From contig NZ_FCOT01000012.1 in the NCBI RefSeq assembly GCF_900046455.1, positions 730,017-794,016 of the forward strand: DNA of 64,000 bases, given 5' to 3'. The position numbers and the translations under genes were made by a program. The notes under the pieces were generated by a model. The model made no database searches, had not been told where the DNA came from, and saw nothing but the letters and a program-made list of their open reading frames with translations. Source of the stretch: Cellulomonas timonensis. GTDB lineage: Bacteria; Actinomycetota; Actinomycetes; Actinomycetales; Cellulomonadaceae. Positions 1 through 64,000 of this stretch are shown piece by piece (position 1 is the stretch's first letter; every line of letters starts with the position of its first letter).

Positions 1-275
1 GACGCCTGGATCAGCTCGTCGATCCACGCTCGCTGCGTGGCGTCGATCTCAGTGAACACACCCCGCTCGAACCGCACGATGCGCAGCAGAAGTCGCGGGT
101 CGTCCAGGTCCGCACGGAAGGCGCGCCCACGCCGCTCGGACTCCTTCGCCTCGTACAGCGGAAGCCAGGGAGCACCCGCGACGGACTGCTGCATCCGGAC
201 GTCGACGAAGGCCATCAGTCCTGCCGCCAGTACGTCCAGCCCGCGCCCTTGGCGTTCCTTCTGGGTGAGCTTCAT
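1..275 (-). CDS. Swt1-like HEPN-domain protein (N-terminal fragment)
   Basis: The reading frame is open for 91 codons from an ATG at 273-275 and runs off the left edge, so only the N-terminus is visible. A purine-rich ribosome site (AGGAG and GAAGGA) precedes the start. The protein begins MKLTQKERQGRGLDVLAAGL and later has DPRLLLRIVRFERGVF followed by TEIDATQRAWIDELI. This matches my memory of the Swt1-type HEPN region at the N-terminus of large ATPase or helicase defence proteins: a helical start, then an RxW/ELR-like segment. HEPN domains in such proteins are often RNases, but the catalytic Rx4-6H motif would lie beyond the edge. It is transcribed away from the type I restriction genes, consistent with a defence island. 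The family call is by pattern recognition and is moderate. Confidence 0.5.
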   Translation of the reverse strand, partial: MKLTQKERQGRGLDVLAAGLMAFVDVRMQQSVAGAPWLPLYEAKESERRGRAFRADLDDPRLLLRIVRFERGVFTEIDATQRAWIDELIQA

Positions 276-503
276 CAGTCCTTCACTCCTGTGTGTCGCC
301 GCGTGCGATCGAGGGCGTCGCACCGCGCGGTGAGACAGCCTCTCAGCGCTGCGCGACCGCTCGACGGACTATCGCCCGAATGGCGTAGCGGAGAGGCGCC
401 AGCCGAGACGGGTACGACGACGCGCGCGTCACGGGAAGGGCGGCGGTCTGAGGCAGACTGCTCCACAACAACCCCGCACAGCTCAGCAGTGGAGGCACGC
501 CCG

Positions 504-2495
504 GTGAACGGCTACAACGACATGGTCGGGTTCATCTGGTCGGTCGCCGACCTGCTCCGCGGGGACTACAAGCAGGCGGAGTACGGCAAGGTCATCCTGC
601 CGCTCACCGTCCTGCGGCGACTGGACTGCGTGCTGGAGCCCACCAAGCCCGCTGTCCTGGCCAAGGTGAAGGCCCTCGGCGAGGGTGTCGGCAACGTCGA
701 CCCGATCCTGCGCCGCGCGGCGGGGCAGCCGTTCTACAACGTCTCGCCGCTGGACTTCCGTGGGCTGCTCGCCGACCCGGAGCACATCGCCCGCTCGCTC
801 CGCCTGTACATCGACGCGTTCTCGCCTGGCGCCGTCGAGGTGCTGGACAAGTACGGGTTCGACGCCCAGATCACGAAGCTGGACGAGGCCGGGCTGCTGT
901 ACCAAGTAGTCGCGCGGTTCGCGGATGTCGACCTGCACCCGGACAAGGTCACCAACCTGCAGATGGGCTACCTCTTCGAGGAGCTGATCCGCAAGTTCAG
1001 CGAGGCGGGCAACGAGACCGCCGGGGAGCACTTCACCCCGCGCGAGGTCATCCGCCTCATGGTCAACCTGCTGCTGGATGACGACGACTCGACCCTCGCA
1101 ACCCCCGGCATCGTCAAGACCATCTACGACCCCGCCTGCGGGACCGGCGGCATGCTCTCCACCGCCGAGGACTGGATCCGCGAGCACAACCCCGCCGCGA
1201 ACCTCGAGCTGTTCGGCCAGGAGCTCAACCCCGAGACCTACGCCGTCTGCCGTTCGGACATGATGCTCAAGGGCCACAACGCCCAGAACATCGCCCTCGG
1301 CAACTCGTTCTCGCACGACGCACACGCAGACAAGTCCTTCGACTACATGCTCGCCAATCCACCGTTCGGGGTCGAGTGGAAGAAGGTCCAGACGTTTGTC
1401 GAGGACGAGGCCGCCCGCGGCTACGCCGGCCGGTTCGGCGCCGGCACCCCGCGCATCAACGACGGCTCCCTGCTGTTCCTGCAGCACATGATCGCCAAGA
1501 TGAAGCCGCTCTCCGAGGGTGGCTCCCGCCTGGCGATCGTCTTCAACGGCTCGCCGCTGTTCACCGGCGCCGCCGGCTCCGGGGAGTCGGAGATCCGCCG
1601 CTGGATCTTGGAGAACGACTGGCTCGAGGGCATCGTCGCCCTGCCTGACCAGCTTTTCTACAACACCGGGATCTCCACCTACTTTTGGATCCTCTCCAAC
1701 CGCAAACGCCCCGAGCACAAGGGCCAGGTCGTCCTGCTTGACGCACGCGACCAGTTCACCAAGATGCGCAAGTCCCTCGGCGACAAGCGCAAGGAGACCT
1801 CGCCCGATCAGATCGCGCAGATCACCCGCTGGTACGCCGACGCCCTCGACACCGCCGCCGACCCCGAGAGCCCCGACCACGCACGCGTCAAGGTGCTCCC
1901 GACGACGGCGTTCGGGTACCAGCGCATCACCGTTGAACGTCCGTTGCGCCTGCGTTTCGAGGTGACCGACGACGCCATCGAGACGGTGCGCGCGAGCAAG
2001 CCGTTCCGGGCGCTCGCGCCGGCCGACCAGGAGCGACTGACCGCGGCGCTGGGCCTGCTCCTTCCCGATGGTGGAGCCGAGGTCGACGGCAGCACCCGCA
2101 AGACCTTCCAGGCAGGGCTCAAGGCCGCGCTCGTCTCACACGGCGCACCGACGTTCGCCGCGCTCGACAAGGTCCTGTGGGCCGCAGTGTCCACGCCCGA
2201 CCCTGAGGGCGAGCTGCAGACCGACCGCCACGGCCACCCGTTGCCCGACCCCGATCTGCGGGACAACGAGAACGTCCCTCTCGGCGAGGACGTCGACGAC
2301 TACCTCGCCCGCGAGGTCCTGCCCCACGTCCCCGACGCCTGGATCGATCACACCAAGACCAAGACCGGGTACGAGATCCCCTTCACCCGGCACTTCTACG
2401 TGTACACGCCACCGCGTCCGCTCGCGGAGATCGACGCGGAGCTCAAGGCCCTCGAGGCCGAGATCCAGCGGCTGCTGGGCGAGGTGACGGCGTGA
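504..2495 (+). CDS. hsdM: Type I restriction-modification DNA methyltransferase subunit HsdM
   Basis: This is the N6-adenine methyltransferase and modification subunit of a type I R-M complex (two M, one S, two R). The GTG at 504 is chosen because GGAGG at 491-495 lies eight bases upstream; the open frame extends further left but without a ribosome site. The 663-aa product has an HsdM N-terminal helical domain (about residues 1-130), then the SAM-dependent domain. Motif I, DPACGTGG, is near residue 209 and the catalytic NPPF motif near residue 284. Adenine-N6 methylation of a bipartite site is the family activity; the site itself comes from HsdS. The stop overlaps the hsdS start (TGATG), so the two are probably translationally coupled. 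Confidence 0.95.
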   Translation: MNGYNDMVGFIWSVADLLRGDYKQAEYGKVILPLTVLRRLDCVLEPTKPAVLAKVKALGEGVGNVDPILRRAAGQPFYNVSPLDFRGLLADPEHIARSLRLYIDAFSPGAVEVLDKYGFDAQITKLDEAGLLYQVVARFADVDLHPDKVTNLQMGYLFEELIRKFSEAGNETAGEHFTPREVIRLMVNLLLDDDDSTLATPGIVKTIYDPACGTGGMLSTAEDWIREHNPAANLELFGQELNPETYAVCRSDMMLKGHNAQNIALGNSFSHDAHADKSFDYMLANPPFGVEWKKVQTFVEDEAARGYAGRFGAGTPRINDGSLLFLQHMIAKMKPLSEGGSRLAIVFNGSPLFTGAAGSGESEIRRWILENDWLEGIVALPDQLFYNTGISTYFWILSNRKRPEHKGQVVLLDARDQFTKMRKSLGDKRKETSPDQIAQITRWYADALDTAADPESPDHARVKVLPTTAFGYQRITVERPLRLRFEVTDDAIETVRASKPFRALAPADQERLTAALGLLLPDGGAEVDGSTRKTFQAGLKAALVSHGAPTFAALDKVLWAAVSTPDPEGELQTDRHGHPLPDPDLRDNENVPLGEDVDDYLAREVLPHVPDAWIDHTKTKTGYEIPFTRHFYVYTPPRPLAEIDAELKALEAEIQRLLGEVTA

Positions 2496-3715
2496 TGGAG
2501 ACCATCCCCCTCCGTCACCTAGCGGAAGTCAACCCGCGCACAGTGGAATTCGATCGGCTTTCCGACGACGATGAAGTGACCTTCTTGCCGCTAGAGACAG
2601 TCTGGGCCGACGGCCATGCGGACTTCTCCCGGCGTCGCCCCAAGACCGACGTCTCGACCGGGTATACACGGTTTCGAACAGGCGATGTGCTCGTGCCCAA
2701 AGTTACCCCCACGTTTCAAGCAGGCCGAGTAGCGATTGCCGATCTCGACACACCCGCAGGCGCAGGCACAACCGAACTTCATATCATTCGCGCTCGACCC
2801 GGTCTCAGCGATCCACGCTTCCTTGGATACGTGTGCCGCTCGGCCCCGTTTCTATCTGAGGGCGTCTCCGCATTTCAAGGGGTTGCGGGCCTACAGCGTG
2901 TGCCTGACGAGTATCTCCGATCCTTTCCTGTAGCCGACCTAGACCTCGACGAGCAGCGCCGCATCGCCGACTTCCTCGACGCCGAGACCGGGCAGATGGA
3001 TCGTCTCCTTGCCCTCCGAAGGCGCCAGGCAGCAGCAGTGGTCGACCGAACCCAACGCGCGCTCGACGACCTGTTCATCAGGCCTCAATTACCGACAACG
3101 CGGCTCAAGCACCTTCTGAGGCAACGACTGTCCTACGGAGTCCTCGTTCCTCGCTTCATCGACGACGGTGGCGTCCGGCTGATTCGAGTGAACGATCTCG
3201 TAGACCTCCCTGCGCGAGCGGAGCAACTGGCTCAGATAGACCGGCGACAATCTCTCGAGTATGCCCGCACCGTCGTGGCAGAAGGCGATCTCCTCGTGTC
3301 AGTGGTTGGCACTGTCGGCCGATCCGCCGTCGTGCCATCCGTAGTGGCCGGCTCGAACATTGCCAGGGCCGTAGCCCGCCTCCAGCCCGCACACACCATC
3401 GGGTCGAGAGTCCTTTGGCTGTGGACGCAGTCGGCGGATTTCAAGCGCCAGGTGGAGCTCGCTACCGAAGGGGACACTGCTCAACCGACATTGAATGTCG
3501 GCGACCTCGGCAACTTCGTGATTGCACTGCCGACAGAACGCTCGTCGCGCGATTCGCTCACAACGGAAGCTGCCACTGCAGTCAAGGTGCGCGACGAACT
3601 GCTTTCGGCGAATGCCAGGCAAGCGTCGCTCATATCGATGCGCCGCCAAGCGCTTATCACTGCTGCCGTCACGGGTCAGATCGATGTGACCACCGCCGGG
3701 AACGCGACACCGTGA
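2495..3715 (+). CDS. hsdS: Type I restriction-modification specificity subunit HsdS
   Basis: This is the DNA sequence-recognition subunit. The 406-aa protein shows the usual two-part layout: a first target-recognition domain (about residues 1-150), a conserved helical spacer with DEQRRIADFLDAETGQMDRL, a second target-recognition domain (about 195-350), and a closing helix with MRRQALITAAVTGQIDV. An in-frame GTG at 2492 is the alternative start; ATG at 2495 gives the classical TGATG overlap with hsdM. Codon use is visibly less GC-biased than in neighbouring genes, with many A/T third positions, as expected for exchanged specificity subunits. The next gene starts inside its stop codon (GTGA). 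The recognition sequence cannot be read from the protein. Confidence 0.93.
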   Translation: METIPLRHLAEVNPRTVEFDRLSDDDEVTFLPLETVWADGHADFSRRRPKTDVSTGYTRFRTGDVLVPKVTPTFQAGRVAIADLDTPAGAGTTELHIIRARPGLSDPRFLGYVCRSAPFLSEGVSAFQGVAGLQRVPDEYLRSFPVADLDLDEQRRIADFLDAETGQMDRLLALRRRQAAAVVDRTQRALDDLFIRPQLPTTRLKHLLRQRLSYGVLVPRFIDDGGVRLIRVNDLVDLPARAEQLAQIDRRQSLEYARTVVAEGDLLVSVVGTVGRSAVVPSVVAGSNIARAVARLQPAHTIGSRVLWLWTQSADFKRQVELATEGDTAQPTLNVGDLGNFVIALPTERSSRDSLTTEAATAVKVRDELLSANARQASLISMRRQALITAAVTGQIDVTTAGNATP

Positions 3716-4404
3716 CTGCAGCAGGGCTCGCGATCCCGTCGACGCTCACACCCTCCGGCCGCACTCACGCTGTTCCGTATCTGCGGGACTACTTCGCGCC
3801 GGTCACCTCGGCGGCCGGGTACACAGGTTCTCGGTTCGAGCGGCTCGGTGGCGGTGGCGACCGGCCGGCCGTCGCGTACCAATTCACGCCCGAAGACCTC
3901 GTCGCCGTGACGCTGCTCTCGGTCGAGGTGCCTGGCCGCGCAGCACTCGAGATCCTCGAGCGCCGCCGCTCACGGCTGCACGAGCTGCTTCGTCAGATCC
4001 CCACCGACCTGGACCTCGTCGATGTCGAGCCTGACGCGATCAGACCTGAGTGGGCGCCCTGGCGGCTCGAGACCGAGCTGCGGTCGATCCCCGGCCTGGG
4101 CCCGACGACGGTCAGCAAGCTCCTCCCCCGCAAGCGCCCCCGCCTCATCCCGGTCTACGACTCCGTGGTCCAGGAGCTCGTCCAGCCCATCGGCGGGTTC
4201 TGGGCGTCACTGAACGCGGCTCTGCGCGCCGACGACCGCGCCCTGCAGCGGCACCTCGTCGACCTCCGCGAAGAGTCGGGCATCGGCGAGGACATCTCGC
4301 CGCTCCGAGTCTTCGATGTCGTGGCCTGGAGGACGGGCAAGGACTCGATCGCCCGGACGTCGGCAGGGGCAATCAACCTTCATTCGCCGGGTGCCGATAA
4401 CTGA
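3712..4404 (+). CDS. DUF6308-like protein inside the restriction operon
   Basis: A 230-aa protein starting at a GTG that overlaps the hsdS stop (GTGA), so it is almost certainly co-translated with hsdS. The frame is open further upstream, but inside hsdS. The middle segment FTPEDLVAVTLLSVEVP and the later SIPGLGPTTVSKLLPRKRP recall the uncharacterised actinobacterial DUF6308 family. GLGPTTVSKLL looks like a helix-hairpin-helix DNA-binding element. That is followed by RLIPVYDSVVQELV, as in HhH-containing repair or glycosylase-like folds. No catalytic motif is evident. Its position suggests an accessory to the R-M complex or a regulator; that is inference. The family name is from memory. Confidence 0.7.
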   Translation: MTAAGLAIPSTLTPSGRTHAVPYLRDYFAPVTSAAGYTGSRFERLGGGGDRPAVAYQFTPEDLVAVTLLSVEVPGRAALEILERRRSRLHELLRQIPTDLDLVDVEPDAIRPEWAPWRLETELRSIPGLGPTTVSKLLPRKRPRLIPVYDSVVQELVQPIGGFWASLNAALRADDRALQRHLVDLREESGIGEDISPLRVFDVVAWRTGKDSIARTSAGAINLHSPGADN

Positions 4405-4435
4405 CGCGAGATGTCGCCGGACGAGAGGACAGGTC

Positions 4436-5743
4436 GTGAGCGGGTACGCCGTTGTGGACGTCGAGACCACCGGGCTGTTCCCGGGTGGCCGCGACCGCAT
4501 CGTGGAGATCGCCGTCGTGCAGGTCTCGCCAGGCGGCGAGGTCGAGGCGTCGTGGGCGACCCTGGTCAACCCCCAGCGCGACCTCGGGCCGCAGCACATC
4601 CACGGGATCCGCGCCTCCGACGTGCTGACCGCGCCGACGTTCGCGCAGATCGCCGGCACGCTGTCGGCACTGCTCGTCGGGCGCGTGTTCGTCGCCCACA
4701 ACGCGTCGTTCGACAGGCGGTTCGTCCAACACGAGTTCAGCACCCTCGGGCACGACGTGCCGCTCGTCGCCGAGACCACGCTGTGCACCATGCAGTGGTC
4801 TTCTCGGCTGCTGCCGCACGCGCCGCGCTCCCTCGCCGGGTGCTGCGCGACGGCCGGCATCACGCTCACCGACGCGCATGAGGCGCTCGCCGACGCAACA
4901 GTGACCGCCTCGCTGCTGCGGCACTACCTGCACAAGGCCGGGATGCCCTCCGGGGCACGAGGACGCAGCCTTCTGGGCAGCAGCATGCCGGTGTGGCAGC
5001 CCCCATGGGCAGACACCGTGGAGCTCGCCAAGACCGCCCTGTGGCCGAGGATCCCCGCAAAGGACATCGCGTGCGTGCGGCGCGGGTCAGCCGCCGAACG
5101 ACAGACTCCGTTCCTCGCCCGGCTCGTCGACCACCTGCCTCGGACGGCCGAGACGTGGGAGTGCGAGCAGTACCTCGCGCTGGTGGACCGTGCGCTGCTG
5201 GACCGGGTCGTGTCCGTCCGCGAGCAGGAGGGCCTGGCGCGTGCGTCCGTCGAGCTGGGGATCGACCGGCCCACGGCACTGCAACTCCACCGCACCTACC
5301 TCGACGCGCTCGCCCGCACTGCATGGGCAGACGGTGTCGTCACCGACGACGAGGTTGAGGACCTGTGTGCCGTCGCCACCCTGCTCAGCCTCTCGGCCGA
5401 CGACGTCGACCGGGCGCTGTCGTCCGCGTCCACGGGTCCCGTGGTTCCGGGCACGGACGCCGAGTTCATCTCCCCGGCCCAGTTCCGACTTCGCGTCGGT
5501 GACCTGGTGGTCTTCACTGGGGACATGGTCGAGCCCCGTGACACCTGGGTCGGACGCGCCTCCCGCGCCGGGGTCGTGGCCCACCCGAGCGTCACCAAGA
5601 AGGTCGCCCTCGTCGTCGCCGCCGACCCGGACAGCCTGTCGGGGAAGGCGCGCAAGGCTGCCGACTACGGTATCCCGATCGTCACCGAGCACGCCTTCTC
5701 AGGGTTGCTCAAGGATCTCGTCGCGCGCCGCCCCGCACCGTGA
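4436..5743 (+). CDS. DnaQ-like DEDDh 3'-5' exonuclease with C-terminal BRCT domain
   Basis: A 435-aa protein starting at GTG 4436 behind GAGAGGACAGG. The N-terminal domain (about 1-170) has the DEDDh exonuclease motifs: VVDVETTG (DxE), VAHNASFDRRF, and HEALADA carrying the last His and Asp. This fold is found in the DNA polymerase III epsilon subunit and stand-alone 3'-5' exonucleases. The middle part contains AWADGVVTDDEVEDL, reminiscent of a TerB-like acidic helical module. The C-terminal roughly 75 residues (LRVGDLVVFTGDMVEPRD to IPIVTEHAFSGLL) form a BRCT domain, as in NAD-dependent ligases. It lies 31 bases after the DUF6308-like gene. Processing of DNA ends in restriction or repair is plausible but not shown. 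Confidence 0.85.
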   Translation: MSGYAVVDVETTGLFPGGRDRIVEIAVVQVSPGGEVEASWATLVNPQRDLGPQHIHGIRASDVLTAPTFAQIAGTLSALLVGRVFVAHNASFDRRFVQHEFSTLGHDVPLVAETTLCTMQWSSRLLPHAPRSLAGCCATAGITLTDAHEALADATVTASLLRHYLHKAGMPSGARGRSLLGSSMPVWQPPWADTVELAKTALWPRIPAKDIACVRRGSAAERQTPFLARLVDHLPRTAETWECEQYLALVDRALLDRVVSVREQEGLARASVELGIDRPTALQLHRTYLDALARTAWADGVVTDDEVEDLCAVATLLSLSADDVDRALSSASTGPVVPGTDAEFISPAQFRLRVGDLVVFTGDMVEPRDTWVGRASRAGVVAHPSVTKKVALVVAADPDSLSGKARKAADYGIPIVTEHAFSGLLKDLVARRPAP

Positions 5744-5774
5744 ACTCTCGCGAATCAGGCGCAGATCGCGCCGC

Positions 5775-5814
5775 CTCACAACTCATCACCCAAACTCACA
5801 ACACGACTCACAAC
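5775..5814. repeat. Three CTCACAAC direct repeats upstream of the AlbA/GHKL gene
   Basis: The octamer CTCACAAC occurs at 5775-5782, 5795-5802 and 5807-5814 within the only sizeable gap (5744-5855) of the restriction operon. A TACGGT at 5822-5827 could be a -10 element, so the repeats would sit over the -35 region of an internal promoter. The downstream protein has a C-terminal ArsR-like winged helix, so autoregulation through these repeats is possible. Confidence 0.4.
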
Positions 5815-5855
5815 ATGCAAGTACGGTGTCGGCAACGCTGATGTGGGGAGCTGCG

Positions 5856-7643
5856 ATGCCGGGGTTGCAGAGCGAGGCCGACGACGCCGTGGCGCGCCTC
5901 CGGCTCGCGACGACGGATCTGCAGTGGGTCGAGGCGAAACGCGCTGAGCACGGCCCCCCGCAGAGCCTCGCCGAGACGGTGTCAGCCTTCGCCAACGCGG
6001 GGGGCGGATTGATCCTGCTCGGCCTCGACGAGGCCGCTGGGTTCACTCCCGTCGGCATCGACCCACGACGCCTCGCGGATGGCATCGCGCAGACGTGCGC
6101 GGATGCCGTCGAACCACCGATCCGCGCGCACGTCGACATCGTCGCGGTGGACGGCCAGCCCGTCGTGGCGGCCCGCATCGAAGAACTCCCCGCAGACCGC
6201 AAGCCCTGCTACGTCAAGACCCGGGGCATCGAACGCGGCTCGTACCTCCGCACGCATGACGGCGACCGCCGCCTCACGACCTACGAGGTGCACGTCCTCC
6301 ACGCGTCGCACGGTCAACCCCGGGACGACATGGCTCCCGTCGAGGGAGCGAGCCGCGCCGACCTGGACCCCGAGCTGGTGTCGGCGCTGGTGCGTCGGCT
6401 TCGCAGCACACGCGGCCCCGTGTTCACCCGGGCCAGCGATGACGAGATCCTCCGCATGGTCGGGGTGCTCACCACCGACGGCAGCCACGAGAAGGTGACG
6501 CTGGCTGGCCTGCTCGCCCTGGGCGTCTACCCCCAGCAGTACGTCCCGCAGCTCGACACGACGTTCGTGGTCTATCCCACGAACGATGGCGCGCCTCTGA
6601 GCGACGGCACGCGGTTCCTCGACAACCAGTCGATCGACGGCCCGATCCCCCACCAGGTCTCGTCGGCAGTCGATGCGTTGATGCGGAACATGCGACGGCG
6701 TTCCATCGTCGTCGGACTGGGGCGCGAGGACCGATGGGAGTACCCGACGGAGGCGCTGCGGGAGATCATCGCCAACGCGCTCATGCACCGGGACTACCAC
6801 CCGCTCGCGCACGGCACGCAGGTCAGGATCGAGCTCTACCCGGACCGGCTTGTGGTGACGAGCCCCGGTGGGCTCCATGGTCCGATCGCCACCGAGGACC
6901 TCCTCTCCGAGAGCGTCTCGTCATCACGCAACGCCGTCCTCGCCAAACTCCTCGAAGACGTGCAGATCCCGGGCACTGCCCGGACCGTCTGCGAGAACCG
7001 GGGCTCCGGCCTGCTCGCGACCGCAGCGATGCTGCGCTCTGCCGGGATGGAGCCGCCCATCCTCACCTCGGACGTCCGGTCGTTCCGCGTCGAACTGCGC
7101 AATCACGGACTGCTGGACGACGACGCCACGGCCTGGCTCTCCACGCTCGACACGATGTCGCTCAACGACCGCCAGCGCCTCGGCCTCGCCTACCTGCGGC
7201 GTCACGAGCAGCTCTCCAACGCCGGGTACCGGAGCCTCACCGGCTGCGACTCCCTCACGGCCACTCGCGAGCTGTCGGCGCTGGCCGCCAGCGGATTCAT
7301 CGACCGGACGAGCTCAGGACGATGGACGACCTGGCACCTGACCCCCGCGTTCGCGGCATCCACGCACTCCCCGCTCACTCTCAACCTGCCCACCCTCAGC
7401 GGAGCCCGCCCCGGCACCTCGAGCCGACGTGAGCAGGTCGTAGCCCTCCTCAGAGGTGGCCCGCGCTCCACCTCCGACCTCGCCACGACGCTTGGCCTGT
7501 CCCCTCAAGCAGTGCTGCGCCACCTCCGGATCCTGGAGGACGCCGGGATCGTCCGCCCGACGGCGGCCAGCCGCAGAAGCCCGCTGAACGCATGGACTCT
7601 CGTCGGCGGAGCCGCCGCGACGTCCACGGAAGGATCACGATGA
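5856..7643 (+). CDS. AlbA_2 (Schlafen-type) and GHKL ATPase domain protein with winged helix
   Basis: A 595-aa protein. ATG 5856 is preferred over the in-frame ATG at 5841 because GTGGGGAG lies just before it. Domain order: AlbA_2/Schlafen-type nucleic-acid domain (about 15-140, with LQWVEAKRA and FANAGGGLILLGLDE); a HATPase_c_4 region (about 285-395, with LREIIANALMHRDY and RGSGLLA); and a C-terminal winged helix (about 525-590) with LATTLGLSPQAVLRHLRILE, typical of ArsR-like repressors. Such proteins are usually annotated as ATP-dependent transcriptional regulators or helicase-like and are frequent inside restriction loci. Its stop overlaps the hsdR start (ATGA). The repeats just upstream are candidate binding sites. 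Role in defence is inference from position. Confidence 0.85.
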   Translation: MPGLQSEADDAVARLRLATTDLQWVEAKRAEHGPPQSLAETVSAFANAGGGLILLGLDEAAGFTPVGIDPRRLADGIAQTCADAVEPPIRAHVDIVAVDGQPVVAARIEELPADRKPCYVKTRGIERGSYLRTHDGDRRLTTYEVHVLHASHGQPRDDMAPVEGASRADLDPELVSALVRRLRSTRGPVFTRASDDEILRMVGVLTTDGSHEKVTLAGLLALGVYPQQYVPQLDTTFVVYPTNDGAPLSDGTRFLDNQSIDGPIPHQVSSAVDALMRNMRRRSIVVGLGREDRWEYPTEALREIIANALMHRDYHPLAHGTQVRIELYPDRLVVTSPGGLHGPIATEDLLSESVSSSRNAVLAKLLEDVQIPGTARTVCENRGSGLLATAAMLRSAGMEPPILTSDVRSFRVELRNHGLLDDDATAWLSTLDTMSLNDRQRLGLAYLRRHEQLSNAGYRSLTGCDSLTATRELSALAASGFIDRTSSGRWTTWHLTPAFAASTHSPLTLNLPTLSGARPGTSSRREQVVALLRGGPRSTSDLATTLGLSPQAVLRHLRILEDAGIVRPTAASRRSPLNAWTLVGGAAATSTEGSR

Positions 7644-10600
7644 CTCAGGTCCACCTCGAGGAGAAGTTCGAAGACGCGATCGAGGCGTCGATGCTGGCCG
7701 CCGGCTGGCATCGCGGCTCGACGCAGGGCTATCGGCCCGCCTGGGGGCTCGACGTCGAACAGCTCTTCGCATTCCTCACGGATACCCAGCCTCGGGCCTG
7801 GAAGAAGATCCTCGGCTACTACGGCGGTGACGAGGCCGTCGGGCGGACGAAGTTCGCCGAGCACCTGGCCGCTGAATTGGATCAGCGAGGCCCCCTGGAC
7901 GTGCTCCGCCACGGAATGAAGGACCACGGAGTCAAGGTCTCCCTGGCGTTCTTCGCCCCGGCCTCCACGCTCTCCCACGAGCTCGTGAGCCTGCACGCGG
8001 CAAACCGCCTGAGTGTGACGCGGCAGCTCCGCTACTCGGCGACCACCACCGGCGAGCTGGATCTGGCGCTGTTCGTCAACGGCATCCCTACCGCGACTGC
8101 CGAGCTCAAGAACCCCCTGACCGGCCAGGACGTCGAGCACGCGAAGGCACAGTACCGCCGGGACCGCTCGCCCAAGGAGCTGCTGTTCGCTCGGCGGGCT
8201 CTCGTTCACTTCGCCGTCGACCCCGACCTGGTGTTCCTCACGACGCGCCTCACCGGACCATCCACCCGGTTCCTCCCGTTCAACCTGGGCACCGGCGGCG
8301 CCGGCAACGAGGGCGGGGCGGGCAACCCGACCCCTGATGGCGGCTACAAGACGGCCTATCTCTGGGAACAGGTATGGAGCCCGGACAACTGGCTCGACCT
8401 GCTACGGCGCTTCCTGCACGTCGAGGACCCCGTCGCGCCTGGCAAGGGCAAGCCCGTCGGCAAGAAGCCGTGGCACGCACGGACGCTGATCTTCCCGCGT
8501 CTGCATCAGTGGCACGCGGTGCGCAGCCTGTCCGCACACGCCGCAGAGCACGGCGCTGGGCAGAACTACCTGGTGCAGCACTCGGCCGGGTCCGGCAAGT
8601 CGAACACGATCGCCTGGCTCGCCCACCGGCTCTCGTCGCTCCATGACACAGAGAACTCCAAGGTGTTCCACAAGGTCATCGTCATCACCGACCGGGTGGT
8701 CCTGGACCGCCAGCTGCAGGACACGATCTTCCAGTTCGACCACACCGTCGGGGTCGTGGAGAAGGTCGACAAGACGTCCGCCCAACTCGCCAAGGCGCTG
8801 ACCGGCGAGACCGCGCAGGTCATCATCACGACCCTGCAGAAGTTCCCCTTTGTTCTGGAGTCGGCAAGCACGCTCGCAGGGTCACGGTTCGCGGTCATCG
8901 TCGACGAAGCGCACTCCTCGCAAACCGGGGAGACGGCCAAGGCCCTCAAGCAAGTCCTCGCCCAGGGCGTCGACGCGACGGTGTCCAGCGATGGCGACGC
9001 GATCCTCGTCGCTGCCGAGGTGGCCGACGCGATCGCTGAGGCGGCCGAGGACGCGTCTGACCCTTTGGTGTCCTCGGCGCTGGCGCGAGGGCGACACGCG
9101 AACCTGTCGTTCTTCGCGTTCACCGCGACCCCCAAGGCCAAGACGCTGGAGCTCTTCGGCACGCTGGGCGACGACCACAAGTACCGCCCGTTCCACGTGT
9201 ACTCGATGAAGCAAGCCATCGAAGAGGGCTTCATCCTCGATGTGCTGCGCAACTACGTCACGTATGCGACGTACTACAAGTTGACCAGGACCGGGCCGCA
9301 CGGGGCGTCGTCATCCGACACCTCGGATCGCGAGGTCGACAAGCGGAAGGCGGCCGCTGAACTGGCCAGGTTCGCGTCCCTGCACCCGTCCAACATGGCG
9401 CAGCGCGCGGAGATCATCGTCGAGCACTTCCGCGCCCACACCGCGCACCGGCTGGGCGGCCGCGCGAAGGCGATGGTGGTGACCCGGTCCCGCTTGCACG
9501 CCGTGCGCACCCACGCCGCCATTGCTGCCTACATCCAGCGCAAGGGCTACCAAGGCCTCCACGCACTCGTCGCGTTCTCCGGCGTGGTCGACGACAACGG
9601 GGTCGCCTACACGGAGCCGATGGTCAACGGATTCGGTGAGAGCTCCCTCCCCGAACGCTTCACCTACACGTCCGCAGACGACCCCCTCGCTGGGCGCGAA
9701 GGCGCAGGTCAGGATCGCGATTACCACGTGCTGGTCGTCGCTGAGAAGTACCAGACCGGCTTCGACCAGCCGTTGCTGACCACGATGTACGTGGACAAGA
9801 AGCTTGAGGGCGTCAAGGCCGTGCAGACCCTCTCACGCCTGAACCGCACCCATCCTGTGAAGTCGCAGGACGACGTCTTCGTGCTCGACTTCGCCAACGA
9901 GGCCGCCGACATCGCCGAGTCGTTCGCCCCGTTCTACGAGACCACGATCACCGAGCCCACCGACCCGAACCTGCTCTATGCGTCGCAGACCGAGGTCATG
10001 GGCTTCGGCCTGCTGGTCGAGTCCGAGATGGACTCCTACGTTGGCGCGCTCTTGGCCGCCGGAGGCGACTCTGCCGCCCACGCGAAGCTCTACCACTTCA
10101 CCGACCCGGCCCTGGAACGGTACGTGCACCTGCTCGAAGACGATCGCGAGACGGCCGAGGAGTTCCGGTCAACGTTGCGCAACTACACCCGCGCCTACGC
10201 GTTCCTCGCCCAGGTGATCCCGTTCCACGACGCCGACCTCGAGAGGCTGCACCTCTACGGCAAGGCTCTGCTTCAGCGTCTCCCCCGCAGCCACGACGCC
10301 GCCGTGGACGTCGGAGCCGTCGACCTCTCCCACCTGCGCATCGTCAAGACCGGCGACGACGACGTCTCACTCGTTGCCGGGCTGGGCGAGCAGATCCTGC
10401 CCGGATTCACTGGTGGCGGCCGCGGATCGCAGTCGACTGCCGAGCTCGCGCTCATCGACCAGGTCATCGCCGCCATCAACGACCGACTCGGCGGCAATCT
10501 CACCGACGCCGACAAGGTCTGGGTCCAGCAGACCTTCGAGTACGCCGCCGAGGACCCCCACATCCAGCAGACAGCCAGGGCCAACACCGAGGAGAACTTC

Positions 10601-10768
10601 GGCTACGTCTTCGACAAGCAGTTCGAAGGCCTCGTCCTGGACCGGCACGACGCGAACGCCGGCCTGATCGACCGCGTCTTCAAGGACTCCGACACCACGA
10701 CGTTCTTCACCTCGATGGCCCGCAAGATCGTCTACGAGCTCGCTCGAGGAGCGGGGGAGGCCAGCTGA
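7640..10768 (+). CDS. hsdR: Type I restriction endonuclease subunit HsdR
   Basis: The 1042-aa restriction and translocation subunit. ATG 7640 overlaps the previous stop (ATGA) and follows GGAAGGATC. Residues about 1-230 form the HsdR_N nuclease domain; the PD-(D/E)xK signature is seen as GELDLALF, then ATAELKNP near residues 138-160. The SF2 motor follows: Walker A QHSAGSGKSN near residue 314, motif II VIVDEAHSS near 423, motif III FAFTATPKAK. Motif V/VI is in YQTGFDQP and TLSRLNRTHP. Together with HsdM and HsdS it would translocate and cut unmodified DNA. It is separated from hsdMS by three accessory genes, with all frames intact, so the system looks functional. Confidence 0.95.
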   Translation: MTQVHLEEKFEDAIEASMLAAGWHRGSTQGYRPAWGLDVEQLFAFLTDTQPRAWKKILGYYGGDEAVGRTKFAEHLAAELDQRGPLDVLRHGMKDHGVKVSLAFFAPASTLSHELVSLHAANRLSVTRQLRYSATTTGELDLALFVNGIPTATAELKNPLTGQDVEHAKAQYRRDRSPKELLFARRALVHFAVDPDLVFLTTRLTGPSTRFLPFNLGTGGAGNEGGAGNPTPDGGYKTAYLWEQVWSPDNWLDLLRRFLHVEDPVAPGKGKPVGKKPWHARTLIFPRLHQWHAVRSLSAHAAEHGAGQNYLVQHSAGSGKSNTIAWLAHRLSSLHDTENSKVFHKVIVITDRVVLDRQLQDTIFQFDHTVGVVEKVDKTSAQLAKALTGETAQVIITTLQKFPFVLESASTLAGSRFAVIVDEAHSSQTGETAKALKQVLAQGVDATVSSDGDAILVAAEVADAIAEAAEDASDPLVSSALARGRHANLSFFAFTATPKAKTLELFGTLGDDHKYRPFHVYSMKQAIEEGFILDVLRNYVTYATYYKLTRTGPHGASSSDTSDREVDKRKAAAELARFASLHPSNMAQRAEIIVEHFRAHTAHRLGGRAKAMVVTRSRLHAVRTHAAIAAYIQRKGYQGLHALVAFSGVVDDNGVAYTEPMVNGFGESSLPERFTYTSADDPLAGREGAGQDRDYHVLVVAEKYQTGFDQPLLTTMYVDKKLEGVKAVQTLSRLNRTHPVKSQDDVFVLDFANEAADIAESFAPFYETTITEPTDPNLLYASQTEVMGFGLLVESEMDSYVGALLAAGGDSAAHAKLYHFTDPALERYVHLLEDDRETAEEFRSTLRNYTRAYAFLAQVIPFHDADLERLHLYGKALLQRLPRSHDAAVDVGAVDLSHLRIVKTGDDDVSLVAGLGEQILPGFTGGGRGSQSTAELALIDQVIAAINDRLGGNLTDADKVWVQQTFEYAAEDPHIQQTARANTEENFGYVFDKQFEGLVLDRHDANAGLIDRVFKDSDTTTFFTSMARKIVYELARGAGEAS

Positions 10769-10789
10769 GATCGTGCGGCGCCGACCGGG

Positions 10790-11108
10790 CTAGATCACGT
10801 CGAAGACGTGGTCGAGCAGCATGACCGCGGTGCTCCGGTAGGCAGCGCTGGCGCCCCTTGCGTCCGTTGACCTTGATGTGCGCGAACCCGCGAAGCCCCA
10901 TCCGCGGCGTGCCCTCTTGAACCCGCGCGACGATCTCGTCGGTGGCCGGCGTCAGCCGTGCCGGCCAGTTCCGGCAGAAGACCTCCACCTCGTGCTTGCG
11001 CGCCGCCGCTCTCCGCACGTCCGCCCTGGCGGTACAACGCCTTGCCCACGCGGCGCCGTCCGCGATGAGGTGTGACCTGACGTCGCCCGGGTAAGTCCCC
11101 GCACTCAC
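10790..11108 (-). pseudogene. Frameshifted small protein gene convergent with hsdR
   Basis: Reading from GTG 11106-11108 (ribosome site GAGAGGAG) gives SAGTYPGDVRSHLIADGAAW, continuing to RMGLRGFAHIKVNGRKG. The frame then turns into Arg-rich nonsense and runs antisense into hsdR. If one base of the CCCC run at 10854-10857 is removed, the protein instead continues ASAAYRSTAVMLLDHVFDVI and stops at 10790-10792, just short of the hsdR end. The restored product is 105 aa and looks like a real folded protein; I do not recognise the family. Either the gene is broken by a one-base insertion in a homopolymer or the assembly has an indel there. Confidence 0.6.
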
Positions 11109-11160
11109 AGGCTCCTCTCAGGCGGGTCGAGGTCATGGGCGCCGCGACCTGGCCGATGGG

Positions 11161-11427
11161 ATGAGCACGGCCGACATGCGCCGCACCGCCACCTGGAAGA
11201 AGACCGCCGTGCAGATCACCAGCGCCACCAGCGCCTCCGCCGCCAGCACCTCCGCCACGACCACCGAGCTGCAGCGCCAGCTCGCCGCCGATCAGCGCAC
11301 GCTGGCCCGGCACCAGCGCGAGGGCGCCGACGCCGCCGTCATCGCCGCGGCGCAGGCGGCGGTCACAGCCGACCAGATCGCCATCGCGCAGGCGGCCGCG
11401 ACGGGGACGATCGACACCATCGTGTGA
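11161..11427 (+). CDS. Small Ala-rich hypothetical protein
   Basis: An 88-aa reading frame starting at ATG 11161, with only a weak purine stretch (GATGGG) before it. The sequence is rich in Ala, Thr and Ser, and the stretch TELQRQLAADQRTLARHQRE followed by AVIAAAQAAVTADQIAIAQA predicts a short coiled coil. There is no signal peptide or membrane segment. I do not recognise it. The composition could also arise by chance in high-GC DNA, so the call is tentative. Confidence 0.4.
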   Translation: MSTADMRRTATWKKTAVQITSATSASAASTSATTTELQRQLAADQRTLARHQREGADAAVIAAAQAAVTADQIAIAQAAATGTIDTIV

Positions 11428-11544
11428 CCGAGGCCCACGGATGGGCGATTCACGGCCCAACCTGCCGACTTGCGGGTTATCGTCCCTCGATACCCCTTCC
11501 CCGGTCGGCCCTCCGGCCTCTGCGCTATGGAGCCCGAGAACCAC

Positions 11545-12195
11545 ATGCCGACCCACCCCCGCCGCCTGCTCGCGCCCGCCGCGCTCATCACCCTGCTGCT
11601 CCTGACCGGGTGCACGTCCTCGGATGAGCCCACAGCACCGGCGGACGCGGACGGCTCCCCCTCCGCTGGCCAGGAGCAGAGCCCGGAGGCGGCCTCGAGC
11701 GCGGACAGCGCGGCCTTCACGACGTCGGCGGTGCTCGCCGAGCAGACGTTCGACGTGACGACGCGAAGCGACGACGTCGGCGGAACGATCACCACCACGC
11801 TGCGCGCGCTCGAGGTCAAGGGCGACGCGATGACGCTGCGCTGGGCGCTGCGGTGGGATAACGACGACGCGCCCGACGATGAGGCTGTCAGCCTCTTCAA
11901 GTTGGGGCTCGCCCAGTCCAACTCGCCCGTCCTCACCGACCCGGTGAACCTCAAGCAGTACCGCTCGCTGTGCACCGAGGGCTCCTGGCAGGGCGACAGG
12001 GCTGGCCAGGAGACCTGCGCGCGCACGGCACTCGTGTCGCCGTCCGACTCGTTGTTCCTCAACATCCCCAACCACACCACCGTCGAGGCGTGGGCGGTGC
12101 TCCCGGCCCCCGAGGACGATGATGCCGTCTTCGAGGTGCTGGTGGCCGATGGCTGGCCGGCGTTCTCGGGCGTCCAGCCGACCCCCGCGCCATGA
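11545..12195 (+). CDS. Secreted lipoprotein paired with an OmpA-like protein
   Basis: A 216-aa protein. ATG 11545 gives a clean lipoprotein signal: MPTHPRR, a hydrophobic core APAALITLLLLTGC, with the lipidated Cys at residue 21. An in-frame ATG at 11527 is possible. After a Ser/Pro/Ala-rich tether the mature part (about 55-210) is a beta-rich domain containing TTTLRALEVKGDAMTLRWAL and a CX-spaced pair (SLCTEGSW, QETCART). It resembles actinobacterial proteins that carry an N-terminal domain before OmpA proteins, but I cannot name the family. The next gene starts within its stop codon (ATGA), so the two are likely partners at the cell surface. Confidence 0.75.
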   Translation: MPTHPRRLLAPAALITLLLLTGCTSSDEPTAPADADGSPSAGQEQSPEAASSADSAAFTTSAVLAEQTFDVTTRSDDVGGTITTTLRALEVKGDAMTLRWALRWDNDDAPDDEAVSLFKLGLAQSNSPVLTDPVNLKQYRSLCTEGSWQGDRAGQETCARTALVSPSDSLFLNIPNHTTVEAWAVLPAPEDDDAVFEVLVADGWPAFSGVQPTPAP

Positions 12196-12797
12196 GCCCG
12201 ATGAACCGCATGCCGCACCGCCGCGTCGTCGTGCCCACGCTCGCGGCAGCGCTGCTCATGTCGTGGGCCACCCCGGCCGCCGCCGATCAGGACGCCGACC
12301 TGGCCCGCCTGGAGCAGGCCGTCATCACCCCGGCGATGCTCGCGGACGCCGTCCTGGACCTGGACGCCGCGTCGGCGGTGTTGGACCTGTCGCGGTCGGC
12401 CGCTGTGCGAGGGCTCGAGCAGACGAAGAAGGAGGCGGGCGCCGCCGTCGTGACCCTCACGTCGGACCTGCTCTTCGACTTCGGCGAGTCGACGCTGACT
12501 CCGGCGGCGAGCGCGGCGCTCGCCGAGATCGCCCAGGCGATCGGCCAGGGCGCTGCCGTGGCCGTCGACGGGCACACCGACTCGATCGGCGGGGACGCCG
12601 TCAATGTGCCGCTGTCCCAGGCCCGAGCCCAGGCGGTGGCCGACGTGCTGGCGGCGACGCGCCCCGACCTGGTGCTGACAGTCACCGGCCACGGCAGCAC
12701 CGTCCCCGTGGCCTCGAACACCGGCGAGGGCGGCGACAACCCGGCGGGCAGGGCCCTGAACCGCCGGGTCGAGCTCACCTACGCGACCACCTCGTAG
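12192..12797 (+). CDS. OmpA-family C-terminal domain protein, exported
   Basis: A 201-aa protein translationally coupled to the preceding lipoprotein. An N-terminal signal peptide ends near PAAADQ (about residue 30). The C-terminal 110 residues are an OmpA/MotB-type peptidoglycan-associating domain: LLFDFGESTLTPAASAAL, VDGHTDSIGGDAVNVPLSQA and NRRVELTY carry the conserved Asp and Arg positions that bind diaminopimelate in the family. In a monoderm actinobacterium this would tether an extracytoplasmic complex to the wall. The two-gene unit ends at the hairpin immediately after its stop codon. Confidence 0.85.
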   Translation: MSPMNRMPHRRVVVPTLAAALLMSWATPAAADQDADLARLEQAVITPAMLADAVLDLDAASAVLDLSRSAAVRGLEQTKKEAGAAVVTLTSDLLFDFGESTLTPAASAALAEIAQAIGQGAAVAVDGHTDSIGGDAVNVPLSQARAQAVADVLAATRPDLVLTVTGHGSTVPVASNTGEGGDNPAGRALNRRVELTYATTS

Positions 12798-12826
12798 GGC
12801 CGATCGGAGCGCACCTCGATCGGCCC
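12797..12826. terminator. Bidirectional hairpin terminator
   Basis: A perfect 10-bp stem (GGGCCGATCG with CGATCGGCCC) and a 10-base loop lie between the OmpA-like gene and the convergent MFS gene. The stem starts in the OmpA stop codon. It has no U-tract, as is usual in high-GC actinobacteria. Confidence 0.8.
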
Positions 12827-12849
12827 CACGCGGGCAGCCTCTCCGCAGG

Positions 12850-14298
12850 TCAGTCGTGCGCGCGGAGCCGCTTGACGAACGGCGCGGCGACCACGGCGAT
12901 CAGCCCGAGGCATCCGCCCAGGAGGAACGCCTTCTGCGTGCCGACGGCCTGCGCCTGCGCTCCGGATCCGCTCGCGGCGGCTGCCCCGATGGTCATCGCG
13001 GCCACGAGCAGCGCGGTGCCGGCCGCGCCGGCGAGCTGCTGCAGGGTGTTCATGATCGCGGAGCCGTGCGCGTAGAGCTCACGCGGCAGGGCGCTGAGCG
13101 AGACGGTCATCAGCGGCGTCATGAGCATGGACATCCCGATGCAGAAGATGACGTGCCAGGCCACGACGACGCCCGGTGACGTGTGGGCGCCGATGGTGCT
13201 GAGCAGCCACTGCCCGCCGCACAGCAGGATCGCGCCGGGGATGACGATGGGGCGCGGGCCGACCTTGTCGTAGAGGCGCCCGACGAACGGCGACAACAAG
13301 CCCTGGATGAGCCCGCCCGGCAGCATGAGCAGCCCGGTCGTGAGGACGCTCACGCCGAGGCCCGCCTGCAGGTAGATGGGCAGCACCACGACGGTGCCGA
13401 GCATTGTGGCCATGGCGACCATCACGATGATCACCGAGACCCGGAAGGTGGGGACGGTGAACGGGCGCAGGTCCAGCAGCACGGAGCCGGTGCGCTGCAG
13501 GCGCGTCTGGCGCCGGACGAACACCACGAGCGCGAGGACGCCGATCACCAGGGATGCGAGGGGCGCCAGGCCGCCGTCGAGCAGCGCCTCGATGGAGGCG
13601 AGCCCGTAGACGATGCCGCCGAAGGCGAAGACGGACAGCACGACCGACCCGACGTCCAGGCGCGGGCGCGTGACGTCGTGGGTGGCCTTGATGAGCAGGA
13701 GGCCGACGACGAACGCGATCGCGGCGAGCGGCAGCATGAGCCCGAAGACCCACCGCCAGCCGAGCGTGTCGACGACGACGCCCGAGATGGTGGGCCCGAT
13801 GGCCGGCGCCACGGAGATGACCACGGAGTTGAGCCCCATGACCGCGCCGCGCTTCTCGACGGGGACCGACGTGAGGGTGGTGGTCATCAGCAGCGGCAGG
13901 ATGATCGCGGTGCCGCAGGCCTGGACGACGCGGCCGAGCAGGATGACGGCAAAGGCAGGCGCGATGCCGGCCAGCACGGTGCCCACTAGGAAGAGCACCA
14001 GCGCCGCCGTGAACAGGGTGCGGGTGGTGAACCGCTGGAGCAGGTAGCCGGTGGTGGGGATGACCACGGCCATGGTGAGCATGAAGCCGGTGGTGAGCCA
14101 TTGGGCAGTGCCGGCTGTGACCTCGAAGTCGCCCATGATGCTGGGCAGCGCGACGCTGAGCACTGTCTCGTTGAGGATCATGATCAGTGCGGAGAGCACG
14201 AGGACGGTGATCACCGGGCCGACGCGGCCGGTGGCCTTCTCCGTCTCGATGGCCGGCGGGAGCGCCGGGGTCTCCTCGCGGAGCTGAACGTCAGACAT
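12850..14298 (-). CDS. DHA2-type MFS multidrug exporter (EmrB/QacA family)
   Basis: A 482-aa membrane protein; ATG 14298 follows AGGAAGAAGG. About fourteen hydrophobic segments are visible, as in the DHA2 subfamily. Family motifs include LNETVLSVALPSIMGDF in TM1 (the D1-like LNxTIVNVALP motif), WLTTGFMLTMAVVIPTTGYL, and LGRVVQACGTAIILPLLMTT. The expected role is proton-driven export of drugs or cationic compounds; the substrate cannot be inferred. It is divergent from a TetR gene across 114 bp carrying twin palindromes, so induction by a TetR ligand is likely. Confidence 0.9.
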   Translation of the reverse strand: MSDVQLREETPALPPAIETEKATGRVGPVITVLVLSALIMILNETVLSVALPSIMGDFEVTAGTAQWLTTGFMLTMAVVIPTTGYLLQRFTTRTLFTAALVLFLVGTVLAGIAPAFAVILLGRVVQACGTAIILPLLMTTTLTSVPVEKRGAVMGLNSVVISVAPAIGPTISGVVVDTLGWRWVFGLMLPLAAIAFVVGLLLIKATHDVTRPRLDVGSVVLSVFAFGGIVYGLASIEALLDGGLAPLASLVIGVLALVVFVRRQTRLQRTGSVLLDLRPFTVPTFRVSVIIVMVAMATMLGTVVVLPIYLQAGLGVSVLTTGLLMLPGGLIQGLLSPFVGRLYDKVGPRPIVIPGAILLCGGQWLLSTIGAHTSPGVVVAWHVIFCIGMSMLMTPLMTVSLSALPRELYAHGSAIMNTLQQLAGAAGTALLVAAMTIGAAAASGSGAQAQAVGTQKAFLLGGCLGLIAVVAAPFVKRLRAHD

Positions 14299-14333
14299 GG
14301 GACCTTCTTCCTGGAAAACAAGCCAGGCGATTC

Positions 14334-14366
14334 TGTCACGGTGTGACACCATGGCAGCGACTGCCA
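14334..14366. promoter_or_regulatory. Twin TetR-type operators between exporter and regulator
   Basis: Two perfect 15-bp palindromes lie in the divergent intergenic region. TGTCAC-GGT-GTGACA is at 14334-14348 and TGGCAG-CGA-CTGCCA at 14352-14366. Both fit TGnCA-n5-TGnCA, and their centres are 18 bp apart. This is the arrangement expected for two TetR dimers controlling both promoters. Confidence 0.75.
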
Positions 14367-14412
14367 GAGGAGTGCCGCTGGTCACACGTGCGCTCGTGCT
14401 AGGAAGGACCGC

Positions 14413-15018
14413 ATGGACGACACCCCCTCCGACCTGCGCGCCCGGCGCCGTCTCGACACCCACGCCGAGATCCACCAGGCCGCACTGGAGCTCTTCGAGG
14501 AGCAGGGCGTCCGGGAGACCACCGTCCAGCAGATCGCCGACCGCGCCGGCGTCTCGTCGCGCACCTTCTTCCGGTACTTCACCTCGAAGGAGCAAGCCGC
14601 CCTGCCCGGCCAGCGGCGCCTGCTCCGGGCCATCGACGCGATCGACGTCTCGGCAGACGACCCGATCGCCTCGGTGCTGCAGAAGGTCGAGGCCGCCACC
14701 GAGTCGGCGATGGCCGGCGAGAACGACCCCGAGCTCGACGAGCACCGCCGCGTCGCGCGGCTGCTCACCCGGGAGCCCGACCTCCAGGCCCTGGCCGCCG
14801 CCCAGGAGCAGGCCCTGACCGCGCGCCTGCGCGCCCGGCTCGCCGAGCAGCTGCAGGGCGGGGACCCCGCCACCGTGCTGCTCATCGCCGAGATCGTCGT
14901 GGCGGTGTGGCGCGCCTCATGGGAGCGCTGGGGCGAGCTCGCGCTCGAGGGCCGCGCGGCCGACCCCGTGGAGGTCTACCGGCAGTGCCGCGCGGAGCTC
15001 CGCCGCATCGTCGGCTGA
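14413..15018 (+). CDS. TetR-family repressor of the adjacent MFS exporter
   Basis: A 201-aa protein starting at ATG 14413 behind AGGAAGGA. Residues about 15-62 are the TetR_N helix-turn-helix: IHQAALELFEEQGVRETTVQ then QIADRAGVSSRTFFRYFTSK, the last part being the classical recognition helix and FFRYF/YYHF turn. The C-terminal ligand domain is variable, as usual. The divergent arrangement with the DHA2 exporter and the twin palindromes between them identify the likely target. It ends at a strong convergent terminator. Confidence 0.92.
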   Translation: MDDTPSDLRARRRLDTHAEIHQAALELFEEQGVRETTVQQIADRAGVSSRTFFRYFTSKEQAALPGQRRLLRAIDAIDVSADDPIASVLQKVEAATESAMAGENDPELDEHRRVARLLTREPDLQALAAAQEQALTARLRARLAEQLQGGDPATVLLIAEIVVAVWRASWERWGELALEGRAADPVEVYRQCRAELRRIVG

Positions 15019-15038
15019 CCCCGGCCGGTTAAGCATGA

Positions 15039-15079
15039 CTCGGGCCCCCCGCGGGCCGATCGCCTGCCGGGGGCCCGAG
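15039..15079. terminator. Bidirectional hairpin terminator
   Basis: An 11-bp perfect stem, CTCGGGCCCCC (15039-15049) with GGGGGCCCGAG (15069-15079), separates the TetR gene from the convergent flavoprotein gene. Confidence 0.8.
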
Positions 15080-15089
15080 CGCGCACCCC

Positions 15090-16757
15090 CTACAGCGCCG
15101 CGGTCGCCTCCTTGGCGGCGGCGCGGCGCCCGCCGATGTACCCGAAGGTCATCGCGGGGCCGATGGTCGAGCCGGGACCCGGGTACGTGTTGCCCATCAC
15201 CGAGGCGGACGTGTTGCCCGCCGCGTACAGCCCTTCGATGACGGAGCCGTCCTCGCGGAGCACGCGCGCGTGCTCGTCGGTCAGCAGCCCGCCCTTGGTG
15301 CCGAGGTCGCCCGGGTAGATCTTGATGGCGTAGAACGGCGGCCTGCTCACCGAGCCCAGGTTCGGGTTGGGCTTGACCCGCGGGTCGCTGTAGACGCGGT
15401 CATAGGCGCTGTCCCCACGGTGGAAGTCCTCGTCCACGCCGGTGGCGGCGAACTGCGCGAACCGGCCGGCGGTGCGCCGCAGGCCGTCCTTGTCGATGCC
15501 CATCTTCTCGGCGAGCTCCTCCAGGGAGTCGGCCTTGGTCATGAACCCGGACTCGATGAGCTTCTTGGGCGTCATGCCGGGCAGGGCCATGCCGAACGGG
15601 TACCGGGAGCGGTGCCGCGAGTCGATGATCAGGTAGGCGGGGATCGCCGCGATCGTGGCGTTCCGCTCGTACTGGTGGTGTCCGGCGTCCACGTACGACT
15701 CGGACTCGTTCATGAACCGCTCGCCGCCCGCGTCGACGATGAACCCGTGCGGCAGCGAGCGCTCGGCGAGCAGGAACTGCGCCGCGCCGTCGGGCTTGAG
15801 CACCGACGGCCCCCACCAGGCGTCGTCCATCAGCGCGAGGGCCGCGCCGGCGGCGATCCCGGCCTGGATGACCTCGCCGGTGTCGCCGGGGTTGGCGCTG
15901 GTCCACTCGGTGGTGATGGGGTGCGGGTGGTGCTTCTGCCGCATCTCGTCGTTGTGGGCGAAGCCGCCGGCGGCGAGCATGACGCCGTGGCGGGCGCCGA
16001 TCCGCATCCGCTTGCCCTCGTGGTCGACGACGACGCCGACCACCGCGCCGTCCTCGATGATCAGCTCGACCAGCGGAGACTCGAGCCAGATGGGGATGTC
16101 GCGCTGGAGCGCGAGGTGCAGCATCTGGCCCATGAGACTGTTGCCGAGCCCGACGAGCTTCTTGCCGAGCAGGCGGCTGCCGATGGTCTGGAAGCCGACC
16201 ACGTTGGCGGCGGTGAGGAAGCCCTTGACGGTGCGCAGCGACAGGTTCATGGACGCCACCTCGTAGGTGTGCACCGGCATGGGGATCAGCCCGCGGAGCT
16301 TCGCGCCCCAGGCCCCCAGCTTGCGCATGTCCCAGCGGTCGCCCTCGATGCCGCGTCCGATGGCCATGCCACCCGGCTTCTCGGGGTAGTAGTCGGCGTA
16401 GCCGCGTCCGTAGACGAAGCGGAAGCCCAGGCCGCGCAGGAACTCGACCATCGCGGGCCCCTCGGTGAGGAACGCGTGCCGCCGCTCGGGGGAGCTCGCG
16501 GGTCCGACGTCGCCGATCACCTCGTCGAGATAGGTGCGCGCGGCCTCGTAGGAGTCGGAGACGCCAGCGTCGCGCATGACGGGGTTGTTCGGGACCCAGA
16601 GGCCCCCGCCGGACATCGCCGAGGACCCGCCGTACAGTTCCGTGCTCTCGAGGACGAGAGGCTCCTTGCCAGACTCCTTGACCGCGAGCGCTGTGGTCAT
16701 CGCCGCTGAGCCCGTGCCGACGACCACGACGTCGACGACCTTGTCGAACTTGCCCAT
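15090..16757 (-). CDS. FAD-dependent 3-ketosteroid Delta1-dehydrogenase-like oxidoreductase
   Basis: A 555-aa flavoprotein of the fumarate reductase/KstD family; ATG 16757 follows AAGGGGAAG. The N-terminal Rossmann FAD site is VVVVGTGSAAMTTALAVKES with the acidic ribose ligand in LVLEST, followed by YGGSSAMSGGGLWVPNNP, a hallmark of KstD-like enzymes. The C-terminal FAD-binding loop is YAAGNTSASVMGNTYPGPGS. KstDs introduce a double bond in the steroid A-ring, but related enzymes act on other enones, so the substrate is open. A TetR gene is divergent from it and a second TetR/DUF5692 pair follows, suggesting a small lipid or steroid-responsive cluster. Confidence 0.85.
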   Translation of the reverse strand: MGKFDKVVDVVVVGTGSAAMTTALAVKESGKEPLVLESTELYGGSSAMSGGGLWVPNNPVMRDAGVSDSYEAARTYLDEVIGDVGPASSPERRHAFLTEGPAMVEFLRGLGFRFVYGRGYADYYPEKPGGMAIGRGIEGDRWDMRKLGAWGAKLRGLIPMPVHTYEVASMNLSLRTVKGFLTAANVVGFQTIGSRLLGKKLVGLGNSLMGQMLHLALQRDIPIWLESPLVELIIEDGAVVGVVVDHEGKRMRIGARHGVMLAAGGFAHNDEMRQKHHPHPITTEWTSANPGDTGEVIQAGIAAGAALALMDDAWWGPSVLKPDGAAQFLLAERSLPHGFIVDAGGERFMNESESYVDAGHHQYERNATIAAIPAYLIIDSRHRSRYPFGMALPGMTPKKLIESGFMTKADSLEELAEKMGIDKDGLRRTAGRFAQFAATGVDEDFHRGDSAYDRVYSDPRVKPNPNLGSVSRPPFYAIKIYPGDLGTKGGLLTDEHARVLREDGSVIEGLYAAGNTSASVMGNTYPGPGSTIGPAMTFGYIGGRRAAAKEATAAL

Positions 16758-16870
16758 CGCACTTCCCCTTCGAAGTCGGACACGCCAGCCAACCGGACAC
16801 CGGCGTCCACTTCAAGGTACCGGGGTCGCGCGCGGCCCGCCAGGGACAGAAGGCCTCGGGCCTGCTCGGC

Positions 16871-16885
16871 TAGGCTCGACGGGTG
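16871..16885 (+). promoter_or_regulatory. Leaderless promoter of the TetR gene
   Basis: TAGGCT at 16871-16876 is a good actinobacterial -10 hexamer, and the GTG start lies exactly six bases after it. Transcription would therefore begin at or next to the start codon. No ribosome site is present, which supports a leaderless mRNA. Confidence 0.65.
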
Positions 16886-17497
16886 AGCCAACGGCGCGAC
16901 GCCCAGCGCAACCGGGCCCGGCTCATCGCCGCCGCCGCCGAGGTCTTCCGCGAGGACGGGGCCGCCGCGCCCCTCGACCTCGTCGCCCGACGCGCCGACG
17001 TCGGGCGTGGAACCCTCTACCGCCACTTCCCCGACCGCGGGGCCCTCATCGCCGCCGTCCTCAAGATGCGCATGGACGCCCTCGAGCACTACGCGGCCGA
17101 CTACCCCGGCGACGACCTCCTCGAGCACCTCCTCGCCGAGATCCTCGCCCTCCAGCTCGACGCGCCCGGGCTCGCCACCGCCATCCGCACCGCCGGATCC
17201 GACGAGCCACTCGGCGCCATGTTCGAGCAGACCCGGGGCCTGCTCTCCGCCGCGCTCGACCGCGCCCACGCCGCCCGCCTGGTGCGCGAGGACCTCACCC
17301 TCCCCGAGGTGATGCTCGCCATCGCCATGCTCGACGGCGCCGTCTCGGCGCACACCCGCCTGCCCGAGGACGCCCCTGTCGAGCTGGCCCTGGCGATCGT
17401 GCTGCGCGGGATGCGCAGCCCCGCGAGGTCGCGACTTCCCGTGCCCGACCCCGCGCTGCGCCTGCCGACCGCCCAGGAGCTCCAGCCCGACGACTGA
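16883..17497 (+). CDS. TetR-family transcriptional regulator
   Basis: A 204-aa protein starting at GTG 16883, probably on a leaderless transcript. The HTH region (about 8-55) reads ARLIAAAAEVFREDGAAAPL, then RRADVGRGTLYRHFPDRGAL. LYRHFP is a typical TetR recognition element. The C-terminal half is the helical TetR_C effector domain. It is divergent from the KstD-like flavoprotein (126 bp between starts), so that gene is the first candidate target. No clean operator was found in the gap apart from a distant GAAGT/ACTTC pair. Confidence 0.9.
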   Translation: MSQRRDAQRNRARLIAAAAEVFREDGAAAPLDLVARRADVGRGTLYRHFPDRGALIAAVLKMRMDALEHYAADYPGDDLLEHLLAEILALQLDAPGLATAIRTAGSDEPLGAMFEQTRGLLSAALDRAHAARLVREDLTLPEVMLAIAMLDGAVSAHTRLPEDAPVELALAIVLRGMRSPARSRLPVPDPALRLPTAQELQPDD

Positions 17498-17503
17498 CCG
17501 CGT

Positions 17504-17575
17504 CGGCGTGGCCGCGCCGGCTGGCCACGCCGGCATGCCACGAGGAAGGGGCCCGCCGCATGGCAAGCCCCTTCC
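17504..17575. terminator. Two consecutive hairpins in a convergent gap
   Basis: Stem 1 is CGGCGTGGCC (17504-17513) with GGCCACGCCG (17523-17532). Stem 2 is GGAAGGGGC (17544-17552) with GCCCCTTCC (17567-17575). Both are perfect. They lie between the TetR gene and the convergent membrane-protein gene, one probably serving each strand. Confidence 0.8.
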
Positions 17576-17603
17576 CGTTCATCTACTGCGATGCACTGCC
17601 AGG

Positions 17604-18554
17604 TCAGACGTCCGCGGTGACGGCCTCCGCGCGGGGCTGCGGGTTCGCCGCGGCGACCTTCTGGTAATCGGGCAGGTCCGTCCAGAGCTCGTCCTTGAGC
17701 GGGTTGAGCCGCCGGACGATGATGCGGCGCACCTGGTACACGGCCACCGCGACGTTCGCGACGAGGGCCAGCGCGCTGACGATGAACAGCGCCTTCGGGT
17801 CGTGTGAGGAGTCGACGGCGAACTTCGAGTCGGAGACGAACGCCGGCACGGCCATCGTGAACATCATCCAGAACGCGAGCGTCTGGGCACGGTGCTGCAA
17901 CCAGGCGCCGCGCTTGATGAAGAACGCGGGGATGGTGCACGAGACCAGCAGCGCGGCGCCGGCGTAGAACGCGTGGTCGCCGACGCAGTTGTAGACGTAC
18001 GCGAAGTTCCACAGGTCGTACGCGATGATCCAGAACCAGACCATGTCCGGCCACACCATGTCGCGCTTCTTGTCCTGGCTGATGACGATGCCGGCCCACC
18101 CGCAGATGGTCAGCAGGTTGAGCAGCCCGGCGATGCCGTTCATGACGTTCCAGGGGCCGCCGACCATCATGACGCCGTCGACCATGCCGTTCATCGACGT
18201 GACCTGGAAGTCGCGGATGACCGCCTCGAGGATGTTGAGCGCCAGGATCGCGGCGGGGAACATCAGCGCGTACTTGTTGCGGGCGATGCGCGGGTAGTAC
18301 CGCAGCAGCATGAACCCGATGCACCCGGCCAGGGCCGAGTACACCTTGACCCAGTGGAACCAGCTGCCGGTGCTGGACCCCTCGCCTGCGGTGTTCGGCC
18401 AGACGAAGATCGTCAGGACGATCGGCAGCACGATGAACAGCACGATCGCCGCGCGCTTGCTGGAGCGCGCGATCTCGTTGGCGAGCATGAGGGCCGCGAC
18501 GACCGCGACCCACATGAGCGCCGAGTACCAGGGGATGGACTCGAAGAGGAACAT
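17604..18554 (-). CDS. Polytopic membrane protein, probably DUF5692
   Basis: A 316-aa integral membrane protein with about nine hydrophobic helices, starting MFLFESIPWYSALMWVAVVA and containing LFIVLPIVLTIFVWPNTAG and FHWVKVYSALAGCIGF. The conserved polar motifs (GSWFHWVKVYSALAG, WNFAYVYNCVGDHAFYAG) look like those of the uncharacterised DUF5692 family. No transporter signature is evident. It lies four bases after a TetR gene whose promoter has a long palindrome, so the two form an autoregulated unit. Its function is unknown; a steroid or lipid-related role is only suggested by the nearby KstD-like gene. Confidence 0.75.
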   Translation of the reverse strand: MFLFESIPWYSALMWVAVVAALMLANEIARSSKRAAIVLFIVLPIVLTIFVWPNTAGEGSSTGSWFHWVKVYSALAGCIGFMLLRYYPRIARNKYALMFPAAILALNILEAVIRDFQVTSMNGMVDGVMMVGGPWNVMNGIAGLLNLLTICGWAGIVISQDKKRDMVWPDMVWFWIIAYDLWNFAYVYNCVGDHAFYAGAALLVSCTIPAFFIKRGAWLQHRAQTLAFWMMFTMAVPAFVSDSKFAVDSSHDPKALFIVSALALVANVAVAVYQVRRIIVRRLNPLKDELWTDLPDYQKVAAANPQPRAEAVTADV

Positions 18555-18558
18555 CTCG

Positions 18559-19266
18559 TCACTCGCCTTCGGGGTGGAGGGGACTGGGCGCGTCCGGCTG
18601 CTGCCGGGGCGCTTGCTGCTCAGACGGCGGGGCTTCAGAGGGCAGGCCTTCAGAAGACAGAGGGCCGTCGCTGGGATCGAGGTGCAGCGTCTGCCGGATG
18701 ATGTCCATCAGGACGCGGTCGTCGACCTTGCGCTCAGAGGCCGCCAGCCCGATCAGGCCGTGGATGAGCACGTAGAACGTCTCGGGGACGTGGTCGATCG
18801 CGATGCGGTGCCGCTGGGCGTAGGCGGCCACGGTGGTGTCCTGCAGGCAGTCGACGAGGGCGCGCACGGCACGGTCGACGAACCTGCTGTACAGGCGGGT
18901 GTCCTCGATGCGCGGCAGGGCGCCCGGCTGGGCGACGGGGCCCAGGTGGCGGCGGAACAGCGCGACGCAGTCGGCGAGGGCCTTGTCGATGTTGCCGACC
19001 TCGCGCGCGGCGTCCCAGCGCCGCACGTCCTCGACGAACTCGTCGATGTGCTGTTCGAGGACGACCTCGACCAAGGTGTCCTTGTCGGTCAGGTAGTGGT
19101 AGACGAGCCCGCGGGTGATGCCGGCCCGGGCCGCGACGTCCGCGATGGACGTGCGGCCGACGCCCTGCTCGGCGAACAGCTGCCGCGCGGCGGCGATGAT
19201 CGCCTCGCGCCTGTCGTCCGGGTCCATCACCGTCCGTGTGGCGCCTGATCCGCCCGTGCGTGCCAC
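18559..19266 (-). CDS. TetR-family regulator co-transcribed with the DUF5692-like protein
   Basis: A 235-aa protein. GTG 19266 is the longest start; ATG 19227 (MDPDDRREAI) is also plausible since the HTH begins there. The HTH reads AIIAAARQLFAEQGVGRTSI then AARAGITRGLVYHYLTDKDT. The C-terminus carries a low-complexity Ser/Pro/Gln/Glu tail (about residues 200-235), unusual for the family and perhaps an unstructured extension. A 37-bp near-perfect palindrome is 71 bp upstream of the start and is the likely autoregulatory site. Confidence 0.9.
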   Translation of the reverse strand: MARTGGSGATRTVMDPDDRREAIIAAARQLFAEQGVGRTSIADVAARAGITRGLVYHYLTDKDTLVEVVLEQHIDEFVEDVRRWDAAREVGNIDKALADCVALFRRHLGPVAQPGALPRIEDTRLYSRFVDRAVRALVDCLQDTTVAAYAQRHRIAIDHVPETFYVLIHGLIGLAASERKVDDRVLMDIIRQTLHLDPSDGPLSSEGLPSEAPPSEQQAPRQQPDAPSPLHPEGE

Positions 19267-19336
19267 GATCCACCACCCTCACCGCCGGCTACGCCGCGTC
19301 CCCGAGGAGCCGGGGGCGGGTGCCGTCATGGATCAT

Positions 19337-19373
19337 CCAAGGCCCCATTGACAGTGCGTCAATGGGACCTTGG
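19337..19373. promoter_or_regulatory. Long palindromic TetR operator
   Basis: CCAAGG-c-CCCATTGAC-agtgc-GTCAATGGG-a-CCTTGG is symmetric over 37 bp. It has a perfect 9-bp core arm each side of a 5-base spacer (19344-19352 and 19358-19366) and matching outer arms. The core TTGAC-n5-GTCAA is typical of TetR sites. It precedes the TetR/DUF5692 operon. Confidence 0.75.
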
Positions 19374-19437
19374 TCCAACCACCCGTGGGCATGGCGAGGC
19401 CTTCACCCGGGCGGCGGACAGGCCGTTCACCCAGGGT

Positions 19438-19489
19438 GATGAGGGCAGGCGGTGAGGGCAGGCGGTGAGGGCAGGCGGTGAGGGCAGGC
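19438..19489. repeat. 13-bp tandem repeats
   Basis: GGTGAGGGCAGGC is repeated perfectly at 19451-19463, 19464-19476 and 19477-19489, with a near copy at 19438-19450. The array lies immediately after the stop of the DUF4432 gene, at the end of the sugar operon. Confidence 0.7.
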
Positions 19490-19493
19490 GGCG

Positions 19494-20516
19494 TCAGCTG
19501 CCGGCGCGCACCACAGTCGTGTAGTGGCGGGACTCCCCCGGCGCGAGCCAGATGACCTCGCCGTCCCGTTCGGCCTGCGCGCGGCCGCCGTCGCGGGAGG
19601 TCGAGGGCTCGACGCCCAGGACGTTCACGCCCGGCTTCGCGTCGCGCCACAGCACCAGCAGCGGCCACCCGTCGACGGCCTGCTCGATCTGCGCCCAGGC
19701 GCCGTCGGTGGCCATGACCATGACGGTGGCCGTCGGCCCGGGCTCGGGGGCGCAGTACAGGACGACCTCGGGCGTGGAGCCGTCCTCGCCCAGGTCCAGC
19801 GTCCACGGCAGCGCGCGTGGCTCCTCGCCGGGGCGGTCGCGCTCGGCGAGCGGCTCGGCCGTCGCCGCCACGACGGTGCCGGGGCCCACCAGCGGGTACC
19901 CGAGGTTGAGGTGGTGCCGGAACATGTGCCCGGCGGGGGCGAAGCCGTCGTTGGTGACGATGTCCTCGACGCGCAGCTCGGGGCGGGTCGTGCTGGCGAC
20001 GATGCGCCGCCGCAGCCGCAGCGTGGACGAGCCCAACGCGGTCTCGACCACGTCGCCCGTGATCTCGACGGCCAGGCCGTCGTCGCCATCCTCGACCAGG
20101 CCCCAGCGGACGTTCTCGGCGGGGACGTGCCCCACCCGCCCGTGCAGGCCGTGGTGCGCGCCGTCCACCGTGGACGGCGCCCCCGTCGCGCTGAGCCCGC
20201 ACGTGGTGAGCAGGCCGCCGCCGAACGTCCGGGTCCAGCCGGCGCCCTCGGGCTCATAACGCGAGGACTCGACAGGGCCCCGCGCCGAGCGCCACGCGAG
20301 CGGCAGGCCCGGCGCGTCGGCCCAGCCGACGTCCAGCGCACGGTCGAGCAGCACCTCGAAGGAGATCCCCCGGGGGTTGCGCACCACGAGGACCGGGGCC
20401 CCCCGGCCAGCTCCCTCGTCGCGGACCATGCGGTCCACCGAGACGAGCTGGTCGGGGGCGCCCACGAGTCGGCGCACAGCGTCGCCGACCGGGGCAGAGT
20501 CCGCTCCGAAACCCAT
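19494..20516 (-). CDS. DUF4432 / aldose 1-epimerase-like protein
   Basis: A 340-aa protein starting at ATG 20516, overlapping the permease stop (TGATG). It belongs to the galactose mutarotase-like beta-sandwich group. GISFEVLLDRALDVGWADAPGLPLAW and the segment TFGGGLLTTCGLSATGAP followed by HGLHGRVGHVPAENV are typical of DUF4432 proteins. As the last gene of the ABC sugar operon it probably interconverts anomers, or acts on the isomerase product. Catalytic His residues are present in HGLHG and MFRHHLNLGYP. No export signal is seen, so it is cytoplasmic. Confidence 0.82.
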   Translation of the reverse strand: MGFGADSAPVGDAVRRLVGAPDQLVSVDRMVRDEGAGRGAPVLVVRNPRGISFEVLLDRALDVGWADAPGLPLAWRSARGPVESSRYEPEGAGWTRTFGGGLLTTCGLSATGAPSTVDGAHHGLHGRVGHVPAENVRWGLVEDGDDGLAVEITGDVVETALGSSTLRLRRRIVASTTRPELRVEDIVTNDGFAPAGHMFRHHLNLGYPLVGPGTVVAATAEPLAERDRPGEEPRALPWTLDLGEDGSTPEVVLYCAPEPGPTATVMVMATDGAWAQIEQAVDGWPLLVLWRDAKPGVNVLGVEPSTSRDGGRAQAERDGEVIWLAPGESRHYTTVVRAGS

Positions 20517-21553
20517 CAGCCGGCCCCGCGCACCTCGGCGGCCGAGGACCGCCGGGCTCCGACGGCGATAGCCGCGATGAGCACCGCGCCGGTGAGGACG
20601 TACTGCCAGTACGACGCCACGCCGAGCAGGTTGAGCGCGTTCGCGAGCACCGCGAACAGCACCGAGCCGACGACGGTGCCGAACATCGTGCCCCGTCCGC
20701 CGCGCAGCGCCGTGCCGCCCACGACGACCGCCGCGATGACGTTCATCTCGAAGCCGGTGGCCATGTTGCCCTCGGCGGACGAGAGCCGCCCGGCCATGAA
20801 CACCCCGGCCAGCGCGAAGCACACGCCCGCCACGATGAACACGATCACCTTGGAGCGGTTGACCGGCATCCCCGCGAGGACCGCCGCGCGCTCATTCGAG
20901 CCGAAGGCCCGCACGGTGCGGCCGAAGTACGTGCGCTGCAGCAACAGGAAGGTGAGCACCGCCAGGACGACGAACACCAGGAACGGCACGGGCAGCCAGC
21001 CGAGCTTGCCGGTGGTGGCGTCCCGGAAGTGGCTCGACGTGATCGGCACGACCTTGCCCGACGTCCAAATGAACGCCAGCCCCAGGAACAGGTACTGCGT
21101 GCCGAGCGTCGCGATGAATGGCGCGATCTTCACGTACGTGACGAGCAGCCCGTTGATCAGGCCCAGCACTGCGCCGATGACCAGCGCGAGCACGATGGCC
21201 CCGCCGATCGTGGTGTGCGGGAGCACCGTGGCCACCGCGATCGAGCTGACCGCGATGACGCCGCCGACCGACAGGTCGAGCAGCCCGCCCGCGATGAGCA
21301 GCGTCATGCCGCAGGCCGCCAGGCCCACGAACGACGCCTGGAACAGCACGTTCGACAGGTTGCCAGTGCCCCAGAACGAGGGCTTGGCGAGCCCGACTGC
21401 CACGCACAGCACGATGAGCACCGCGACGAGGTACTGCTTCGACGCGAACTGCAGGAGCGCCTGGCGCAGGCCGGGGCCGTTCTCATCCGGGGCGCCATTC
21501 GCCCCCCGGCGGGTCCGACCGGGCGTCGGGGTGACGGTGTCGATGGTGGTCAC
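20516..21553 (-). CDS. Ribose-type ABC sugar permease (second)
   Basis: A 345-aa permease of the RbsC/BPD_transp_2 family; GTG 21553 overlaps the preceding permease stop (GTGA) and follows GGGAGG. About nine or ten membrane helices are visible. Family signatures include GLAACGMTLLIAGGLLDLSVGG, AVLAGMPVNRSKVIVFIVAG (the EAA-like cytoplasmic loop) and VVVGGTALRGGRGTMFGTV. It would form a heterodimer with the other permease. Monosaccharide uptake is the family role. Confidence 0.92.
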   Translation of the reverse strand: MTTIDTVTPTPGRTRRGANGAPDENGPGLRQALLQFASKQYLVAVLIVLCVAVGLAKPSFWGTGNLSNVLFQASFVGLAACGMTLLIAGGLLDLSVGGVIAVSSIAVATVLPHTTIGGAIVLALVIGAVLGLINGLLVTYVKIAPFIATLGTQYLFLGLAFIWTSGKVVPITSSHFRDATTGKLGWLPVPFLVFVVLAVLTFLLLQRTYFGRTVRAFGSNERAAVLAGMPVNRSKVIVFIVAGVCFALAGVFMAGRLSSAEGNMATGFEMNVIAAVVVGGTALRGGRGTMFGTVVGSVLFAVLANALNLLGVASYWQYVLTGAVLIAAIAVGARRSSAAEVRGAG

Positions 21554-22593
21554 GAGTGCCTCCCTTCGAGCATGCGGCGGACTGCGGCACGCTGTGCGCC
21601 GTCGATGCTCAGCGCGAACACGAGCAGGGCTCCGAGGGCGACGTACTGGTAGAACGACGGGACGTTGAGCAGGTTGAGGCCGGAGTTGATCATCGTCAGC
21701 AGCAGCGCCGCGATGAACGTGCCGACGATGCGCGGCCGGCCACCGGCCATGGAGGTGCCGCCGAGGACGACGATCGCGATGGCCTGCAGCTCGAGGCCCG
21801 CGGCGACCGAGCCGTTGACCACGCCGAGCTGGCTGGCGAGCAGCACACCGCCGATGCCGGCGGTGGCCCCCGCGACGAGGTACGCGAGCAGCAGCACGCG
21901 GTTCACGCTGATGCCGGTGTCGACAGCAGCCTCCGGGCTGCCGCCCACCGCGACCACGTGCTTGCCGAACCGCATGCGGTCCAGCACGAACCACGCGGCG
22001 ACGCCGAGGGCCGCGGCGACGAGGAACGGCACGGGGATGCCCAGCACCTTGGCGGTGGCCACGGACTTGAACCCGACGGACGCGATCATGATCGGCGCGC
22101 CGCCGGTGAACAGCAGCACGAGCCCACGGAACACGCTCATGGTGCTGAGGGTCGCGACGAAGCCGGGCACCCGGAGCTGGGTGACGAGCAGCCCGTTGGC
22201 CAGGCCGAGCGCGGCGCCGACGGCGATGCCGACCAGCGCCCCGACGACGGGGCCCATCGAGTTCACGGCCGCTGCGGCCACGCACGCGGCGAGGGCCTGG
22301 GCCGAGCCGACCGACAGGTCGATGCCGCGCACCGCGATGACCAGCGTCATGCCGTAGCCGACGATCGCGAGGATCGCGGCGTTGACCAGCATGTTCGTCA
22401 CGTTCGACGAGGACGCGAAGTTCGGCACCGCTGCGAGCCCGGCGATGAGCACGATCAGGAACGGGATGAGCACGCCGGCGTTCTGCATGAGCCGCCGCCG
22501 GCTGTCCGCGCGGCGGGCGCGCTCAGCGGACCTGGCCCGCTCGTCCGCGACGAGCGCCTCGGTGGCGCTCGGGTTGGCGATGGTGTCAGACAT
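21550..22593 (-). CDS. Ribose-type ABC sugar permease (first)
   Basis: A 347-aa permease starting at ATG 22593, eight bases inside the end of the ATPase gene. A 50-residue Arg/Ala-rich cytoplasmic N-terminus precedes about nine or ten helices. Characteristic stretches are GYGMTLVIAVRGIDLSVGSA, PEAAVDTGISVNRVLLLAYL and IVVLGGTSMAGGRPRIVGTF. It is paired with the second permease, with overlapping stop and start codons, indicating tightly coupled synthesis of the membrane channel. Confidence 0.92.
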   Translation of the reverse strand: MSDTIANPSATEALVADERARSAERARRADSRRRLMQNAGVLIPFLIVLIAGLAAVPNFASSSNVTNMLVNAAILAIVGYGMTLVIAVRGIDLSVGSAQALAACVAAAAVNSMGPVVGALVGIAVGAALGLANGLLVTQLRVPGFVATLSTMSVFRGLVLLFTGGAPIMIASVGFKSVATAKVLGIPVPFLVAAALGVAAWFVLDRMRFGKHVVAVGGSPEAAVDTGISVNRVLLLAYLVAGATAGIGGVLLASQLGVVNGSVAAGLELQAIAIVVLGGTSMAGGRPRIVGTFIAALLLTMINSGLNLLNVPSFYQYVALGALLVFALSIDGAQRAAVRRMLEGRHS

Positions 22594-24103
22594 GGGTGGC
22601 CTCCTGCGCGGTCTGCCCGACGGACGCGCCGACGATGTTGTCCTCCGTGACGTCGGCCCCGTGGAGCTCGGCGACCTGGCGGCCCGCGAAGTACACGGCG
22701 CAACGGTCGGCGATGGCGGCGAGCTCGGGGGCGTCGGAGCTCGACACGACGACGGCGACCCCGGCGTCGGCGAGCTGCTTGACGAGCTGGTAGATGTCGA
22801 CCCTCGCGCCGACGTCCACCCCTCGGGTGGGCTCGTTGAGCAGCAGCACCGAGCAGCCCGACAGCAGGGCGCGGCCGAGCAGCACCTTCTGCTGGTTGCC
22901 GCCCGAGAGGTTGCCGATGAGCTGGCGGCCGTGCGGCACGCGGATGCGCATGTCCTCACGGAGCTTGGAGAACTGGGCGCGCTCGTCGCGGGCCATCGGC
23001 AGCAGCCGCTGCAGCAGCGGGAGCTTCGACTTGTCGCGCGAGACCATCGCGTTCTCGGTGACGTCCAGGTGCGGCAGGATGCCCTCGCCCTTGCGGTCCT
23101 CGCTGAGCATGAACACGCCGTTGCGCACCGCCTCGCGGCTGTTGCGCAGCCGCACCGGCTTGCCATCGACGCGGACCTCGCCGCCCAGGGCGGTCAGGTC
23201 GCCGAACAGCGCGCGGGTCAGCTCGGTGCGACCCGAGCCCACCAGCCCGGCGAGCCCGACGATCTCCCCGCCGCGCACGGTCAGGTCGAACGGCGTGGAC
23301 ACACCGGGCACCTCGAGGTCGGTGACCTGGAGGCGCACCTCGGCGCCCACGGTCGCGGCGGCGCCACGCTCGTAGGCCTGCGGCTTGCGGCCCAGCATGT
23401 GCTCGACGAGGCGCGGCTCGTCCAACTCGGCGGTGGGGGCGTGCGCGACGAGCTCGCCGTCGCGCAGCACTGCCACGTCGTGGCAGATCTCGAAGATCTC
23501 GTCGAGGTGGTGCGAGACGTAGACGATGGCCTTGCCCTGCGCGGCGAGGCGGTTGACGATGCCGTGCAGCCGGGTGATCTCGGCGCCGTTCAGCGCCGCC
23601 GTCGGCTCGTCCATGATCAGCACGTCGAACTCGCGGGACAGCGCCCGCGCGATCTCGACCATCTGCCGGTCGCCCACGGTGAGCGAGGAGACCGGGCGGT
23701 CCGGGTCGAGGTCCAGGCCGAGCTGGTCGAGCAGCTCGGCGGTGCGCTTGCGGGTGCGGGCGCGGTTGACCACGCCGCCACCGGTCATCTCGTGGCCGAG
23801 GAACACGTTGTCCGCCACGGACAGCTGCGCGACGAGCCGGAACTCCTGGCTCACCACGCTGATCCCGGCGGCCTGCGAGTCCGCCGAGCTGCGGAAGGTG
23901 TGCGGGGCGCCGTGCACCTGCACCTCACCGCGCACCGGCTGCTCGATACCTCCGAGGATGCGGATGAGCGTGCTCTTGCCCGCGCCGTTCTCGCCGACGA
24001 GCCCCAGCACCTGTCCGGCGGCGAGCTCGATCGACACTCCCTTGAGCGCCCGGACCCCCGGGTACTCCTGCACTACGTCCACGACCTGCAGCACCGCAGC
24101 CAT
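22586..24103 (-). CDS. Ribose-type ABC sugar importer ATPase (two ABC domains)
   Basis: A 505-aa RbsA/MglA-type protein with two tandem nucleotide-binding domains. Domain 1 has Walker A GENGAGKST, signature-like LTVGDRQMVEIARAL and Walker B LIMDEPTAAL. Domain 2 has the degenerate GLVGSGRTEL typical of this family, LSGGNQQKVLLGRAL and LLLNEPTRGVDVGA. In this family domain 2 is catalytically weaker. A strong hairpin separates it from the upstream binding-protein gene. It works with the two permeases immediately downstream. Confidence 0.95.
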   Translation of the reverse strand: MAAVLQVVDVVQEYPGVRALKGVSIELAAGQVLGLVGENGAGKSTLIRILGGIEQPVRGEVQVHGAPHTFRSSADSQAAGISVVSQEFRLVAQLSVADNVFLGHEMTGGGVVNRARTRKRTAELLDQLGLDLDPDRPVSSLTVGDRQMVEIARALSREFDVLIMDEPTAALNGAEITRLHGIVNRLAAQGKAIVYVSHHLDEIFEICHDVAVLRDGELVAHAPTAELDEPRLVEHMLGRKPQAYERGAAATVGAEVRLQVTDLEVPGVSTPFDLTVRGGEIVGLAGLVGSGRTELTRALFGDLTALGGEVRVDGKPVRLRNSREAVRNGVFMLSEDRKGEGILPHLDVTENAMVSRDKSKLPLLQRLLPMARDERAQFSKLREDMRIRVPHGRQLIGNLSGGNQQKVLLGRALLSGCSVLLLNEPTRGVDVGARVDIYQLVKQLADAGVAVVVSSSDAPELAAIADRCAVYFAGRQVAELHGADVTEDNIVGASVGQTAQEATHV

Positions 24104-24129
24104 CGACGTGTCCTTCCTCCGATATGGGA

Positions 24130-24168
24130 GCGGGGAGCGGGGACGGTCCTGCCGTCCCCGCTCCCCGC
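24130..24168 (-). terminator. 17-bp hairpin between binding-protein and ATPase genes
   Basis: Positions 24130-24146 pair perfectly with 24152-24168 around the five-base loop TCCTG. The stem is almost all G/C. It sits between the binding-protein stop and the ATPase start, where such hairpins commonly attenuate readthrough or protect the upstream mRNA. The binding protein would then be made in excess. Confidence 0.75.
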
Positions 24169-24174
24169 CGTGGA

Positions 24175-25209
24175 TCAGTTCTTCTTGGCGAGCGCCGCGC
24201 GGAAGTCCGCGAGGCTGTCGTTCGTGACGATCTCCACCGGGAAGAAGACCGTGCGGGTGTCGGCGTCGTCGTAGCCGGCGTCCTCGCCCTCGAGCAGCGC
24301 GAGGATGGTCTCGACGGCCTTGATGCCCTGGCCGTACGGGTCCTGCGCCACCGTGGCGCTCATGAGGCCCTGCTCGATGAGGTCGAGCGCGCCGTCGGCG
24401 CCGTCGAAGCCGATGAGGATGAAGCCGTCGGCGACGGACTTGCCGGCCGTCTCCATGGCGCGCTGGGCGCCGATGGCCGAGTCGTCATTGGCCGCGTAGA
24501 TGACCTCGAGGTCGGGGTTGGCCGAGAGCATGTCCTGCGCCGCGGCGAAGCCGCCGTCGACGGTGTCGTTGCCGTCCAGGCTCGAGACGATCTCGAAGTT
24601 GTCGTTCGCCTCGAGGATCGTGACGAACTCGGCGACGCGCTCCTCGCCGACGACCGAGCCGGCGTGCAGCTCGATGACGCCGACCTTGTGCGGGCCGGGG
24701 ACCTCGCCGAGCTGCTCGATGACGTACTCGGCCGCGAGGGCGCCGCCGTTGAGGTTGTTCGACTGGATGTAGGCGTCGTAGTCGCCTGCGACACCGATGT
24801 CGGCGATGACCACCGGGATCTTGGCGTCGTGCGCGGCGTCGATCGTGGACGGCAGCGCGGACGGCTGCACCGGCGTGACGATGAGGCCAGAGATGTCCTG
24901 GTTGATCAGGTCGAGGCTGCCCGAGACCTGCTGGCTCTGGTCGGACTTCTGGTCGACGACGACGACCTCGACGCCTGCGGCCTCAGCGCCGGCCTTGACC
25001 CCGGCGGTGTACGACTGCCAGTAGGGGTTCTGCAGGTCGTAGACCGAGTAGCCGATGGTCAGCGGGTCCTTGGCCTCGAACTGCACCTCGGCGCGGTTCG
25101 AGTCGCCGGTGCTGGCGCCGCCAGCGGGCTCGTCGGCGCCACTGGCGCAGGCGGTGAGCATGAGGCCGGCGGCCGCGGTGAGCGCGACGACCTTGAGAGT
25201 GGAACGCAC
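24175..25209 (-). CDS. Sugar ABC substrate-binding lipoprotein (RbsB type)
   Basis: A 344-aa periplasmic-binding-protein-like lipoprotein; GTG 25209 follows AAAGGAGA. The signal is MRSTLKVVALTAAAGLMLTA with the lipidated Cys at residue 21. The mature protein is a two-lobe type I fold (Peripla_BP_4): IGYSVYDLQNPYWQSYTAGV, then ISGLIVTPVQPSALP and VIYAANDDSAIGAQRAME. It would deliver a monosaccharide to the ribose-type permeases. The neighbouring isomerase suggests lyxose, mannose or a related pentose or hexose, but the binding specificity cannot be read by eye. Confidence 0.93.
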   Translation of the reverse strand: MRSTLKVVALTAAAGLMLTACASGADEPAGGASTGDSNRAEVQFEAKDPLTIGYSVYDLQNPYWQSYTAGVKAGAEAAGVEVVVVDQKSDQSQQVSGSLDLINQDISGLIVTPVQPSALPSTIDAAHDAKIPVVIADIGVAGDYDAYIQSNNLNGGALAAEYVIEQLGEVPGPHKVGVIELHAGSVVGEERVAEFVTILEANDNFEIVSSLDGNDTVDGGFAAAQDMLSANPDLEVIYAANDDSAIGAQRAMETAGKSVADGFILIGFDGADGALDLIEQGLMSATVAQDPYGQGIKAVETILALLEGEDAGYDDADTRTVFFPVEIVTNDSLADFRAALAKKN

Positions 25210-25247
25210 GGTGTCTCCTTTGACGGGTGGTGGTGAATCGGGTGAGG

Positions 25248-25997
25248 TCAGCGGATCGCGGTCGTGAGGCGGCCGGAGTTGGCCGCCGGGGACACGAACG
25301 CGTTGTCGTGCAGGCCCGCCCAGGACGGCAGCGGCGCCGGCTTGTCATGCGCGTGCTCGGTGGGCTCGTGGCTGTAGGTCGAGACCTCGCGCACGACGAG
25401 CGGCACCGGCGAGTCCGCGGGGCAGCGGAACGCGTGGAGGTGCTTGCGGTGCATGACGAACTTGGGGTCGCCCGCGCTGAGCCGCACGTAGCTGGTGAGC
25501 TCGGCGTAGGACTCCTCGCGGCCGGCGGCGAGGGCGACGCCCTCGGGCCAGGGCTGGCCGACGGGCATCGGGCGGAACGAGAGGACTTCCTCGTCGTCGA
25601 CGGCGACGGGGGTCGGCGAGTAGAAGACCTCCATCTCGCCGAGCACGACTTCGTAGCTCTCGGTCTTGCGCTGGTGGAAGTGCGGCGGGCAGAACTTGCC
25701 CGGGTGCACGATCATCAGCTTGTCGCAGAGGCCGCTGTACTCGGCGTGCGCGGCGCCCGCGGCGGGCAGGCCGTCGACGGCCGCCTCGTTGAGGGCTTCG
25801 AAGATCACCATGAGCTCGTAGGGCTCACGCGACCAGAGGCCGTTCGCGAACGCCTCGTACTGGTCGTCGCCGAAGACGATGCCCGCGCTGTCGTTCACCA
25901 TCTCGGGGGTGATGGGGTAGCGCAGCGCGCGGGCGAGGCTGGCCGCCTCGTTGAGCCACTCGTCGTACTCGCGACGGGTCACGTGGTCCCGGGTCAC
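25248..25997 (-). CDS. Cupin sugar isomerase, D-lyxose/D-mannose isomerase family
   Basis: A 249-aa protein; GTG 25997 follows GGAGG. The cupin core carries the metal-ligand pattern CPPHFHQRKTESYEVVLGEM (His, His, Glu), then FVMHRKHLHAF with the fourth His. VVREVSTYSHEPTEHAHD is like the end of D-lyxose isomerases of the YdaE type. Such enzymes interconvert D-lyxose and D-xylulose, or D-mannose and D-fructose, with Mn2+. It is the first gene of the LacI-controlled operon, followed by the binding protein. Identity as a sugar isomerase is likely; substrate is inferred. Confidence 0.7.
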   Translation of the reverse strand: MTRDHVTRREYDEWLNEAASLARALRYPITPEMVNDSAGIVFGDDQYEAFANGLWSREPYELMVIFEALNEAAVDGLPAAGAAHAEYSGLCDKLMIVHPGKFCPPHFHQRKTESYEVVLGEMEVFYSPTPVAVDDEEVLSFRPMPVGQPWPEGVALAAGREESYAELTSYVRLSAGDPKFVMHRKHLHAFRCPADSPVPLVVREVSTYSHEPTEHAHDKPAPLPSWAGLHDNAFVSPAANSGRLTTAIR

Positions 25998-26074
25998 AGA
26001 ATCCTCCGTTGGATCGTGCGGGTGCCTCGGCGAGTGACGCCATCGGCACGGTGGAGCGGCCCGGCGTGGTCGAT

Positions 26075-26101
26075 TGAACCGGTTCACGCTGAACCGGTTC
26101 A
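26075..26101. promoter_or_regulatory. Two LacI-family operators for the sugar operon
   Basis: TGAACCGGTTCA, a perfect 12-bp palindrome, occurs at 26075-26086 and again at 26090-26101, with centres 15 bp apart. They lie between the lacI-type gene and the isomerase gene, 78 bp upstream of the isomerase start. The CCGG-centred symmetry is typical of LacI/GalR-family sites. Confidence 0.85.
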
Positions 26102-26198
26102 AGACTCCCTCGCGTCCCGTCGGAAGTCAAATGAGCCCAGGTCACAGTTCGGTGACGACGCGCGAGAGGCGTCGCGAGAACGGATCAGGCGGGAGGAA

Positions 26199-27239
26199 TC
26201 ACCCGGGCGGGGGGCCGCTCGATCCGCGCACCACGAGTTTCGGCTCGAACCGCACGTGCTCGCCCGGGGCGCGCTCGTCGGCGCGCAGCAGCAGCCCGGC
26301 CGCGGCGACGCCCATATCGAAGGCGGGCTGCCGGACGGTGGTCAGCGGCGGGTTCAGGGCCGGCGCGAAGTCGGCGTCGTCGTAGCCGACGAGGGCCATG
26401 TCCTGCGGCACCCGGAGCCCGCGCTCCTGCATCTCCAGCAGCGCGCCGAGCGCCAGCATGTCGTTCACGCACATCACGGCAGTGACGCTCCGGTCGTCCA
26501 GCAGCGGCGCGATCGACGCGGCGCCCTCCGCGACGGTGAGGTCGTCCACCACCACGTCGACCAGCACGTCCTCGGCGTTCAGCCCGCGCTCGGAGATCGC
26601 CAGCACGGCCCCCTCGCGCCGTTCGGCGCACCACGACACCGACGGCGGGCCGTTCACCAGCGCGATGCGCCGATGCCCCAGGTCGACCAGGTGGCCCATC
26701 GCCAGCCGGGCGCCCTCGACGTTGTCCAGGCTCACCCACGCGCCGGTGGAGCCGGCCGCCTGCCGCTCGAGCGTCACCACGCCGAACCGGCGGTCCTCGA
26801 ACGAGGCCCAGTCAGCGGCCCGGTCCACGATCGGGGCGATCACCAGCCCGTCCACGCCCTGGCTCTCCAGCACGCGCAGCACGTGCCGCTGCCGCTCCGG
26901 GTCCTGATGCGTGGAGCCCACCACCATGGTCAGCCCGGCGGCGTCCGCCACCGTCTCGACGCCGCGCAGCATCGTCGCCCAGAACGGGTTGCCCACATCC
27001 GGGACCACCAGGCCGATGAGCTCCGACCGGCGGCTGCGGAGCTGTCCGGCCGCGCGCGACGGGACGAATCCGAGGGAGCGCATCGCCGCCTCGACGCGGT
27101 CGCGCGTCTCCGGCCCGACCCGCTCGGGGTGGTTCATGACGTTGGAGACGGTGCCGAGCGACACTCCGGCGAGCGCGGCGACGTCTCGCACACCGACCGA
27201 ACGCCCGGGCCGCTCCCACGCCCCAGAATCCGCGCCCAT
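26199..27239 (-). CDS. LacI-family repressor of the sugar operon
   Basis: A 346-aa protein starting at ATG 27239. The HTH and hinge are at about 14-65: VRDVAALAGVSLGTVSNVMN with PSRAAGQLRSRRSELIGLVV, the hinge being that of a minor-groove-inserting LacI regulator. The effector domain is of periplasmic-binding type (VPDVGNPFWATMLRGVE, VMCVNDMLALGALLEMQERG). It lies directly upstream of and collinear with the isomerase-ABC operon. Two palindromes follow it, so it most likely represses that operon until a sugar binds. Confidence 0.93.
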   Translation of the reverse strand: MGADSGAWERPGRSVGVRDVAALAGVSLGTVSNVMNHPERVGPETRDRVEAAMRSLGFVPSRAAGQLRSRRSELIGLVVPDVGNPFWATMLRGVETVADAAGLTMVVGSTHQDPERQRHVLRVLESQGVDGLVIAPIVDRAADWASFEDRRFGVVTLERQAAGSTGAWVSLDNVEGARLAMGHLVDLGHRRIALVNGPPSVSWCAERREGAVLAISERGLNAEDVLVDVVVDDLTVAEGAASIAPLLDDRSVTAVMCVNDMLALGALLEMQERGLRVPQDMALVGYDDADFAPALNPPLTTVRQPAFDMGVAAAGLLLRADERAPGEHVRFEPKLVVRGSSGPPPG

Positions 27240-27485
27240 CGGCCCGCGCCCCCGTCCGTCCCGACATCACCGTCGTCGCTGTCCCTGTACTCCCGCTGCA
27301 CACCTGTGGCAGCGCACCCCGCGAGGGACGGCTTCGGATACTACCGGCGGATCTGCGGCCACCTGGGACGACGCCCCTGCCCCGCCAGCGCTCGCGACCA
27401 GCCCGGGGCTGCTCCCCGCGCGGGATCGAGCGGCGAATCGCCCGGTCGCCACCCCTGGCCAACACCACCTCGACGGCGTAGCGTG

Positions 27486-27503
27486 TGTAAGTAATCACTT
27501 ACA
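27486..27503. promoter_or_regulatory. ArsR-family operator
   Basis: TGTAAGT-AATC-ACTTACA is a perfect 7-4-7 palindrome ending just before the AAGGAGG ribosome site of the ArsR gene. The low-GC sequence stands out and fits autoregulatory sites of ArsR proteins paired with SRPBCC genes. The rest of the gap back to the LacI gene (27240-27485) shows nothing clear. Confidence 0.75.
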
Positions 27504-27518
27504 TAAGGAGGCGGTGCA

Positions 27519-27857
27519 GTGCGGGCGGCGGACGACCCACTCAGCCGGGTGTTCAGCGCACTGGCGGACCCCACCCGCAGAGACATCCTCACGCGACTGG
27601 CCGACGGGCCACGCACCGTGGGCGAGCTGGCCGGGCACTACCCGATCAGCCGCCCCGCGGTCTCCCAGCATCTGGCGGTCCTCGAGGCCGCCGGGCTGCT
27701 CACCCGCACGGTGGACGCGCAGTGGCGGCTGTGCACCGTCCGCGAGGAGGGGCTCGACGACGCCTCCGAGTGGATCGCACGGCGCCGCGCCGACTGGACC
27801 GAGCGCTTCGACACCCTCGAGGAGCACCTCCGCTCCCGCAGAAAGGACCAGCGATGA
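27519..27857 (+). CDS. ArsR-family regulator coupled to an SRPBCC protein
   Basis: A 112-aa winged-helix protein; GTG 27519 follows AAGGAGG at 27506-27512. FSALADPTRRDILTRLADGP and YPISRPAVSQHLAVLEAAGL are the classical ArsR/YczG-type recognition region. It has no clustered Cys/His metal site, as is usual for the subgroup that pairs with AHSA1 proteins. The next gene begins inside its stop codon (ATGA). Autoregulation through the adjacent palindrome is likely. Confidence 0.92.
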   Translation: MRAADDPLSRVFSALADPTRRDILTRLADGPRTVGELAGHYPISRPAVSQHLAVLEAAGLLTRTVDAQWRLCTVREEGLDDASEWIARRRADWTERFDTLEEHLRSRRKDQR

Positions 27858-28312
27858 TCGACATGGCCAAGGGCTTCACGCTCGTGCGCGACTTCGACGC
27901 CACCCCGCAGGACCTGTGGCGCGCGTGGACCGACCCCGACGAGGCCGCCGTGTGGTGGCACCCCAGCGGCGTGCACACCCCGCGCGAGACCGTCGCCATC
28001 GACGCCCGCGTCGGCGGCCGGTACGCCTACACGATGGTGAACGACGCGACCGGCGAGCAGTACCCGACTGGCGGCGTCTACCGGGAGGTCGTCGAGCCCG
28101 AGCGGCTCGTCTTCACCTGGGGCCTCCCGGACGGCGACCCCGACGACGCGCCGCTCATCACCGTCACCCTGGAGCCGACCGACGCCGGCACCCGCATGAC
28201 ATTCGACCTGCGCGGGTTCGACGCGGCACGCGGGGACGGCAACGTCTACGACGGCTGGGACAGCGCGCTCGATGAGCTCGACGCGCATGTGACCGCGAGC
28301 GCCGCACGGTGA
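27854..28312 (+). CDS. SRPBCC / AHSA1-domain protein
   Basis: A 152-aa START-like protein. FTLVRDFDATPQDLWRAWTD and the segment WWHPSGVHTPRETVAIDARV, then LVFTWGLPDG and GTRMTFDLRGFD, are characteristic of the AHSA1/activator-of-Hsp90-like SRPBCC family, which binds hydrophobic ligands in a helix-grip cavity. It is translationally coupled to the ArsR gene, a very common pairing. It might modify or bind the compound sensed by that regulator. No catalytic residues can be assigned. Confidence 0.9.
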   Translation: MIDMAKGFTLVRDFDATPQDLWRAWTDPDEAAVWWHPSGVHTPRETVAIDARVGGRYAYTMVNDATGEQYPTGGVYREVVEPERLVFTWGLPDGDPDDAPLITVTLEPTDAGTRMTFDLRGFDAARGDGNVYDGWDSALDELDAHVTASAAR

Positions 28313-28340
28313 CGGGCGACAGGCTGTCGGCGATCGCGCC

Positions 28341-29063
28341 CTAAGCCCGACCGGGCGCGGGCTCGCGGGGCGGCTCCTGGCCGAGGCCGGGATCCGCCCC
28401 GCCCTGGTCGAGGCGGAACGGCGGGTACTCGTCGGTCATCAGGGCGGAGTACGCCGCCACGCGCTGCACCCAGCGCTGCAGCCCGATGACCAGGTCGAAC
28501 AGCGAGCGCGGGTAGCGGCCGCTGAACAGCAGCGCGATGGCCGCGAACAGCACGAGCAGGCTGATCAGCCCGCCACCCGACTGCCAGGCGCCGCCGCCGT
28601 CGTCCCACGAGTTGTCGCCATCCCACGTGCCGCCCCACGGAGCGCCGGTGAGGATGCCGACCACCAGGAGCTGCGGGAACACCAGCAGCCACCACTTCAC
28701 CAGCACGAGCCCGCGGGACAGCCGCTCTGGGTAGTCGACCGTGAGCCGGGCCGGGTAGTCGGGCACGTCCTCCAACGTGAAGGGCGGGTACCTGTCGGTG
28801 CCGAGCGCCCCGTAGGAGTAGAAGGACACGCGCCATCCCCAGCGCAGCACGCCGACGTTGAAGTCGAAGAGCGGACGGGGATAGCGGGCCGTGAACAGGA
28901 TCATCACCCCGGCGATGAACGTCAGGACGAGGAAGACGAGCCACAGCACGAAGAGCACGATGACGTGCGGGATGACGAGCAGCCACTTCAGCAGCCACAG
29001 CCACCGGTTGAGGCCGGGATCGATCTGGCCTTCGAGGTGCAGCGGGTAGGTCGAGGTGCTCAT
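28341..29063 (-). CDS. DUF4389-domain membrane protein with duplicated unit
   Basis: A 240-aa membrane protein from ATG 29063. It contains two copies of a unit made of a helix pair, the motif ARYPRPLFDFNVGVLRWGWR (first copy) or GRYPRSLFDLVIGLQRWVQR (second copy), and a YPPF segment. This is the signature of DUF4389. The N-terminus HLEGQIDPGLNRWLWLLKWL precedes TM1; a Gly/Trp-rich loop separates the halves. Function is unknown; the repeated cytoplasmic RYPR-x-LFD motif may contact lipids. It is monocistronic and convergent with the SRPBCC gene. Confidence 0.85.
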   Translation of the reverse strand: MSTSTYPLHLEGQIDPGLNRWLWLLKWLLVIPHVIVLFVLWLVFLVLTFIAGVMILFTARYPRPLFDFNVGVLRWGWRVSFYSYGALGTDRYPPFTLEDVPDYPARLTVDYPERLSRGLVLVKWWLLVFPQLLVVGILTGAPWGGTWDGDNSWDDGGGAWQSGGGLISLLVLFAAIALLFSGRYPRSLFDLVIGLQRWVQRVAAYSALMTDEYPPFRLDQGGADPGLGQEPPREPAPGRA

Positions 29064-29188
29064 GTCTGGCCTCCGACGCGGGCGGGGAAGACGCTCCGTC
29101 CCACCCTCGCACCGTCAGGCGTCGAGAGCGCCCTAGGGCGCGGCCCAAAAAGCGTGACGCCGCCCCGCGCTACCCCCAGGATGGTCGA

Positions 29189-30571
29189 GTGACCCCACCC
29201 CACGCCGACGCCGACCCGACGCCGACCGCGGGTGGAGTGCTCCCCGACGCCGCGACTGCCGTGGACGTGGAGGTCGGAGGCCACCAGCCCAGCGGCCCCG
29301 ATGCCCCGGCTGACGAGGCCGAGAAGCCGACCTGGCGACGCGACGCCACCCTGTTCCTGGGCGGCCAGACCGTCTCGCTGTTCGGCTCGATGCTCGTGCA
29401 GTACGCGATCATGTGGCACCTCACCCTCGAGACGAAGTCCGGTGGCGTGCTCGCCCTGGCCGCGGTGTTCGGCTTCCTGCCGCAGGCGATCGTGTCGGTC
29501 TTCGCGGGCGTCTGGGCGGACCGGCTCAACCGCAAGGTGATGATCATCGCGGCGGACGCCTCCATCGCGGTGACCACGCTGGTCCTGGCGCTGCTGATGG
29601 TCGGGGGCAGCGACGACCTGTGGCTCATCTACGCGGCGCTGGCCATCCGCTCCGTCGGGGCCGGGGTCCAGATGCCCGCGGTGGCCGCGCTCCTGCCGCA
29701 GCTCGTGCCGACCAGCAAGCTCATGCGGGTCAACGGGATCAACGGCTCCATCCAGTCCGCGATGGTGCTGGTCACCCCGGCCGTCGCGGCGGCCGTCTAC
29801 GCGAGCGCCTCCATCGTCGCGATCTTCTTCATCGACGTGGTGACCGCCGCGATCGGGATCGCACTGCTGGCCCTGCTGCGCGTCGGCCGGGTGGTGCGCG
29901 CCGACCTGGCCGACGGTGAGAAGGCCGGCTACTTCGAGGACCTGGTCGGCGGGCTGCGGTACGTGCACCGCCACGGGTTCGTCCGCTGGCTGCTGGGCCT
30001 GTTCGCGGTCGTCTTCGTGCTCGTCGTCGCGCCGTCCAACCTGACCCCGCTCATGGTGGTCCGCACCTTCGGCGACGAGGTGTGGAAGCTCACGGTGACC
30101 GAGCTCGCGTTCTCCGTCGGGATGACGCTCGGCGGCGTGCTGCTGGCGACGTGGGGCGGTCTGAAGAACCGCATGACGATGATCGTGGGGACCACCCTCA
30201 TCTTCGGCGCCCTGTCCATCGGCATGGGCTTCTCCACGAACATGTGGGTCTTCTTCGCGATCATGTTCGGCTTCGGCCTCGCGGTGCCGTTCTTCTCCAC
30301 CACCTCCATGACGCTCCTGCAGGAGACCGTCGAGCCGGAGCGCCAGGGCCGGGTCTTCGGGATCATGGGCATCGTCATGGCGCTCGCGATGCCGCTCGGC
30401 ATGGCGGTGCTGGGGCCGCTCGCCGACCGGTTCAGCGTCGAGTCGCTGCTGATCGCCACCGGCGCCGTGATCCTCGTGGTCACCGTGCTCGCGATGCTCA
30501 CGCCGTCGGGCCGCCAGGCCGCGCAGGCCGTGCGCGACCATGAGGAGTCGAGCAGCAGCACCGTCGCCTGA
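29189..30571 (+). CDS. MFS transporter, macrolide-efflux (MefA/MdfA-like) type
   Basis: A 460-aa protein starting at GTG 29189, with AGGA eight bases upstream. A 45-residue Asp/Pro/Ala-rich cytoplasmic N-terminus precedes twelve helices. LFLGGQTVSLFGSMLVQYAI and AGVWADRLNRKVMIIAADAS (the MFS loop 2-3 motif) are typical of the macrolide-efflux MFS_3 family. Export of a drug or natural product is the family role; no regulator lies next to it. It ends 22 bases from the convergent glycosyltransferase gene, with no obvious hairpin between them. Confidence 0.9.
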   Translation: MTPPHADADPTPTAGGVLPDAATAVDVEVGGHQPSGPDAPADEAEKPTWRRDATLFLGGQTVSLFGSMLVQYAIMWHLTLETKSGGVLALAAVFGFLPQAIVSVFAGVWADRLNRKVMIIAADASIAVTTLVLALLMVGGSDDLWLIYAALAIRSVGAGVQMPAVAALLPQLVPTSKLMRVNGINGSIQSAMVLVTPAVAAAVYASASIVAIFFIDVVTAAIGIALLALLRVGRVVRADLADGEKAGYFEDLVGGLRYVHRHGFVRWLLGLFAVVFVLVVAPSNLTPLMVVRTFGDEVWKLTVTELAFSVGMTLGGVLLATWGGLKNRMTMIVGTTLIFGALSIGMGFSTNMWVFFAIMFGFGLAVPFFSTTSMTLLQETVEPERQGRVFGIMGIVMALAMPLGMAVLGPLADRFSVESLLIATGAVILVVTVLAMLTPSGRQAAQAVRDHEESSSSTVA

Positions 30572-30592
30572 CGGCCTGACGCGGCTGGCCGC

Positions 30593-32056
30593 TCACTTCC
30601 AGCGGCGCCTGGCCCCGAACAGGTGCTGCGCGTAGCCCGCGAGCGACGCCCAGGAGCACAGCGCCTGGTACAGCAGCAGGAACGCGAGGTAGCCGCCGCG
30701 GTTGCGGCGCACCCGCAGGTTCAGCGGCCCGAACACGTTCCGCGACTGGTAGCGGCGCAGGCTGCCGTACACCAGCACGGTGAGCGGCAGCACCACGAGC
30801 GTCCAGGCCGACACCACCCACGGGTAGCCCAGCAGGAACAGCACGATGCCCGGCATCCAGATCAGCGCGTACCCGATGTCCAGCCCGGGGATCAGCAGGT
30901 CGATGCCGGCCACGAACCTGGTCATCGGCCGCCGCTGGCGCCACGGCGGCACCGCCGCGAGCCCCTCGAACATCCCCCGCGCCCAGCGGGCCCGTTGGCG
31001 CATGAAGTGCCGGACCTTCGTCGGCACGTCGGTGAACGCGACGGCAGTCGGCTCGAAGTACACCCGCTGGCCGTGCTCCATGAGCCGCCAGGTGACCACG
31101 ATGTCCTCGCCGATCGCGTCCGGCCAGCCGCCGATGCGGCGCAAGTCGGCCGTGAGGTAGATGGAGAACGCGCCCTGCGCGACGAGCGTCGCCTGGTACA
31201 GCCCCTGCATGCGCTTCACCGCGGCGATGCCCAGGTAGTAGTCCCACTCCTGCATCCGCGCCAGCAGGTTCTCCCGGGAGTTGCGGACCAGCACCGCGCC
31301 AGCCACCGCGACGGTGTCGTCAGGCGCCGATTCCAGCCGGGACACGAGCCGGCGCAGCGACTCGACGTGCAGCAGCGTGTCCGCGTCCACGGTCACCACG
31401 TACTCGGTGGCGACCGTCTCCAAGGCGGTGTTGAGGGCATTCGCCTTGCCGGGGCGCTCTTCGCGCACCACCGACAGGCTCACCCCCAGCTCGTCGGCCG
31501 TGCGGCGGGCGGCCTCGGCGGTGCCGTCCGTGGAGCCGTTGTCCGCGAGGATCACGTGCACAGGGCCCGCGTAGTCGGTGCGGTGCACGGCGGCGATCGT
31601 CGGCCCGATGCCCTGCTCCTCGTTCCGCGCCGCGATGATCACGGTGAGCGGGGTGATGGGCTCCGCGACCCGCAGCGGCGGCTGACGGTCCATCGCGAGG
31701 GAGAACGTCATGAACGCCACGACGGCGCCCGGCAGATACGCGACGAGGCCGACGACGACCCAGGCGAACAGCACTCCGACCACGTCGGTGAGCTCGTTGA
31801 TCCAGGCCTGGGAGATCCACACCGACAGGCCCACCCACAACACGGTCCCCAGCACAGCGAACAGGAACTTGGTGGCGACCGGGACATAGAGCCGCCGCCC
31901 GGCGGAAGGGGCCGGCGCGGTGGTGTCGGTGAGGCCGTCGAGCTCGAAGATCTGGGCCAGGGAGTTCGGGGGGATCTCTGGGACCGGCGCTCCCCGGTCG
32001 CCTGAGGAGTGCGGGCGGGTCCCCGCCGGAGCAGAAGGATCGATCAGCCCAGACAC
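30593..32056 (-). CDS. Processive family 2 glycosyltransferase, membrane-bound
   Basis: A 487-aa protein; GTG 32056 has only weak AGG purines upstream. Two helices (about 60-135) precede a cytosolic GT-A domain with TVIIAARNEEQGIGPTIAAV, ILADNGSTDG, VTVDADTLLH (DxD), IGEDIVVTWRL and QRARWARG (QxxRW). These are the hallmarks of cellulose/hyaluronan-synthase-like processive transferases. Several C-terminal helices follow. It probably makes or extrudes a beta-linked polysaccharide; the sugar is unknown. It is downstream of, and separated by a terminator from, the xylanase gene. Confidence 0.9.
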   Translation of the reverse strand: MSGLIDPSAPAGTRPHSSGDRGAPVPEIPPNSLAQIFELDGLTDTTAPAPSAGRRLYVPVATKFLFAVLGTVLWVGLSVWISQAWINELTDVVGVLFAWVVVGLVAYLPGAVVAFMTFSLAMDRQPPLRVAEPITPLTVIIAARNEEQGIGPTIAAVHRTDYAGPVHVILADNGSTDGTAEAARRTADELGVSLSVVREERPGKANALNTALETVATEYVVTVDADTLLHVESLRRLVSRLESAPDDTVAVAGAVLVRNSRENLLARMQEWDYYLGIAAVKRMQGLYQATLVAQGAFSIYLTADLRRIGGWPDAIGEDIVVTWRLMEHGQRVYFEPTAVAFTDVPTKVRHFMRQRARWARGMFEGLAAVPPWRQRRPMTRFVAGIDLLIPGLDIGYALIWMPGIVLFLLGYPWVVSAWTLVVLPLTVLVYGSLRRYQSRNVFGPLNLRVRRNRGGYLAFLLLYQALCSWASLAGYAQHLFGARRRWK

Positions 32057-32148
32057 ACCTGCCTGTTCGGCGGCGCCTGCCCCGTTTCGATGGGACCCCG
32101 GGGTGAAGACACGCCCCTGCCTGCGAATTCACCCTGCGAACAGGCTGC

Positions 32149-32184
32149 GGGGCAGGCTGCCGACGAGGATCGGCAGCCTGCCCC
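32149..32184 (-). terminator. Terminator of the xylanase gene
   Basis: A 15-bp perfect stem, positions 32149-32163 pairing with 32170-32184 around CGAGGA, follows the xylanase stop codon and precedes the glycosyltransferase. Confidence 0.8.
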
Positions 32185-32201
32185 TGGCGACGTGCCCGGG
32201 G

Positions 32202-34369
<2,168 letters not shown>

Positions 34370-34580
34370 AGTGGTCGATCTGCGACCGAGGGCGACGGGC
34401 AATGCGCTATTGACCGTCACCGCATGCAGAACGCGTCGATAGTTTCGGCCTTCTGTCGATGCGTTTCGACTCGACCCCCGATCGGGCTCCAGACCGCCTA
34501 CGCTGCCGAACACCGTGGCCCTCGCGCCCGAGAGCCCCCGAGCATCCACCAGCCGTGGCCGCGATCTCAGGAGGCATGGA

Positions 34581-36068
34581 ATGCGTGAGACCCCCGGGAG
34601 GCCACATCCCCACCACGCGGTGGTGATCGCGGGCGCCGGCCCGACAGGCCTGATGCTCGCGGGCGAGCTGGCGTTGGCGGGCATCGACGTCGTCGTCGTC
34701 GAGCGCCGTGCCAGCCAGGACGTCAACGGGTCGCGGGCGGGCGGGCTGCACTCCCGCACACTCGAGGTGCTGGACCAGCGCGGCATCGCCGACCGGTTCC
34801 TCGCGGCCGGGCAGGCGATGCAGATCCAGGGCTTCGCCGGGATCCCCCTCGACATCAGCGACTTCCCCACCCGCCACAACTACGGGCTGGCGCTCTGGCA
34901 GGGCCACATCGAGCGACTCCTCGCCGACTGGGTCGGCGAGCTCGGCGTCCCGAACCTCAGGGAACGCGAGGTGGCGGGCTTCGTCCAGGACGACACCGGG
35001 GTCGATGTGCGCCTGTCCGACGGCCACATCCTGCGGGCGTCCTACCTCGTCGGATGCGACGGCGGGCGCAGTGCCGTCCGCAAGGCGGCCGGCATCGACT
35101 TCCCCGGCTGGGACCCCACGACCTCCTGGCTGATCGCCGAGGTCGAGATGGAGCAGCAGCCCGAGATCGGCATGCGCCGCGAGGGCGGGGGCATCGGGCC
35201 CGTCAACCGGGAGGCGGGCGGCGGGCCGTACCGAGTGGTGCTGAAGGAGCCGCTCGTCGACCAGCCCGCCGAGCCCACCCTGCAGCATGTCCGCGAGGCG
35301 TTGGCCGCCGCCTACGGGACCGACTACGGAGCGCACAGCCCGAACTGGGTCTCGCGCTTCACCGACGCCACCCGCCAGGCGGCGTCCTATCGCGCCGGAC
35401 GCGTGCTGCTCGCCGGCGACGCCGCCCACGTGCACCCGCCCCAGGGCGGCCAGGGCCTCAACACCGGCGTGCAAGACGCCGTGAACCTTGGCTGGAAGCT
35501 CGCCCAGGTGGTCCAGGGCGGCTCCCCCGAGAGCCTCCTAGACAGCTACCACGCCGAACGCCACCCCGTCGGCGCCCAGGTGCTGCGCAGCACGATGGCG
35601 CAGGTCGCGCTCAGCACCCCCGACGACCGCCACGACGCGCTCCGCGACACCCTGGCCGGCCTGCTGTCGATGGACGAGCCACGCCGCCGGATCGCCGCGC
35701 AGCTCACCGGGCTCGACATCCGCTACGACCTCGGCGAGGGGCACCCGCTCATCGGGCGGCGGATGCCCGACCTCGACCTGGGCACTGCCGACGGCCCCAC
35801 CCGCGTGTTCACGCTGCTGCACGACGCGCAGCCGGTCCTCCTCAACCTCGGAGAGCCCGGCGGCCTTGAGATCTCCCCCTGGCCGGACCGGGTCCAGTGG
35901 GTCGACGCCACGCACGACGGCGAATGGGAGCTGCCGGTGATCGGCCAGGTTCCCGCGCCGATGGCCGTGCTGATCCGGCCCGACGGGCACGTCGCCTGGG
36001 CGGGCGACCTCGCAGACCCCGAGCTCCCCCGTGTGCTGGGCACGTGGTTCGGAACCGCCGCCCTGTGA
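34581..36068 (+). CDS. FAD-dependent aromatic monooxygenase (PHBH/polyketide hydroxylase type)
   Basis: A 495-aa flavoprotein; ATG 34581 follows AGGAGG at 34569-34574. The FAD Rossmann motif is VVIAGAGPTGLMLAGELALA with VVVVERR; the DG motif is SYLVGCDGGRSAVRKAAG; the GD motif is GRVLLAGDAAHVHPPQGGQG. The C-terminal thioredoxin-like domain (about 385-495) places it with the phenol/polyketide hydroxylase group. NADPH-dependent ring hydroxylation of a phenolic, antibiotic or lignin-derived compound is the family activity. It is followed after 28 bases by a ketopantoate-reductase-like gene, probably co-transcribed. The substrate is not deducible. Confidence 0.9.
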   Translation: MRETPGRPHPHHAVVIAGAGPTGLMLAGELALAGIDVVVVERRASQDVNGSRAGGLHSRTLEVLDQRGIADRFLAAGQAMQIQGFAGIPLDISDFPTRHNYGLALWQGHIERLLADWVGELGVPNLREREVAGFVQDDTGVDVRLSDGHILRASYLVGCDGGRSAVRKAAGIDFPGWDPTTSWLIAEVEMEQQPEIGMRREGGGIGPVNREAGGGPYRVVLKEPLVDQPAEPTLQHVREALAAAYGTDYGAHSPNWVSRFTDATRQAASYRAGRVLLAGDAAHVHPPQGGQGLNTGVQDAVNLGWKLAQVVQGGSPESLLDSYHAERHPVGAQVLRSTMAQVALSTPDDRHDALRDTLAGLLSMDEPRRRIAAQLTGLDIRYDLGEGHPLIGRRMPDLDLGTADGPTRVFTLLHDAQPVLLNLGEPGGLEISPWPDRVQWVDATHDGEWELPVIGQVPAPMAVLIRPDGHVAWAGDLADPELPRVLGTWFGTAAL

Positions 36069-36096
36069 CGGCGCTGAGAACAGCGAGGATGGGCCA

Positions 36097-37002
36097 ATGA
36101 TGGAGATGCAGCCGACAACGCCGCCGAAGACCGTCGCGATCCTCGGACCAGGGGGCGTGGGCGGGCTCGTCGGCGCCCTGGCGGCCCGGGCCGGGCACCG
36201 CGTGGTGTTCCTCGCCAGCCCGTCCACCGCCGAGGCCCTCCGCGCCGACGGGGTGGGCGTCACCAGCACGATGTTCGGAGACTTCACCGTGCCCGTCGAG
36301 GCGGACACCGTGCTCCGCGAACCGGTGGACCTGTGCGTCGTCGCCGTCAAGCACACGGCACTCCCCGCCGCCCTCGACCGCGTGCCCGCCGAGCTGGTGT
36401 CCGACGGGCTCGTGCTCCCGCTGCTCAACGGCGTCGAGCACGTCGACGCCCTGCGGCAGGTGTTCGGCCCCGCGTCGGTCGCCGCAGGGGTCATCCGGGT
36501 GGAGTCCACTCGGACGGCGCCCGGGCGCATCATGCACGGCAGCCCGTTCGCGCGGGTGGACCTCGCCAGCCGCACGGCGCCACCGGCCCGGGTCGATTCG
36601 GCGACGGCGATCCTGCGCGGGGCCGGCCTCACCACACGGACCCTCGACGACGAGCAGGCGATGCTCTGGGACAAGTTGACGGTCCTCGCCCCGTTCGCGC
36701 TGCTCACCACCCGGTACGGGACTCCCATCGGCGAGGTGCGGACCGCCCACCGCGACGAGCTCGTCGAGCTTGTCACCGAGGTGGCGGCGGTGGGACGCGC
36801 GAGTGGCGGCACTGTCACCCCCGAGGCCGCCCTGTCGTTCTCCGAGGGGTTCCCACCCGAGGCCCGGTCCTCCATGCAACGCGACGCCGAGGCCGGGCGG
36901 CCGATCGAGCTGGACGCGATCGGCGGCGCCGTGTTGCGCGCGGCGCAGTCGCACGGCGTGCCCGCGCCAGCCACCGCCCGCTTGGTGGCGCACCTCGCCT
37001 GA
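36097..37002 (+). CDS. 2-dehydropantoate 2-reductase family protein (ApbA/PanE)
   Basis: A 301-aa NADP-binding reductase; ATG 36097 and ATG 36100 are both possible, GAGGA preceding. The nucleotide site is KTVAILGPGGVGGLVGALAA. The C-terminal ApbA_C domain has QAMLWDKLTVLAPFALLTTR (catalytic Lys region, WxKL) and PPEARSSMQRDAEAGRPIEL (SSMxQDxxxGRxTE motif). Family members reduce ketopantoate to pantoate for coenzyme A, but many genomes have paralogues with other roles. Its placement with a monooxygenase rather than panB/panC makes a true pantothenate role uncertain. Confidence 0.85.
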   Translation: MMEMQPTTPPKTVAILGPGGVGGLVGALAARAGHRVVFLASPSTAEALRADGVGVTSTMFGDFTVPVEADTVLREPVDLCVVAVKHTALPAALDRVPAELVSDGLVLPLLNGVEHVDALRQVFGPASVAAGVIRVESTRTAPGRIMHGSPFARVDLASRTAPPARVDSATAILRGAGLTTRTLDDEQAMLWDKLTVLAPFALLTTRYGTPIGEVRTAHRDELVELVTEVAAVGRASGGTVTPEAALSFSEGFPPEARSSMQRDAEAGRPIELDAIGGAVLRAAQSHGVPAPATARLVAHLA

Positions 37003-37052
37003 GCCCGCCGTGCACCCCGTGACGGCGAGGGGTCAAGCGCACATGGGAGGGA

Positions 37053-37274
37053 TCAGGACGGCACGGTCCTGGGCCTGCGCACCACGCCGACGACGACGGC
37101 CAGGCCTGCCCCGGCCATCGCGCCCGCGGCCACACGCAGCCACTCGGATCCGTCGCGCTGGACCATCACCGTGACCTCGGCGTCGCCATCCTCCGTGCGG
37201 ACGACGACATCCGCCTCGAGCCCAGGGCGCTCGAGCAGGGTCAACGTCCTCGCGGCAATCTCATCCCACCTCAC
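37053..37274 (-). CDS. Small single-span hypothetical membrane protein
   Basis: A 73-aa frame from GTG 37274 (a longer open frame reaches 37391 but is Arg-rich and unconvincing). The protein has a charged N-terminal domain, WDEIAARTLTLLERPGLEAD then VVVRTEDGDAEVTVMVQRDG, and a C-terminal membrane helix VAAGAMAGAGLAVVVGVVRR. The amphipathic strand pattern suggests a real small protein. I do not recognise the family. The ribosome site is weak. Confidence 0.5.
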   Translation of the reverse strand: MRWDEIAARTLTLLERPGLEADVVVRTEDGDAEVTVMVQRDGSEWLRVAAGAMAGAGLAVVVGVVRRPRTVPS

Positions 37275-37383
37275 AGGCAGGGGGCCCACACCACTACGCC
37301 GCCCTCGAGAATCGCGACGGATTCGAGGTGGAGCTCGTCGCGTCAGCGTGATTCCTGAACGCTTCGAGTTCGCCGACAGACCG

Positions 37384-37413
37384 TTGACCACGTTCTGTGA
37401 CTTTTGTTAGTGT
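37384..37413 (+). promoter_or_regulatory. Promoter of the chitinase gene
   Basis: TTGACC (37384-37389) and TAGTGT (37408-37413) are 18 bases apart in an A/T-richer stretch, 65 bp before the chitinase start. They match housekeeping -35 and -10 consensus reasonably well. Confidence 0.55.
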
Positions 37414-37477
37414 CGCTTATGAACCATTCGTACACCTTCCTTACATATTCGTCCGACGATGGACAGGGGAACGCACA

Positions 37478-39124
<1,647 letters not shown>

Positions 39125-39128
39125 ACCT

Positions 39129-39178
39129 CGCCGAAGCCCGGCCGCCAGGCGACTCCGCCTAACGGCCGGGCTTCGGCG
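39129..39178. terminator. Bidirectional terminator between chitinase and cellulase
   Basis: A 16-bp perfect stem, 39129-39144 with 39163-39178, has an 18-base loop that contains a smaller AGGCG/CGCCT stem. It fills the gap between two convergent CAZyme genes. Confidence 0.85.
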
Positions 39179-39181
39179 ATG

Positions 39182-41398
39182 TCAGCCGCAGGCGACGCCG
39201 TTGACCGCGAACACCGTCGGGTTGGTGTTGGCGCCCGAGTACGAGCCGTTGAACCCGACGCTGCCCACCGAGCCCCCCGCGGGAACGGCGCCGTTCCACG
39301 CCGCGTTCGTGACTGTCACGGTGGAGCCGGTCTGGCTGAACGTGCCACCCCAGCCCTGCGTCACCTTCTGATCACCCGGGAACGTGAACGTCAACCGCCA
39401 CGCCGTCCACGGCGTTGATCCGGTGTTGGTGACGTTGACCGACCCGGTGAAGCCCGATGTCCACGAGTTCGCCGAATAAGTGACCTTGCAGGTCCCGGCC
39501 GGCGCCGTCGGCGACGTCGTCGGTGTGGGCGTGGCGGTCGGCGTCGGCGTCGGTTCGACCGTGCCGGTGGCGTGCTCTGCCGCCCAGATCGCAAGCCACG
39601 CGAGCGCCGAGTTCCAGTTGACCGTCACCTCGTTCACCGAGTACGCCTCGATGTGGTCGACGAAGCACTTCTGCGCGGAGCACCCCGCGAGCTGGGCGGC
39701 CGCGTACGGGTCCTGCAGCTCGCTGTTCGGGCCACCGGAGAGCACGCCCGGAGGGGCGATCGGCAGCGACGAGCTTGCCTGGTTCGCCCAGAACCGGTGG
39801 TGCACGTTGCGCACCGCCTTCTCCCCGTAGCCGGAGATGTAGGACTGGTTCAGCGGGTTGCGGCCCTGCAGGTAGTCGAGTGCGGAGTAGACCCCCGCGC
39901 GGTACTTCGCCTGGCCGGTGAAGTCGTGGGCGAGCGCGATGACGTTCGCGTTGTTGGCGATCTGCCCGTTGGACCCCCAGTAGTAGACGCCCGGCGTGCT
40001 GTTGTTCGGCGCAGGGTAGGCCTGGCTCTCCGAGCGGGTGAGCGTGGCGTCCGCGAACGCGGTGATCGCGGCGCGGGTGGCCGTGACATCGGCCGCGGGC
40101 AGCCCGGTGGGCACGATCGCGAGGGTCGTGTCCCCCAGCCCGCCGACCCAGCCCCAGTCGTAGCCGCGCTGCGCGAAGCTCGCGCCCTTGTACAGCGACG
40201 ACCCGGTCACGTCGGCGCGATACGTCGCGGAGCCGGTGGTGGCGTAGAGCTCGGCAGCGGCCCAGTAGAACTCGTCAGCCACCGAGGGGTCCTCGTACGA
40301 GCCGCCGCCCGTCGAGTCGCTCGCCGGGGCGAGCCGGTTCGGGCTCGCCTTCGCGGCCGTGTACGCACGCACAGCAGCAGCGAGCGCGCGGTCGGCGAAC
40401 GCCGAGTCGTACGGGCGCCACAGCCGCGCGGCCTGCGCCGCCACGGCGGCCATGTTCAGCGTCGCGGCGGTGCTCACGGGCGAGAGCAGGCGACGCTGGC
40501 TGTCGTTCGCCGGGATGGTGGGGATGCCTGTCCAGTTCTCGTCGTGGATCTTGTGGTGCACCATTCCGGCGTCTGTCCGGCCCGTCGGCACCTGCATCTT
40601 CAGCAGGAAGTCGACCTCCCAGCGCGCCTCGTCCAGGATGTCCGGCACGCCGTTCGAGCGCTCGGGGATGGCCAGTGTGCCGTCACCGAGAGCCGCCTTG
40701 TCGGCCCCCGTGACGTGGAGCGTGCGCTCATAGGCGTTGAGCAGCTGCCAGGTCGCGATCCCGCCGTTGACCACGTACTTGCCGTGGTCGCCCGCGTCGT
40801 ACCAGCCGCCGCGCACGTCCAGCGTGTAGCCGCACGACTGCCGGCAGGGCACGGCGTTGTCGCCCTGGTTCGGGGCGACGTTGAGGTGTCCGGCCGCGCG
40901 GGCGTACTGGCTGCCGACGTACTGCGCCTCGATCGCGATGCCGCTGCGCTGGTGGTAGAAGAACGCGAGCGAGTCGTCACGGAGCTTCTTGACCGGGGTG
41001 GCCGAGACGTCGAACGGGTAGCTATTCGAGCCGTCGGCCGACAGCACGTATCCGCTGCCGGTGGTGTCGAAGGACGAGAAGTCGATGAGGTGCGTGCGAT
41101 CGCCCGAGAGCGCGTCCGCCCCCTTGACCGTTGTCTGGCCCGAGGCGACGGTGCTGCCGGACGCGCTGCGCAGCGTCCACGCGACAGGGCTCGTCGCGCT
41201 GCTCACCAGGGTCGCCCGCTTGGCCTGCCCCGGGACGTAGGCGACCTGGTTGACCCTGACGGGCGATCCCGGGTCGGGGGCCGCGGACGCGACCTGCGGC
41301 GGGATGACGATGCTCGCGAGCACCAGCACCGTCCCTGCGGCGATCGCGGCGCGTTGGGACCGCCGCGCGTGGCGGCGGGTGCGGGTGCGGAGCAACAT
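39182..41398 (-). CDS. Secreted GH9 endoglucanase with Ig-like domain and C-terminal CBM2
   Basis: A 738-aa exported cellulase; ATG 41398 follows GGAGGG. Signal peptide about 1-39. An Ig-like CelD_N domain (about 43-135, VRVNQVAYVPGQAKRATLVS) precedes the GH9 (alpha/alpha)6 domain (about 140-612). Its catalytic base region is DVRGGWYDAGDHGKYVV with D201 and D204, the His loop NVHHRFW, and the acid in EAYSVNEVTVNWN (E590). A Thr-Pro linker joins a cellulose-binding CBM2 (about 636-738), C637 pairing with C737. No CBM3c is present, so it is more like a plain endoglucanase than a processive one. A GAAACGCTTC element lies 174 bp upstream. Confidence 0.95.
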   Translation of the reverse strand: MLLRTRTRRHARRSQRAAIAAGTVLVLASIVIPPQVASAAPDPGSPVRVNQVAYVPGQAKRATLVSSATSPVAWTLRSASGSTVASGQTTVKGADALSGDRTHLIDFSSFDTTGSGYVLSADGSNSYPFDVSATPVKKLRDDSLAFFYHQRSGIAIEAQYVGSQYARAAGHLNVAPNQGDNAVPCRQSCGYTLDVRGGWYDAGDHGKYVVNGGIATWQLLNAYERTLHVTGADKAALGDGTLAIPERSNGVPDILDEARWEVDFLLKMQVPTGRTDAGMVHHKIHDENWTGIPTIPANDSQRRLLSPVSTAATLNMAAVAAQAARLWRPYDSAFADRALAAAVRAYTAAKASPNRLAPASDSTGGGSYEDPSVADEFYWAAAELYATTGSATYRADVTGSSLYKGASFAQRGYDWGWVGGLGDTTLAIVPTGLPAADVTATRAAITAFADATLTRSESQAYPAPNNSTPGVYYWGSNGQIANNANVIALAHDFTGQAKYRAGVYSALDYLQGRNPLNQSYISGYGEKAVRNVHHRFWANQASSSLPIAPPGVLSGGPNSELQDPYAAAQLAGCSAQKCFVDHIEAYSVNEVTVNWNSALAWLAIWAAEHATGTVEPTPTPTATPTPTTSPTAPAGTCKVTYSANSWTSGFTGSVNVTNTGSTPWTAWRLTFTFPGDQKVTQGWGGTFSQTGSTVTVTNAAWNGAVPAGGSVGSVGFNGSYSGANTNPTVFAVNGVACG

Positions 41399-41571
41399 GC
41401 TGGCCCTCCGGTCGATCGGACAGGACTCGAGAGACGGGATGGGACCGAGGCAACAGCCGTGTCGCCTTCCAGCCGCCCGTTCCCGGGGACGCCGGCGCCG
41501 CACCGTCGCGGGCCGAGCGCCAGCCACTGTGGCACGGGGTGCAGCGCGTGGCCCAGGCCACGCACTGCCTC

Positions 41572-41581
41572 GAAACGCTTC
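41572..41581. promoter_or_regulatory. Candidate operator upstream of the GH9 cellulase
   Basis: GAAACGCTTC is the exact reverse complement of the element at 60618-60627 before the esterase and differs by one base from the xylanase palindrome at 34360. It is the only distinctive sequence I see in the 327-bp gap 41399-41725, which carries the divergent starts of the cellulase and a membrane protein. Confidence 0.5.
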
Positions 41582-41725
41582 ACGTCGGCGAGCGCCCTGC
41601 GGCCGGTCACAGAGCCCAGCTGGCTGAGCGCTCGCCATCTGCCCACGTCAGCGGCGGCCTAGAGTGCTGCCCGCAGGGCCCAGCCCGAAGGGGGCGACGC
41701 CGCCGCGACGAGAGAAGGCCCGCTG

Positions 41726-42406
41726 GTGAACCTCAGAGAACGCTTGCGCATCGTCGTGGCGATGTGGATCTTCATCGGCTTGATCGGGGGGCCGTTCACG
41801 CTCCTCGTGGCAGCGGCCGCCTTCACCGCGTTCGGCCCCTTCGCCCCGCACAGCACCGCGTCCGTCCGCGCGCAGTTCGCACCGGGCGAGGAGGTCAAGG
41901 TCCGTGGAGAGGATGCCGTCGGCCTCCGCCCGGGAGAGTTCATGATCCTGACCCGCCCCGCCACCGTGGACCCGTCCGCTGTGACGTGCGAGTGGAAGAG
42001 CCGGGTGTACAGCACCGGTGAGCAGGAGTCGGGGACCCTCGAGCCCGTGGCCGTCGAAGGTGTGGAGCCCGTGGTCACCGACACCCGCAGCGGTGTCGAG
42101 TACCGCCCGGCCATGACCACCGCGGGGGGCTCGGGCTGGCTGGGCATCGACTACGTGACGTGCCGCGGGACCGGAGTCGAGACGTTCGCCATCACCGAGG
42201 ACAAGGGCATGTCCTCAGCGACCCGCACGTCAGCAGGGGTGGTGGCAGTGGTGTTCGGGCTCCTCATCACCGGCATGGGATTCGGCGCCCTGAAGCTCAC
42301 CCAGCACTGGCGACGCCAGCCCGCCGTGCCGGCGCCGTACCCGCACGGTCATCCCGGACCGTACGGGCACGGCCCTGGCCCGTACTCGCACAACGGCCAG
42401 CGCTAA
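41726..42406 (+). CDS. Two-span membrane protein of unknown function
   Basis: A 226-aa protein; GTG 41726 follows AGAAGG. It has one N-terminal helix (about 8-35, VVAMWIFIGLIGGPFTLLVA), an extracytoplasmic domain of about 130 residues with two Cys (VTCEWKSR, VTCRGTG), a second helix (about 166-188) and a Pro/His/Gly/Tyr-rich cytoplasmic tail (PHGHPGPYGHGPGPYSH). The layout resembles actinobacterial envelope proteins, but I do not recognise the family. The His-rich tail might bind metal, which is speculation. Confidence 0.7.
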   Translation: MNLRERLRIVVAMWIFIGLIGGPFTLLVAAAAFTAFGPFAPHSTASVRAQFAPGEEVKVRGEDAVGLRPGEFMILTRPATVDPSAVTCEWKSRVYSTGEQESGTLEPVAVEGVEPVVTDTRSGVEYRPAMTTAGGSGWLGIDYVTCRGTGVETFAITEDKGMSSATRTSAGVVAVVFGLLITGMGFGALKLTQHWRRQPAVPAPYPHGHPGPYGHGPGPYSHNGQR

Positions 42407-42408
42407 CC

Positions 42409-42432
42409 AGCCCCGCGCACAGGTGAGGGGCT
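42409..42432. terminator. Short hairpin in a convergent gap
   Basis: AGCCCC (42409-42414) pairs with GGGGCT (42427-42432). It is a modest stem between two convergent genes and probably a terminator. Confidence 0.5.
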
Positions 42433-42455
42433 CCTCCAATGACGGTCGCTCATGG

Positions 42456-43868
42456 TCACTTAGCGCGGTTCGAGAGGATTTCCCACAGGTGTGTCTCATT
42501 TTGAGAGATGGAGAATCCCTCGCCCCACGACTTGTATGCCGAAGGCGGCCTTGAGGCGAGCCGCGCGGTGTCGAGCTTCAAGGCAATCGACACGTTCAAC
42601 TGCTGGGCCCCCTCAGGGACGAGGAAGGTCCACACGTGGGAGTCAGCGTCCGTTTCAACCGCGACGGCAGGATAATCCTTGCCTCCCACCGCGACCGTCG
42701 CGTCAGCCGTCGTGGGCGGCAACATGTACTGGAAACTGCGTTGCCATGGTTCCAGGTCGAGGATCAGGTAGCTCTGACCTGCTGGGGCCCACTCGTCCTG
42801 GTCGGACCACGGCGTCATCGTCCAGGCGGTCTGCCCGAAGTACGTCCCATCCCAGTTGTGATCAAATCCCGGAACAGGGTCGCCCTCCGGGTCCAGAACA
42901 ATAGGCTGAATGAGCTTCGGCGCGGCGGAGTCTCCGGAGGCCGTCGTCGCGAGGCGGGCACTCTCGCCATTGTCCTTGACCTCGCCAGTGAGCAGAGAGA
43001 CTGACTGGGCAATCTCCCCCGTGGTCACCACGAATGTCACATCCTTGACATCCTTCGGCACCGAGAGCGCGATCTTGTCCGCGGCGCCGTAGATGACTTC
43101 CTCGAGCGCCTGCGCGGCCTCGGCACCGGCTGGCACGTCATCGAAGTACAAGGCATACGTCTGGCTGGCGTCGGAGTGGGTTGCGCCGACGTCGAAGACC
43201 GGGACGATGATCCTCCTGTTCTCGCTGGCGACCATCTCCTCCCCGTTGACGACCACATGCCGAGGGGTGAGGAGGCTGTGCACCCTCACCACGGCTGACG
43301 GGGTGTGCAGAGCCTGATTCACCTCCGCCTCGTCGAACGAGTTGTCATCGCCCATGCGGAAGTCGTCGCCGATGGCGGCAAATCCTGAGCTGACCGCCGG
43401 CAAGGTCGTGAGCCACTCGTCATAGTCGTCCTCGACCGCGTTCGCGCGATCCTGAAGCCACTTCGCCACGGACTCCTGCTTGTCCGCCGCGACCTCCAGG
43501 TCGTTGCCGTTGGCATCCAGGAGCTCGATGGCCACGAAGTACTCGTCGCCCCGCGCGAACATGGAGACGTCGGTGGGCTTCTCGGCGGCGACGCGTAGCC
43601 AGAGCTCGCCATCGGTGTTGGTCTCGTACCGGCATTCGCCACCACGCTGAGCGTCGTAGAGCGTCAGACCGAGACGCTTGCCAATGGACTCCGCATCGCC
43701 GAAGAACCCTTCGCAGATTGCGAGCATCTCGGAATCATGGGCGTGCACGAAGACGTTGTATCCAAGGGATCCCTGAGCACCCCCGCACCCGGAGAGGACG
43801 AGTGTCGCGATGGTGAGTCCAGCAGCCGCCAGATATCCGCGCGCGGTTCGGGGCGTGGTGATGTTCAG
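42456..43868 (-). CDS. Large lipoprotein of unknown function with probable CTG start
   Basis: A 470-aa protein if started at CTG 43866-43868, which has GGAGG six bases upstream and yields a perfect lipoprotein signal: NITTPRTARG, core YLAAAGLTIATLVLSGC, lipidated Cys near residue 28. The longest ATG start (43940) would add 24 residues ahead of the signal and has no ribosome site. The mature protein is acidic and beta-rich (DEYFVAIELLDANGNDLEVA, NRRIIVPVFDVGATHSDASQ, ATVAVGGKDYPAVAVETDAD). I do not recognise it. Codon use is less GC-rich than in neighbours. Confidence 0.75.
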   Translation of the reverse strand: MNITTPRTARGYLAAAGLTIATLVLSGCGGAQGSLGYNVFVHAHDSEMLAICEGFFGDAESIGKRLGLTLYDAQRGGECRYETNTDGELWLRVAAEKPTDVSMFARGDEYFVAIELLDANGNDLEVAADKQESVAKWLQDRANAVEDDYDEWLTTLPAVSSGFAAIGDDFRMGDDNSFDEAEVNQALHTPSAVVRVHSLLTPRHVVVNGEEMVASENRRIIVPVFDVGATHSDASQTYALYFDDVPAGAEAAQALEEVIYGAADKIALSVPKDVKDVTFVVTTGEIAQSVSLLTGEVKDNGESARLATTASGDSAAPKLIQPIVLDPEGDPVPGFDHNWDGTYFGQTAWTMTPWSDQDEWAPAGQSYLILDLEPWQRSFQYMLPPTTADATVAVGGKDYPAVAVETDADSHVWTFLVPEGAQQLNVSIALKLDTARLASRPPSAYKSWGEGFSISQNETHLWEILSNRAK

Positions 43869-43904
43869 GGGGATCCTCCAAGGGAGATGTCGGCTCGCGA
43901 CGGG

Positions 43905-43942
43905 GATGTCGAGACCTGGGCCCCCTCTCGACATCGGCATAG
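43905..43942 (-). promoter_or_regulatory. Inverted repeat at the promoter of the lipoprotein gene
   Basis: GATGTCGAGA (43905-43914) and TCTCGACATC (43926-43935) form a perfect 10-bp inverted repeat. On the minus strand an extended -10 (TGC-TATGCC) lies at about 43937-43945, so the repeat spans the expected transcription start and 5' leader. It could be an operator or a leader hairpin. The rest of the 319-bp gap up to 44187 shows nothing else. Confidence 0.45.
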
Positions 43943-44187
43943 CAAATCGTCCTATGAGTGTTCGACGCGCTCACACTTACCGCCTGGTCGGTTCTTCACC
44001 CGCGCTCGGGTGTTCGGTTTGACCGAGCACGGCCTCAGCGGCTCGCCTCGCCGCAATGCACTCGTCGCGGCGGGCAGCACTTCACCCTCCGCTGGATGCA
44101 CGCAAATGCCCGCAACCGACAGGCGGGTGTGGGCGCGCACGGCGATTCGCCGCCGCCATTGGTCGAAGCAACATCAGACTCCTCGGC

Positions 44188-45000
44188 ATGTTCCGTCACC
44201 GGCTGGCCAAACGCCAGCTCATCGTCGCGATCCTCCTTGCCACACTCGCACTGGGCGGAGGGGTGGCGTACGCGATCATCACCACGCAGAACAACGAGCG
44301 CGCGGCCGAATTACGCGCTCAGGAGGAACTCGCCGCTGAGGAAGCACGCGAAGCGCTGGAGGATCTCACGGACAGCGTCGTGGCTGAGGCCAAGACCACC
44401 GTGGCCGCAGCCGAGGCACACCTGGCCGAGGTCTCCGCAAAGCTCGACGAGGCGACGCTGAGCGCGTACAGCACGGCAGTTGACGCGCTGCGGGCAGCCG
44501 CCGCCCAGCGTGACGTCACAGGGATCGAAACTGCTACAGCCGCCCTCGCGGACGCCACTGCGGCAGCGGACGTCGCCGTCAGCGCCTTCGAGGCGGCAGC
44601 CGCTGCCGCCGAACTCCAGGCCGCGGCTGACGCGGCAGCAGCGCAAGCCGCCGCCGATGAGGCTGCAGCGCAGGCCGCCGCGACCGCGCAGGGTGCAGTG
44701 TCAGGCGGCGGCGCGAAGGCGAGCACCGGTGCATCCGGTTCTTCGAAGCCATCGACAACGACCCGGCAGGACGCCGCCGCGCCCGCGGCTGGCTCCGCAG
44801 CTCCTGCTCCCGCCCCGGCCCCCGCAGCGGACGACGACGTGGTCTGCAACACCCGACAGCCTGACGGATCCTTCATCACGTGCGGCGGGGCGTACGTCCC
44901 GCCGCCCCCCGCACCGCCGAAGGTGTGCCCGCCCGGAACGGTCGACAACCCGATCTACTCGGTGTGCACTCCCCCACCGAACTGGGAATCGACCCCATGA
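44188..45000 (+). CDS. Membrane-anchored Ala-rich coiled-coil protein
   Basis: A 270-aa protein; ATG 44188 is preferred because the membrane anchor starts there (MFRHRLAKRQLIVAILLATL, about 10-30), although no ribosome site is visible and longer in-frame starts exist. The extracytoplasmic part is a long Ala/Glu coiled coil (about 35-170), then a Ser/Thr/Ala/Pro linker, and a small Cys-containing C-terminal module (VCNTRQPDGSFITCGGAYVP, VCPPGTVDNPIYSVC) with four Cys likely forming disulfides. The family is not known to me. It may be a wall-spanning or envelope-sensing protein. Confidence 0.65.
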   Translation: MFRHRLAKRQLIVAILLATLALGGGVAYAIITTQNNERAAELRAQEELAAEEAREALEDLTDSVVAEAKTTVAAAEAHLAEVSAKLDEATLSAYSTAVDALRAAAAQRDVTGIETATAALADATAAADVAVSAFEAAAAAAELQAAADAAAAQAAADEAAAQAAATAQGAVSGGGAKASTGASGSSKPSTTTRQDAAAPAAGSAAPAPAPAPAADDDVVCNTRQPDGSFITCGGAYVPPPPAPPKVCPPGTVDNPIYSVCTPPPNWESTP

Positions 45001-45412
45001 TCCCGCCTTCGCGAAATCCCCCCACGAACGTCCGCTACGGCTCCACGGGCATCAACGACTCCAGAGCGGCGAGGTTGGCCGAGTGTCAGGCGATCATGAG
45101 GGGCATCGCCCTCTAGGCCGCGAAGGCGGGCCTCAGCTCGCGCATGCGGGTCCTGGCGGAGGCCACGGGACCCTGGTCCCACCTTTTCCACGGCACTTCT
45201 GTGTGTAATGGCGACGAAGGACTCGCGGGTCCCGCGGCGTGCGACCAGGAAGAGGTGAGGCGTGACGGCCGACCTCGACGCCAGAGTCCGCCGCTCCCTC
45301 GCCGCACGTTCCGCGGCATCGCGCGCCGCATCTGTCGGGGGTCGGCGCCGCCGGCGCCCCGGCCCCCCGGCCCCGAGTGCGCCGCCCGGCGCGCGACCAT
45401 CGAAGGAGAGCC
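45001..45412. other. Intergenic region before the DUF2249 gene
   Basis: No convincing gene is present. GGGACC-CT-GGTCCC at 45167-45180 is a compact palindrome. A GTG at 45262 with AGGAAGAGG upstream opens a 77-codon frame that becomes Arg/Pro-rich after about 25 codons and overlaps the next gene in another frame. I regard it as chance or a degraded leader. Confidence 0.4.
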
Positions 45413-45718
45413 ATGAGCCAGCCCGTCGAGATCCTGCCCACTGCCCCCGAGCCCGCCGGGCACACCCGCGGTTGCGGAGGTCCCGACGACGCTGACCCCG
45501 TGCTCGACGTGCGCACGATCCCGCACGCGATCCGGCACGCCACGGTCTTCGGCGCGTTCGACGCGATCGCACCCGGCGCGTCGCTCGTGATCGTCGCCCC
45601 GCACGCCCCGCTGCCGCTGCTCGCCCAGCTCGCCGAGCGCGCGCCCGTGGACGTCGAGTACCTCGTCGAGGGCCCCGACGCCTGGCACGTGCGGATCACG
45701 CGCCGCGCCGAGGCCTAA
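45413..45718 (+). CDS. DUF2249-domain protein
   Basis: A 101-aa protein; ATG 45413 follows AAGGAGAGCC. The DUF2249 core (about 28-98) reads VLDVRTIPHAIRHATVFGAF, GASLVIVAPHAPLPLLAQLA and VEYLVEGPDAWHVRITRR. This small TusA-like alpha/beta fold is found beside hemerythrin, nitrite/NO and sulfur metabolism genes. A CGG motif near residue 22 in the N-terminal tail could bind metal. No neighbour clarifies its role. Confidence 0.85.
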   Translation: MSQPVEILPTAPEPAGHTRGCGGPDDADPVLDVRTIPHAIRHATVFGAFDAIAPGASLVIVAPHAPLPLLAQLAERAPVDVEYLVEGPDAWHVRITRRAEA

Positions 45719-45775
45719 GCCCGAGCGGGCGGACTCGCGCGTCCGACCGAGCATCGGATACCCCGCGGGCGCCCG

Positions 45776-46270
45776 TCAGGCAGCGGTCGCCCGCGGCTCG
45801 AGCACGACGAGGACCGTCTCGGTGCGGCGGTGCGACGCGTACGCGTCGAACTTCGGATCGAATCGCGTCCACGTGCGCCACAGCCGGTCCCGCTCCTCAC
45901 TGCGGGCGGCGCGGGCCCGCACCGCCCGCGGCCCCTCCGGCAGGTCGACGGTGGTCTCGGGGTGGGCCTGCAGGTTGAGCCACCACGCCGGGTGCCCCTC
46001 TCCCCAGCCGTTCATCGCGACCGTGACGACGTCGGGGCCCTCCTGCGCGTAGCCGACGATGACGTCGTGCGGGCGGCCCGTGCGGCGGCCGACGGTGTGC
46101 AACACCATCGTCCCGTAGCGGTCGTCGCGGGGCGGCCACAGCCCCCACCTGCCGCGGGACACCCGCAGGATCGCCCGGTGGACCACCCAGGCGGTGCGGA
46201 TGAACCACCGCGGCGGCAGCCACGGACGACGGCCCTGCGGTGAGGTGTGTGCAGTCCCGGCATCGCCCAT
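45776..46270 (-). CDS. Deazaflavin (F420)-dependent nitroreductase family protein
   Basis: A 164-aa protein; ATG 46270 follows GAGAGGC. It has the split beta-barrel DDN/F420 signatures: TMVLHTVGRRTGRPHDVIVG, GPDVVTVAMNGWGEGHPAWW, LNLQAHPETTVDLPEG and the end RLWRTWTRFDPKFDAYASHR. Related mycobacterial proteins use F420H2 to reduce nitroaromatics or quinones. A binding role for FMN or haem is also known in the wider fold. No F420 biosynthesis gene is in the window. It stands alone, after the long urease-nickel unit. Confidence 0.88.
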   Translation of the reverse strand: MGDAGTAHTSPQGRRPWLPPRWFIRTAWVVHRAILRVSRGRWGLWPPRDDRYGTMVLHTVGRRTGRPHDVIVGYAQEGPDVVTVAMNGWGEGHPAWWLNLQAHPETTVDLPEGPRAVRARAARSEERDRLWRTWTRFDPKFDAYASHRRTETVLVVLEPRATAA

Positions 46271-46461
46271 GACGTGCTGCCTCTCGTCCGGCGTCGCGCC
46301 CGCCTTGGCGCGCCCTTGGCACCGTACCGAGATCACGAGTTATGGGCCGGGGCTGTCGCCCGAGAGCTGCCAAGGCCCGTCGGCCCCGCCGCTGGACTCT
46401 CACACCGTGTCAGGCGTGGGCTCCTGCCCATATCCCGACGGACACCAGCGCTGACACCTGC

Positions 46462-48015
46462 CTACGTGCCCACCCCAGACGTCTCCGGCGCGGTCACCCG
46501 GCCGTCGCGCACCACGGCGACGACGTCGGCATGCGCGCGCAGCAGCGTCACGTCATGCGAGACGAGCAGGACCCCGACCCCGCGCTCCCGCGCGAGTCGG
46601 GCGACGAGTGCCACGAGCTCGGCGGCGGCCGCCGCGTCGAGCATCGCGGTGATCTCGTCGCAGACGAGCAGCGCGGGACGCAGCCCGAGCGCCCGGGCGA
46701 CGGCCGCGCGCTGCAGCTCGCCGCCGGAGACCTGCGCCGGGCGGCGGTCCAGCAGGTCGGCGGCGAGGCCGACGGCGGCGGCGAGGTCCGCGACGGGATC
46801 GGGCGAGCTGCCGTGCGGCCAGTCGGCCAGGCGCTGCGGCAGCGTGATCGACCGGCGGAGCGTCAGCCGTGGGTCCATCGCGGCGCGCGGCTCCTGCTGC
46901 ACCCAGCCCACGCTGCGGCGGAGCGCCGCTGGCACGCGCGCGCCGACGGCCCGCACGTCCTGGCCTGCGATCTGCACGCTCCCGGCGTCGGGAGGGTGCA
47001 TGAGCGCCGCCACCGCCGCGAGCGTCGACTTGCCGGACCCGGACGGCCCCGCGACGCCGACGACCTCGCCGGGCCGCACCGTCAGGTCGACGTCCGTGAG
47101 CACGGGCACGCGCCCGTAGCCAGCAGCGACGCCCCGCAGCCGCACCGCGTCCGGCACATCCACCGCGTCGGACGCGGCGCGGGGCCCGGGTCGGAGCCCG
47201 CCGCGGCGCGCCCGCACCAATGCCCGCGTGACGGCGTGCACGGGATCGTCCAGCACGGCACGGGCCGGTCCGCGCTCGACGACCTGCCCGTCGGCCATGA
47301 CGCTCAGCGTGTCGCCGTACGCGCGGGCGAGCTCGACGTCATGGGTCACCAGCAGGGCCGCGTGCCCTGAGCGGGTGTAGGTGCGCAGCATCTGTGCGAG
47401 CAGCGCCCCGGCGTCCTCGTCGAGGCCGCTCGCGGGCTCGTCCGCGAGCAGCAGCGGGGGGTGCCCGGCGAGCGCGGCGGCGACGGCGGCGCGGCGGATC
47501 TGCCCGCCGGAGACCTGGTGCGGGTAGCGGTCGAGCAGGTCCACGTCGAGCCCGGCGGTCGCGGCCAGCTCGTCCACGTGCCGCCGGACGGTCTCGCGCG
47601 TCAGGTGCGGGTGCCCGGGCAGCAGCCGGCCCGACGCGGCGCCGAGCGCCACGACCGCCTCGGTGAGCTGCACGCGCAGCGTGCGGACGGGGGTGAACGA
47701 CGTGGCCGCTGACTGGGGCACCACGCCGACGAGCCGTCCGTAGACCGTCCCGGCGAACGTCGCGGCGTCCGCGCCGAGCAGGTCGACGGCGCCGTGGTCG
47801 ACACCGAGCCGAGCGGCGCCCGCCACCTGGCTGCCGCGCGGCAGGGCGCCGGTCAGCGCCCGGATCAGCAGGGTCTTGCCGGCCCCCGACCGGCCGACGA
47901 CGACGTGGAGGTCGCCCGGGACGAGGTCGAGGTCGACTCCCCGCAGCAGGTGGCGCCCGTCGATGCCGACGTGCAGCGCGCGGGCGCGGAGCACCGCGAT
48001 GTGCTCAGACGGCAT
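46462..48015 (-). CDS. Nickel/peptide ABC importer ATPase, fused double domain
   Basis: A 517-aa protein carrying two complete nucleotide-binding domains, like NikD and NikE (or DppD and DppF) fused. Domain 1: Walker A VGRSGAGKTLL, signature QVSGGQIRRAAVAAAL, Walker B LLLADEPASGLDEDA. Domain 2: Walker A AGPSGSGKSTL, signature QVSGGELQRAAVARALG, Walker B LLVCDEITAMLDAA. In domain 2 the residue after the Walker B Glu is Ile rather than the usual Pro. It overlaps the permease gene by 11 bases and closes the urease-nickel unit. Energy supply for nickel uptake is inferred from context. Confidence 0.9.
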   Translation of the reverse strand: MPSEHIAVLRARALHVGIDGRHLLRGVDLDLVPGDLHVVVGRSGAGKTLLIRALTGALPRGSQVAGAARLGVDHGAVDLLGADAATFAGTVYGRLVGVVPQSAATSFTPVRTLRVQLTEAVVALGAASGRLLPGHPHLTRETVRRHVDELAATAGLDVDLLDRYPHQVSGGQIRRAAVAAALAGHPPLLLADEPASGLDEDAGALLAQMLRTYTRSGHAALLVTHDVELARAYGDTLSVMADGQVVERGPARAVLDDPVHAVTRALVRARRGGLRPGPRAASDAVDVPDAVRLRGVAAGYGRVPVLTDVDLTVRPGEVVGVAGPSGSGKSTLAAVAALMHPPDAGSVQIAGQDVRAVGARVPAALRRSVGWVQQEPRAAMDPRLTLRRSITLPQRLADWPHGSSPDPVADLAAAVGLAADLLDRRPAQVSGGELQRAAVARALGLRPALLVCDEITAMLDAAAAAELVALVARLARERGVGVLLVSHDVTLLRAHADVVAVVRDGRVTAPETSGVGT

Positions 48016-48910
48016 GACGGGCCCCCCGGTGCAGGGCGGCGCCGAGGCATACGGTCGCGGCGACGAGCAGCCCCGCGGGCGCGGCGAGCGTCCACCAGGC
48101 GCCGGACACGACCGACTGCTGCGCGAGCTCGATGAGCGAGCCGAGGGACGCCTGGTGCGGCGGCATCCCGAGGCCCAGGAACGTCAGCGTCGTCTCATGC
48201 CACACCGCATGCGGCACGAGCAGCGCCGTCGCGACGCCGACCTGGGCGCCCACATGCGGCAGGACGTGGTGGCGCAGCACCTGGCGGCGCGTGTATCCCT
48301 GCGACGTGGCGGCGCGCACCCAGGCCCGCTCGCGCAGCGACAGGACCTCGCCCCGCACCAAGCGCGTGGTGCCGGTCCAGTGCGTGAGCGCCACGACGAG
48401 CACGACAGTCCACAGGCTTCCCCGGTACACGGTCGCGATGATGATGCCGAGCAGCAGATGCGGCACTGCGGCGACCCCGTCGACGCCGCGCATGAGGATG
48501 CGGTCCGCGCGGCCGCCGAGCATCGCGCTCGCCGCGCCCAGGGCCGTGCCGAGGAGCGCCGCCACCGCCGCGCCCACTGCGGCCGCCAGCAGGGAGACTT
48601 GCAGCGCCCGCGCGCACCGCACGAACAGGTCGCGCCCCGCGACGTCCGTGCCGAACGGGTGCGCCCACGAGGGCGCGGTGACGCCCGCGACGTAGTCGAC
48701 GGCGCCTGTGTCGGCGCCACCCCACCAGCCGGTGGCGCTCGCGACGATCGGCACGGCCAGTGCGTACAGGATGATGACGGCCCCGGCGGCGTACGGCCAT
48801 CGGGGGGTGCGCGGCGGGTGCGTGACGGAGGACAGCCCCGCCATGGTGGCTGGCGCCCGCCACGGCGGGGCGGCGACCAGGCCGGCGGTCATGCGCTGCT
48901 CAGAGGTCAT
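48005..48910 (-). CDS. Nickel/peptide ABC importer permease (NikC/DppC type)
   Basis: A 301-aa permease from ATG 48910. After one helix (about 43-60) comes the OppC-type motif PSWAHPFGTDVAGRDLFVRC, then the BPD_transp_1 core with YTRRQVLRHHVLPHV as the EAA loop and ETTLTFLGLGMPPHQASLGS, which is highly characteristic of DppC/NikC proteins. The start lies within the end of the partner permease gene (11-base overlap), and its own end overlaps the ATPase gene. Confidence 0.92.
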   Translation of the reverse strand: MTSEQRMTAGLVAAPPWRAPATMAGLSSVTHPPRTPRWPYAAGAVIILYALAVPIVASATGWWGGADTGAVDYVAGVTAPSWAHPFGTDVAGRDLFVRCARALQVSLLAAAVGAAVAALLGTALGAASAMLGGRADRILMRGVDGVAAVPHLLLGIIIATVYRGSLWTVVLVVALTHWTGTTRLVRGEVLSLRERAWVRAATSQGYTRRQVLRHHVLPHVGAQVGVATALLVPHAVWHETTLTFLGLGMPPHQASLGSLIELAQQSVVSGAWWTLAAPAGLLVAATVCLGAALHRGARHAV

Positions 48911-49907
48911 CGGCGCGCACCCTCGGGTCGACGAGCACGAGCGCGGCGTCGGCGAGCAGGTTGCCCAGCAGCACCAGGACCGTCAGGCACACGGTCGTGC
49001 CGGCGAGCAGCGCGAGGTCGCGGCCCACCGCGGCGTCCACCATCGCCTGCCCCAGCCCTGGCCAGGAGAAGACCGTCTCGACGAGCGCGGCGCCCACGAC
49101 CAGCTCGGGCAGCCGGGTGCCGAGCAGTGCCAGCAGCGGCACGACTGCGACGGGGAGCACGTGCCGGGACGTGACGGTCCGCGGCGGCAGCCCGCGCAGC
49201 CGAGCCGCGAGCACGGCGTCCGACGAGCGGGCGCCGATGAGCGCGGCGTGCAGGTGCAGCGCGATCCACGGCACCTGTGACAGGGCGACGGCGAGCGCCG
49301 GCAGGAGCGCGTGCGACGCGACGGTCGCGACGGTCAGGGGCTCGCCGGGTGGAGCCAGGCCGCCCGCCGGCAGCCACCCCAGGCCGAGGGCGAACACGAG
49401 GAGCAGCCCGAGGCCCACGATGTAGGCGGGGGCGGCGGACAACGCCCACGCGACGCCCGTCAGCACTCGCGCGGCGAGGCTTTCGGGCCGGCGCGCGGCC
49501 GCGACGGCGAGCGGCACGGCGAGCAACGCGCCGAGCAGCAGCCCCGCCGTCATCACCAGCGCCGTCCACGGGATGCGCGCGGCGAGCGTGTCGGCGACCG
49601 GAGCCCGCAGGATCGTGGACGTGCCCCAGTCGCCGGTGAGCGCGCCCTGCCACCAGGCGAGGCACGCCTGCCACCAGTTGCCCTGGTCGAGCAGCTCCCC
49701 GACGGCGGCGCGGGTCTGTGTGTTCGTGAACTCCCCGCGGGCGCCGAGGAACCCGCTCGTGCCATCCGCCGGGGTGAGCGACGCCAGCAGGAAGACCAGG
49801 GCGCTGACGCCGAGCAGCAACGGCACTGCCCACAGGGCACGCCGCAGGACGACTCTCCGCACGGCATGCGCCCGGGACGACGAGCGCGCCGCGGACGGCA
49901 CGGTCAC
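48900..49907 (-). CDS. Nickel/peptide ABC importer permease (NikB/DppB type)
   Basis: A 335-aa permease; GTG 49907 overlaps the binding-protein stop (GTGA). The N-terminal helix LRRALWAVPLLLGVSALVFL and an external loop with a WWQ/WWQG segment precede the transport core. The EAA loop is RLRGLPPRTVTSRHVLPVAV and the C-terminal signature VETVFSWPGLGQAMVDAAVG is typical of DppB/NikB. It pairs with the DppC-like subunit encoded next. Confidence 0.92.
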   Translation of the reverse strand: MTVPSAARSSSRAHAVRRVVLRRALWAVPLLLGVSALVFLLASLTPADGTSGFLGARGEFTNTQTRAAVGELLDQGNWWQACLAWWQGALTGDWGTSTILRAPVADTLAARIPWTALVMTAGLLLGALLAVPLAVAAARRPESLAARVLTGVAWALSAAPAYIVGLGLLLVFALGLGWLPAGGLAPPGEPLTVATVASHALLPALAVALSQVPWIALHLHAALIGARSSDAVLAARLRGLPPRTVTSRHVLPVAVVPLLALLGTRLPELVVGAALVETVFSWPGLGQAMVDAAVGRDLALLAGTTVCLTVLVLLGNLLADAALVLVDPRVRADDL

Positions 49908-51523
49908 GGGACGGCCTTCCACTCCTCGACGTTCCACCACGGCCCCCACGCGACGCCGTGCTCGTGGGGCTCGACGACGTGCTCGACGCCCGAGTACTCG
50001 TCGAGGCCGCGCGCCGCGTACGTGTGCTCGAGCGTGACCAGGGTGATCATCGGCGGGTTCGCCATGAGCACCTCCTGCAGGTCCAGGTAGGCCTGTGTGC
50101 GCACGTCCGGGTCCGCGCTGCGCCGCGCGGTGTCGAGCAGCGCGTCAGCGCGCGGGTCGGAGTACCCGGACGGGTTGGTGTAGGCGTCCTCGGGGTCGTA
50201 GGGCGCGAAGGACGAGTGCAACGCCGTGTACACCTGCGTGTCGGGGTCGTAGGGCCGGTCGCCGCCGCCGAGCACGAACGCCTTGGTGTTCATGCCCGCC
50301 GCCGCGGCGGGCCGGTCGACGGCCTCCACCTCGACGTCCGCGCCGATCTCCGACAGGTCCGAGGCCACCGCCAAGGCGAGGTCGCGGCGCAGGGTGTCCT
50401 CGGCGAAGTACATGATCGTGAACTGCAAGGGCACGCCGTCCTGGGCGCGCGTCCCGTCGGCGCCAGCCGTCCACCCCGCCGCGTCGAGCAGCGCCTCCGC
50501 CTCGGCGGGGTCGTGGGCGAACTGCGCGTCGGCGTCGTACGCCGCGCCCTGCGCGGGGGTGAACGGCGTCGCGGCGGCCCGCCCGTAACCCCGCAGGATG
50601 CCCTCGACGAGCGCCTCGCGGTCCACCGCGAGGTTGAGGGCGAGCCGGACGGCGGGATCTTGGAACGCCGGCACGCCCTGCGGCAGGGTGACGGCGCGGT
50701 AGTCCGCCGACGTGTTGGTGAACACGGTGAGGTCGTCAACGCCCTCGAGCTCGGCAGCAGCCCGCGGCGGCAGCTGGGCCCCGTCGAAGTCCCCGGCACG
50801 CAGCCGCTGCGCCCGGACGTTCTCGTCGGGCACGAACGCGATGACGAGCCTGTCGACGTCCGGGCGCTCGCCGCGGTACGTGTCAGAGGCCTCCAGGGTC
50901 AGCGATTCCCCCGCGCGCCACTCGGTCAGCCGGTACGGGCCGGACCCCACGGGCTCGCGGTTCAGCGTCGAGTCCAGGACGGTGCCGGTCAGCAGCTCGG
51001 ACGGCGCGATGCCGACAGTCAGGGTGCTGGGGAAGGGCGCATACGGCTCCGACAGCACGAACTCGACGGTCGTGGCGTCCGGCGCCGAGACGTCGGTGAG
51101 GAACTCGAACGACGACGCGAGCGGTGACGCGTACGCAGGGTCGATCAGCGTCCGGTACGTCGCGACGACGTCTGCGCTGTCGAGGGCGGTCCCGTCGGAG
51201 AACCCGACGCCGTCCTGGATCCGCACGGTCCACCGCGTCAGGGACTGGTCGGGCTCCGGCTCGCCGGTGGCGAGGTCGGGCTCCATAGCGCCGTCTGCGG
51301 CGACGGCGTAGAGGCCGTCATAGATCTTCGAGGTGATGCCGAACATGGCGTCCAGCGGGTTGAGCGTCGCGTACTCCGCGTACTCCGCGAGGCGGACCGT
51401 CACCTGCCCCGCGTCCGCTCCCCCGTTGTCGGGCGTTGGGTTGGTGCAGGCGGCTGCGACCACCAGCACCAGCACCGCCGATGCTGCTGCTGACAGCCGT
51501 GATGATGTCCGCCCGGTGCTCAT
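49904..51523 (-). CDS. Nickel/peptide-type ABC substrate-binding lipoprotein
   Basis: A 539-aa SBP_bac_5 lipoprotein from ATG 51523; the signal SSRLSAAASAVLVLVVAAAC places the lipidated Cys at residue 26. TLNPLDAMFGITSKIYDGLY, DGVGFSDGTALDSADVVATY and EPVGSGPYRLTEWRAGESLT are family hallmarks. NikA, DppA and OppA share this fold, so specificity rests on context: it is two bases downstream of the urea channel in the urease operon, so nickel (perhaps as a chelate) is the likely cargo. There is no obvious His cluster for direct nickel binding. Confidence 0.88.
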   Translation of the reverse strand: MSTGRTSSRLSAAASAVLVLVVAAACTNPTPDNGGADAGQVTVRLAEYAEYATLNPLDAMFGITSKIYDGLYAVAADGAMEPDLATGEPEPDQSLTRWTVRIQDGVGFSDGTALDSADVVATYRTLIDPAYASPLASSFEFLTDVSAPDATTVEFVLSEPYAPFPSTLTVGIAPSELLTGTVLDSTLNREPVGSGPYRLTEWRAGESLTLEASDTYRGERPDVDRLVIAFVPDENVRAQRLRAGDFDGAQLPPRAAAELEGVDDLTVFTNTSADYRAVTLPQGVPAFQDPAVRLALNLAVDREALVEGILRGYGRAAATPFTPAQGAAYDADAQFAHDPAEAEALLDAAGWTAGADGTRAQDGVPLQFTIMYFAEDTLRRDLALAVASDLSEIGADVEVEAVDRPAAAAGMNTKAFVLGGGDRPYDPDTQVYTALHSSFAPYDPEDAYTNPSGYSDPRADALLDTARRSADPDVRTQAYLDLQEVLMANPPMITLVTLEHTYAARGLDEYSGVEHVVEPHEHGVAWGPWWNVEEWKAVP

Positions 51524-51525
51524 GA

Positions 51526-52452
51526 TCACGGCCTCCGCAATGCGCCGATGCCCGCTGCGACGACCAGCAGCAGCCACGTCGTCAGGATGTAGGGCCAGGT
51601 GTAGTGCGGTGCGTCGGTCGCGTCGTTCAGCGCCAGTGTGACGACCGCCGTCACCGCCGTGCCGAGCACCGCGTACAGCCAGGACGCGACGCTGCTGCGC
51701 AGGAAGACAACGGACAGCGCGATCGCGGTCAGCACGCCGGAGTAGCCGGCCAACCCCTCGGCGACGTCCGCGTCGGCCCAGCCCAGGGCGAGCGCGCACA
51801 GGCTGCCGACCGCGCTGCCCATCGCCGCCGCGAGGCCCACCTTCCACGACGCGACGAACAGGCCCAGCAGGATCAGCGCGCCGGACCACACGCTGCTGAT
51901 CAGGACGACCTCGGACACGTTCGTCAGCAGCGACTCCAGGTACGTCGCGCCGGCGCCCTCCACCACGTGCACGGCCGGGGACCTGACCTGCAGCCCCGCC
52001 GTGGTCGCGTGCATCACGCCAGCCACCACGCAGAACGGCGCCGTGGTGGCCGGCAGCGCGAACCGGGCGAGGGGGCGGGTGGCGAACAGCCACACGAAGA
52101 ACCTCGTCACGGGCGCGCACAAGATCCCGCCGAGCGCGGCGATCGGATAGGCCCAGCCCTGCGAGCCCAACGCGGAGTAGACGGCGGCGCCGAGCAGCGC
52201 GCCGCAGAACCCCTGCATCCCCAGGCGCACGTCCTGCGCCCCCAGGAGCGCGCCCGTGAGGGTGTTCGCGACGGCGCCGATCGCCACCAGCAGCGCCATC
52301 CGCCAGTCCGCCACCAGGAACGCGGCCAGGATGAGCAGGCCCGTCCACACGTTGCGCTGGAAGAAGATCTGCGAGAGCCCGTCGGAGAGCGAGCGCACGT
52401 CCAGGGCCGCGCCGACCCCTGCGGCCGGCGGTGGGGCGTTCGTCGCTGTCAT
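51526..52452 (-). CDS. Urea channel/transporter (UT family)
   Basis: A 308-aa integral membrane protein; ATG 52452 is chosen because upstream residues are low-complexity and AGGAGG precedes it. It has about ten helices in two similar halves: GLSQIFFQRNVWTGLLILAA, then GAVANTLTGALLGAQDVRLG and GLQGFCG-like MQGFCGALLGAAVYSALGSQ. The second half has GLAGYSGVLTAIALSVVFLR. These are features of the bacterial Yut/UT urea channels (PF03253). Placement between ureD and the nickel importer supports urea entry for the urease. Its stop is two bases before the next start. Confidence 0.92.
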   Translation of the reverse strand: MTATNAPPPAAGVGAALDVRSLSDGLSQIFFQRNVWTGLLILAAFLVADWRMALLVAIGAVANTLTGALLGAQDVRLGMQGFCGALLGAAVYSALGSQGWAYPIAALGGILCAPVTRFFVWLFATRPLARFALPATTAPFCVVAGVMHATTAGLQVRSPAVHVVEGAGATYLESLLTNVSEVVLISSVWSGALILLGLFVASWKVGLAAAMGSAVGSLCALALGWADADVAEGLAGYSGVLTAIALSVVFLRSSVASWLYAVLGTAVTAVVTLALNDATDAPHYTWPYILTTWLLLVVAAGIGALRRP

Positions 52453-52510
52453 CGAGCCCTCCTGCCCGTGCTGGTGGTGCTGGCGGGATTCACCGTGCGC
52501 GGCGCCCGGC

Positions 52511-53557
52511 TCAGGTCTTGCGCACGACCGGCGCCGGCCGGCCCGTGAGCCGCAGGCGCAGTGCCCGCCACGCGAGGGCGGTGGCGTGCGCGACGGGTGC
52601 TGTCGCGTCACCGAGGATGCGCACCCAGGCGCCGACGTCCCCCGGCAGGGCGCTGACGCCCAGCACGACGCCCTCGGCGCCGGCCACCTCGGCGTGCAGC
52701 AGGTCGGCGAGATCCGCGGCCGACGCGAGCGGGGTGACGACGTACAACATCGCCAGCACGTCGTGGTCCGCGAGCACCGCGAGGCCGCCCGTGCCGCCGT
52801 CCGCCGGGGTGAGCCGCACGCGGTCCACCGCGAGGCATGTGCCGTCCGGCCGGCGGATCTCGAGGTCGGCGGCGAGCGCCGCGTACCGGTGCCGCTCGCC
52901 GCGGGCCAGCCGCCCGGCGACGATCGTCTCGCCCGCGATCACCGTGGCGGACTCCGCCACCGTCAGGCGCGTGCGCTGGTACAGGCGCGAGTCGGCGAAG
53001 AGGACGACGGGGTCCGGCAGGTACTCCACGTACGCGTGCTCGGCGGCGTCGAGGAAGACCTGCGCCACCGCGTAGTCCTGCTCCATCCGCAGCGCGCGCG
53101 TGTAGGCCGTCGTGGTGACGTGCGCGCATGCGCCGGGGCCGAAGCCCAGGTCGGTCCGCAGCCGGTCGCCCTGCAGGATGCCGGCGCCCGTCGACATCAG
53201 GTAGACGTACGGCATGTCCTGGCGCAGCGGGTCGTAGTACAGCGGCCGCATGATCTGCAACGGCGACTTCTGGTAGTGCGCCACCAGCTCCGTGCCGTGG
53301 ACGGTCCGCGCGAACGCCAGCTCGAGGATGCCGACCTTCCCCGGGCTTCCCGTGGGCAGCATGTCGGGCACGCCGGCGAACCGGGCCACCTCCGCCGGGA
53401 CGCGGTCCGGCTCGTAGTACGCCGGCTGGAGCCGGCGCCCGCCGTACGCGGGCGCCTCCTGCCCGGCTTCCGGTGGCGCGTCGGGCGGTCCGGCCGCGCG
53501 GGCGGCCGGGACCACCGGCTCCGTCACGACGTCGGCGCTCACGGGGGTCGCGATCAC
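52511..53557 (-). CDS. ureD: Urease accessory protein UreD
   Basis: A 348-aa protein; GTG 53557 overlaps the ureG stop (GTGA). The core contains GKVGILELAFARTVHGTELV, PLYYDPLRQDMPYVYLMSTG, AGILQGDRLRTDLGFGPGAC and AHVTTTAYTRALRMEQDYAV, which are UreD hallmarks. UreD (UreH) docks on apo-urease and, with UreF and UreG, forms the nickel-insertion complex with a tunnel for Ni2+. The N-terminal 45 residues are low complexity. The last accessory gene before the urea channel. Confidence 0.93.
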   Translation of the reverse strand: MIATPVSADVVTEPVVPAARAAGPPDAPPEAGQEAPAYGGRRLQPAYYEPDRVPAEVARFAGVPDMLPTGSPGKVGILELAFARTVHGTELVAHYQKSPLQIMRPLYYDPLRQDMPYVYLMSTGAGILQGDRLRTDLGFGPGACAHVTTTAYTRALRMEQDYAVAQVFLDAAEHAYVEYLPDPVVLFADSRLYQRTRLTVAESATVIAGETIVAGRLARGERHRYAALAADLEIRRPDGTCLAVDRVRLTPADGGTGGLAVLADHDVLAMLYVVTPLASAADLADLLHAEVAGAEGVVLGVSALPGDVGAWVRILGDATAPVAHATALAWRALRLRLTGRPAPVVRKT

Positions 53558-54189
53558 GGGACCAGGACGCGCGTGCGGCCGTCCCACAGGGCGAGGATCT
53601 GATCCTGCAGCGCGTCGACCCCCACGCCGGTCAGCGAGTTGGTCAGCACCACGGGCTTGCCGTCGCGCACGCGGTGCGCGTCGGACTCCATGACGCCCAG
53701 GTCCGTGCGCACGTACTGCGCGATGTCGATCTTGTTGATCACGAGGATGTCGGAGTCGGTGATGCCGGGGCCGCGCTTGCGTGGCATCTTCTCGCCCTCG
53801 GACGTGTCCAGGACGAAGACGAACACGTCGACCAGCGCCGGGGAGAACGTGAGGGTGAGGTTGTCGCCGCCCGACTCGTACAGGAGCGTGTCGACGTCGG
53901 GGAATCGCTCGAGCATCTCGGCGCCCACCGCCAGGTTCATCGTCGGGTCGTCGCGCACGGCCGTGTGCGGGCATGCGCCAGTCTCCACCCCGATCACGCG
54001 GTCGGGGTCCAGCACACCGGCCAGCTCACGGCGCACGTGGTGGGCGTCCTCCTGCGTGTAGATGTCGTTCGTGATCACCGCCGGGCGCCTGCCAGCGGCC
54101 AGCAGCCGGGGCACCAGGGCCTCCACCAGCGCCGTCTTGCCTGATCCCACCGGTCCCCCGATGCCGATCCGCAGCACGTTCTCGCTCAT
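53554..54189 (-). CDS. ureG: Urease accessory GTPase UreG
   Basis: A 211-aa SIMIBI GTPase; ATG 54189 follows GGGGGAGAG. P-loop GGPVGSGKTALVEAL, the nickel-binding CPH motif in VETGACPHTAVRDD, the switch region YESGGDNLTLTFSPALVD, and NKIDIAQYV for guanine recognition are all present. UreG dimerises around Ni2+ through the CPH motif and delivers it to urease upon GTP hydrolysis. Unlike many UreG proteins it has no His-rich N-terminus, so extra nickel storage must reside elsewhere. Confidence 0.97.
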   Translation of the reverse strand: MSENVLRIGIGGPVGSGKTALVEALVPRLLAAGRRPAVITNDIYTQEDAHHVRRELAGVLDPDRVIGVETGACPHTAVRDDPTMNLAVGAEMLERFPDVDTLLYESGGDNLTLTFSPALVDVFVFVLDTSEGEKMPRKRGPGITDSDILVINKIDIAQYVRTDLGVMESDAHRVRDGKPVVLTNSLTGVGVDALQDQILALWDGRTRVLVP

Positions 54190-54233
54190 CGCTCTCCCCC
54201 TCTCCCCCGGCGGCACGTCACCGCCAGAGCGTG

Positions 54234-54929
54234 CTAGCTCGTGAACAGGCGCGCCTCGGCGCGCTCATGCTGGGCCGACATGACGTCCGCCATCGGGGCA
54301 CAGCCCCCCAGATCGGCGAGGTCGCGTGCGACGGCCTCCTCGGCCGCCTGCGCGATGACCGGGCTCATGGCGTGCAACGTGACCTGGACCTGCCGGTGGT
54401 CGGCGAGCCGGAGTCGCAGGGCGGCGCCGAGGACGCTGACGGTGAACGCCGACAGGTCGGACGCGACGGCCTGGGCCGTCCCGACCCCCGCGGCGGCGTA
54501 CGCCACCGCCATGGCGACCGGCTGGCACCCCGGCGACTCCTTGGCCGCCACGATCCGCGCCCACTCCGCGAGCACCGGCCCCCCGAGCGCGGCGCCCGCC
54601 ACGTCGGTCAGCTGGTGTCCGCTGCGCACCGACGCCCGCCGCATCTCGGCGTTGAGCTTGGTGGCGTGCAGCAGGTGGTCCACCCGCCGGACGCGGTCCC
54701 AGTCGCCCACGGCCGCCGCCTCATGGGCCCGGGCGAGCGCTGTCGCGTCCCCCGGCCCCACGGAGTGCAGCAGCAGCCCCCGCAGCAGGCCCTCGACGCC
54801 ACCCTGGTCGACCAGCCGCGCCTGGCTGAAGCCCTCCAGCCCATGCGACATCGTGTAGAAGCCGCTCGGGAACGCGGAGTCCGACAGCTGCAGGCTGACG
54901 AGCAGCGCGCGCAGGTCGGCGGTGGGCAC
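54234..54929 (-). CDS. ureF: Urease accessory protein UreF
   Basis: A 231-aa all-helical protein; GTG 54929 follows GAGGAG, nine bases after the ureC stop. LLVSLQLSDSAFPSGFYTMS HGLE is the conserved UreF opening (SDSxFPxGxFxxSxGLE), and RRVDHLLHATKLNAEMRRAS with GHQLTDVA follow. UreF acts as the GTPase-gating and docking partner in the UreD-UreF-UreG complex. No ureE gene lies between ureC and ureF, where it is often found. Confidence 0.93.
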   Translation of the reverse strand: MPTADLRALLVSLQLSDSAFPSGFYTMSHGLEGFSQARLVDQGGVEGLLRGLLLHSVGPGDATALARAHEAAAVGDWDRVRRVDHLLHATKLNAEMRRASVRSGHQLTDVAGAALGGPVLAEWARIVAAKESPGCQPVAMAVAYAAAGVGTAQAVASDLSAFTVSVLGAALRLRLADHRQVQVTLHAMSPVIAQAAEEAVARDLADLGGCAPMADVMSAQHERAEARLFTS

Positions 54930-54937
54930 GGCGCTCC

Positions 54938-56662
54938 TCAGGCCAGGAAGAACAGCTGGGTCATGGGCAGCGACTTCGCGGGCTCGATGTGCGCCGGGAC
55001 GCCGTCGAGCGTCACCTTGTAGGTCTCCGGGTCGACGTCGACGACGGGCGCCCGGTCGTTGCGGACCATGTGCGCCTTGCCGAGCTGGCGGGTGCGGCGC
55101 ACCGGCAGCACCGTGCTGCGCAGTCCCAGCATGTCGGGGACCCCGGCGTCGATCGCGGCCTGCGACATGAACGTCACACGCGTGCTCTGCTGCGCCCGGC
55201 CGAACGCCCCGAACATCGGGCGGTAGAGGACGGGCTGCGGGGTCGGCAGCGACGCGTTCGGATCGCCCATCTTCGCCCACTTGATGACGCCGCCCTTGAT
55301 CACCATCTTCGGCTTGGCCGCGAACGAGTCCACCGGCCAGAGCACGATGTCGGCGAGCTTCCCCGCCTCGAGCGACCCGAGGTAGTCGGAGATGCCGCAG
55401 GTGATCGCGGGGTTGATCGTCACCTTCGCCAGGTAGCGCAGCACGCGGAAGTTGTCGTGCCGCTCGGTGTCCTCCGCGAGCCGGCCGCGCTTGTCCTTGT
55501 TGTGGTGCGCCGTCTGGAAACACCGCGTCACCGTCTCGCCGATGCGGCCCATCGCCTGCGAGTCGGACGAGAACATCGAGATGACACCCTCGTCTTGCAG
55601 CACGGTCTCCGCGGAGATCGTCTCGGCGCGCACCCGCGAGTCCGCGAACGCGACGTCCTCGGGGATGTCATGCGACAGGTGGTGGCACACCATCACCATG
55701 TCGAGCAGCTCGTCGACCGAGTTGACCGTGTACGGCAGCGTCGGGTTGGTGGACGACGGCAGCACGTTGGGGTAGCTCGCGAGCTTCATGATGTCGGGGG
55801 CGTGCCCACCGCCCGCGCCCTCCGTGTGGAAGGTGTGGATCGTGCGCCCGTTGATCGCCGAGACCGTGTCCTCGACGAAGCCCGCCTCGTTGAGGCTGTC
55901 GGTGTGGACCGCCACCTGCACGTCGTACTCGTCGGCCACTGACAGCGCGTCGCTCAGGGCTGCGGGCGTGGCGCCGAAGTCCTCATGCACCTTCAGCCCG
56001 GCGGCGCCCGCCTGGATCTGCTCGATCAACGCCTGGGGCAGCGACCCGTTGCCCTTGCCGTAGAAGCCCATGCTCACCGGGATGTCCTCGGCGGCCTCGA
56101 TCATGCGGTGCAAGTACCAGGCGCCGGGCGTCGTCGTCACGCCGTTGGTCGCGTCGCTGGGGCCGGTCCCGCCGCCGAACAGCGTGGTGATGCCATTGCT
56201 GATGGCGGCCTCGGCCTGCTGCGGCGAGATGTAGTGCACGTGCGGGTCGATGGCGCCAGCGGTCGCAATGAGGTGCTCGCCGGCGATGAACTCCGTCCCG
56301 GTGCCCACCACGAGGCGCGGATCGACGCCGTCCTGCAGGTGCGGGTTGCCGGACTTGCCGACAGCCGCGATCTTGCCGTCCTTGACGCCGATGTCGCCTT
56401 TCACCACGCCGAGCACCGGGTCGATGATGATCGCGTTGGTGATGACCAGGTCGAGCACGCCCTGCGGGCCCGTCACGTTCGGGTCCGCGCCCATGCCGTC
56501 GCGTGCCGTCTTGCCGCCGCCGTAGACGATCTCGTCGCCGTAGAACCCCTCGTTGAAGTCCTTCTCGATCTCGACGACGAGGTTCGAGTCGGCCAGATGC
56601 ACCCTGTCGCCCCGCGTGGGGCCGAACATGTCGGTGTACTGCTTGCGGGACAGGATCGCCAT
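54938..56662 (-). CDS. ureC: Urease alpha subunit UreC
   Basis: The 574-aa catalytic subunit; ATG 56662 overlaps the ureB stop (TGATG). Both nickel ions are liganded by residues present here: H141 and H143 (DPHVHY), the carbamylated K224, H253, H279 and D367. The flap carries C326 and H327 ([19 protein letters not shown]). All positions are seven higher than in the Klebsiella enzyme. K224 lies in [12 protein letters not shown], where most ureases I know have HEDWG; Phe229 replaces that Trp. The enzyme hydrolyses urea to ammonia and carbamate in the cytoplasm. Confidence 0.97.
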
Positions 56663-57078
56663 CAGTGGTCCCCCCCAGGGGTCGCGTCGGGCGCCGTCGT
56701 GGTCGGCGTGCCGTCCTTGAACTCGCACTCCGCCAGGCGGCGCAGCGCGTCGAGCCGCGTCTGGCGGGCGTCGAGACCGCCGTCGACGAGGTTGTTGAAC
56801 CCGATGAGGCGGCGTCCGCCCCCGTAGGCGGCCAGCGTGACCTCGCGGGTGTCGCCCGCCTCGAGCCGCACCCCGGTGCCGGCGGGCATGTCCAGGTGCA
56901 TGCCATACGCCTTCTCGCGGTCGAATAGCAGCGCCCGGTTGACCTCGAAGAAGTGGAAGTGCGAGCCGATCTGGACGGCGCGGTCCCCGGTGTTCGCGAC
57001 CTGCAGCGTGACCTTCGCGCGGCCGGCGTTGATCTCGATGTCCTCGTTGGTGTGGTGGTACTTGGGGCTGCCTAGCAT
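56662..57078 (-). CDS. ureB: Urease beta subunit UreB
   Basis: A 138-aa protein; ATG 57078 follows [46 protein letters not shown] and [18 protein letters not shown] with FNNLVDG are the conserved UreB blocks. A C-terminal extension of about 20 residues rich in Thr/Pro/Gly and ending GGDH is longer than in minimal UreB proteins. It forms the trimer with UreA and UreC. The stop overlaps the ureC start. Confidence 0.96.
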
Positions 57079-57118
57079 CGTGTCCCTCCACGTCGTGGTT
57101 GGGGTCGGGCTTGCGGTG

Positions 57119-57967
57119 TCACAGATGTGCCGGCGTCGGCGCGGGCGCCGCGACGTCGTCGTGCCGGTGCTGGTGCGTGTGCCCATGGGTGTGCGGATGA
57201 CCGCCCGGCACTGGCTCATCGGCGTGCGAGTGGGCGTAGCCGTGTCCGTGGTCGGCCTCCAGCCCGTCGGCGATGCCGTCACGGCCATGGTCGAGGCCGT
57301 GCACGGCCGCGGCCACGCGCTCCCCCACGATCCGCGCCATCGCGCCGTCCGACAGCAGCGGACCGTAGAACGACGCGCCGTCGAGGGCCGAGGGCCCGGG
57401 ACTCGACGCGGCGAACCCCGCCGGGACCACCACCACGCCGTCGGCCCCCAGGAGCCGTTCGCGCCCGACGGCGCGCGCGAGATCGGCATCGGCGCCGACG
57501 CACGCGACGGCCACCTCCAGGCCAGCGCCGTGGGCGCGCACCAGGTGGGCGACGCGGTGCAGCTCGGCGTCGTCGAACGGGTCGGCCCCAGGGGCCGCGA
57601 CCACGAGGGCGGCGCCGGGCTGCGCGGCCGCCGTCCGTGTCGCCGCGATTCGCAGCAGCGCGACGAGGTGGTCGATCGTGCCGAACTGCTCGCACAGGAC
57701 GAGCCGTCCGCGGGTGGCGCCCGTGCTCAGCCAGTGCAGGGTGCGGGCGGTGTCGGCGACCGCCACCGGGTCCCGTCCCCACGTCATCGGCAGCACCGCG
57801 ACCGGCCCGGCGCCGGACTCCACCAGGGCGCGCACCCGGTCGTGCAGGGGCCTGCCGGGCACGGTCACGAGGGCCCCGGGCAGGAGGGCGAGCAGACGGC
57901 CCAGGTCCGCCCCCTGTCGGCTCTCATGGCCGCCCACCAGCACCGTCCGGGCCTGGGGCGTCGACAT
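57119..57967 (-). CDS. CbiX-like chelatase with His-rich tail, inserted in the urease operon
   Basis: A 282-aa protein lying between ureA (two bases upstream) and ureB. The N-terminal part has the CbiX/sirohydrochlorin chelatase opening [20 protein letters not shown] and the motif [16 protein letters not shown] second similar half follows ([35 protein letters not shown]). Residues about 220-275 hold about fifteen His ([32 protein letters not shown]), a typical nickel-sequestering tail as in many UreE, HypB and CooJ proteins. CbiX relatives insert Co2+ or Ni2+ into tetrapyrroles. No tetrapyrrole gene is near. With ureE missing from the operon, a nickel-chaperone role is inferred. Confidence 0.8.
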
Positions 57968-57969
57968 GG

Positions 57970-58275
57970 TCAGACCGAGACGGGGTCGTGACACGAGACG
58001 AGCTTGCTTCCGTCCGGGAACGTGGCCTCCACCTGCAGCAGGGCAATCCGCTGGCGAACGCCCGGCATGCAGTCGTGCTCCGAGACGACGTGCTTGCCCA
58101 GCTCCATGCACTCGGCGACCGACTTGCCATCCCGGGCGGCCTCGAGAATGGCCTCGGAGACCAGCGCCTGGACCTCGCTCACGTTGAGCTTGGTGCCGCG
58201 CGCACGTCGGCGACGGGCGAGGTCCGCGACCTGGTAGACGTACAACTTATCCACTTCACGCGGAGTCAGATCCAT
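57970..58275 (-). CDS. ureA: Urease gamma subunit UreA
   Basis: A 101-aa protein from ATG 58275, preceded by AGGTCCCAGGA. LTPREVDKLYVYQVADLARR, LNVSEVQALVSEAILEAARD, MPGVRQRIALLQVEATFPDG and KLVSCHDPV are the standard UreA blocks. It is the first gene of a minus-strand unit that extends about 11.8 kb to the nickel ATPase. All junctions overlap or are short; the longest internal gap is the 58 bases between ureD and the urea channel. Confidence 0.97.
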   Translation of the reverse strand: MDLTPREVDKLYVYQVADLARRRRARGTKLNVSEVQALVSEAILEAARDGKSVAECMELGKHVVSEHDCMPGVRQRIALLQVEATFPDGSKLVSCHDPVSV

Positions 58276-58320
58276 GTCCTGGGACCTTTCGTGACGACGT
58301 TGCCCCTCGACTGTGACTTG

Positions 58321-58338
58321 TGTGCTCGTTGTGCTCGT
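58321..58338 (-). repeat. 9-bp tandem repeat in the urease promoter region
   Basis: TGTGCTCGT occurs twice back to back at 58321-58329 and 58330-58338 (ACGAGCACA on the sense strand of ureA), about 46 bp upstream of ureA. It may be an activator or repressor site for the operon. A GAAAC half-site lies next to it, but the full spaced GTnAC/GAAAC pattern of GlnR was not found. Confidence 0.4.
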
Positions 58339-58493
58339 TTCGACGATACGCCGAACCCCATTGACGACAACTCGTGGACATATCCGCAGGTGAGCGGTGG
58401 ATTCGCCATGCCCGGGCTTTCTGAACGGCTGTACAAATGAACCGTTTCGACGCTGGTCCGTTCTCCGTCGTGCGCGCGATGGAATTCCGGCTT

Positions 58494-58508
58494 AGCGTCA
58501 AAGACATG
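58494..58508 (+). promoter_or_regulatory. Leaderless-type promoter before the crcB pair
   Basis: TAGCGT (58494-58499) is a -10-like hexamer and an ATG follows six bases later at 58506. This is the same geometry as the leaderless TetR start at 16883. No ribosome site is present. Confidence 0.5.
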
Positions 58509-58600
58509 GCAGCCGACAGTCGCCACGAACACGGGCGTGCGCACCCGGCACCCCACAGCCTCACCGAACACCGCTGCGCTGGTCCGGGCTCGGCCTGGTC

Positions 58601-59044
58601 ATGGTCGGCGGCATCCTGGGCGTCGCAGCGCGCGAAGGCCTGATGCAGGCCATCCCGAACGTCGACCAGGTGCCGGTGGTCGTGCCGGTGGTCAACCTGC
58701 TCGCCGCATTCGCCCTGGGCTACCTGTACGAGGCACTCGCCCGCACCGCGCCCGGCACCGCGCTGACCGGCCGGCTCAAGCTGCTGATCGGTACGGGATT
58801 CTGCGGCGGCCTGAGCACGTACAGCTCGCTCGCCACCGACACGGCCGTCCTGCTGCACGATGATCGCGCCAACGTCGCGGTCCCGTACGCGCTCGGCACG
58901 GTGCTGATCGGCGCGCTCGCGACGCTCGCGGGCATCGCCCTAGGCACGCGACTGCACCCGCACGAACCGGACGAGGACGAGTTGCGTCACATCGAGGGGC
59001 ACGCCCAGAAGGCGACACCTGCGGCTCCAGGGGGTAAGTCATGA
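58601..59044 (+). CDS. crcB: Fluoride channel protein CrcB (first copy), N-terminus probably frameshifted
   Basis: From ATG 58601 the frame gives 147 aa with four hydrophobic segments and CrcB/Fluc hallmarks: GGILGVAAREGL in TM1, VVNLLAAFALGYLYEAL (N and F positions), GTGFCGGLSTYSSLATDTAV in TM3. TM1 is cut short by this start and no ribosome site precedes it. The codons just upstream in the same frame read RWSGLGLV, which would complete TM1, but that frame has no start codon. A leaderless ATG at 58506 begins MAADSRHEHGRAHPAPHSLT in a different frame. One missing base between 58506 and 58600 would join them. The gene overlaps the second crcB (ATGA). Confidence 0.8.
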   Translation: MVGGILGVAAREGLMQAIPNVDQVPVVVPVVNLLAAFALGYLYEALARTAPGTALTGRLKLLIGTGFCGGLSTYSSLATDTAVLLHDDRANVAVPYALGTVLIGALATLAGIALGTRLHPHEPDEDELRHIEGHAQKATPAAPGGKS

Positions 59045-59418
59045 CGCCCGGAGTCTTCGTCCTCGTGGTCCTCGCGGGCGGCCTCGGCGCCTGCACGCGC
59101 TACGTCGTGGACGCCCTCATCCGCAGCCGCGTCACCTCGTCCTTCCCCTGGCCCACCGCGATCATCAACCTGACCGGCTCATTCGTCCTGGGGCTGCTCA
59201 CGGGGCTGGTCGCCGCCAACGTCGCCTCGCCCGTGGTCAGCGCAACGGTCGGTATCGGGTTCCTCGGCGGCTACACGACGTTCAGCACCGCGAGCTACGA
59301 GACCGTCCAGCTGATCCGGAAGAAGAAGTACGGCGTCGCGCTGGCCTACGGGATCGGGATCCTCGTCGTGACCGTCGCGCTGGCCGCTGTCGGATATACC
59401 TGGGGACTCTCGCTGTAG
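59041..59418 (+). CDS. crcB: Fluoride channel protein CrcB (second copy)
   Basis: A 125-aa four-helix protein whose ATG overlaps the stop of the first copy (ATGA). FVLVVLAGGLGACTRYVVDA, WPTAIINLTGSFVLGLLTGL (the conserved Asn of the pore) and GIGFLGGYTTFSTASYETVQ (GxxGGxTTFSTF signature) identify it. Actinobacteria often carry paired crcB genes whose products form heterodimeric fluoride channels. No fluoride riboswitch is recognisable upstream of the pair. Confidence 0.95.
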   Translation: MTPGVFVLVVLAGGLGACTRYVVDALIRSRVTSSFPWPTAIINLTGSFVLGLLTGLVAANVASPVVSATVGIGFLGGYTTFSTASYETVQLIRKKKYGVALAYGIGILVVTVALAAVGYTWGLSL

Positions 59419-59448
59419 GCGCACTCCGACGCTCGCGTGTCCTGCGGG

Positions 59449-60495
59449 CTACGACGACGACGTCCCTGCCTCGAGAATGGACACGATCGAGAACAACGTG
59501 AAGCAGACCGCCCCGAGCCCGACGAGGACGTGTGCGCCGACGAAGAACCCAGGTTGTCGGGTGGTCGCCTCGAACAAGAACGCCGCGAAGAACAAGCACG
59601 TGAGCGCTGTGCCCACGGGAATGATCGGGATGCGGTTGGCCAGTGCGAACACCTGGCGCCACACGAGCGCGAGCAGCACCACCTTGGACACGATGCTGAA
59701 GCAGATGAGCCCAAGCCCGATCAGCACCACGCCAGGGGCGAGCCGCGCCGGGTTGTCCGAGGCCAGGAGCACCCCGAGGCCGAGGACGACGTTGATGGTC
59801 CCCATCGCCGCGACCCACCACGTCCAGCGGAAGCGCTCGACCTCGCCGAACTCGTTGCGGACCTGGCGCACGATGCTGGCGACCAGCGCGACGAGAGCGG
59901 AGCAGACCAGGGAGAGCCCGGTCACCACGTGCCCGGCGACGACCTCGGGCGTCGTGCCGCGCGCGTACAGCGTGCCCGCGATCACCAGGCCGACCACCGC
60001 GAGAACCGCGGGGATGGCGATGAGCAGGGCGCGGACGCGCTCCGAGTACGCCTCAGGCGGCGGACCGCTGCCGACGTCACGCGCGGCGCTCGCTTGGATG
60101 AGCGTGAACCTGGTCGAGGCCGTGGCCACGGTGCTCACGCTCGCGGCGATGAACCCGATGCCGAGCATCACGTACCCGGCGACGATGAACTGCGGCTCGT
60201 CGCCACGCCGCACGATCGTGACGCCCCAGATCATCGTGGCCACCGCGACCGCGTAGCCCAGCGCGGGCAACGCGATCTCCCAGACCCTGCCGTACCCGTG
60301 CACCAGCTGGCGGATGATCGTCGCGGCCGTCGAGAACAGCGCGATGCAGATCGCCGTGAGCGCCACATTGACGTGGCCGGCCACGAAGTGGTTCGCGTCG
60401 TCGCCGCCCGACAGGACGTACAACCCGAACGCGAGGCATACCGCGCCCATGACCAGCGGAATCGCACGGAAGAGGATGCTGATCGACCGATTCAT
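59449..60495 (-). CDS. yhiM: YhiM-like inner-membrane protein (DUF2776)
   Basis: A 348-aa protein with about ten helices from ATG 60495. It matches my memory of Escherichia coli YhiM along its whole length: FRAIPLVMGAVCLAFGLYVL, HFVAGHVNVALTAICIALFS, ARLAPGVVLIGLGLICFSIV, SKVVLLALVWR, LANRIPIIPVGTALTCLFF and the end GLGAVCFTLFSIVSILEAGT. Each of three repeated units has an FVAGH/VVAGH-type motif. YhiM has been linked to acid and low-temperature growth in E. coli. A DUF2776 protein in an actinobacterium beside fluoride channels is a slightly unusual context. Confidence 0.88.
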   Translation of the reverse strand: MNRSISILFRAIPLVMGAVCLAFGLYVLSGGDDANHFVAGHVNVALTAICIALFSTAATIIRQLVHGYGRVWEIALPALGYAVAVATMIWGVTIVRRGDEPQFIVAGYVMLGIGFIAASVSTVATASTRFTLIQASAARDVGSGPPPEAYSERVRALLIAIPAVLAVVGLVIAGTLYARGTTPEVVAGHVVTGLSLVCSALVALVASIVRQVRNEFGEVERFRWTWWVAAMGTINVVLGLGVLLASDNPARLAPGVVLIGLGLICFSIVSKVVLLALVWRQVFALANRIPIIPVGTALTCLFFAAFLFEATTRQPGFFVGAHVLVGLGAVCFTLFSIVSILEAGTSSS

Positions 60496-60617
60496 TCGTG
60501 CCCCCAGTAGTTCCCCACACTAGGGACGGCCCGCGGGATCGGCGCGTCGGGCCGCCCACGCGCGCCGAGCCGCGGCCCACGTCGCCACCCGTCCCCACGG
60601 CGACCCCCAGCGCGGCC

Positions 60618-60627
60618 GAAGCGTTTC
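60618..60627. promoter_or_regulatory. Candidate operator upstream of the CE1 esterase
   Basis: GAAGCGTTTC is the exact reverse complement of the element before the GH9 cellulase (41572-41581) and differs from the xylanase palindrome by one base. It lies 126 bp before the esterase start. Confidence 0.5.
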
Positions 60628-60752
60628 AGCCCCTTCGAGGCCCGCTGCTTTATCGCTAAATTCGCGCCCACCCGTGAACGCTCACCACCTCCCGGTCACG
60701 GCACACCTGCGTCCCGGCGACGACGCCCGGACGCACCGGCAAGGAGGAACCC

Positions 60753-61793
60753 ATGCGACTGCGAACCCCACGACGACACCCGAGGGTGGTGCTGGCGGCC
60801 GCTGCCGCGGCACTCGTCCTGGGCGGCGTCACAGCGCCGGCGCCGGCACTCTCAGCCGACCTCGCGACCACGGCTGTCACGGCCGGTTGCGGCCGGGCGC
60901 CGGCACTCGCCACCGGCAACCACACGATCACCAGCGGCGGCCAGTCCCGCCAGTTCCGGCTCGACGTCCCCGCCGGCTACGACTCGAACAAGACGTACCG
61001 CCTCGTGGTCGGACTGCACTGGTGGCATGGCACGTCCCAGGACGTCGTCAACGAGAACCACTACGGGCTCAAGCCGCTCGCGGGCAACAGCACGATCTTC
61101 GTGGCCCCGCAGGGCATCGACAACGCGTGGCCCAACAACAACGGGCGCGACATCACGTTCATCGACGACGTGCTGCGCACCGTCGAAGCCGCACTCTGCG
61201 TCGACACGACACAGCGGTTCGCCACCGGCTTCAGCTACGGCGGCGGCATGAGCAACGCCCTGGCGTGCGCCCGGGCCGACGTGTTCCGCGCCGTGGCCGT
61301 CCTCAACGGGGCCCAGCTCTCGGGGTGCGCCGGCGGCACACAGCCCATCGCCTACCTCGGCTCGCACGGCGTCGTCGACGACGTCCTCAACATCTCGCAG
61401 GGGCGCGCCCTGCGCGACCGCGCGCTGCAGAACAACGGCTGCCAGGCTCAGCAGGCCCCCGAGCCCGCCGCAGGCAGCGGGCAGCACACGAAGACCACCT
61501 ACCGGTGCCGTGACGGCTTCCCGGTGGTGTGGATCGCCTCCGACAGCGGCCACCAGTGGGCGGCCCGGGATCGCAACCAGCAGCAGTCGTTCGTCCCCGG
61601 CGAGATCTGGCAGTTCTTCACGTCGCTGACGTCGCCAACGCCGACACCTACGCCCACCCCCACCGTGACCCCGACGCCGACCGCTGCCTCTTATACACAC
61701 CCGACGCTGCCGACGTCTTCACGCCTGCTGATCCCGCCGCCGCCCCCTTCGCTGACGAACTCCGTGTGCGACACTCGTGTCTCACCTCAATGA
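60753..61793 (+). CDS. Secreted CE1-type (acetylxylan/feruloyl) esterase, 3' end replaced by foreign sequence
   Basis: ATG 60753 follows AAGGAGG. Signal peptide about 1-35. The catalytic domain (about 45-285) is of the CE1/PHB-depolymerase-like type: LDVPAGYDSNKTYRLVVGLH, VAPQGIDNAWPNNNG, nucleophile S161 in GFSYGGGMSNAL, and the catalytic His region IASDSGHQWAARD. A Thr-Pro linker (TSPTPTPTPTPTVTPTPTA) ends abruptly at 61683. From there the frame reads through adapter-like sequence and stops at 61793. A CBM2 in the same frame begins beyond 61857, so the genuine gene should be a CE1-linker-CBM2 protein ending at 62180. It would release acetyl or feruloyl groups from xylan. Confidence 0.85.
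   Translation: MRLRTPRRHPRVVLAAAAAALVLGGVTAPAPALSADLATTAVTAGCGRAPALATGNHTITSGGQSRQFRLDVPAGYDSNKTYRLVVGLHWWHGTSQDVVNENHYGLKPLAGNSTIFVAPQGIDNAWPNNNGRDITFIDDVLRTVEAALCVDTTQRFATGFSYGGGMSNALACARADVFRAVAVLNGAQLSGCAGGTQPIAYLGSHGVVDDVLNISQGRALRDRALQNNGCQAQQAPEPAAGSGQHTKTTYRCRDGFPVVWIASDSGHQWAARDRNQQQSFVPGEIWQFFTSLTSPTPTPTPTPTVTPTPTAASYTHPTLPTSSRLLIPPPPPSLTNSVCDTRVSPQ
61684..61753. other. Degenerate Nextera/Tn5 library adapter embedded in the assembly
   Basis: Positions 61684-61702 match the Tn5 mosaic-end read-through CTGTCTCTTATACACATCT at 16 of 19 bases. Positions 61703-61716 match the following adapter segment GACGCTGCCGACGA at 13 of 14. Then come eight bases in the index position (CTTCACGC), and 61725-61753 matches the P5 tail GTGTAGATCTCGG... 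at about half its positions, with TGATCCCG preserved. The order and spacing are those of an adapter read-through, with T mostly changed to C. This is most simply a consensus artefact, not biology. About 100 further bases to 61856 are also unlike the neighbouring gene. Confidence 0.85.
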
Positions 61794-61856
61794 CTGAACG
61801 CTGCGTTTTCGCCGTCACACCTGGACGACGTGTCCGACTGCTGTATCACCCTAGCC

Positions 61857-62180
61857 ACGCCGACGACAGGACCCACCACCCCGCCTCCCGTGGGCGCGTG
61901 CACCGCGACGTACACCACGGTCAACAGCTGGCCCGGCGGGTTCCAGGGCGAGGTGACCGTGCGCGCCGGCGCCGCGACCAGCGGCTGGAGCGTGAGCTGG
62001 CGCACGTCGGGCGAGCGCGTCGAGCAGGTGTGGGGCGGCACGCTGGCGCCCCAGGGCGACCTCGTGGTGGTCCGCAACGCGGCCTGGAACGGAACGCTCC
62101 CGGCCAATGGGACGACGACGTTCGGGTTCATCGGCAGCGGCTCCGCCCCGAGCCCCGCACTATCCTGCGCCACCGCCTGA
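61857..62180 (+). pseudogene. C-terminal CBM2 of the interrupted esterase
   Basis: In the same reading frame as the esterase, a Thr-Pro linker remnant (TPTTGPTTPPPV) leads into a complete CBM2: CTATYTTVNSWPGGFQGEVT, then SGWSVSWRTSGERVEQVWGG, LVVVRNAAWNGTLPANGTTT and GFIGSGSAPSPALSC, with a terminal disulfide pair. The Trp residues of the binding face are at the usual positions. It is not an independent gene: no start or ribosome site precedes it. With the artefact removed it would complete the esterase. Confidence 0.8.
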
Positions 62181-62190
62181 CCAGCACGGA

Positions 62191-62229
62191 CGTCGCGCCC
62201 GGCAGCCTTCACGGCTGCCGGGCGCGACG
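62191..62229 (+). terminator. Terminator of the esterase gene
   Basis: A 17-bp perfect stem (62191-62207 with 62213-62229) around the loop TTCAC follows the CBM2 stop codon. Confidence 0.85.
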
Positions 62230-62292
62230 CATGCCGTGATCGGAGGCATCGGGCGTCCGCGCGCCCCGAGGCCGGTCGACTTGACCATGGCA

Positions 62293-62333
62293 ATACCCCG
62301 GGGGGTATCGTCACGTCATGCCCCCAGGGGTAT
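62293..62333. promoter_or_regulatory. Two CsoR/CstR-like operators
   Basis: ATACCCC-GG-GGGGTAT (62293-62308) is a perfect palindrome. ATGCCCC-CA-GGGGTAT (62318-62333) is a near copy with centres 25 bp apart. TTGACC at 62281 could be the -35 and GGTATC the -10, so the first site would block the promoter. The sequence is typical of copper-sensing CsoR and persulfide-sensing CstR proteins; no regulator gene is in the window. Confidence 0.75.
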
Positions 62334-62359
62334 CGAGATCCGACCGACCAAGGGAACGC

Positions 62360-62548
62360 ATGATGTGCCGAGCAGTGAAGTGCCGTGTGTGCGGCAAGAC
62401 GACATGGGCTGGCTGCGGGCAGCACGTGGGATCGGTGAAGCAGACCGTCCCGCCATCGGAGTGGTGCAACGGCAAGCACACCGCAGCGCAGACCGAGGCC
62501 GCGGCAGCAAACCACCGGGGCTTCTTCTCCCGGCTGTTCGGTCGCTAG
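62360..62548 (+). CDS. Small Cys-rich (zinc-ribbon-like) protein
   Basis: A 62-aa protein; ATG 62360 (or 62363) follows AGGGAA. MMCRAVKCRVCGKTTWAGCG then QHVGSVKQTVPPSEWCNGKH carries five Cys and two His in a pattern suited to a small metal or sulfur site. It is a conserved type of short bacterial protein that I have seen annotated only as hypothetical. It is the first gene of the thioredoxin-rhodanese operon, 13 bases before the thioredoxin start, and directly behind the CsoR/CstR-like operators. Confidence 0.8.
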   Translation: MMCRAVKCRVCGKTTWAGCGQHVGSVKQTVPPSEWCNGKHTAAQTEAAAANHRGFFSRLFGR

Positions 62549-62561
62549 GAGGCGGGGAACC

Positions 62562-62939
62562 GTGAGCACGACCACTCTCACCTCCGAGACCTTCGAGCAG
62601 ACCGTCTCAGGCGACGGCATCGTTCTCGTCGACTTCTGGGCAGCATGGTGCGGGCCCTGCAGGGCGTTCGCGCCCGTCTTCGAGGACATCGCGGCACGGA
62701 ACCCGGACATCGTGTTCGGCAAGGTCGACACCGAGGCCGAGCAGGGCCTCGCCGCGGGGTTCGGCATCACGTCGATCCCGACCCTCATGGTCTTCCGCGA
62801 CGGCGTCCTCGTCTTCTCCCAGCCCGGCGCGCTGCGCGCCCCGCAGCTGGAGCAGCTCGTCGACGGCGCCAGGGCGCTCGACATGGACGACGTCCGACGC
62901 CAGCTCGCGGAGCGCGACGCCAGCACGCCGCACGCGTGA
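62562..62939 (+). CDS. Thioredoxin
   Basis: A 125-aa thioredoxin; GTG 62562 follows AGGAGGCGGGG. The active site is VDFWAAWCGPCRAFAPVFED and the cis-Pro loop ITSIPTLMVFRDG, both canonical. It has a C-terminal extension of about 15 residues. As part of an operon with DUF4395 and a rhodanese it may reduce persulfides or polysulfides rather than be the housekeeping thioredoxin. The next gene starts inside its stop codon (GTGA). Confidence 0.95.
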   Translation: MSTTTLTSETFEQTVSGDGIVLVDFWAAWCGPCRAFAPVFEDIAARNPDIVFGKVDTEAEQGLAAGFGITSIPTLMVFRDGVLVFSQPGALRAPQLEQLVDGARALDMDDVRRQLAERDASTPHA

Positions 62940-63478
62940 TCGACGGCCCACGCCTCGTGATCTCCCAGACATCGGCGCCGCGCGTCGGCGTCGCGAAGCC
63001 GGGCTTCGACGTGCCGGTGATCGACGAGCGGGCCGTCCGCGCCGCCGCAGGGATCCTCTTCCTCGCCGGGGCGATCGCGTTCGGGTTCGCGGCGGCGACG
63101 GGGACGGCCCGTCCGCTTCAGCCCTTCGGCATGTTCTTCATGCTCGACATGGCGTTGCGCGTGACCGTCAGCGATCGCTGGTCGCCGACCCTCGCCGTCG
63201 GGCGGTTGGTCGTCCGACGGCAGGCGCCCGAGTGGGTCGGGGCGCCGCAGAAGACGTTCGCCTGGTGGCTCGGGTTCGGGCTGGCCACCGTCTCGTGCGC
63301 CAGCATGGGGCTGCTGGCCGCGCCCCTGTGGCTGACGCTCGCCCTGTGCGCCCTGTGCCTGTCGCTGCTGTTCGCCGAGACCGCGTTCGGCATCTGCGTC
63401 GGGTGCGCCCTGCAGCGCGCGTTCAGCGCGACGCCCCCACGGCACTGCCCCGGCGACACGTGCGCCACCCCGAGCTGA
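62936..63478 (+). CDS. DUF4395 membrane protein
   Basis: A 180-aa protein; GTG 62936 overlaps the thioredoxin stop. Four hydrophobic segments and the family motifs VDERAVR-like VIDERAVRAAAGILFLAGAI, PFGMFFMLDMALRVTVSDRW and AETAFGICVGCALQ are seen. The C-terminal CVGC and the tail CPGDTC give conserved Cys pairs. DUF4395 proteins are routinely found with thioredoxin and rhodanese genes and are thought to take part in sulfur or thiol traffic at the membrane; the reaction is unknown. Confidence 0.9.
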   Translation: MIDGPRLVISQTSAPRVGVAKPGFDVPVIDERAVRAAAGILFLAGAIAFGFAAATGTARPLQPFGMFFMLDMALRVTVSDRWSPTLAVGRLVVRRQAPEWVGAPQKTFAWWLGFGLATVSCASMGLLAAPLWLTLALCALCLSLLFAETAFGICVGCALQRAFSATPPRHCPGDTCATPS

Positions 63479-63495
63479 CCTTTCCAGGAGACCTC

Positions 63496-63858
63496 ATGCA
63501 CCGCATCATCTCCGCGGCCGGCGCCACGCTGGTCGCCACCACGCTCGTCGGCTGCGCGGGCACGGCAGCCGAGCCCGTGACCGTCACTGACCACACGATC
63601 ATCGTCGACGTGCGAACCGCAGACGAGTACGCCCAGGGCCACCTCGAGGGCGCCACGCTGCTGGACCTCAGCGGTGGCCAGCTCGCCGATGCGATCCCCA
63701 CCCTCGACCCGGATGCCGAGTACCTCGTCTACTGCAGGTCCGGCAACCGGTCTGCCCAAGCCGTCGAGCTCATGCACGACGCAGGGCTGACCGACGTCAC
63801 CGATCTCGGCTCGCTCAGCGAGGCCGCGGAGGCGACCCAGCTCCCCACGACCCGCTGA
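63496..63858 (+). CDS. Rhodanese-domain lipoprotein
   Basis: A 120-aa protein; ATG 63496 follows CAGGAG. The signal HRIISAAGATLVATTLVGC places a lipidated Cys at residue 20. The rhodanese domain (about 30-118) has IIVDVRTADEYAQGHLEGAT and the active-site loop VYCRSGNRSAQAVELM with the sulfur-carrying Cys. As a surface-anchored sulfurtransferase it could handle extracellular thiosulfate or persulfide and pass sulfur to the DUF4395/thioredoxin partners. Last gene of the operon; no terminator hairpin is obvious before the convergent cold-shock gene. Confidence 0.92.
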   Translation: MHRIISAAGATLVATTLVGCAGTAAEPVTVTDHTIIVDVRTADEYAQGHLEGATLLDLSGGQLADAIPTLDPDAEYLVYCRSGNRSAQAVELMHDAGLTDVTDLGSLSEAAEATQLPTTR

Positions 63859-63878
63859 GACGAGGAAGGCCCGTCCGG

Positions 63879-64000
63879 TCAGAGCCGCTCGACGTGGTCG
63901 GCCTGTGGCCCCCGGTCGCCCTGGCGCACCTTGTACTGGACCCGGTCGCCCTCCTGCAGCGCCTCGGCGCCCCGCAGGACCGACACGTGCACGAACAGGT
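63879..64000 (-). CDS. Cold-shock protein (CspA family), C-terminal part
   Basis: The visible end of a minus-strand gene that begins beyond the right edge. The last 39 codons read LFVHVSVLRGAEALQEGDRV then QYKVRQGDRGPQADHVERL. These are strands 3-5 of the cold-shock domain (D-LFVHxS and QGDRGPQAxxV), including the RNP2 motif FVHVS. The RNP1 motif is missing because of truncation. Such proteins bind single-stranded nucleic acid as RNA chaperones. Confidence 0.88.
   Translation of the reverse strand, partial: LFVHVSVLRGAEALQEGDRVQYKVRQGDRGPQADHVERL

Follow-up and report, generated by a model that had tools for sequence, protein, structure and literature searches.

The window analysed here, a stretch of 64,000 nucleotides from Cellulomonas timonensis (genome of 4.06 Mb, 99.98 % complete), carries a urease operon on its minus strand in which an additional gene, referred to here as X, lies between ureA and ureB. 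Start codons of the urease operon genes were picked by eye, that of X being ATG. The genes and features are as follows.

57970-58275, minus strand: ureA, urease gamma subunit (PF00547, 4e-39)
57119-57967, minus strand: X, protein of 282 aa with a predicted class II chelatase fold; core at about residues 1-228, His-rich tail at 229-282
57119-57283, minus strand: His-rich tail of X (12 His), comprising roughly the final 54 codons plus the stop
56662-57078, minus strand: ureB, urease beta subunit (PF00699, 1.4e-39)
54938-56662, minus strand: ureC, urease alpha subunit (PF00449 and PF01979; TIGR01792 over cut-off)
54234-54929, minus strand: ureF (PF01730, 3.4e-31)
53554-54189, minus strand: ureG, with the CPH motif and without a His-rich end (TIGR00101 over cut-off)
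52511-53557, minus strand: ureD (PF01774, 2.9e-46)
51526-52452, minus strand: UT-family urea transporter (PF03253, 1.9e-57)
49904-51523, minus strand: substrate-binding lipoprotein of a Nik/Opp-type ABC importer (NikA the best NCBIfam match, below cut-off)
48900-49949, minus strand: ABC permease, OppB/NikB type (best match Opp4B, below cut-offs)
48005-48910, minus strand: ABC permease, OppC/NikC type (best match Opp4C, below cut-offs)
46462-48015, minus strand: fused double ATPase (two best NCBIfam matches NikD and NikE, below cut-offs)

Each urease gene of this operon was confirmed by Pfam, and the ORF coordinates give the order ureA, X, ureB, ureC, ureF, ureG, ureD that the sequence-only reading had proposed. 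The stop of ureA and the start of X are 2 nt apart. Only 8 bases separate the end of ureC from the start of ureF, therefore no gene occupies the slot that holds ureE in the operons of UreE type that were seen. UreE_N has no match across the whole C. timonensis genome, so the absence of ureE claimed from the operon stands, and a search for ureE elsewhere in the genome found none. The same reading had counted about fifteen His in the tail of X. There are 21 His in the whole protein and 12 within its last 54 residues, and the figure is fair once two His just before these residues are included.

No Pfam or NCBIfam model, UreE_N (PF02814) and CbiX included, matched the window's X at E≤0.01; the label "CbiX-like" given to it from the sequence therefore needed profile and fold evidence. 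Using hhalign, 19 X cores aligned with 20 CbiX sequences at a probability of 98.9 over 224 columns, whereas controls against UreF, UreD, UreG and UreB of the same operons gave ≤0.8. The predicted structure of X is a two-lobed class II chelatase fold, and fold and remote homology both relate X to SirB/CbiK/CbiX. The label is thus borne out by the profile match and the predicted fold. With the Pfam CbiX model, X from Embleya scores over the cut-off and two other X just below it, and those of Speluncibacter and the window have no match. PDB sequence searches with X, the X core profile and Embleya X returned only chance-looking matches, and no relative was found in phage or viral collections.

Eight core residues are invariant in all 19 X rows (H14, E15, T62, G64, R65, H100, D133, and R138). 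H14 corresponds to the first catalytic His of the chelatases, and none of the 19 rows has His at the position aligned to the second. These catalytic pairs are described as His14/His79 in CbiX-L (PMC7689651), His10/His76 in SirB, and His9/His75 in CfbA, which naturally handles Ni2+ as a homodimer with four active-site His in F430 synthesis (PMC11301274). Neither the M[NS]CD[ST]C motif nor a C..C motif occurs in any of the 19 X, whereas M[NS]CD[ST]C is present in 11 of 20 ordinary CbiX. Three comparisons show purifying selection on X (core against locus L052: dN 0.096, dS 0.34); X evolves faster than ureC, ureF, and ureG.

In the predicted structure, residues 243-282 of X have pLDDT <50, and on this model the tail is probably disordered. 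Tails of X contain 10-32 His (15-30 %) in 18 of the 19 rows, the nineteenth being that of C. iranensis, with length and make-up varying strongly between species. Among the ordinary actinobacterial CbiX examined, 11 of 20 also have at least six His past the domain, therefore a His-rich tail is not a urease-specific mark and need not be an adaptation to urease. In these proteins (L066-L090), M[NS]CD[ST]C followed by a His-rich tail was seen in 11 of the 20, one of them with an unread base in the motif. A His-rich C-terminal tail, with a proposed role in storage or delivery, is described for B. megaterium CbiX-L (PMC7689651). X is therefore like CbiX-L and SirB in its two-lobed fold, and like B. 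megaterium CbiX-L in its tail, but it keeps only the first catalytic His, lacks M[NS]CD[ST]C and sits in urease operons. The CbiX-L type combines the His tail with Fe-S cysteines, whereas X has the tail alone. CfbA belongs to the same superfamily as X, but differs as a homodimer with four active-site His that serves F430 synthesis.

The search for X in other genomes started from six named loci, the named sources including Cellulomonas, Nocardioides, Speluncibacter, and a Streptomyces plasmid. In a sample of 150 genomes of the window's family, the X core profile matched 13, of which eight were strong (E≤8.6e-81); the five weak matches (E 1.5e-4 to 9.9e-4, ORFs of about 930 aa) were dropped before counting. 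In seven of the eight strong genomes, UreC lies no more than 0.9 kb from the X core, and the eighth (G139), whose X sequence is identical to that of C. iranensis and identifies it as this species, is a remnant without UreC. A class sample of 394 genomes, with the best few candidates scored per genome for X and for UreC, gave strong X matches in five. UreC, searched with that of the window, was found in 168 of the 394, and X is present in exactly the five genomes whose UreC has 70-100 % identity to the window's, the next UreC among the matches listed (E 1.3e-159 or stronger) being at 59 %. Class-sample matches at E≥1.7e-13 were dropped as X; five were run against Pfam and all five were over the CbiX cut-off. 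The phylum sample added nothing, since its two matches at E≤1e-12 among 346 genomes were both already known.

In total, 17 complete operons (that of the window and 16 others), ordered by gene ends, have the arrangement ureA-X-ureB-ureC-ureF-ureG-ureD. With X in the same slot in all of them, the arrangement is not an oddity of the window or a matter of chance. In 13 of the operons ureD is followed by a gene for a UT urea transporter, and four have a UT-family gene ahead of ureA. The co-occurrence of X with ureABC in relatives is thus borne out. Close homologues beside cobalamin or sirohaem genes had been named as evidence that would count against a urease role; X was found only in these 17 operons and in two urease remnants, with no cobalamin or sirohaem gene context.

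One remnant is that of C. iranensis (L058, the same as L006), where X (15346-16161) and then a ureG frame (16171-16962), both open, lie near the contig end in a genome that has no UreC. This UreG lacks CPH and the tail of this X has 3 His in 44 residues; the pair represents either decay or a new use. The other, on an Embleya plasmid (L099:8863-10369), consists of X and ureB with no ureC on the plasmid, and here the tail of X keeps 11 His. The Embleya remnant does not fit a pattern of decay, unless genes were lost only recently or the remainder of the operon is chromosomal.

In a UreC tree of 60 tips, unrooted and with midpoint rooting for drawing, the 17 tips with X form one clade (100/100), therefore the co-occurrence of X with this urease is one event, inherited together and kept over time. 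The UreE tips, three in number, also form one clade, and the 40 other tips are on one side (100/99). The types separate without exception, with those of X and UreE sharing a branch. The proposal that X replaced UreE is based on this grouping of the X clade with three UreE-type ureases.

The GTPase of nickel insertion, UreG, is usually provided with nickel by UreE or by a His stretch of its own, and the His-rich end of UreG is described for ureases that lack UreE (Haas et al., 2009; PMC2770081). In the present study UreE_N was absent from all 17 X genomes searched (12 of 12 sampled and six of six named, C. iranensis being in both; the genome of the Streptomyces plasmid was outside this search). 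Among X-negative genomes with UreC, UreE was over the cut-off in three of 48, in each case adjoining ureC, and a profile of the three UreE proteins found UreE in only those three of the 62 loci analysed. The mutual exclusion of X and ureE that had been suggested is therefore seen in the X genomes, but UreE is also missing from all 40 X-negative urease genomes searched in the window's family, where its absence alone says little. The informative contrast is between His-rich UreG and X. In a count of His per 30-residue stretch at the ends of UreG, all 17 X-type UreG have at most three, 15 of them at most one, the stretches with three in the other two being upstream of the likely start, therefore the lack of a His-rich extension noted for the window extends to all the X operons. 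The three UreE-type UreG have at most two His per 30 residues, whereas 36 of the 39 others have at least five; the fetched stretch of L109 held no ureG, and six of the 40 other tips were outside the genome-wide UreE search. The remaining three (L133, L135, and L138) have only 3-4 His, therefore a urease may work without a clear His module.

HypB was considered as a nickel donor and rejected, since none of 12 X genomes had HypB over the cut-off and the matches were mostly the UreG genes. Across the 17 X genomes, nine have a single UreC (G008, G043, G103, G459, G528, and four named genomes), seven, including that of the window, have more than one, and C. iranensis lacks UreC. For the nine with a single urease, the search among nickel-holding modules (UreE, His-rich UreG and HypB, the last in five of the nine) found none other than X. 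In the seven, the other urease could supply nickel in trans.

Taken together, it is likely from sequence comparison and structure prediction that X is a dedicated urease accessory protein that collects Ni2+, holds it and hands it over to UreG. Its ancestor would be a two-lobed class II chelatase of the CbiX-L type whose tetrapyrrole chelatase function was lost, with H14 and the invariant H100 possibly a metal-binding remnant in the core. Ni2+ would be collected by X, perhaps via the neighbouring importer, held in the flexible His-rich tail, and transferred to UreG at its CPH site, by way of the former chelatase cleft or alongside it. The hand-over would take place inside the UreD-UreF-UreG/apo-urease assembly, which loads urease, giving X the role that UreE has in some ureases and the His-rich end of UreG in others. 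We infer that X binds Ni2+ and delivers it to UreG, that maturation needs X, and that the core serves in docking. The sequence-only reading, in which a chelatase fold was recruited as a urease nickel chaperone replacing UreE, gains from the fold, the linkage to one clade and the absence of UreE and His-rich UreG, and needs correcting in that the tail is not specific to urease, the absence of UreE is a background of the family, and seven genomes have another urease. A more specific proposal is evenly balanced: that X is a third, structurally independent urease nickel donor, in which the H14/H100 cleft receives Ni2+ from the protein's own tail and passes it to the CPH of UreG, and which took over from UreE in the ancestor of the clade.

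X may instead be a nickel store or buffer, an Hpn-like sink co-expressed with urease and making no hand-over to UreG. A low-confidence, probably disordered tail that is very variable between species would suit such a store, as would its fast change (dN 0.28, dS 0.70 against L052), yet a pure store needs no folded core, and a core with invariant residues is present in all 17 complete operons. The nine genomes in which no other urease or UreE was found also speak against it, and a store is unlikely. It is very unlikely that X is a structural or assembly factor, such as a folding or carbamylation aid or a scaffold, with the tail a neutral relic of CbiX. The position of X between the structural genes ureA and ureB, not among the accessory genes, is what such a factor might show, and the tails of 11 of 20 ordinary CbiX provide the relic. 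A neutral relic would, however, be expected to decay in more lineages, whereas 18 of 19 rows have a His-rich tail and the one without it is the C. iranensis remnant, from a genome without UreC. The idea that X is the housekeeping CbiX was rejected, as a separate CbiX is found elsewhere in 11 of 12 X genomes. Least probable of all, by a little, is that X is still a tetrapyrrole enzyme (a chelatase, or a demetallating or binding protein) in the urease operon by chance, since, despite the fold, the remote homology to SirB/CbiK/CbiX and the one chelatase His kept, the second catalytic His is gone in every row, M[NS]CD[ST]C is in none, CbiX is already present elsewhere in those 11 genomes, and inspection by eye of the ORFs next to the operon of the window revealed no tetrapyrrole gene.

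As a putative nickel carrier, X can be compared with the established ones. Many UreE carry a His-rich tail, and the UreE fold differs from the chelatase fold. X is like UreE in its proposed role, in its ureABCFGD partners and in its His-rich end (12 His in 54 residues in X; frequent, not universal, in UreE), but it has no UreE_N match and another fold, and it lies between ureA and ureB, whereas in the three operons with UreE that were seen ureE directly follows ureC. His-rich UreG is another solution for ureases without UreE, used in 36 of 39 operons here, but in the X clade it is a separate, differently folded protein that carries the His stretch.

Among the papers listed by searches of the open-access literature, none dealt with a CbiX-like protein encoded in a urease operon. 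A urease nickel donor is a known kind of system; the fold and family in that place appear to be new. Urease maturation is a model for how a cell delivers a toxic metal, and nearly every operon sampled has one recognisable nickel-holding module, drawn from three unrelated carriers (UreE, the UreG tail, and X), which allows the requirements on a urease nickel donor to be tested cleanly by comparison. The case of X suggests that a chelatase fold has shifted from inserting metal into a ring to delivering metal into a protein. X is in addition a gene family left unlabelled by Pfam and NCBIfam in the window, and the idea can be tested directly in the genomes where no other donor module was found.

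The importer (46462-51523) is downstream of the urea transporter on the same strand, and Nik models are the best match for two of its four proteins, all below cut-off. In the flanks fetched around other X operons it was not found, apart from weak ATPase-only matches, therefore the link between X and the importer is local to the window. C. timonensis has a second, distant urease on another contig (L051, G000:C11:612000-624000), with 52 % UreC identity and a UreG with a His-rich C-terminus; a close relative of the window's importer is located directly upstream of this urease. Two ureases of different clades are thus present in one genome, each beside a closely related Nik/Opp-type importer.

An overlapping pair of crcB-like fluoride-channel genes is located on the plus strand (58601-59418), divergent from the urease operon, the second over the TIGR00494 cut-off and the first not. 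Further along, a stretch at about 61680-61830 resembles the end of a sequencing adapter, Nextera-like. On one side of it is an esterase-like gene that has a Pro-Thr linker, on the other a cellulose-binding-like module, both named by eye, and the stretch may be an assembly artefact that splits one gene.
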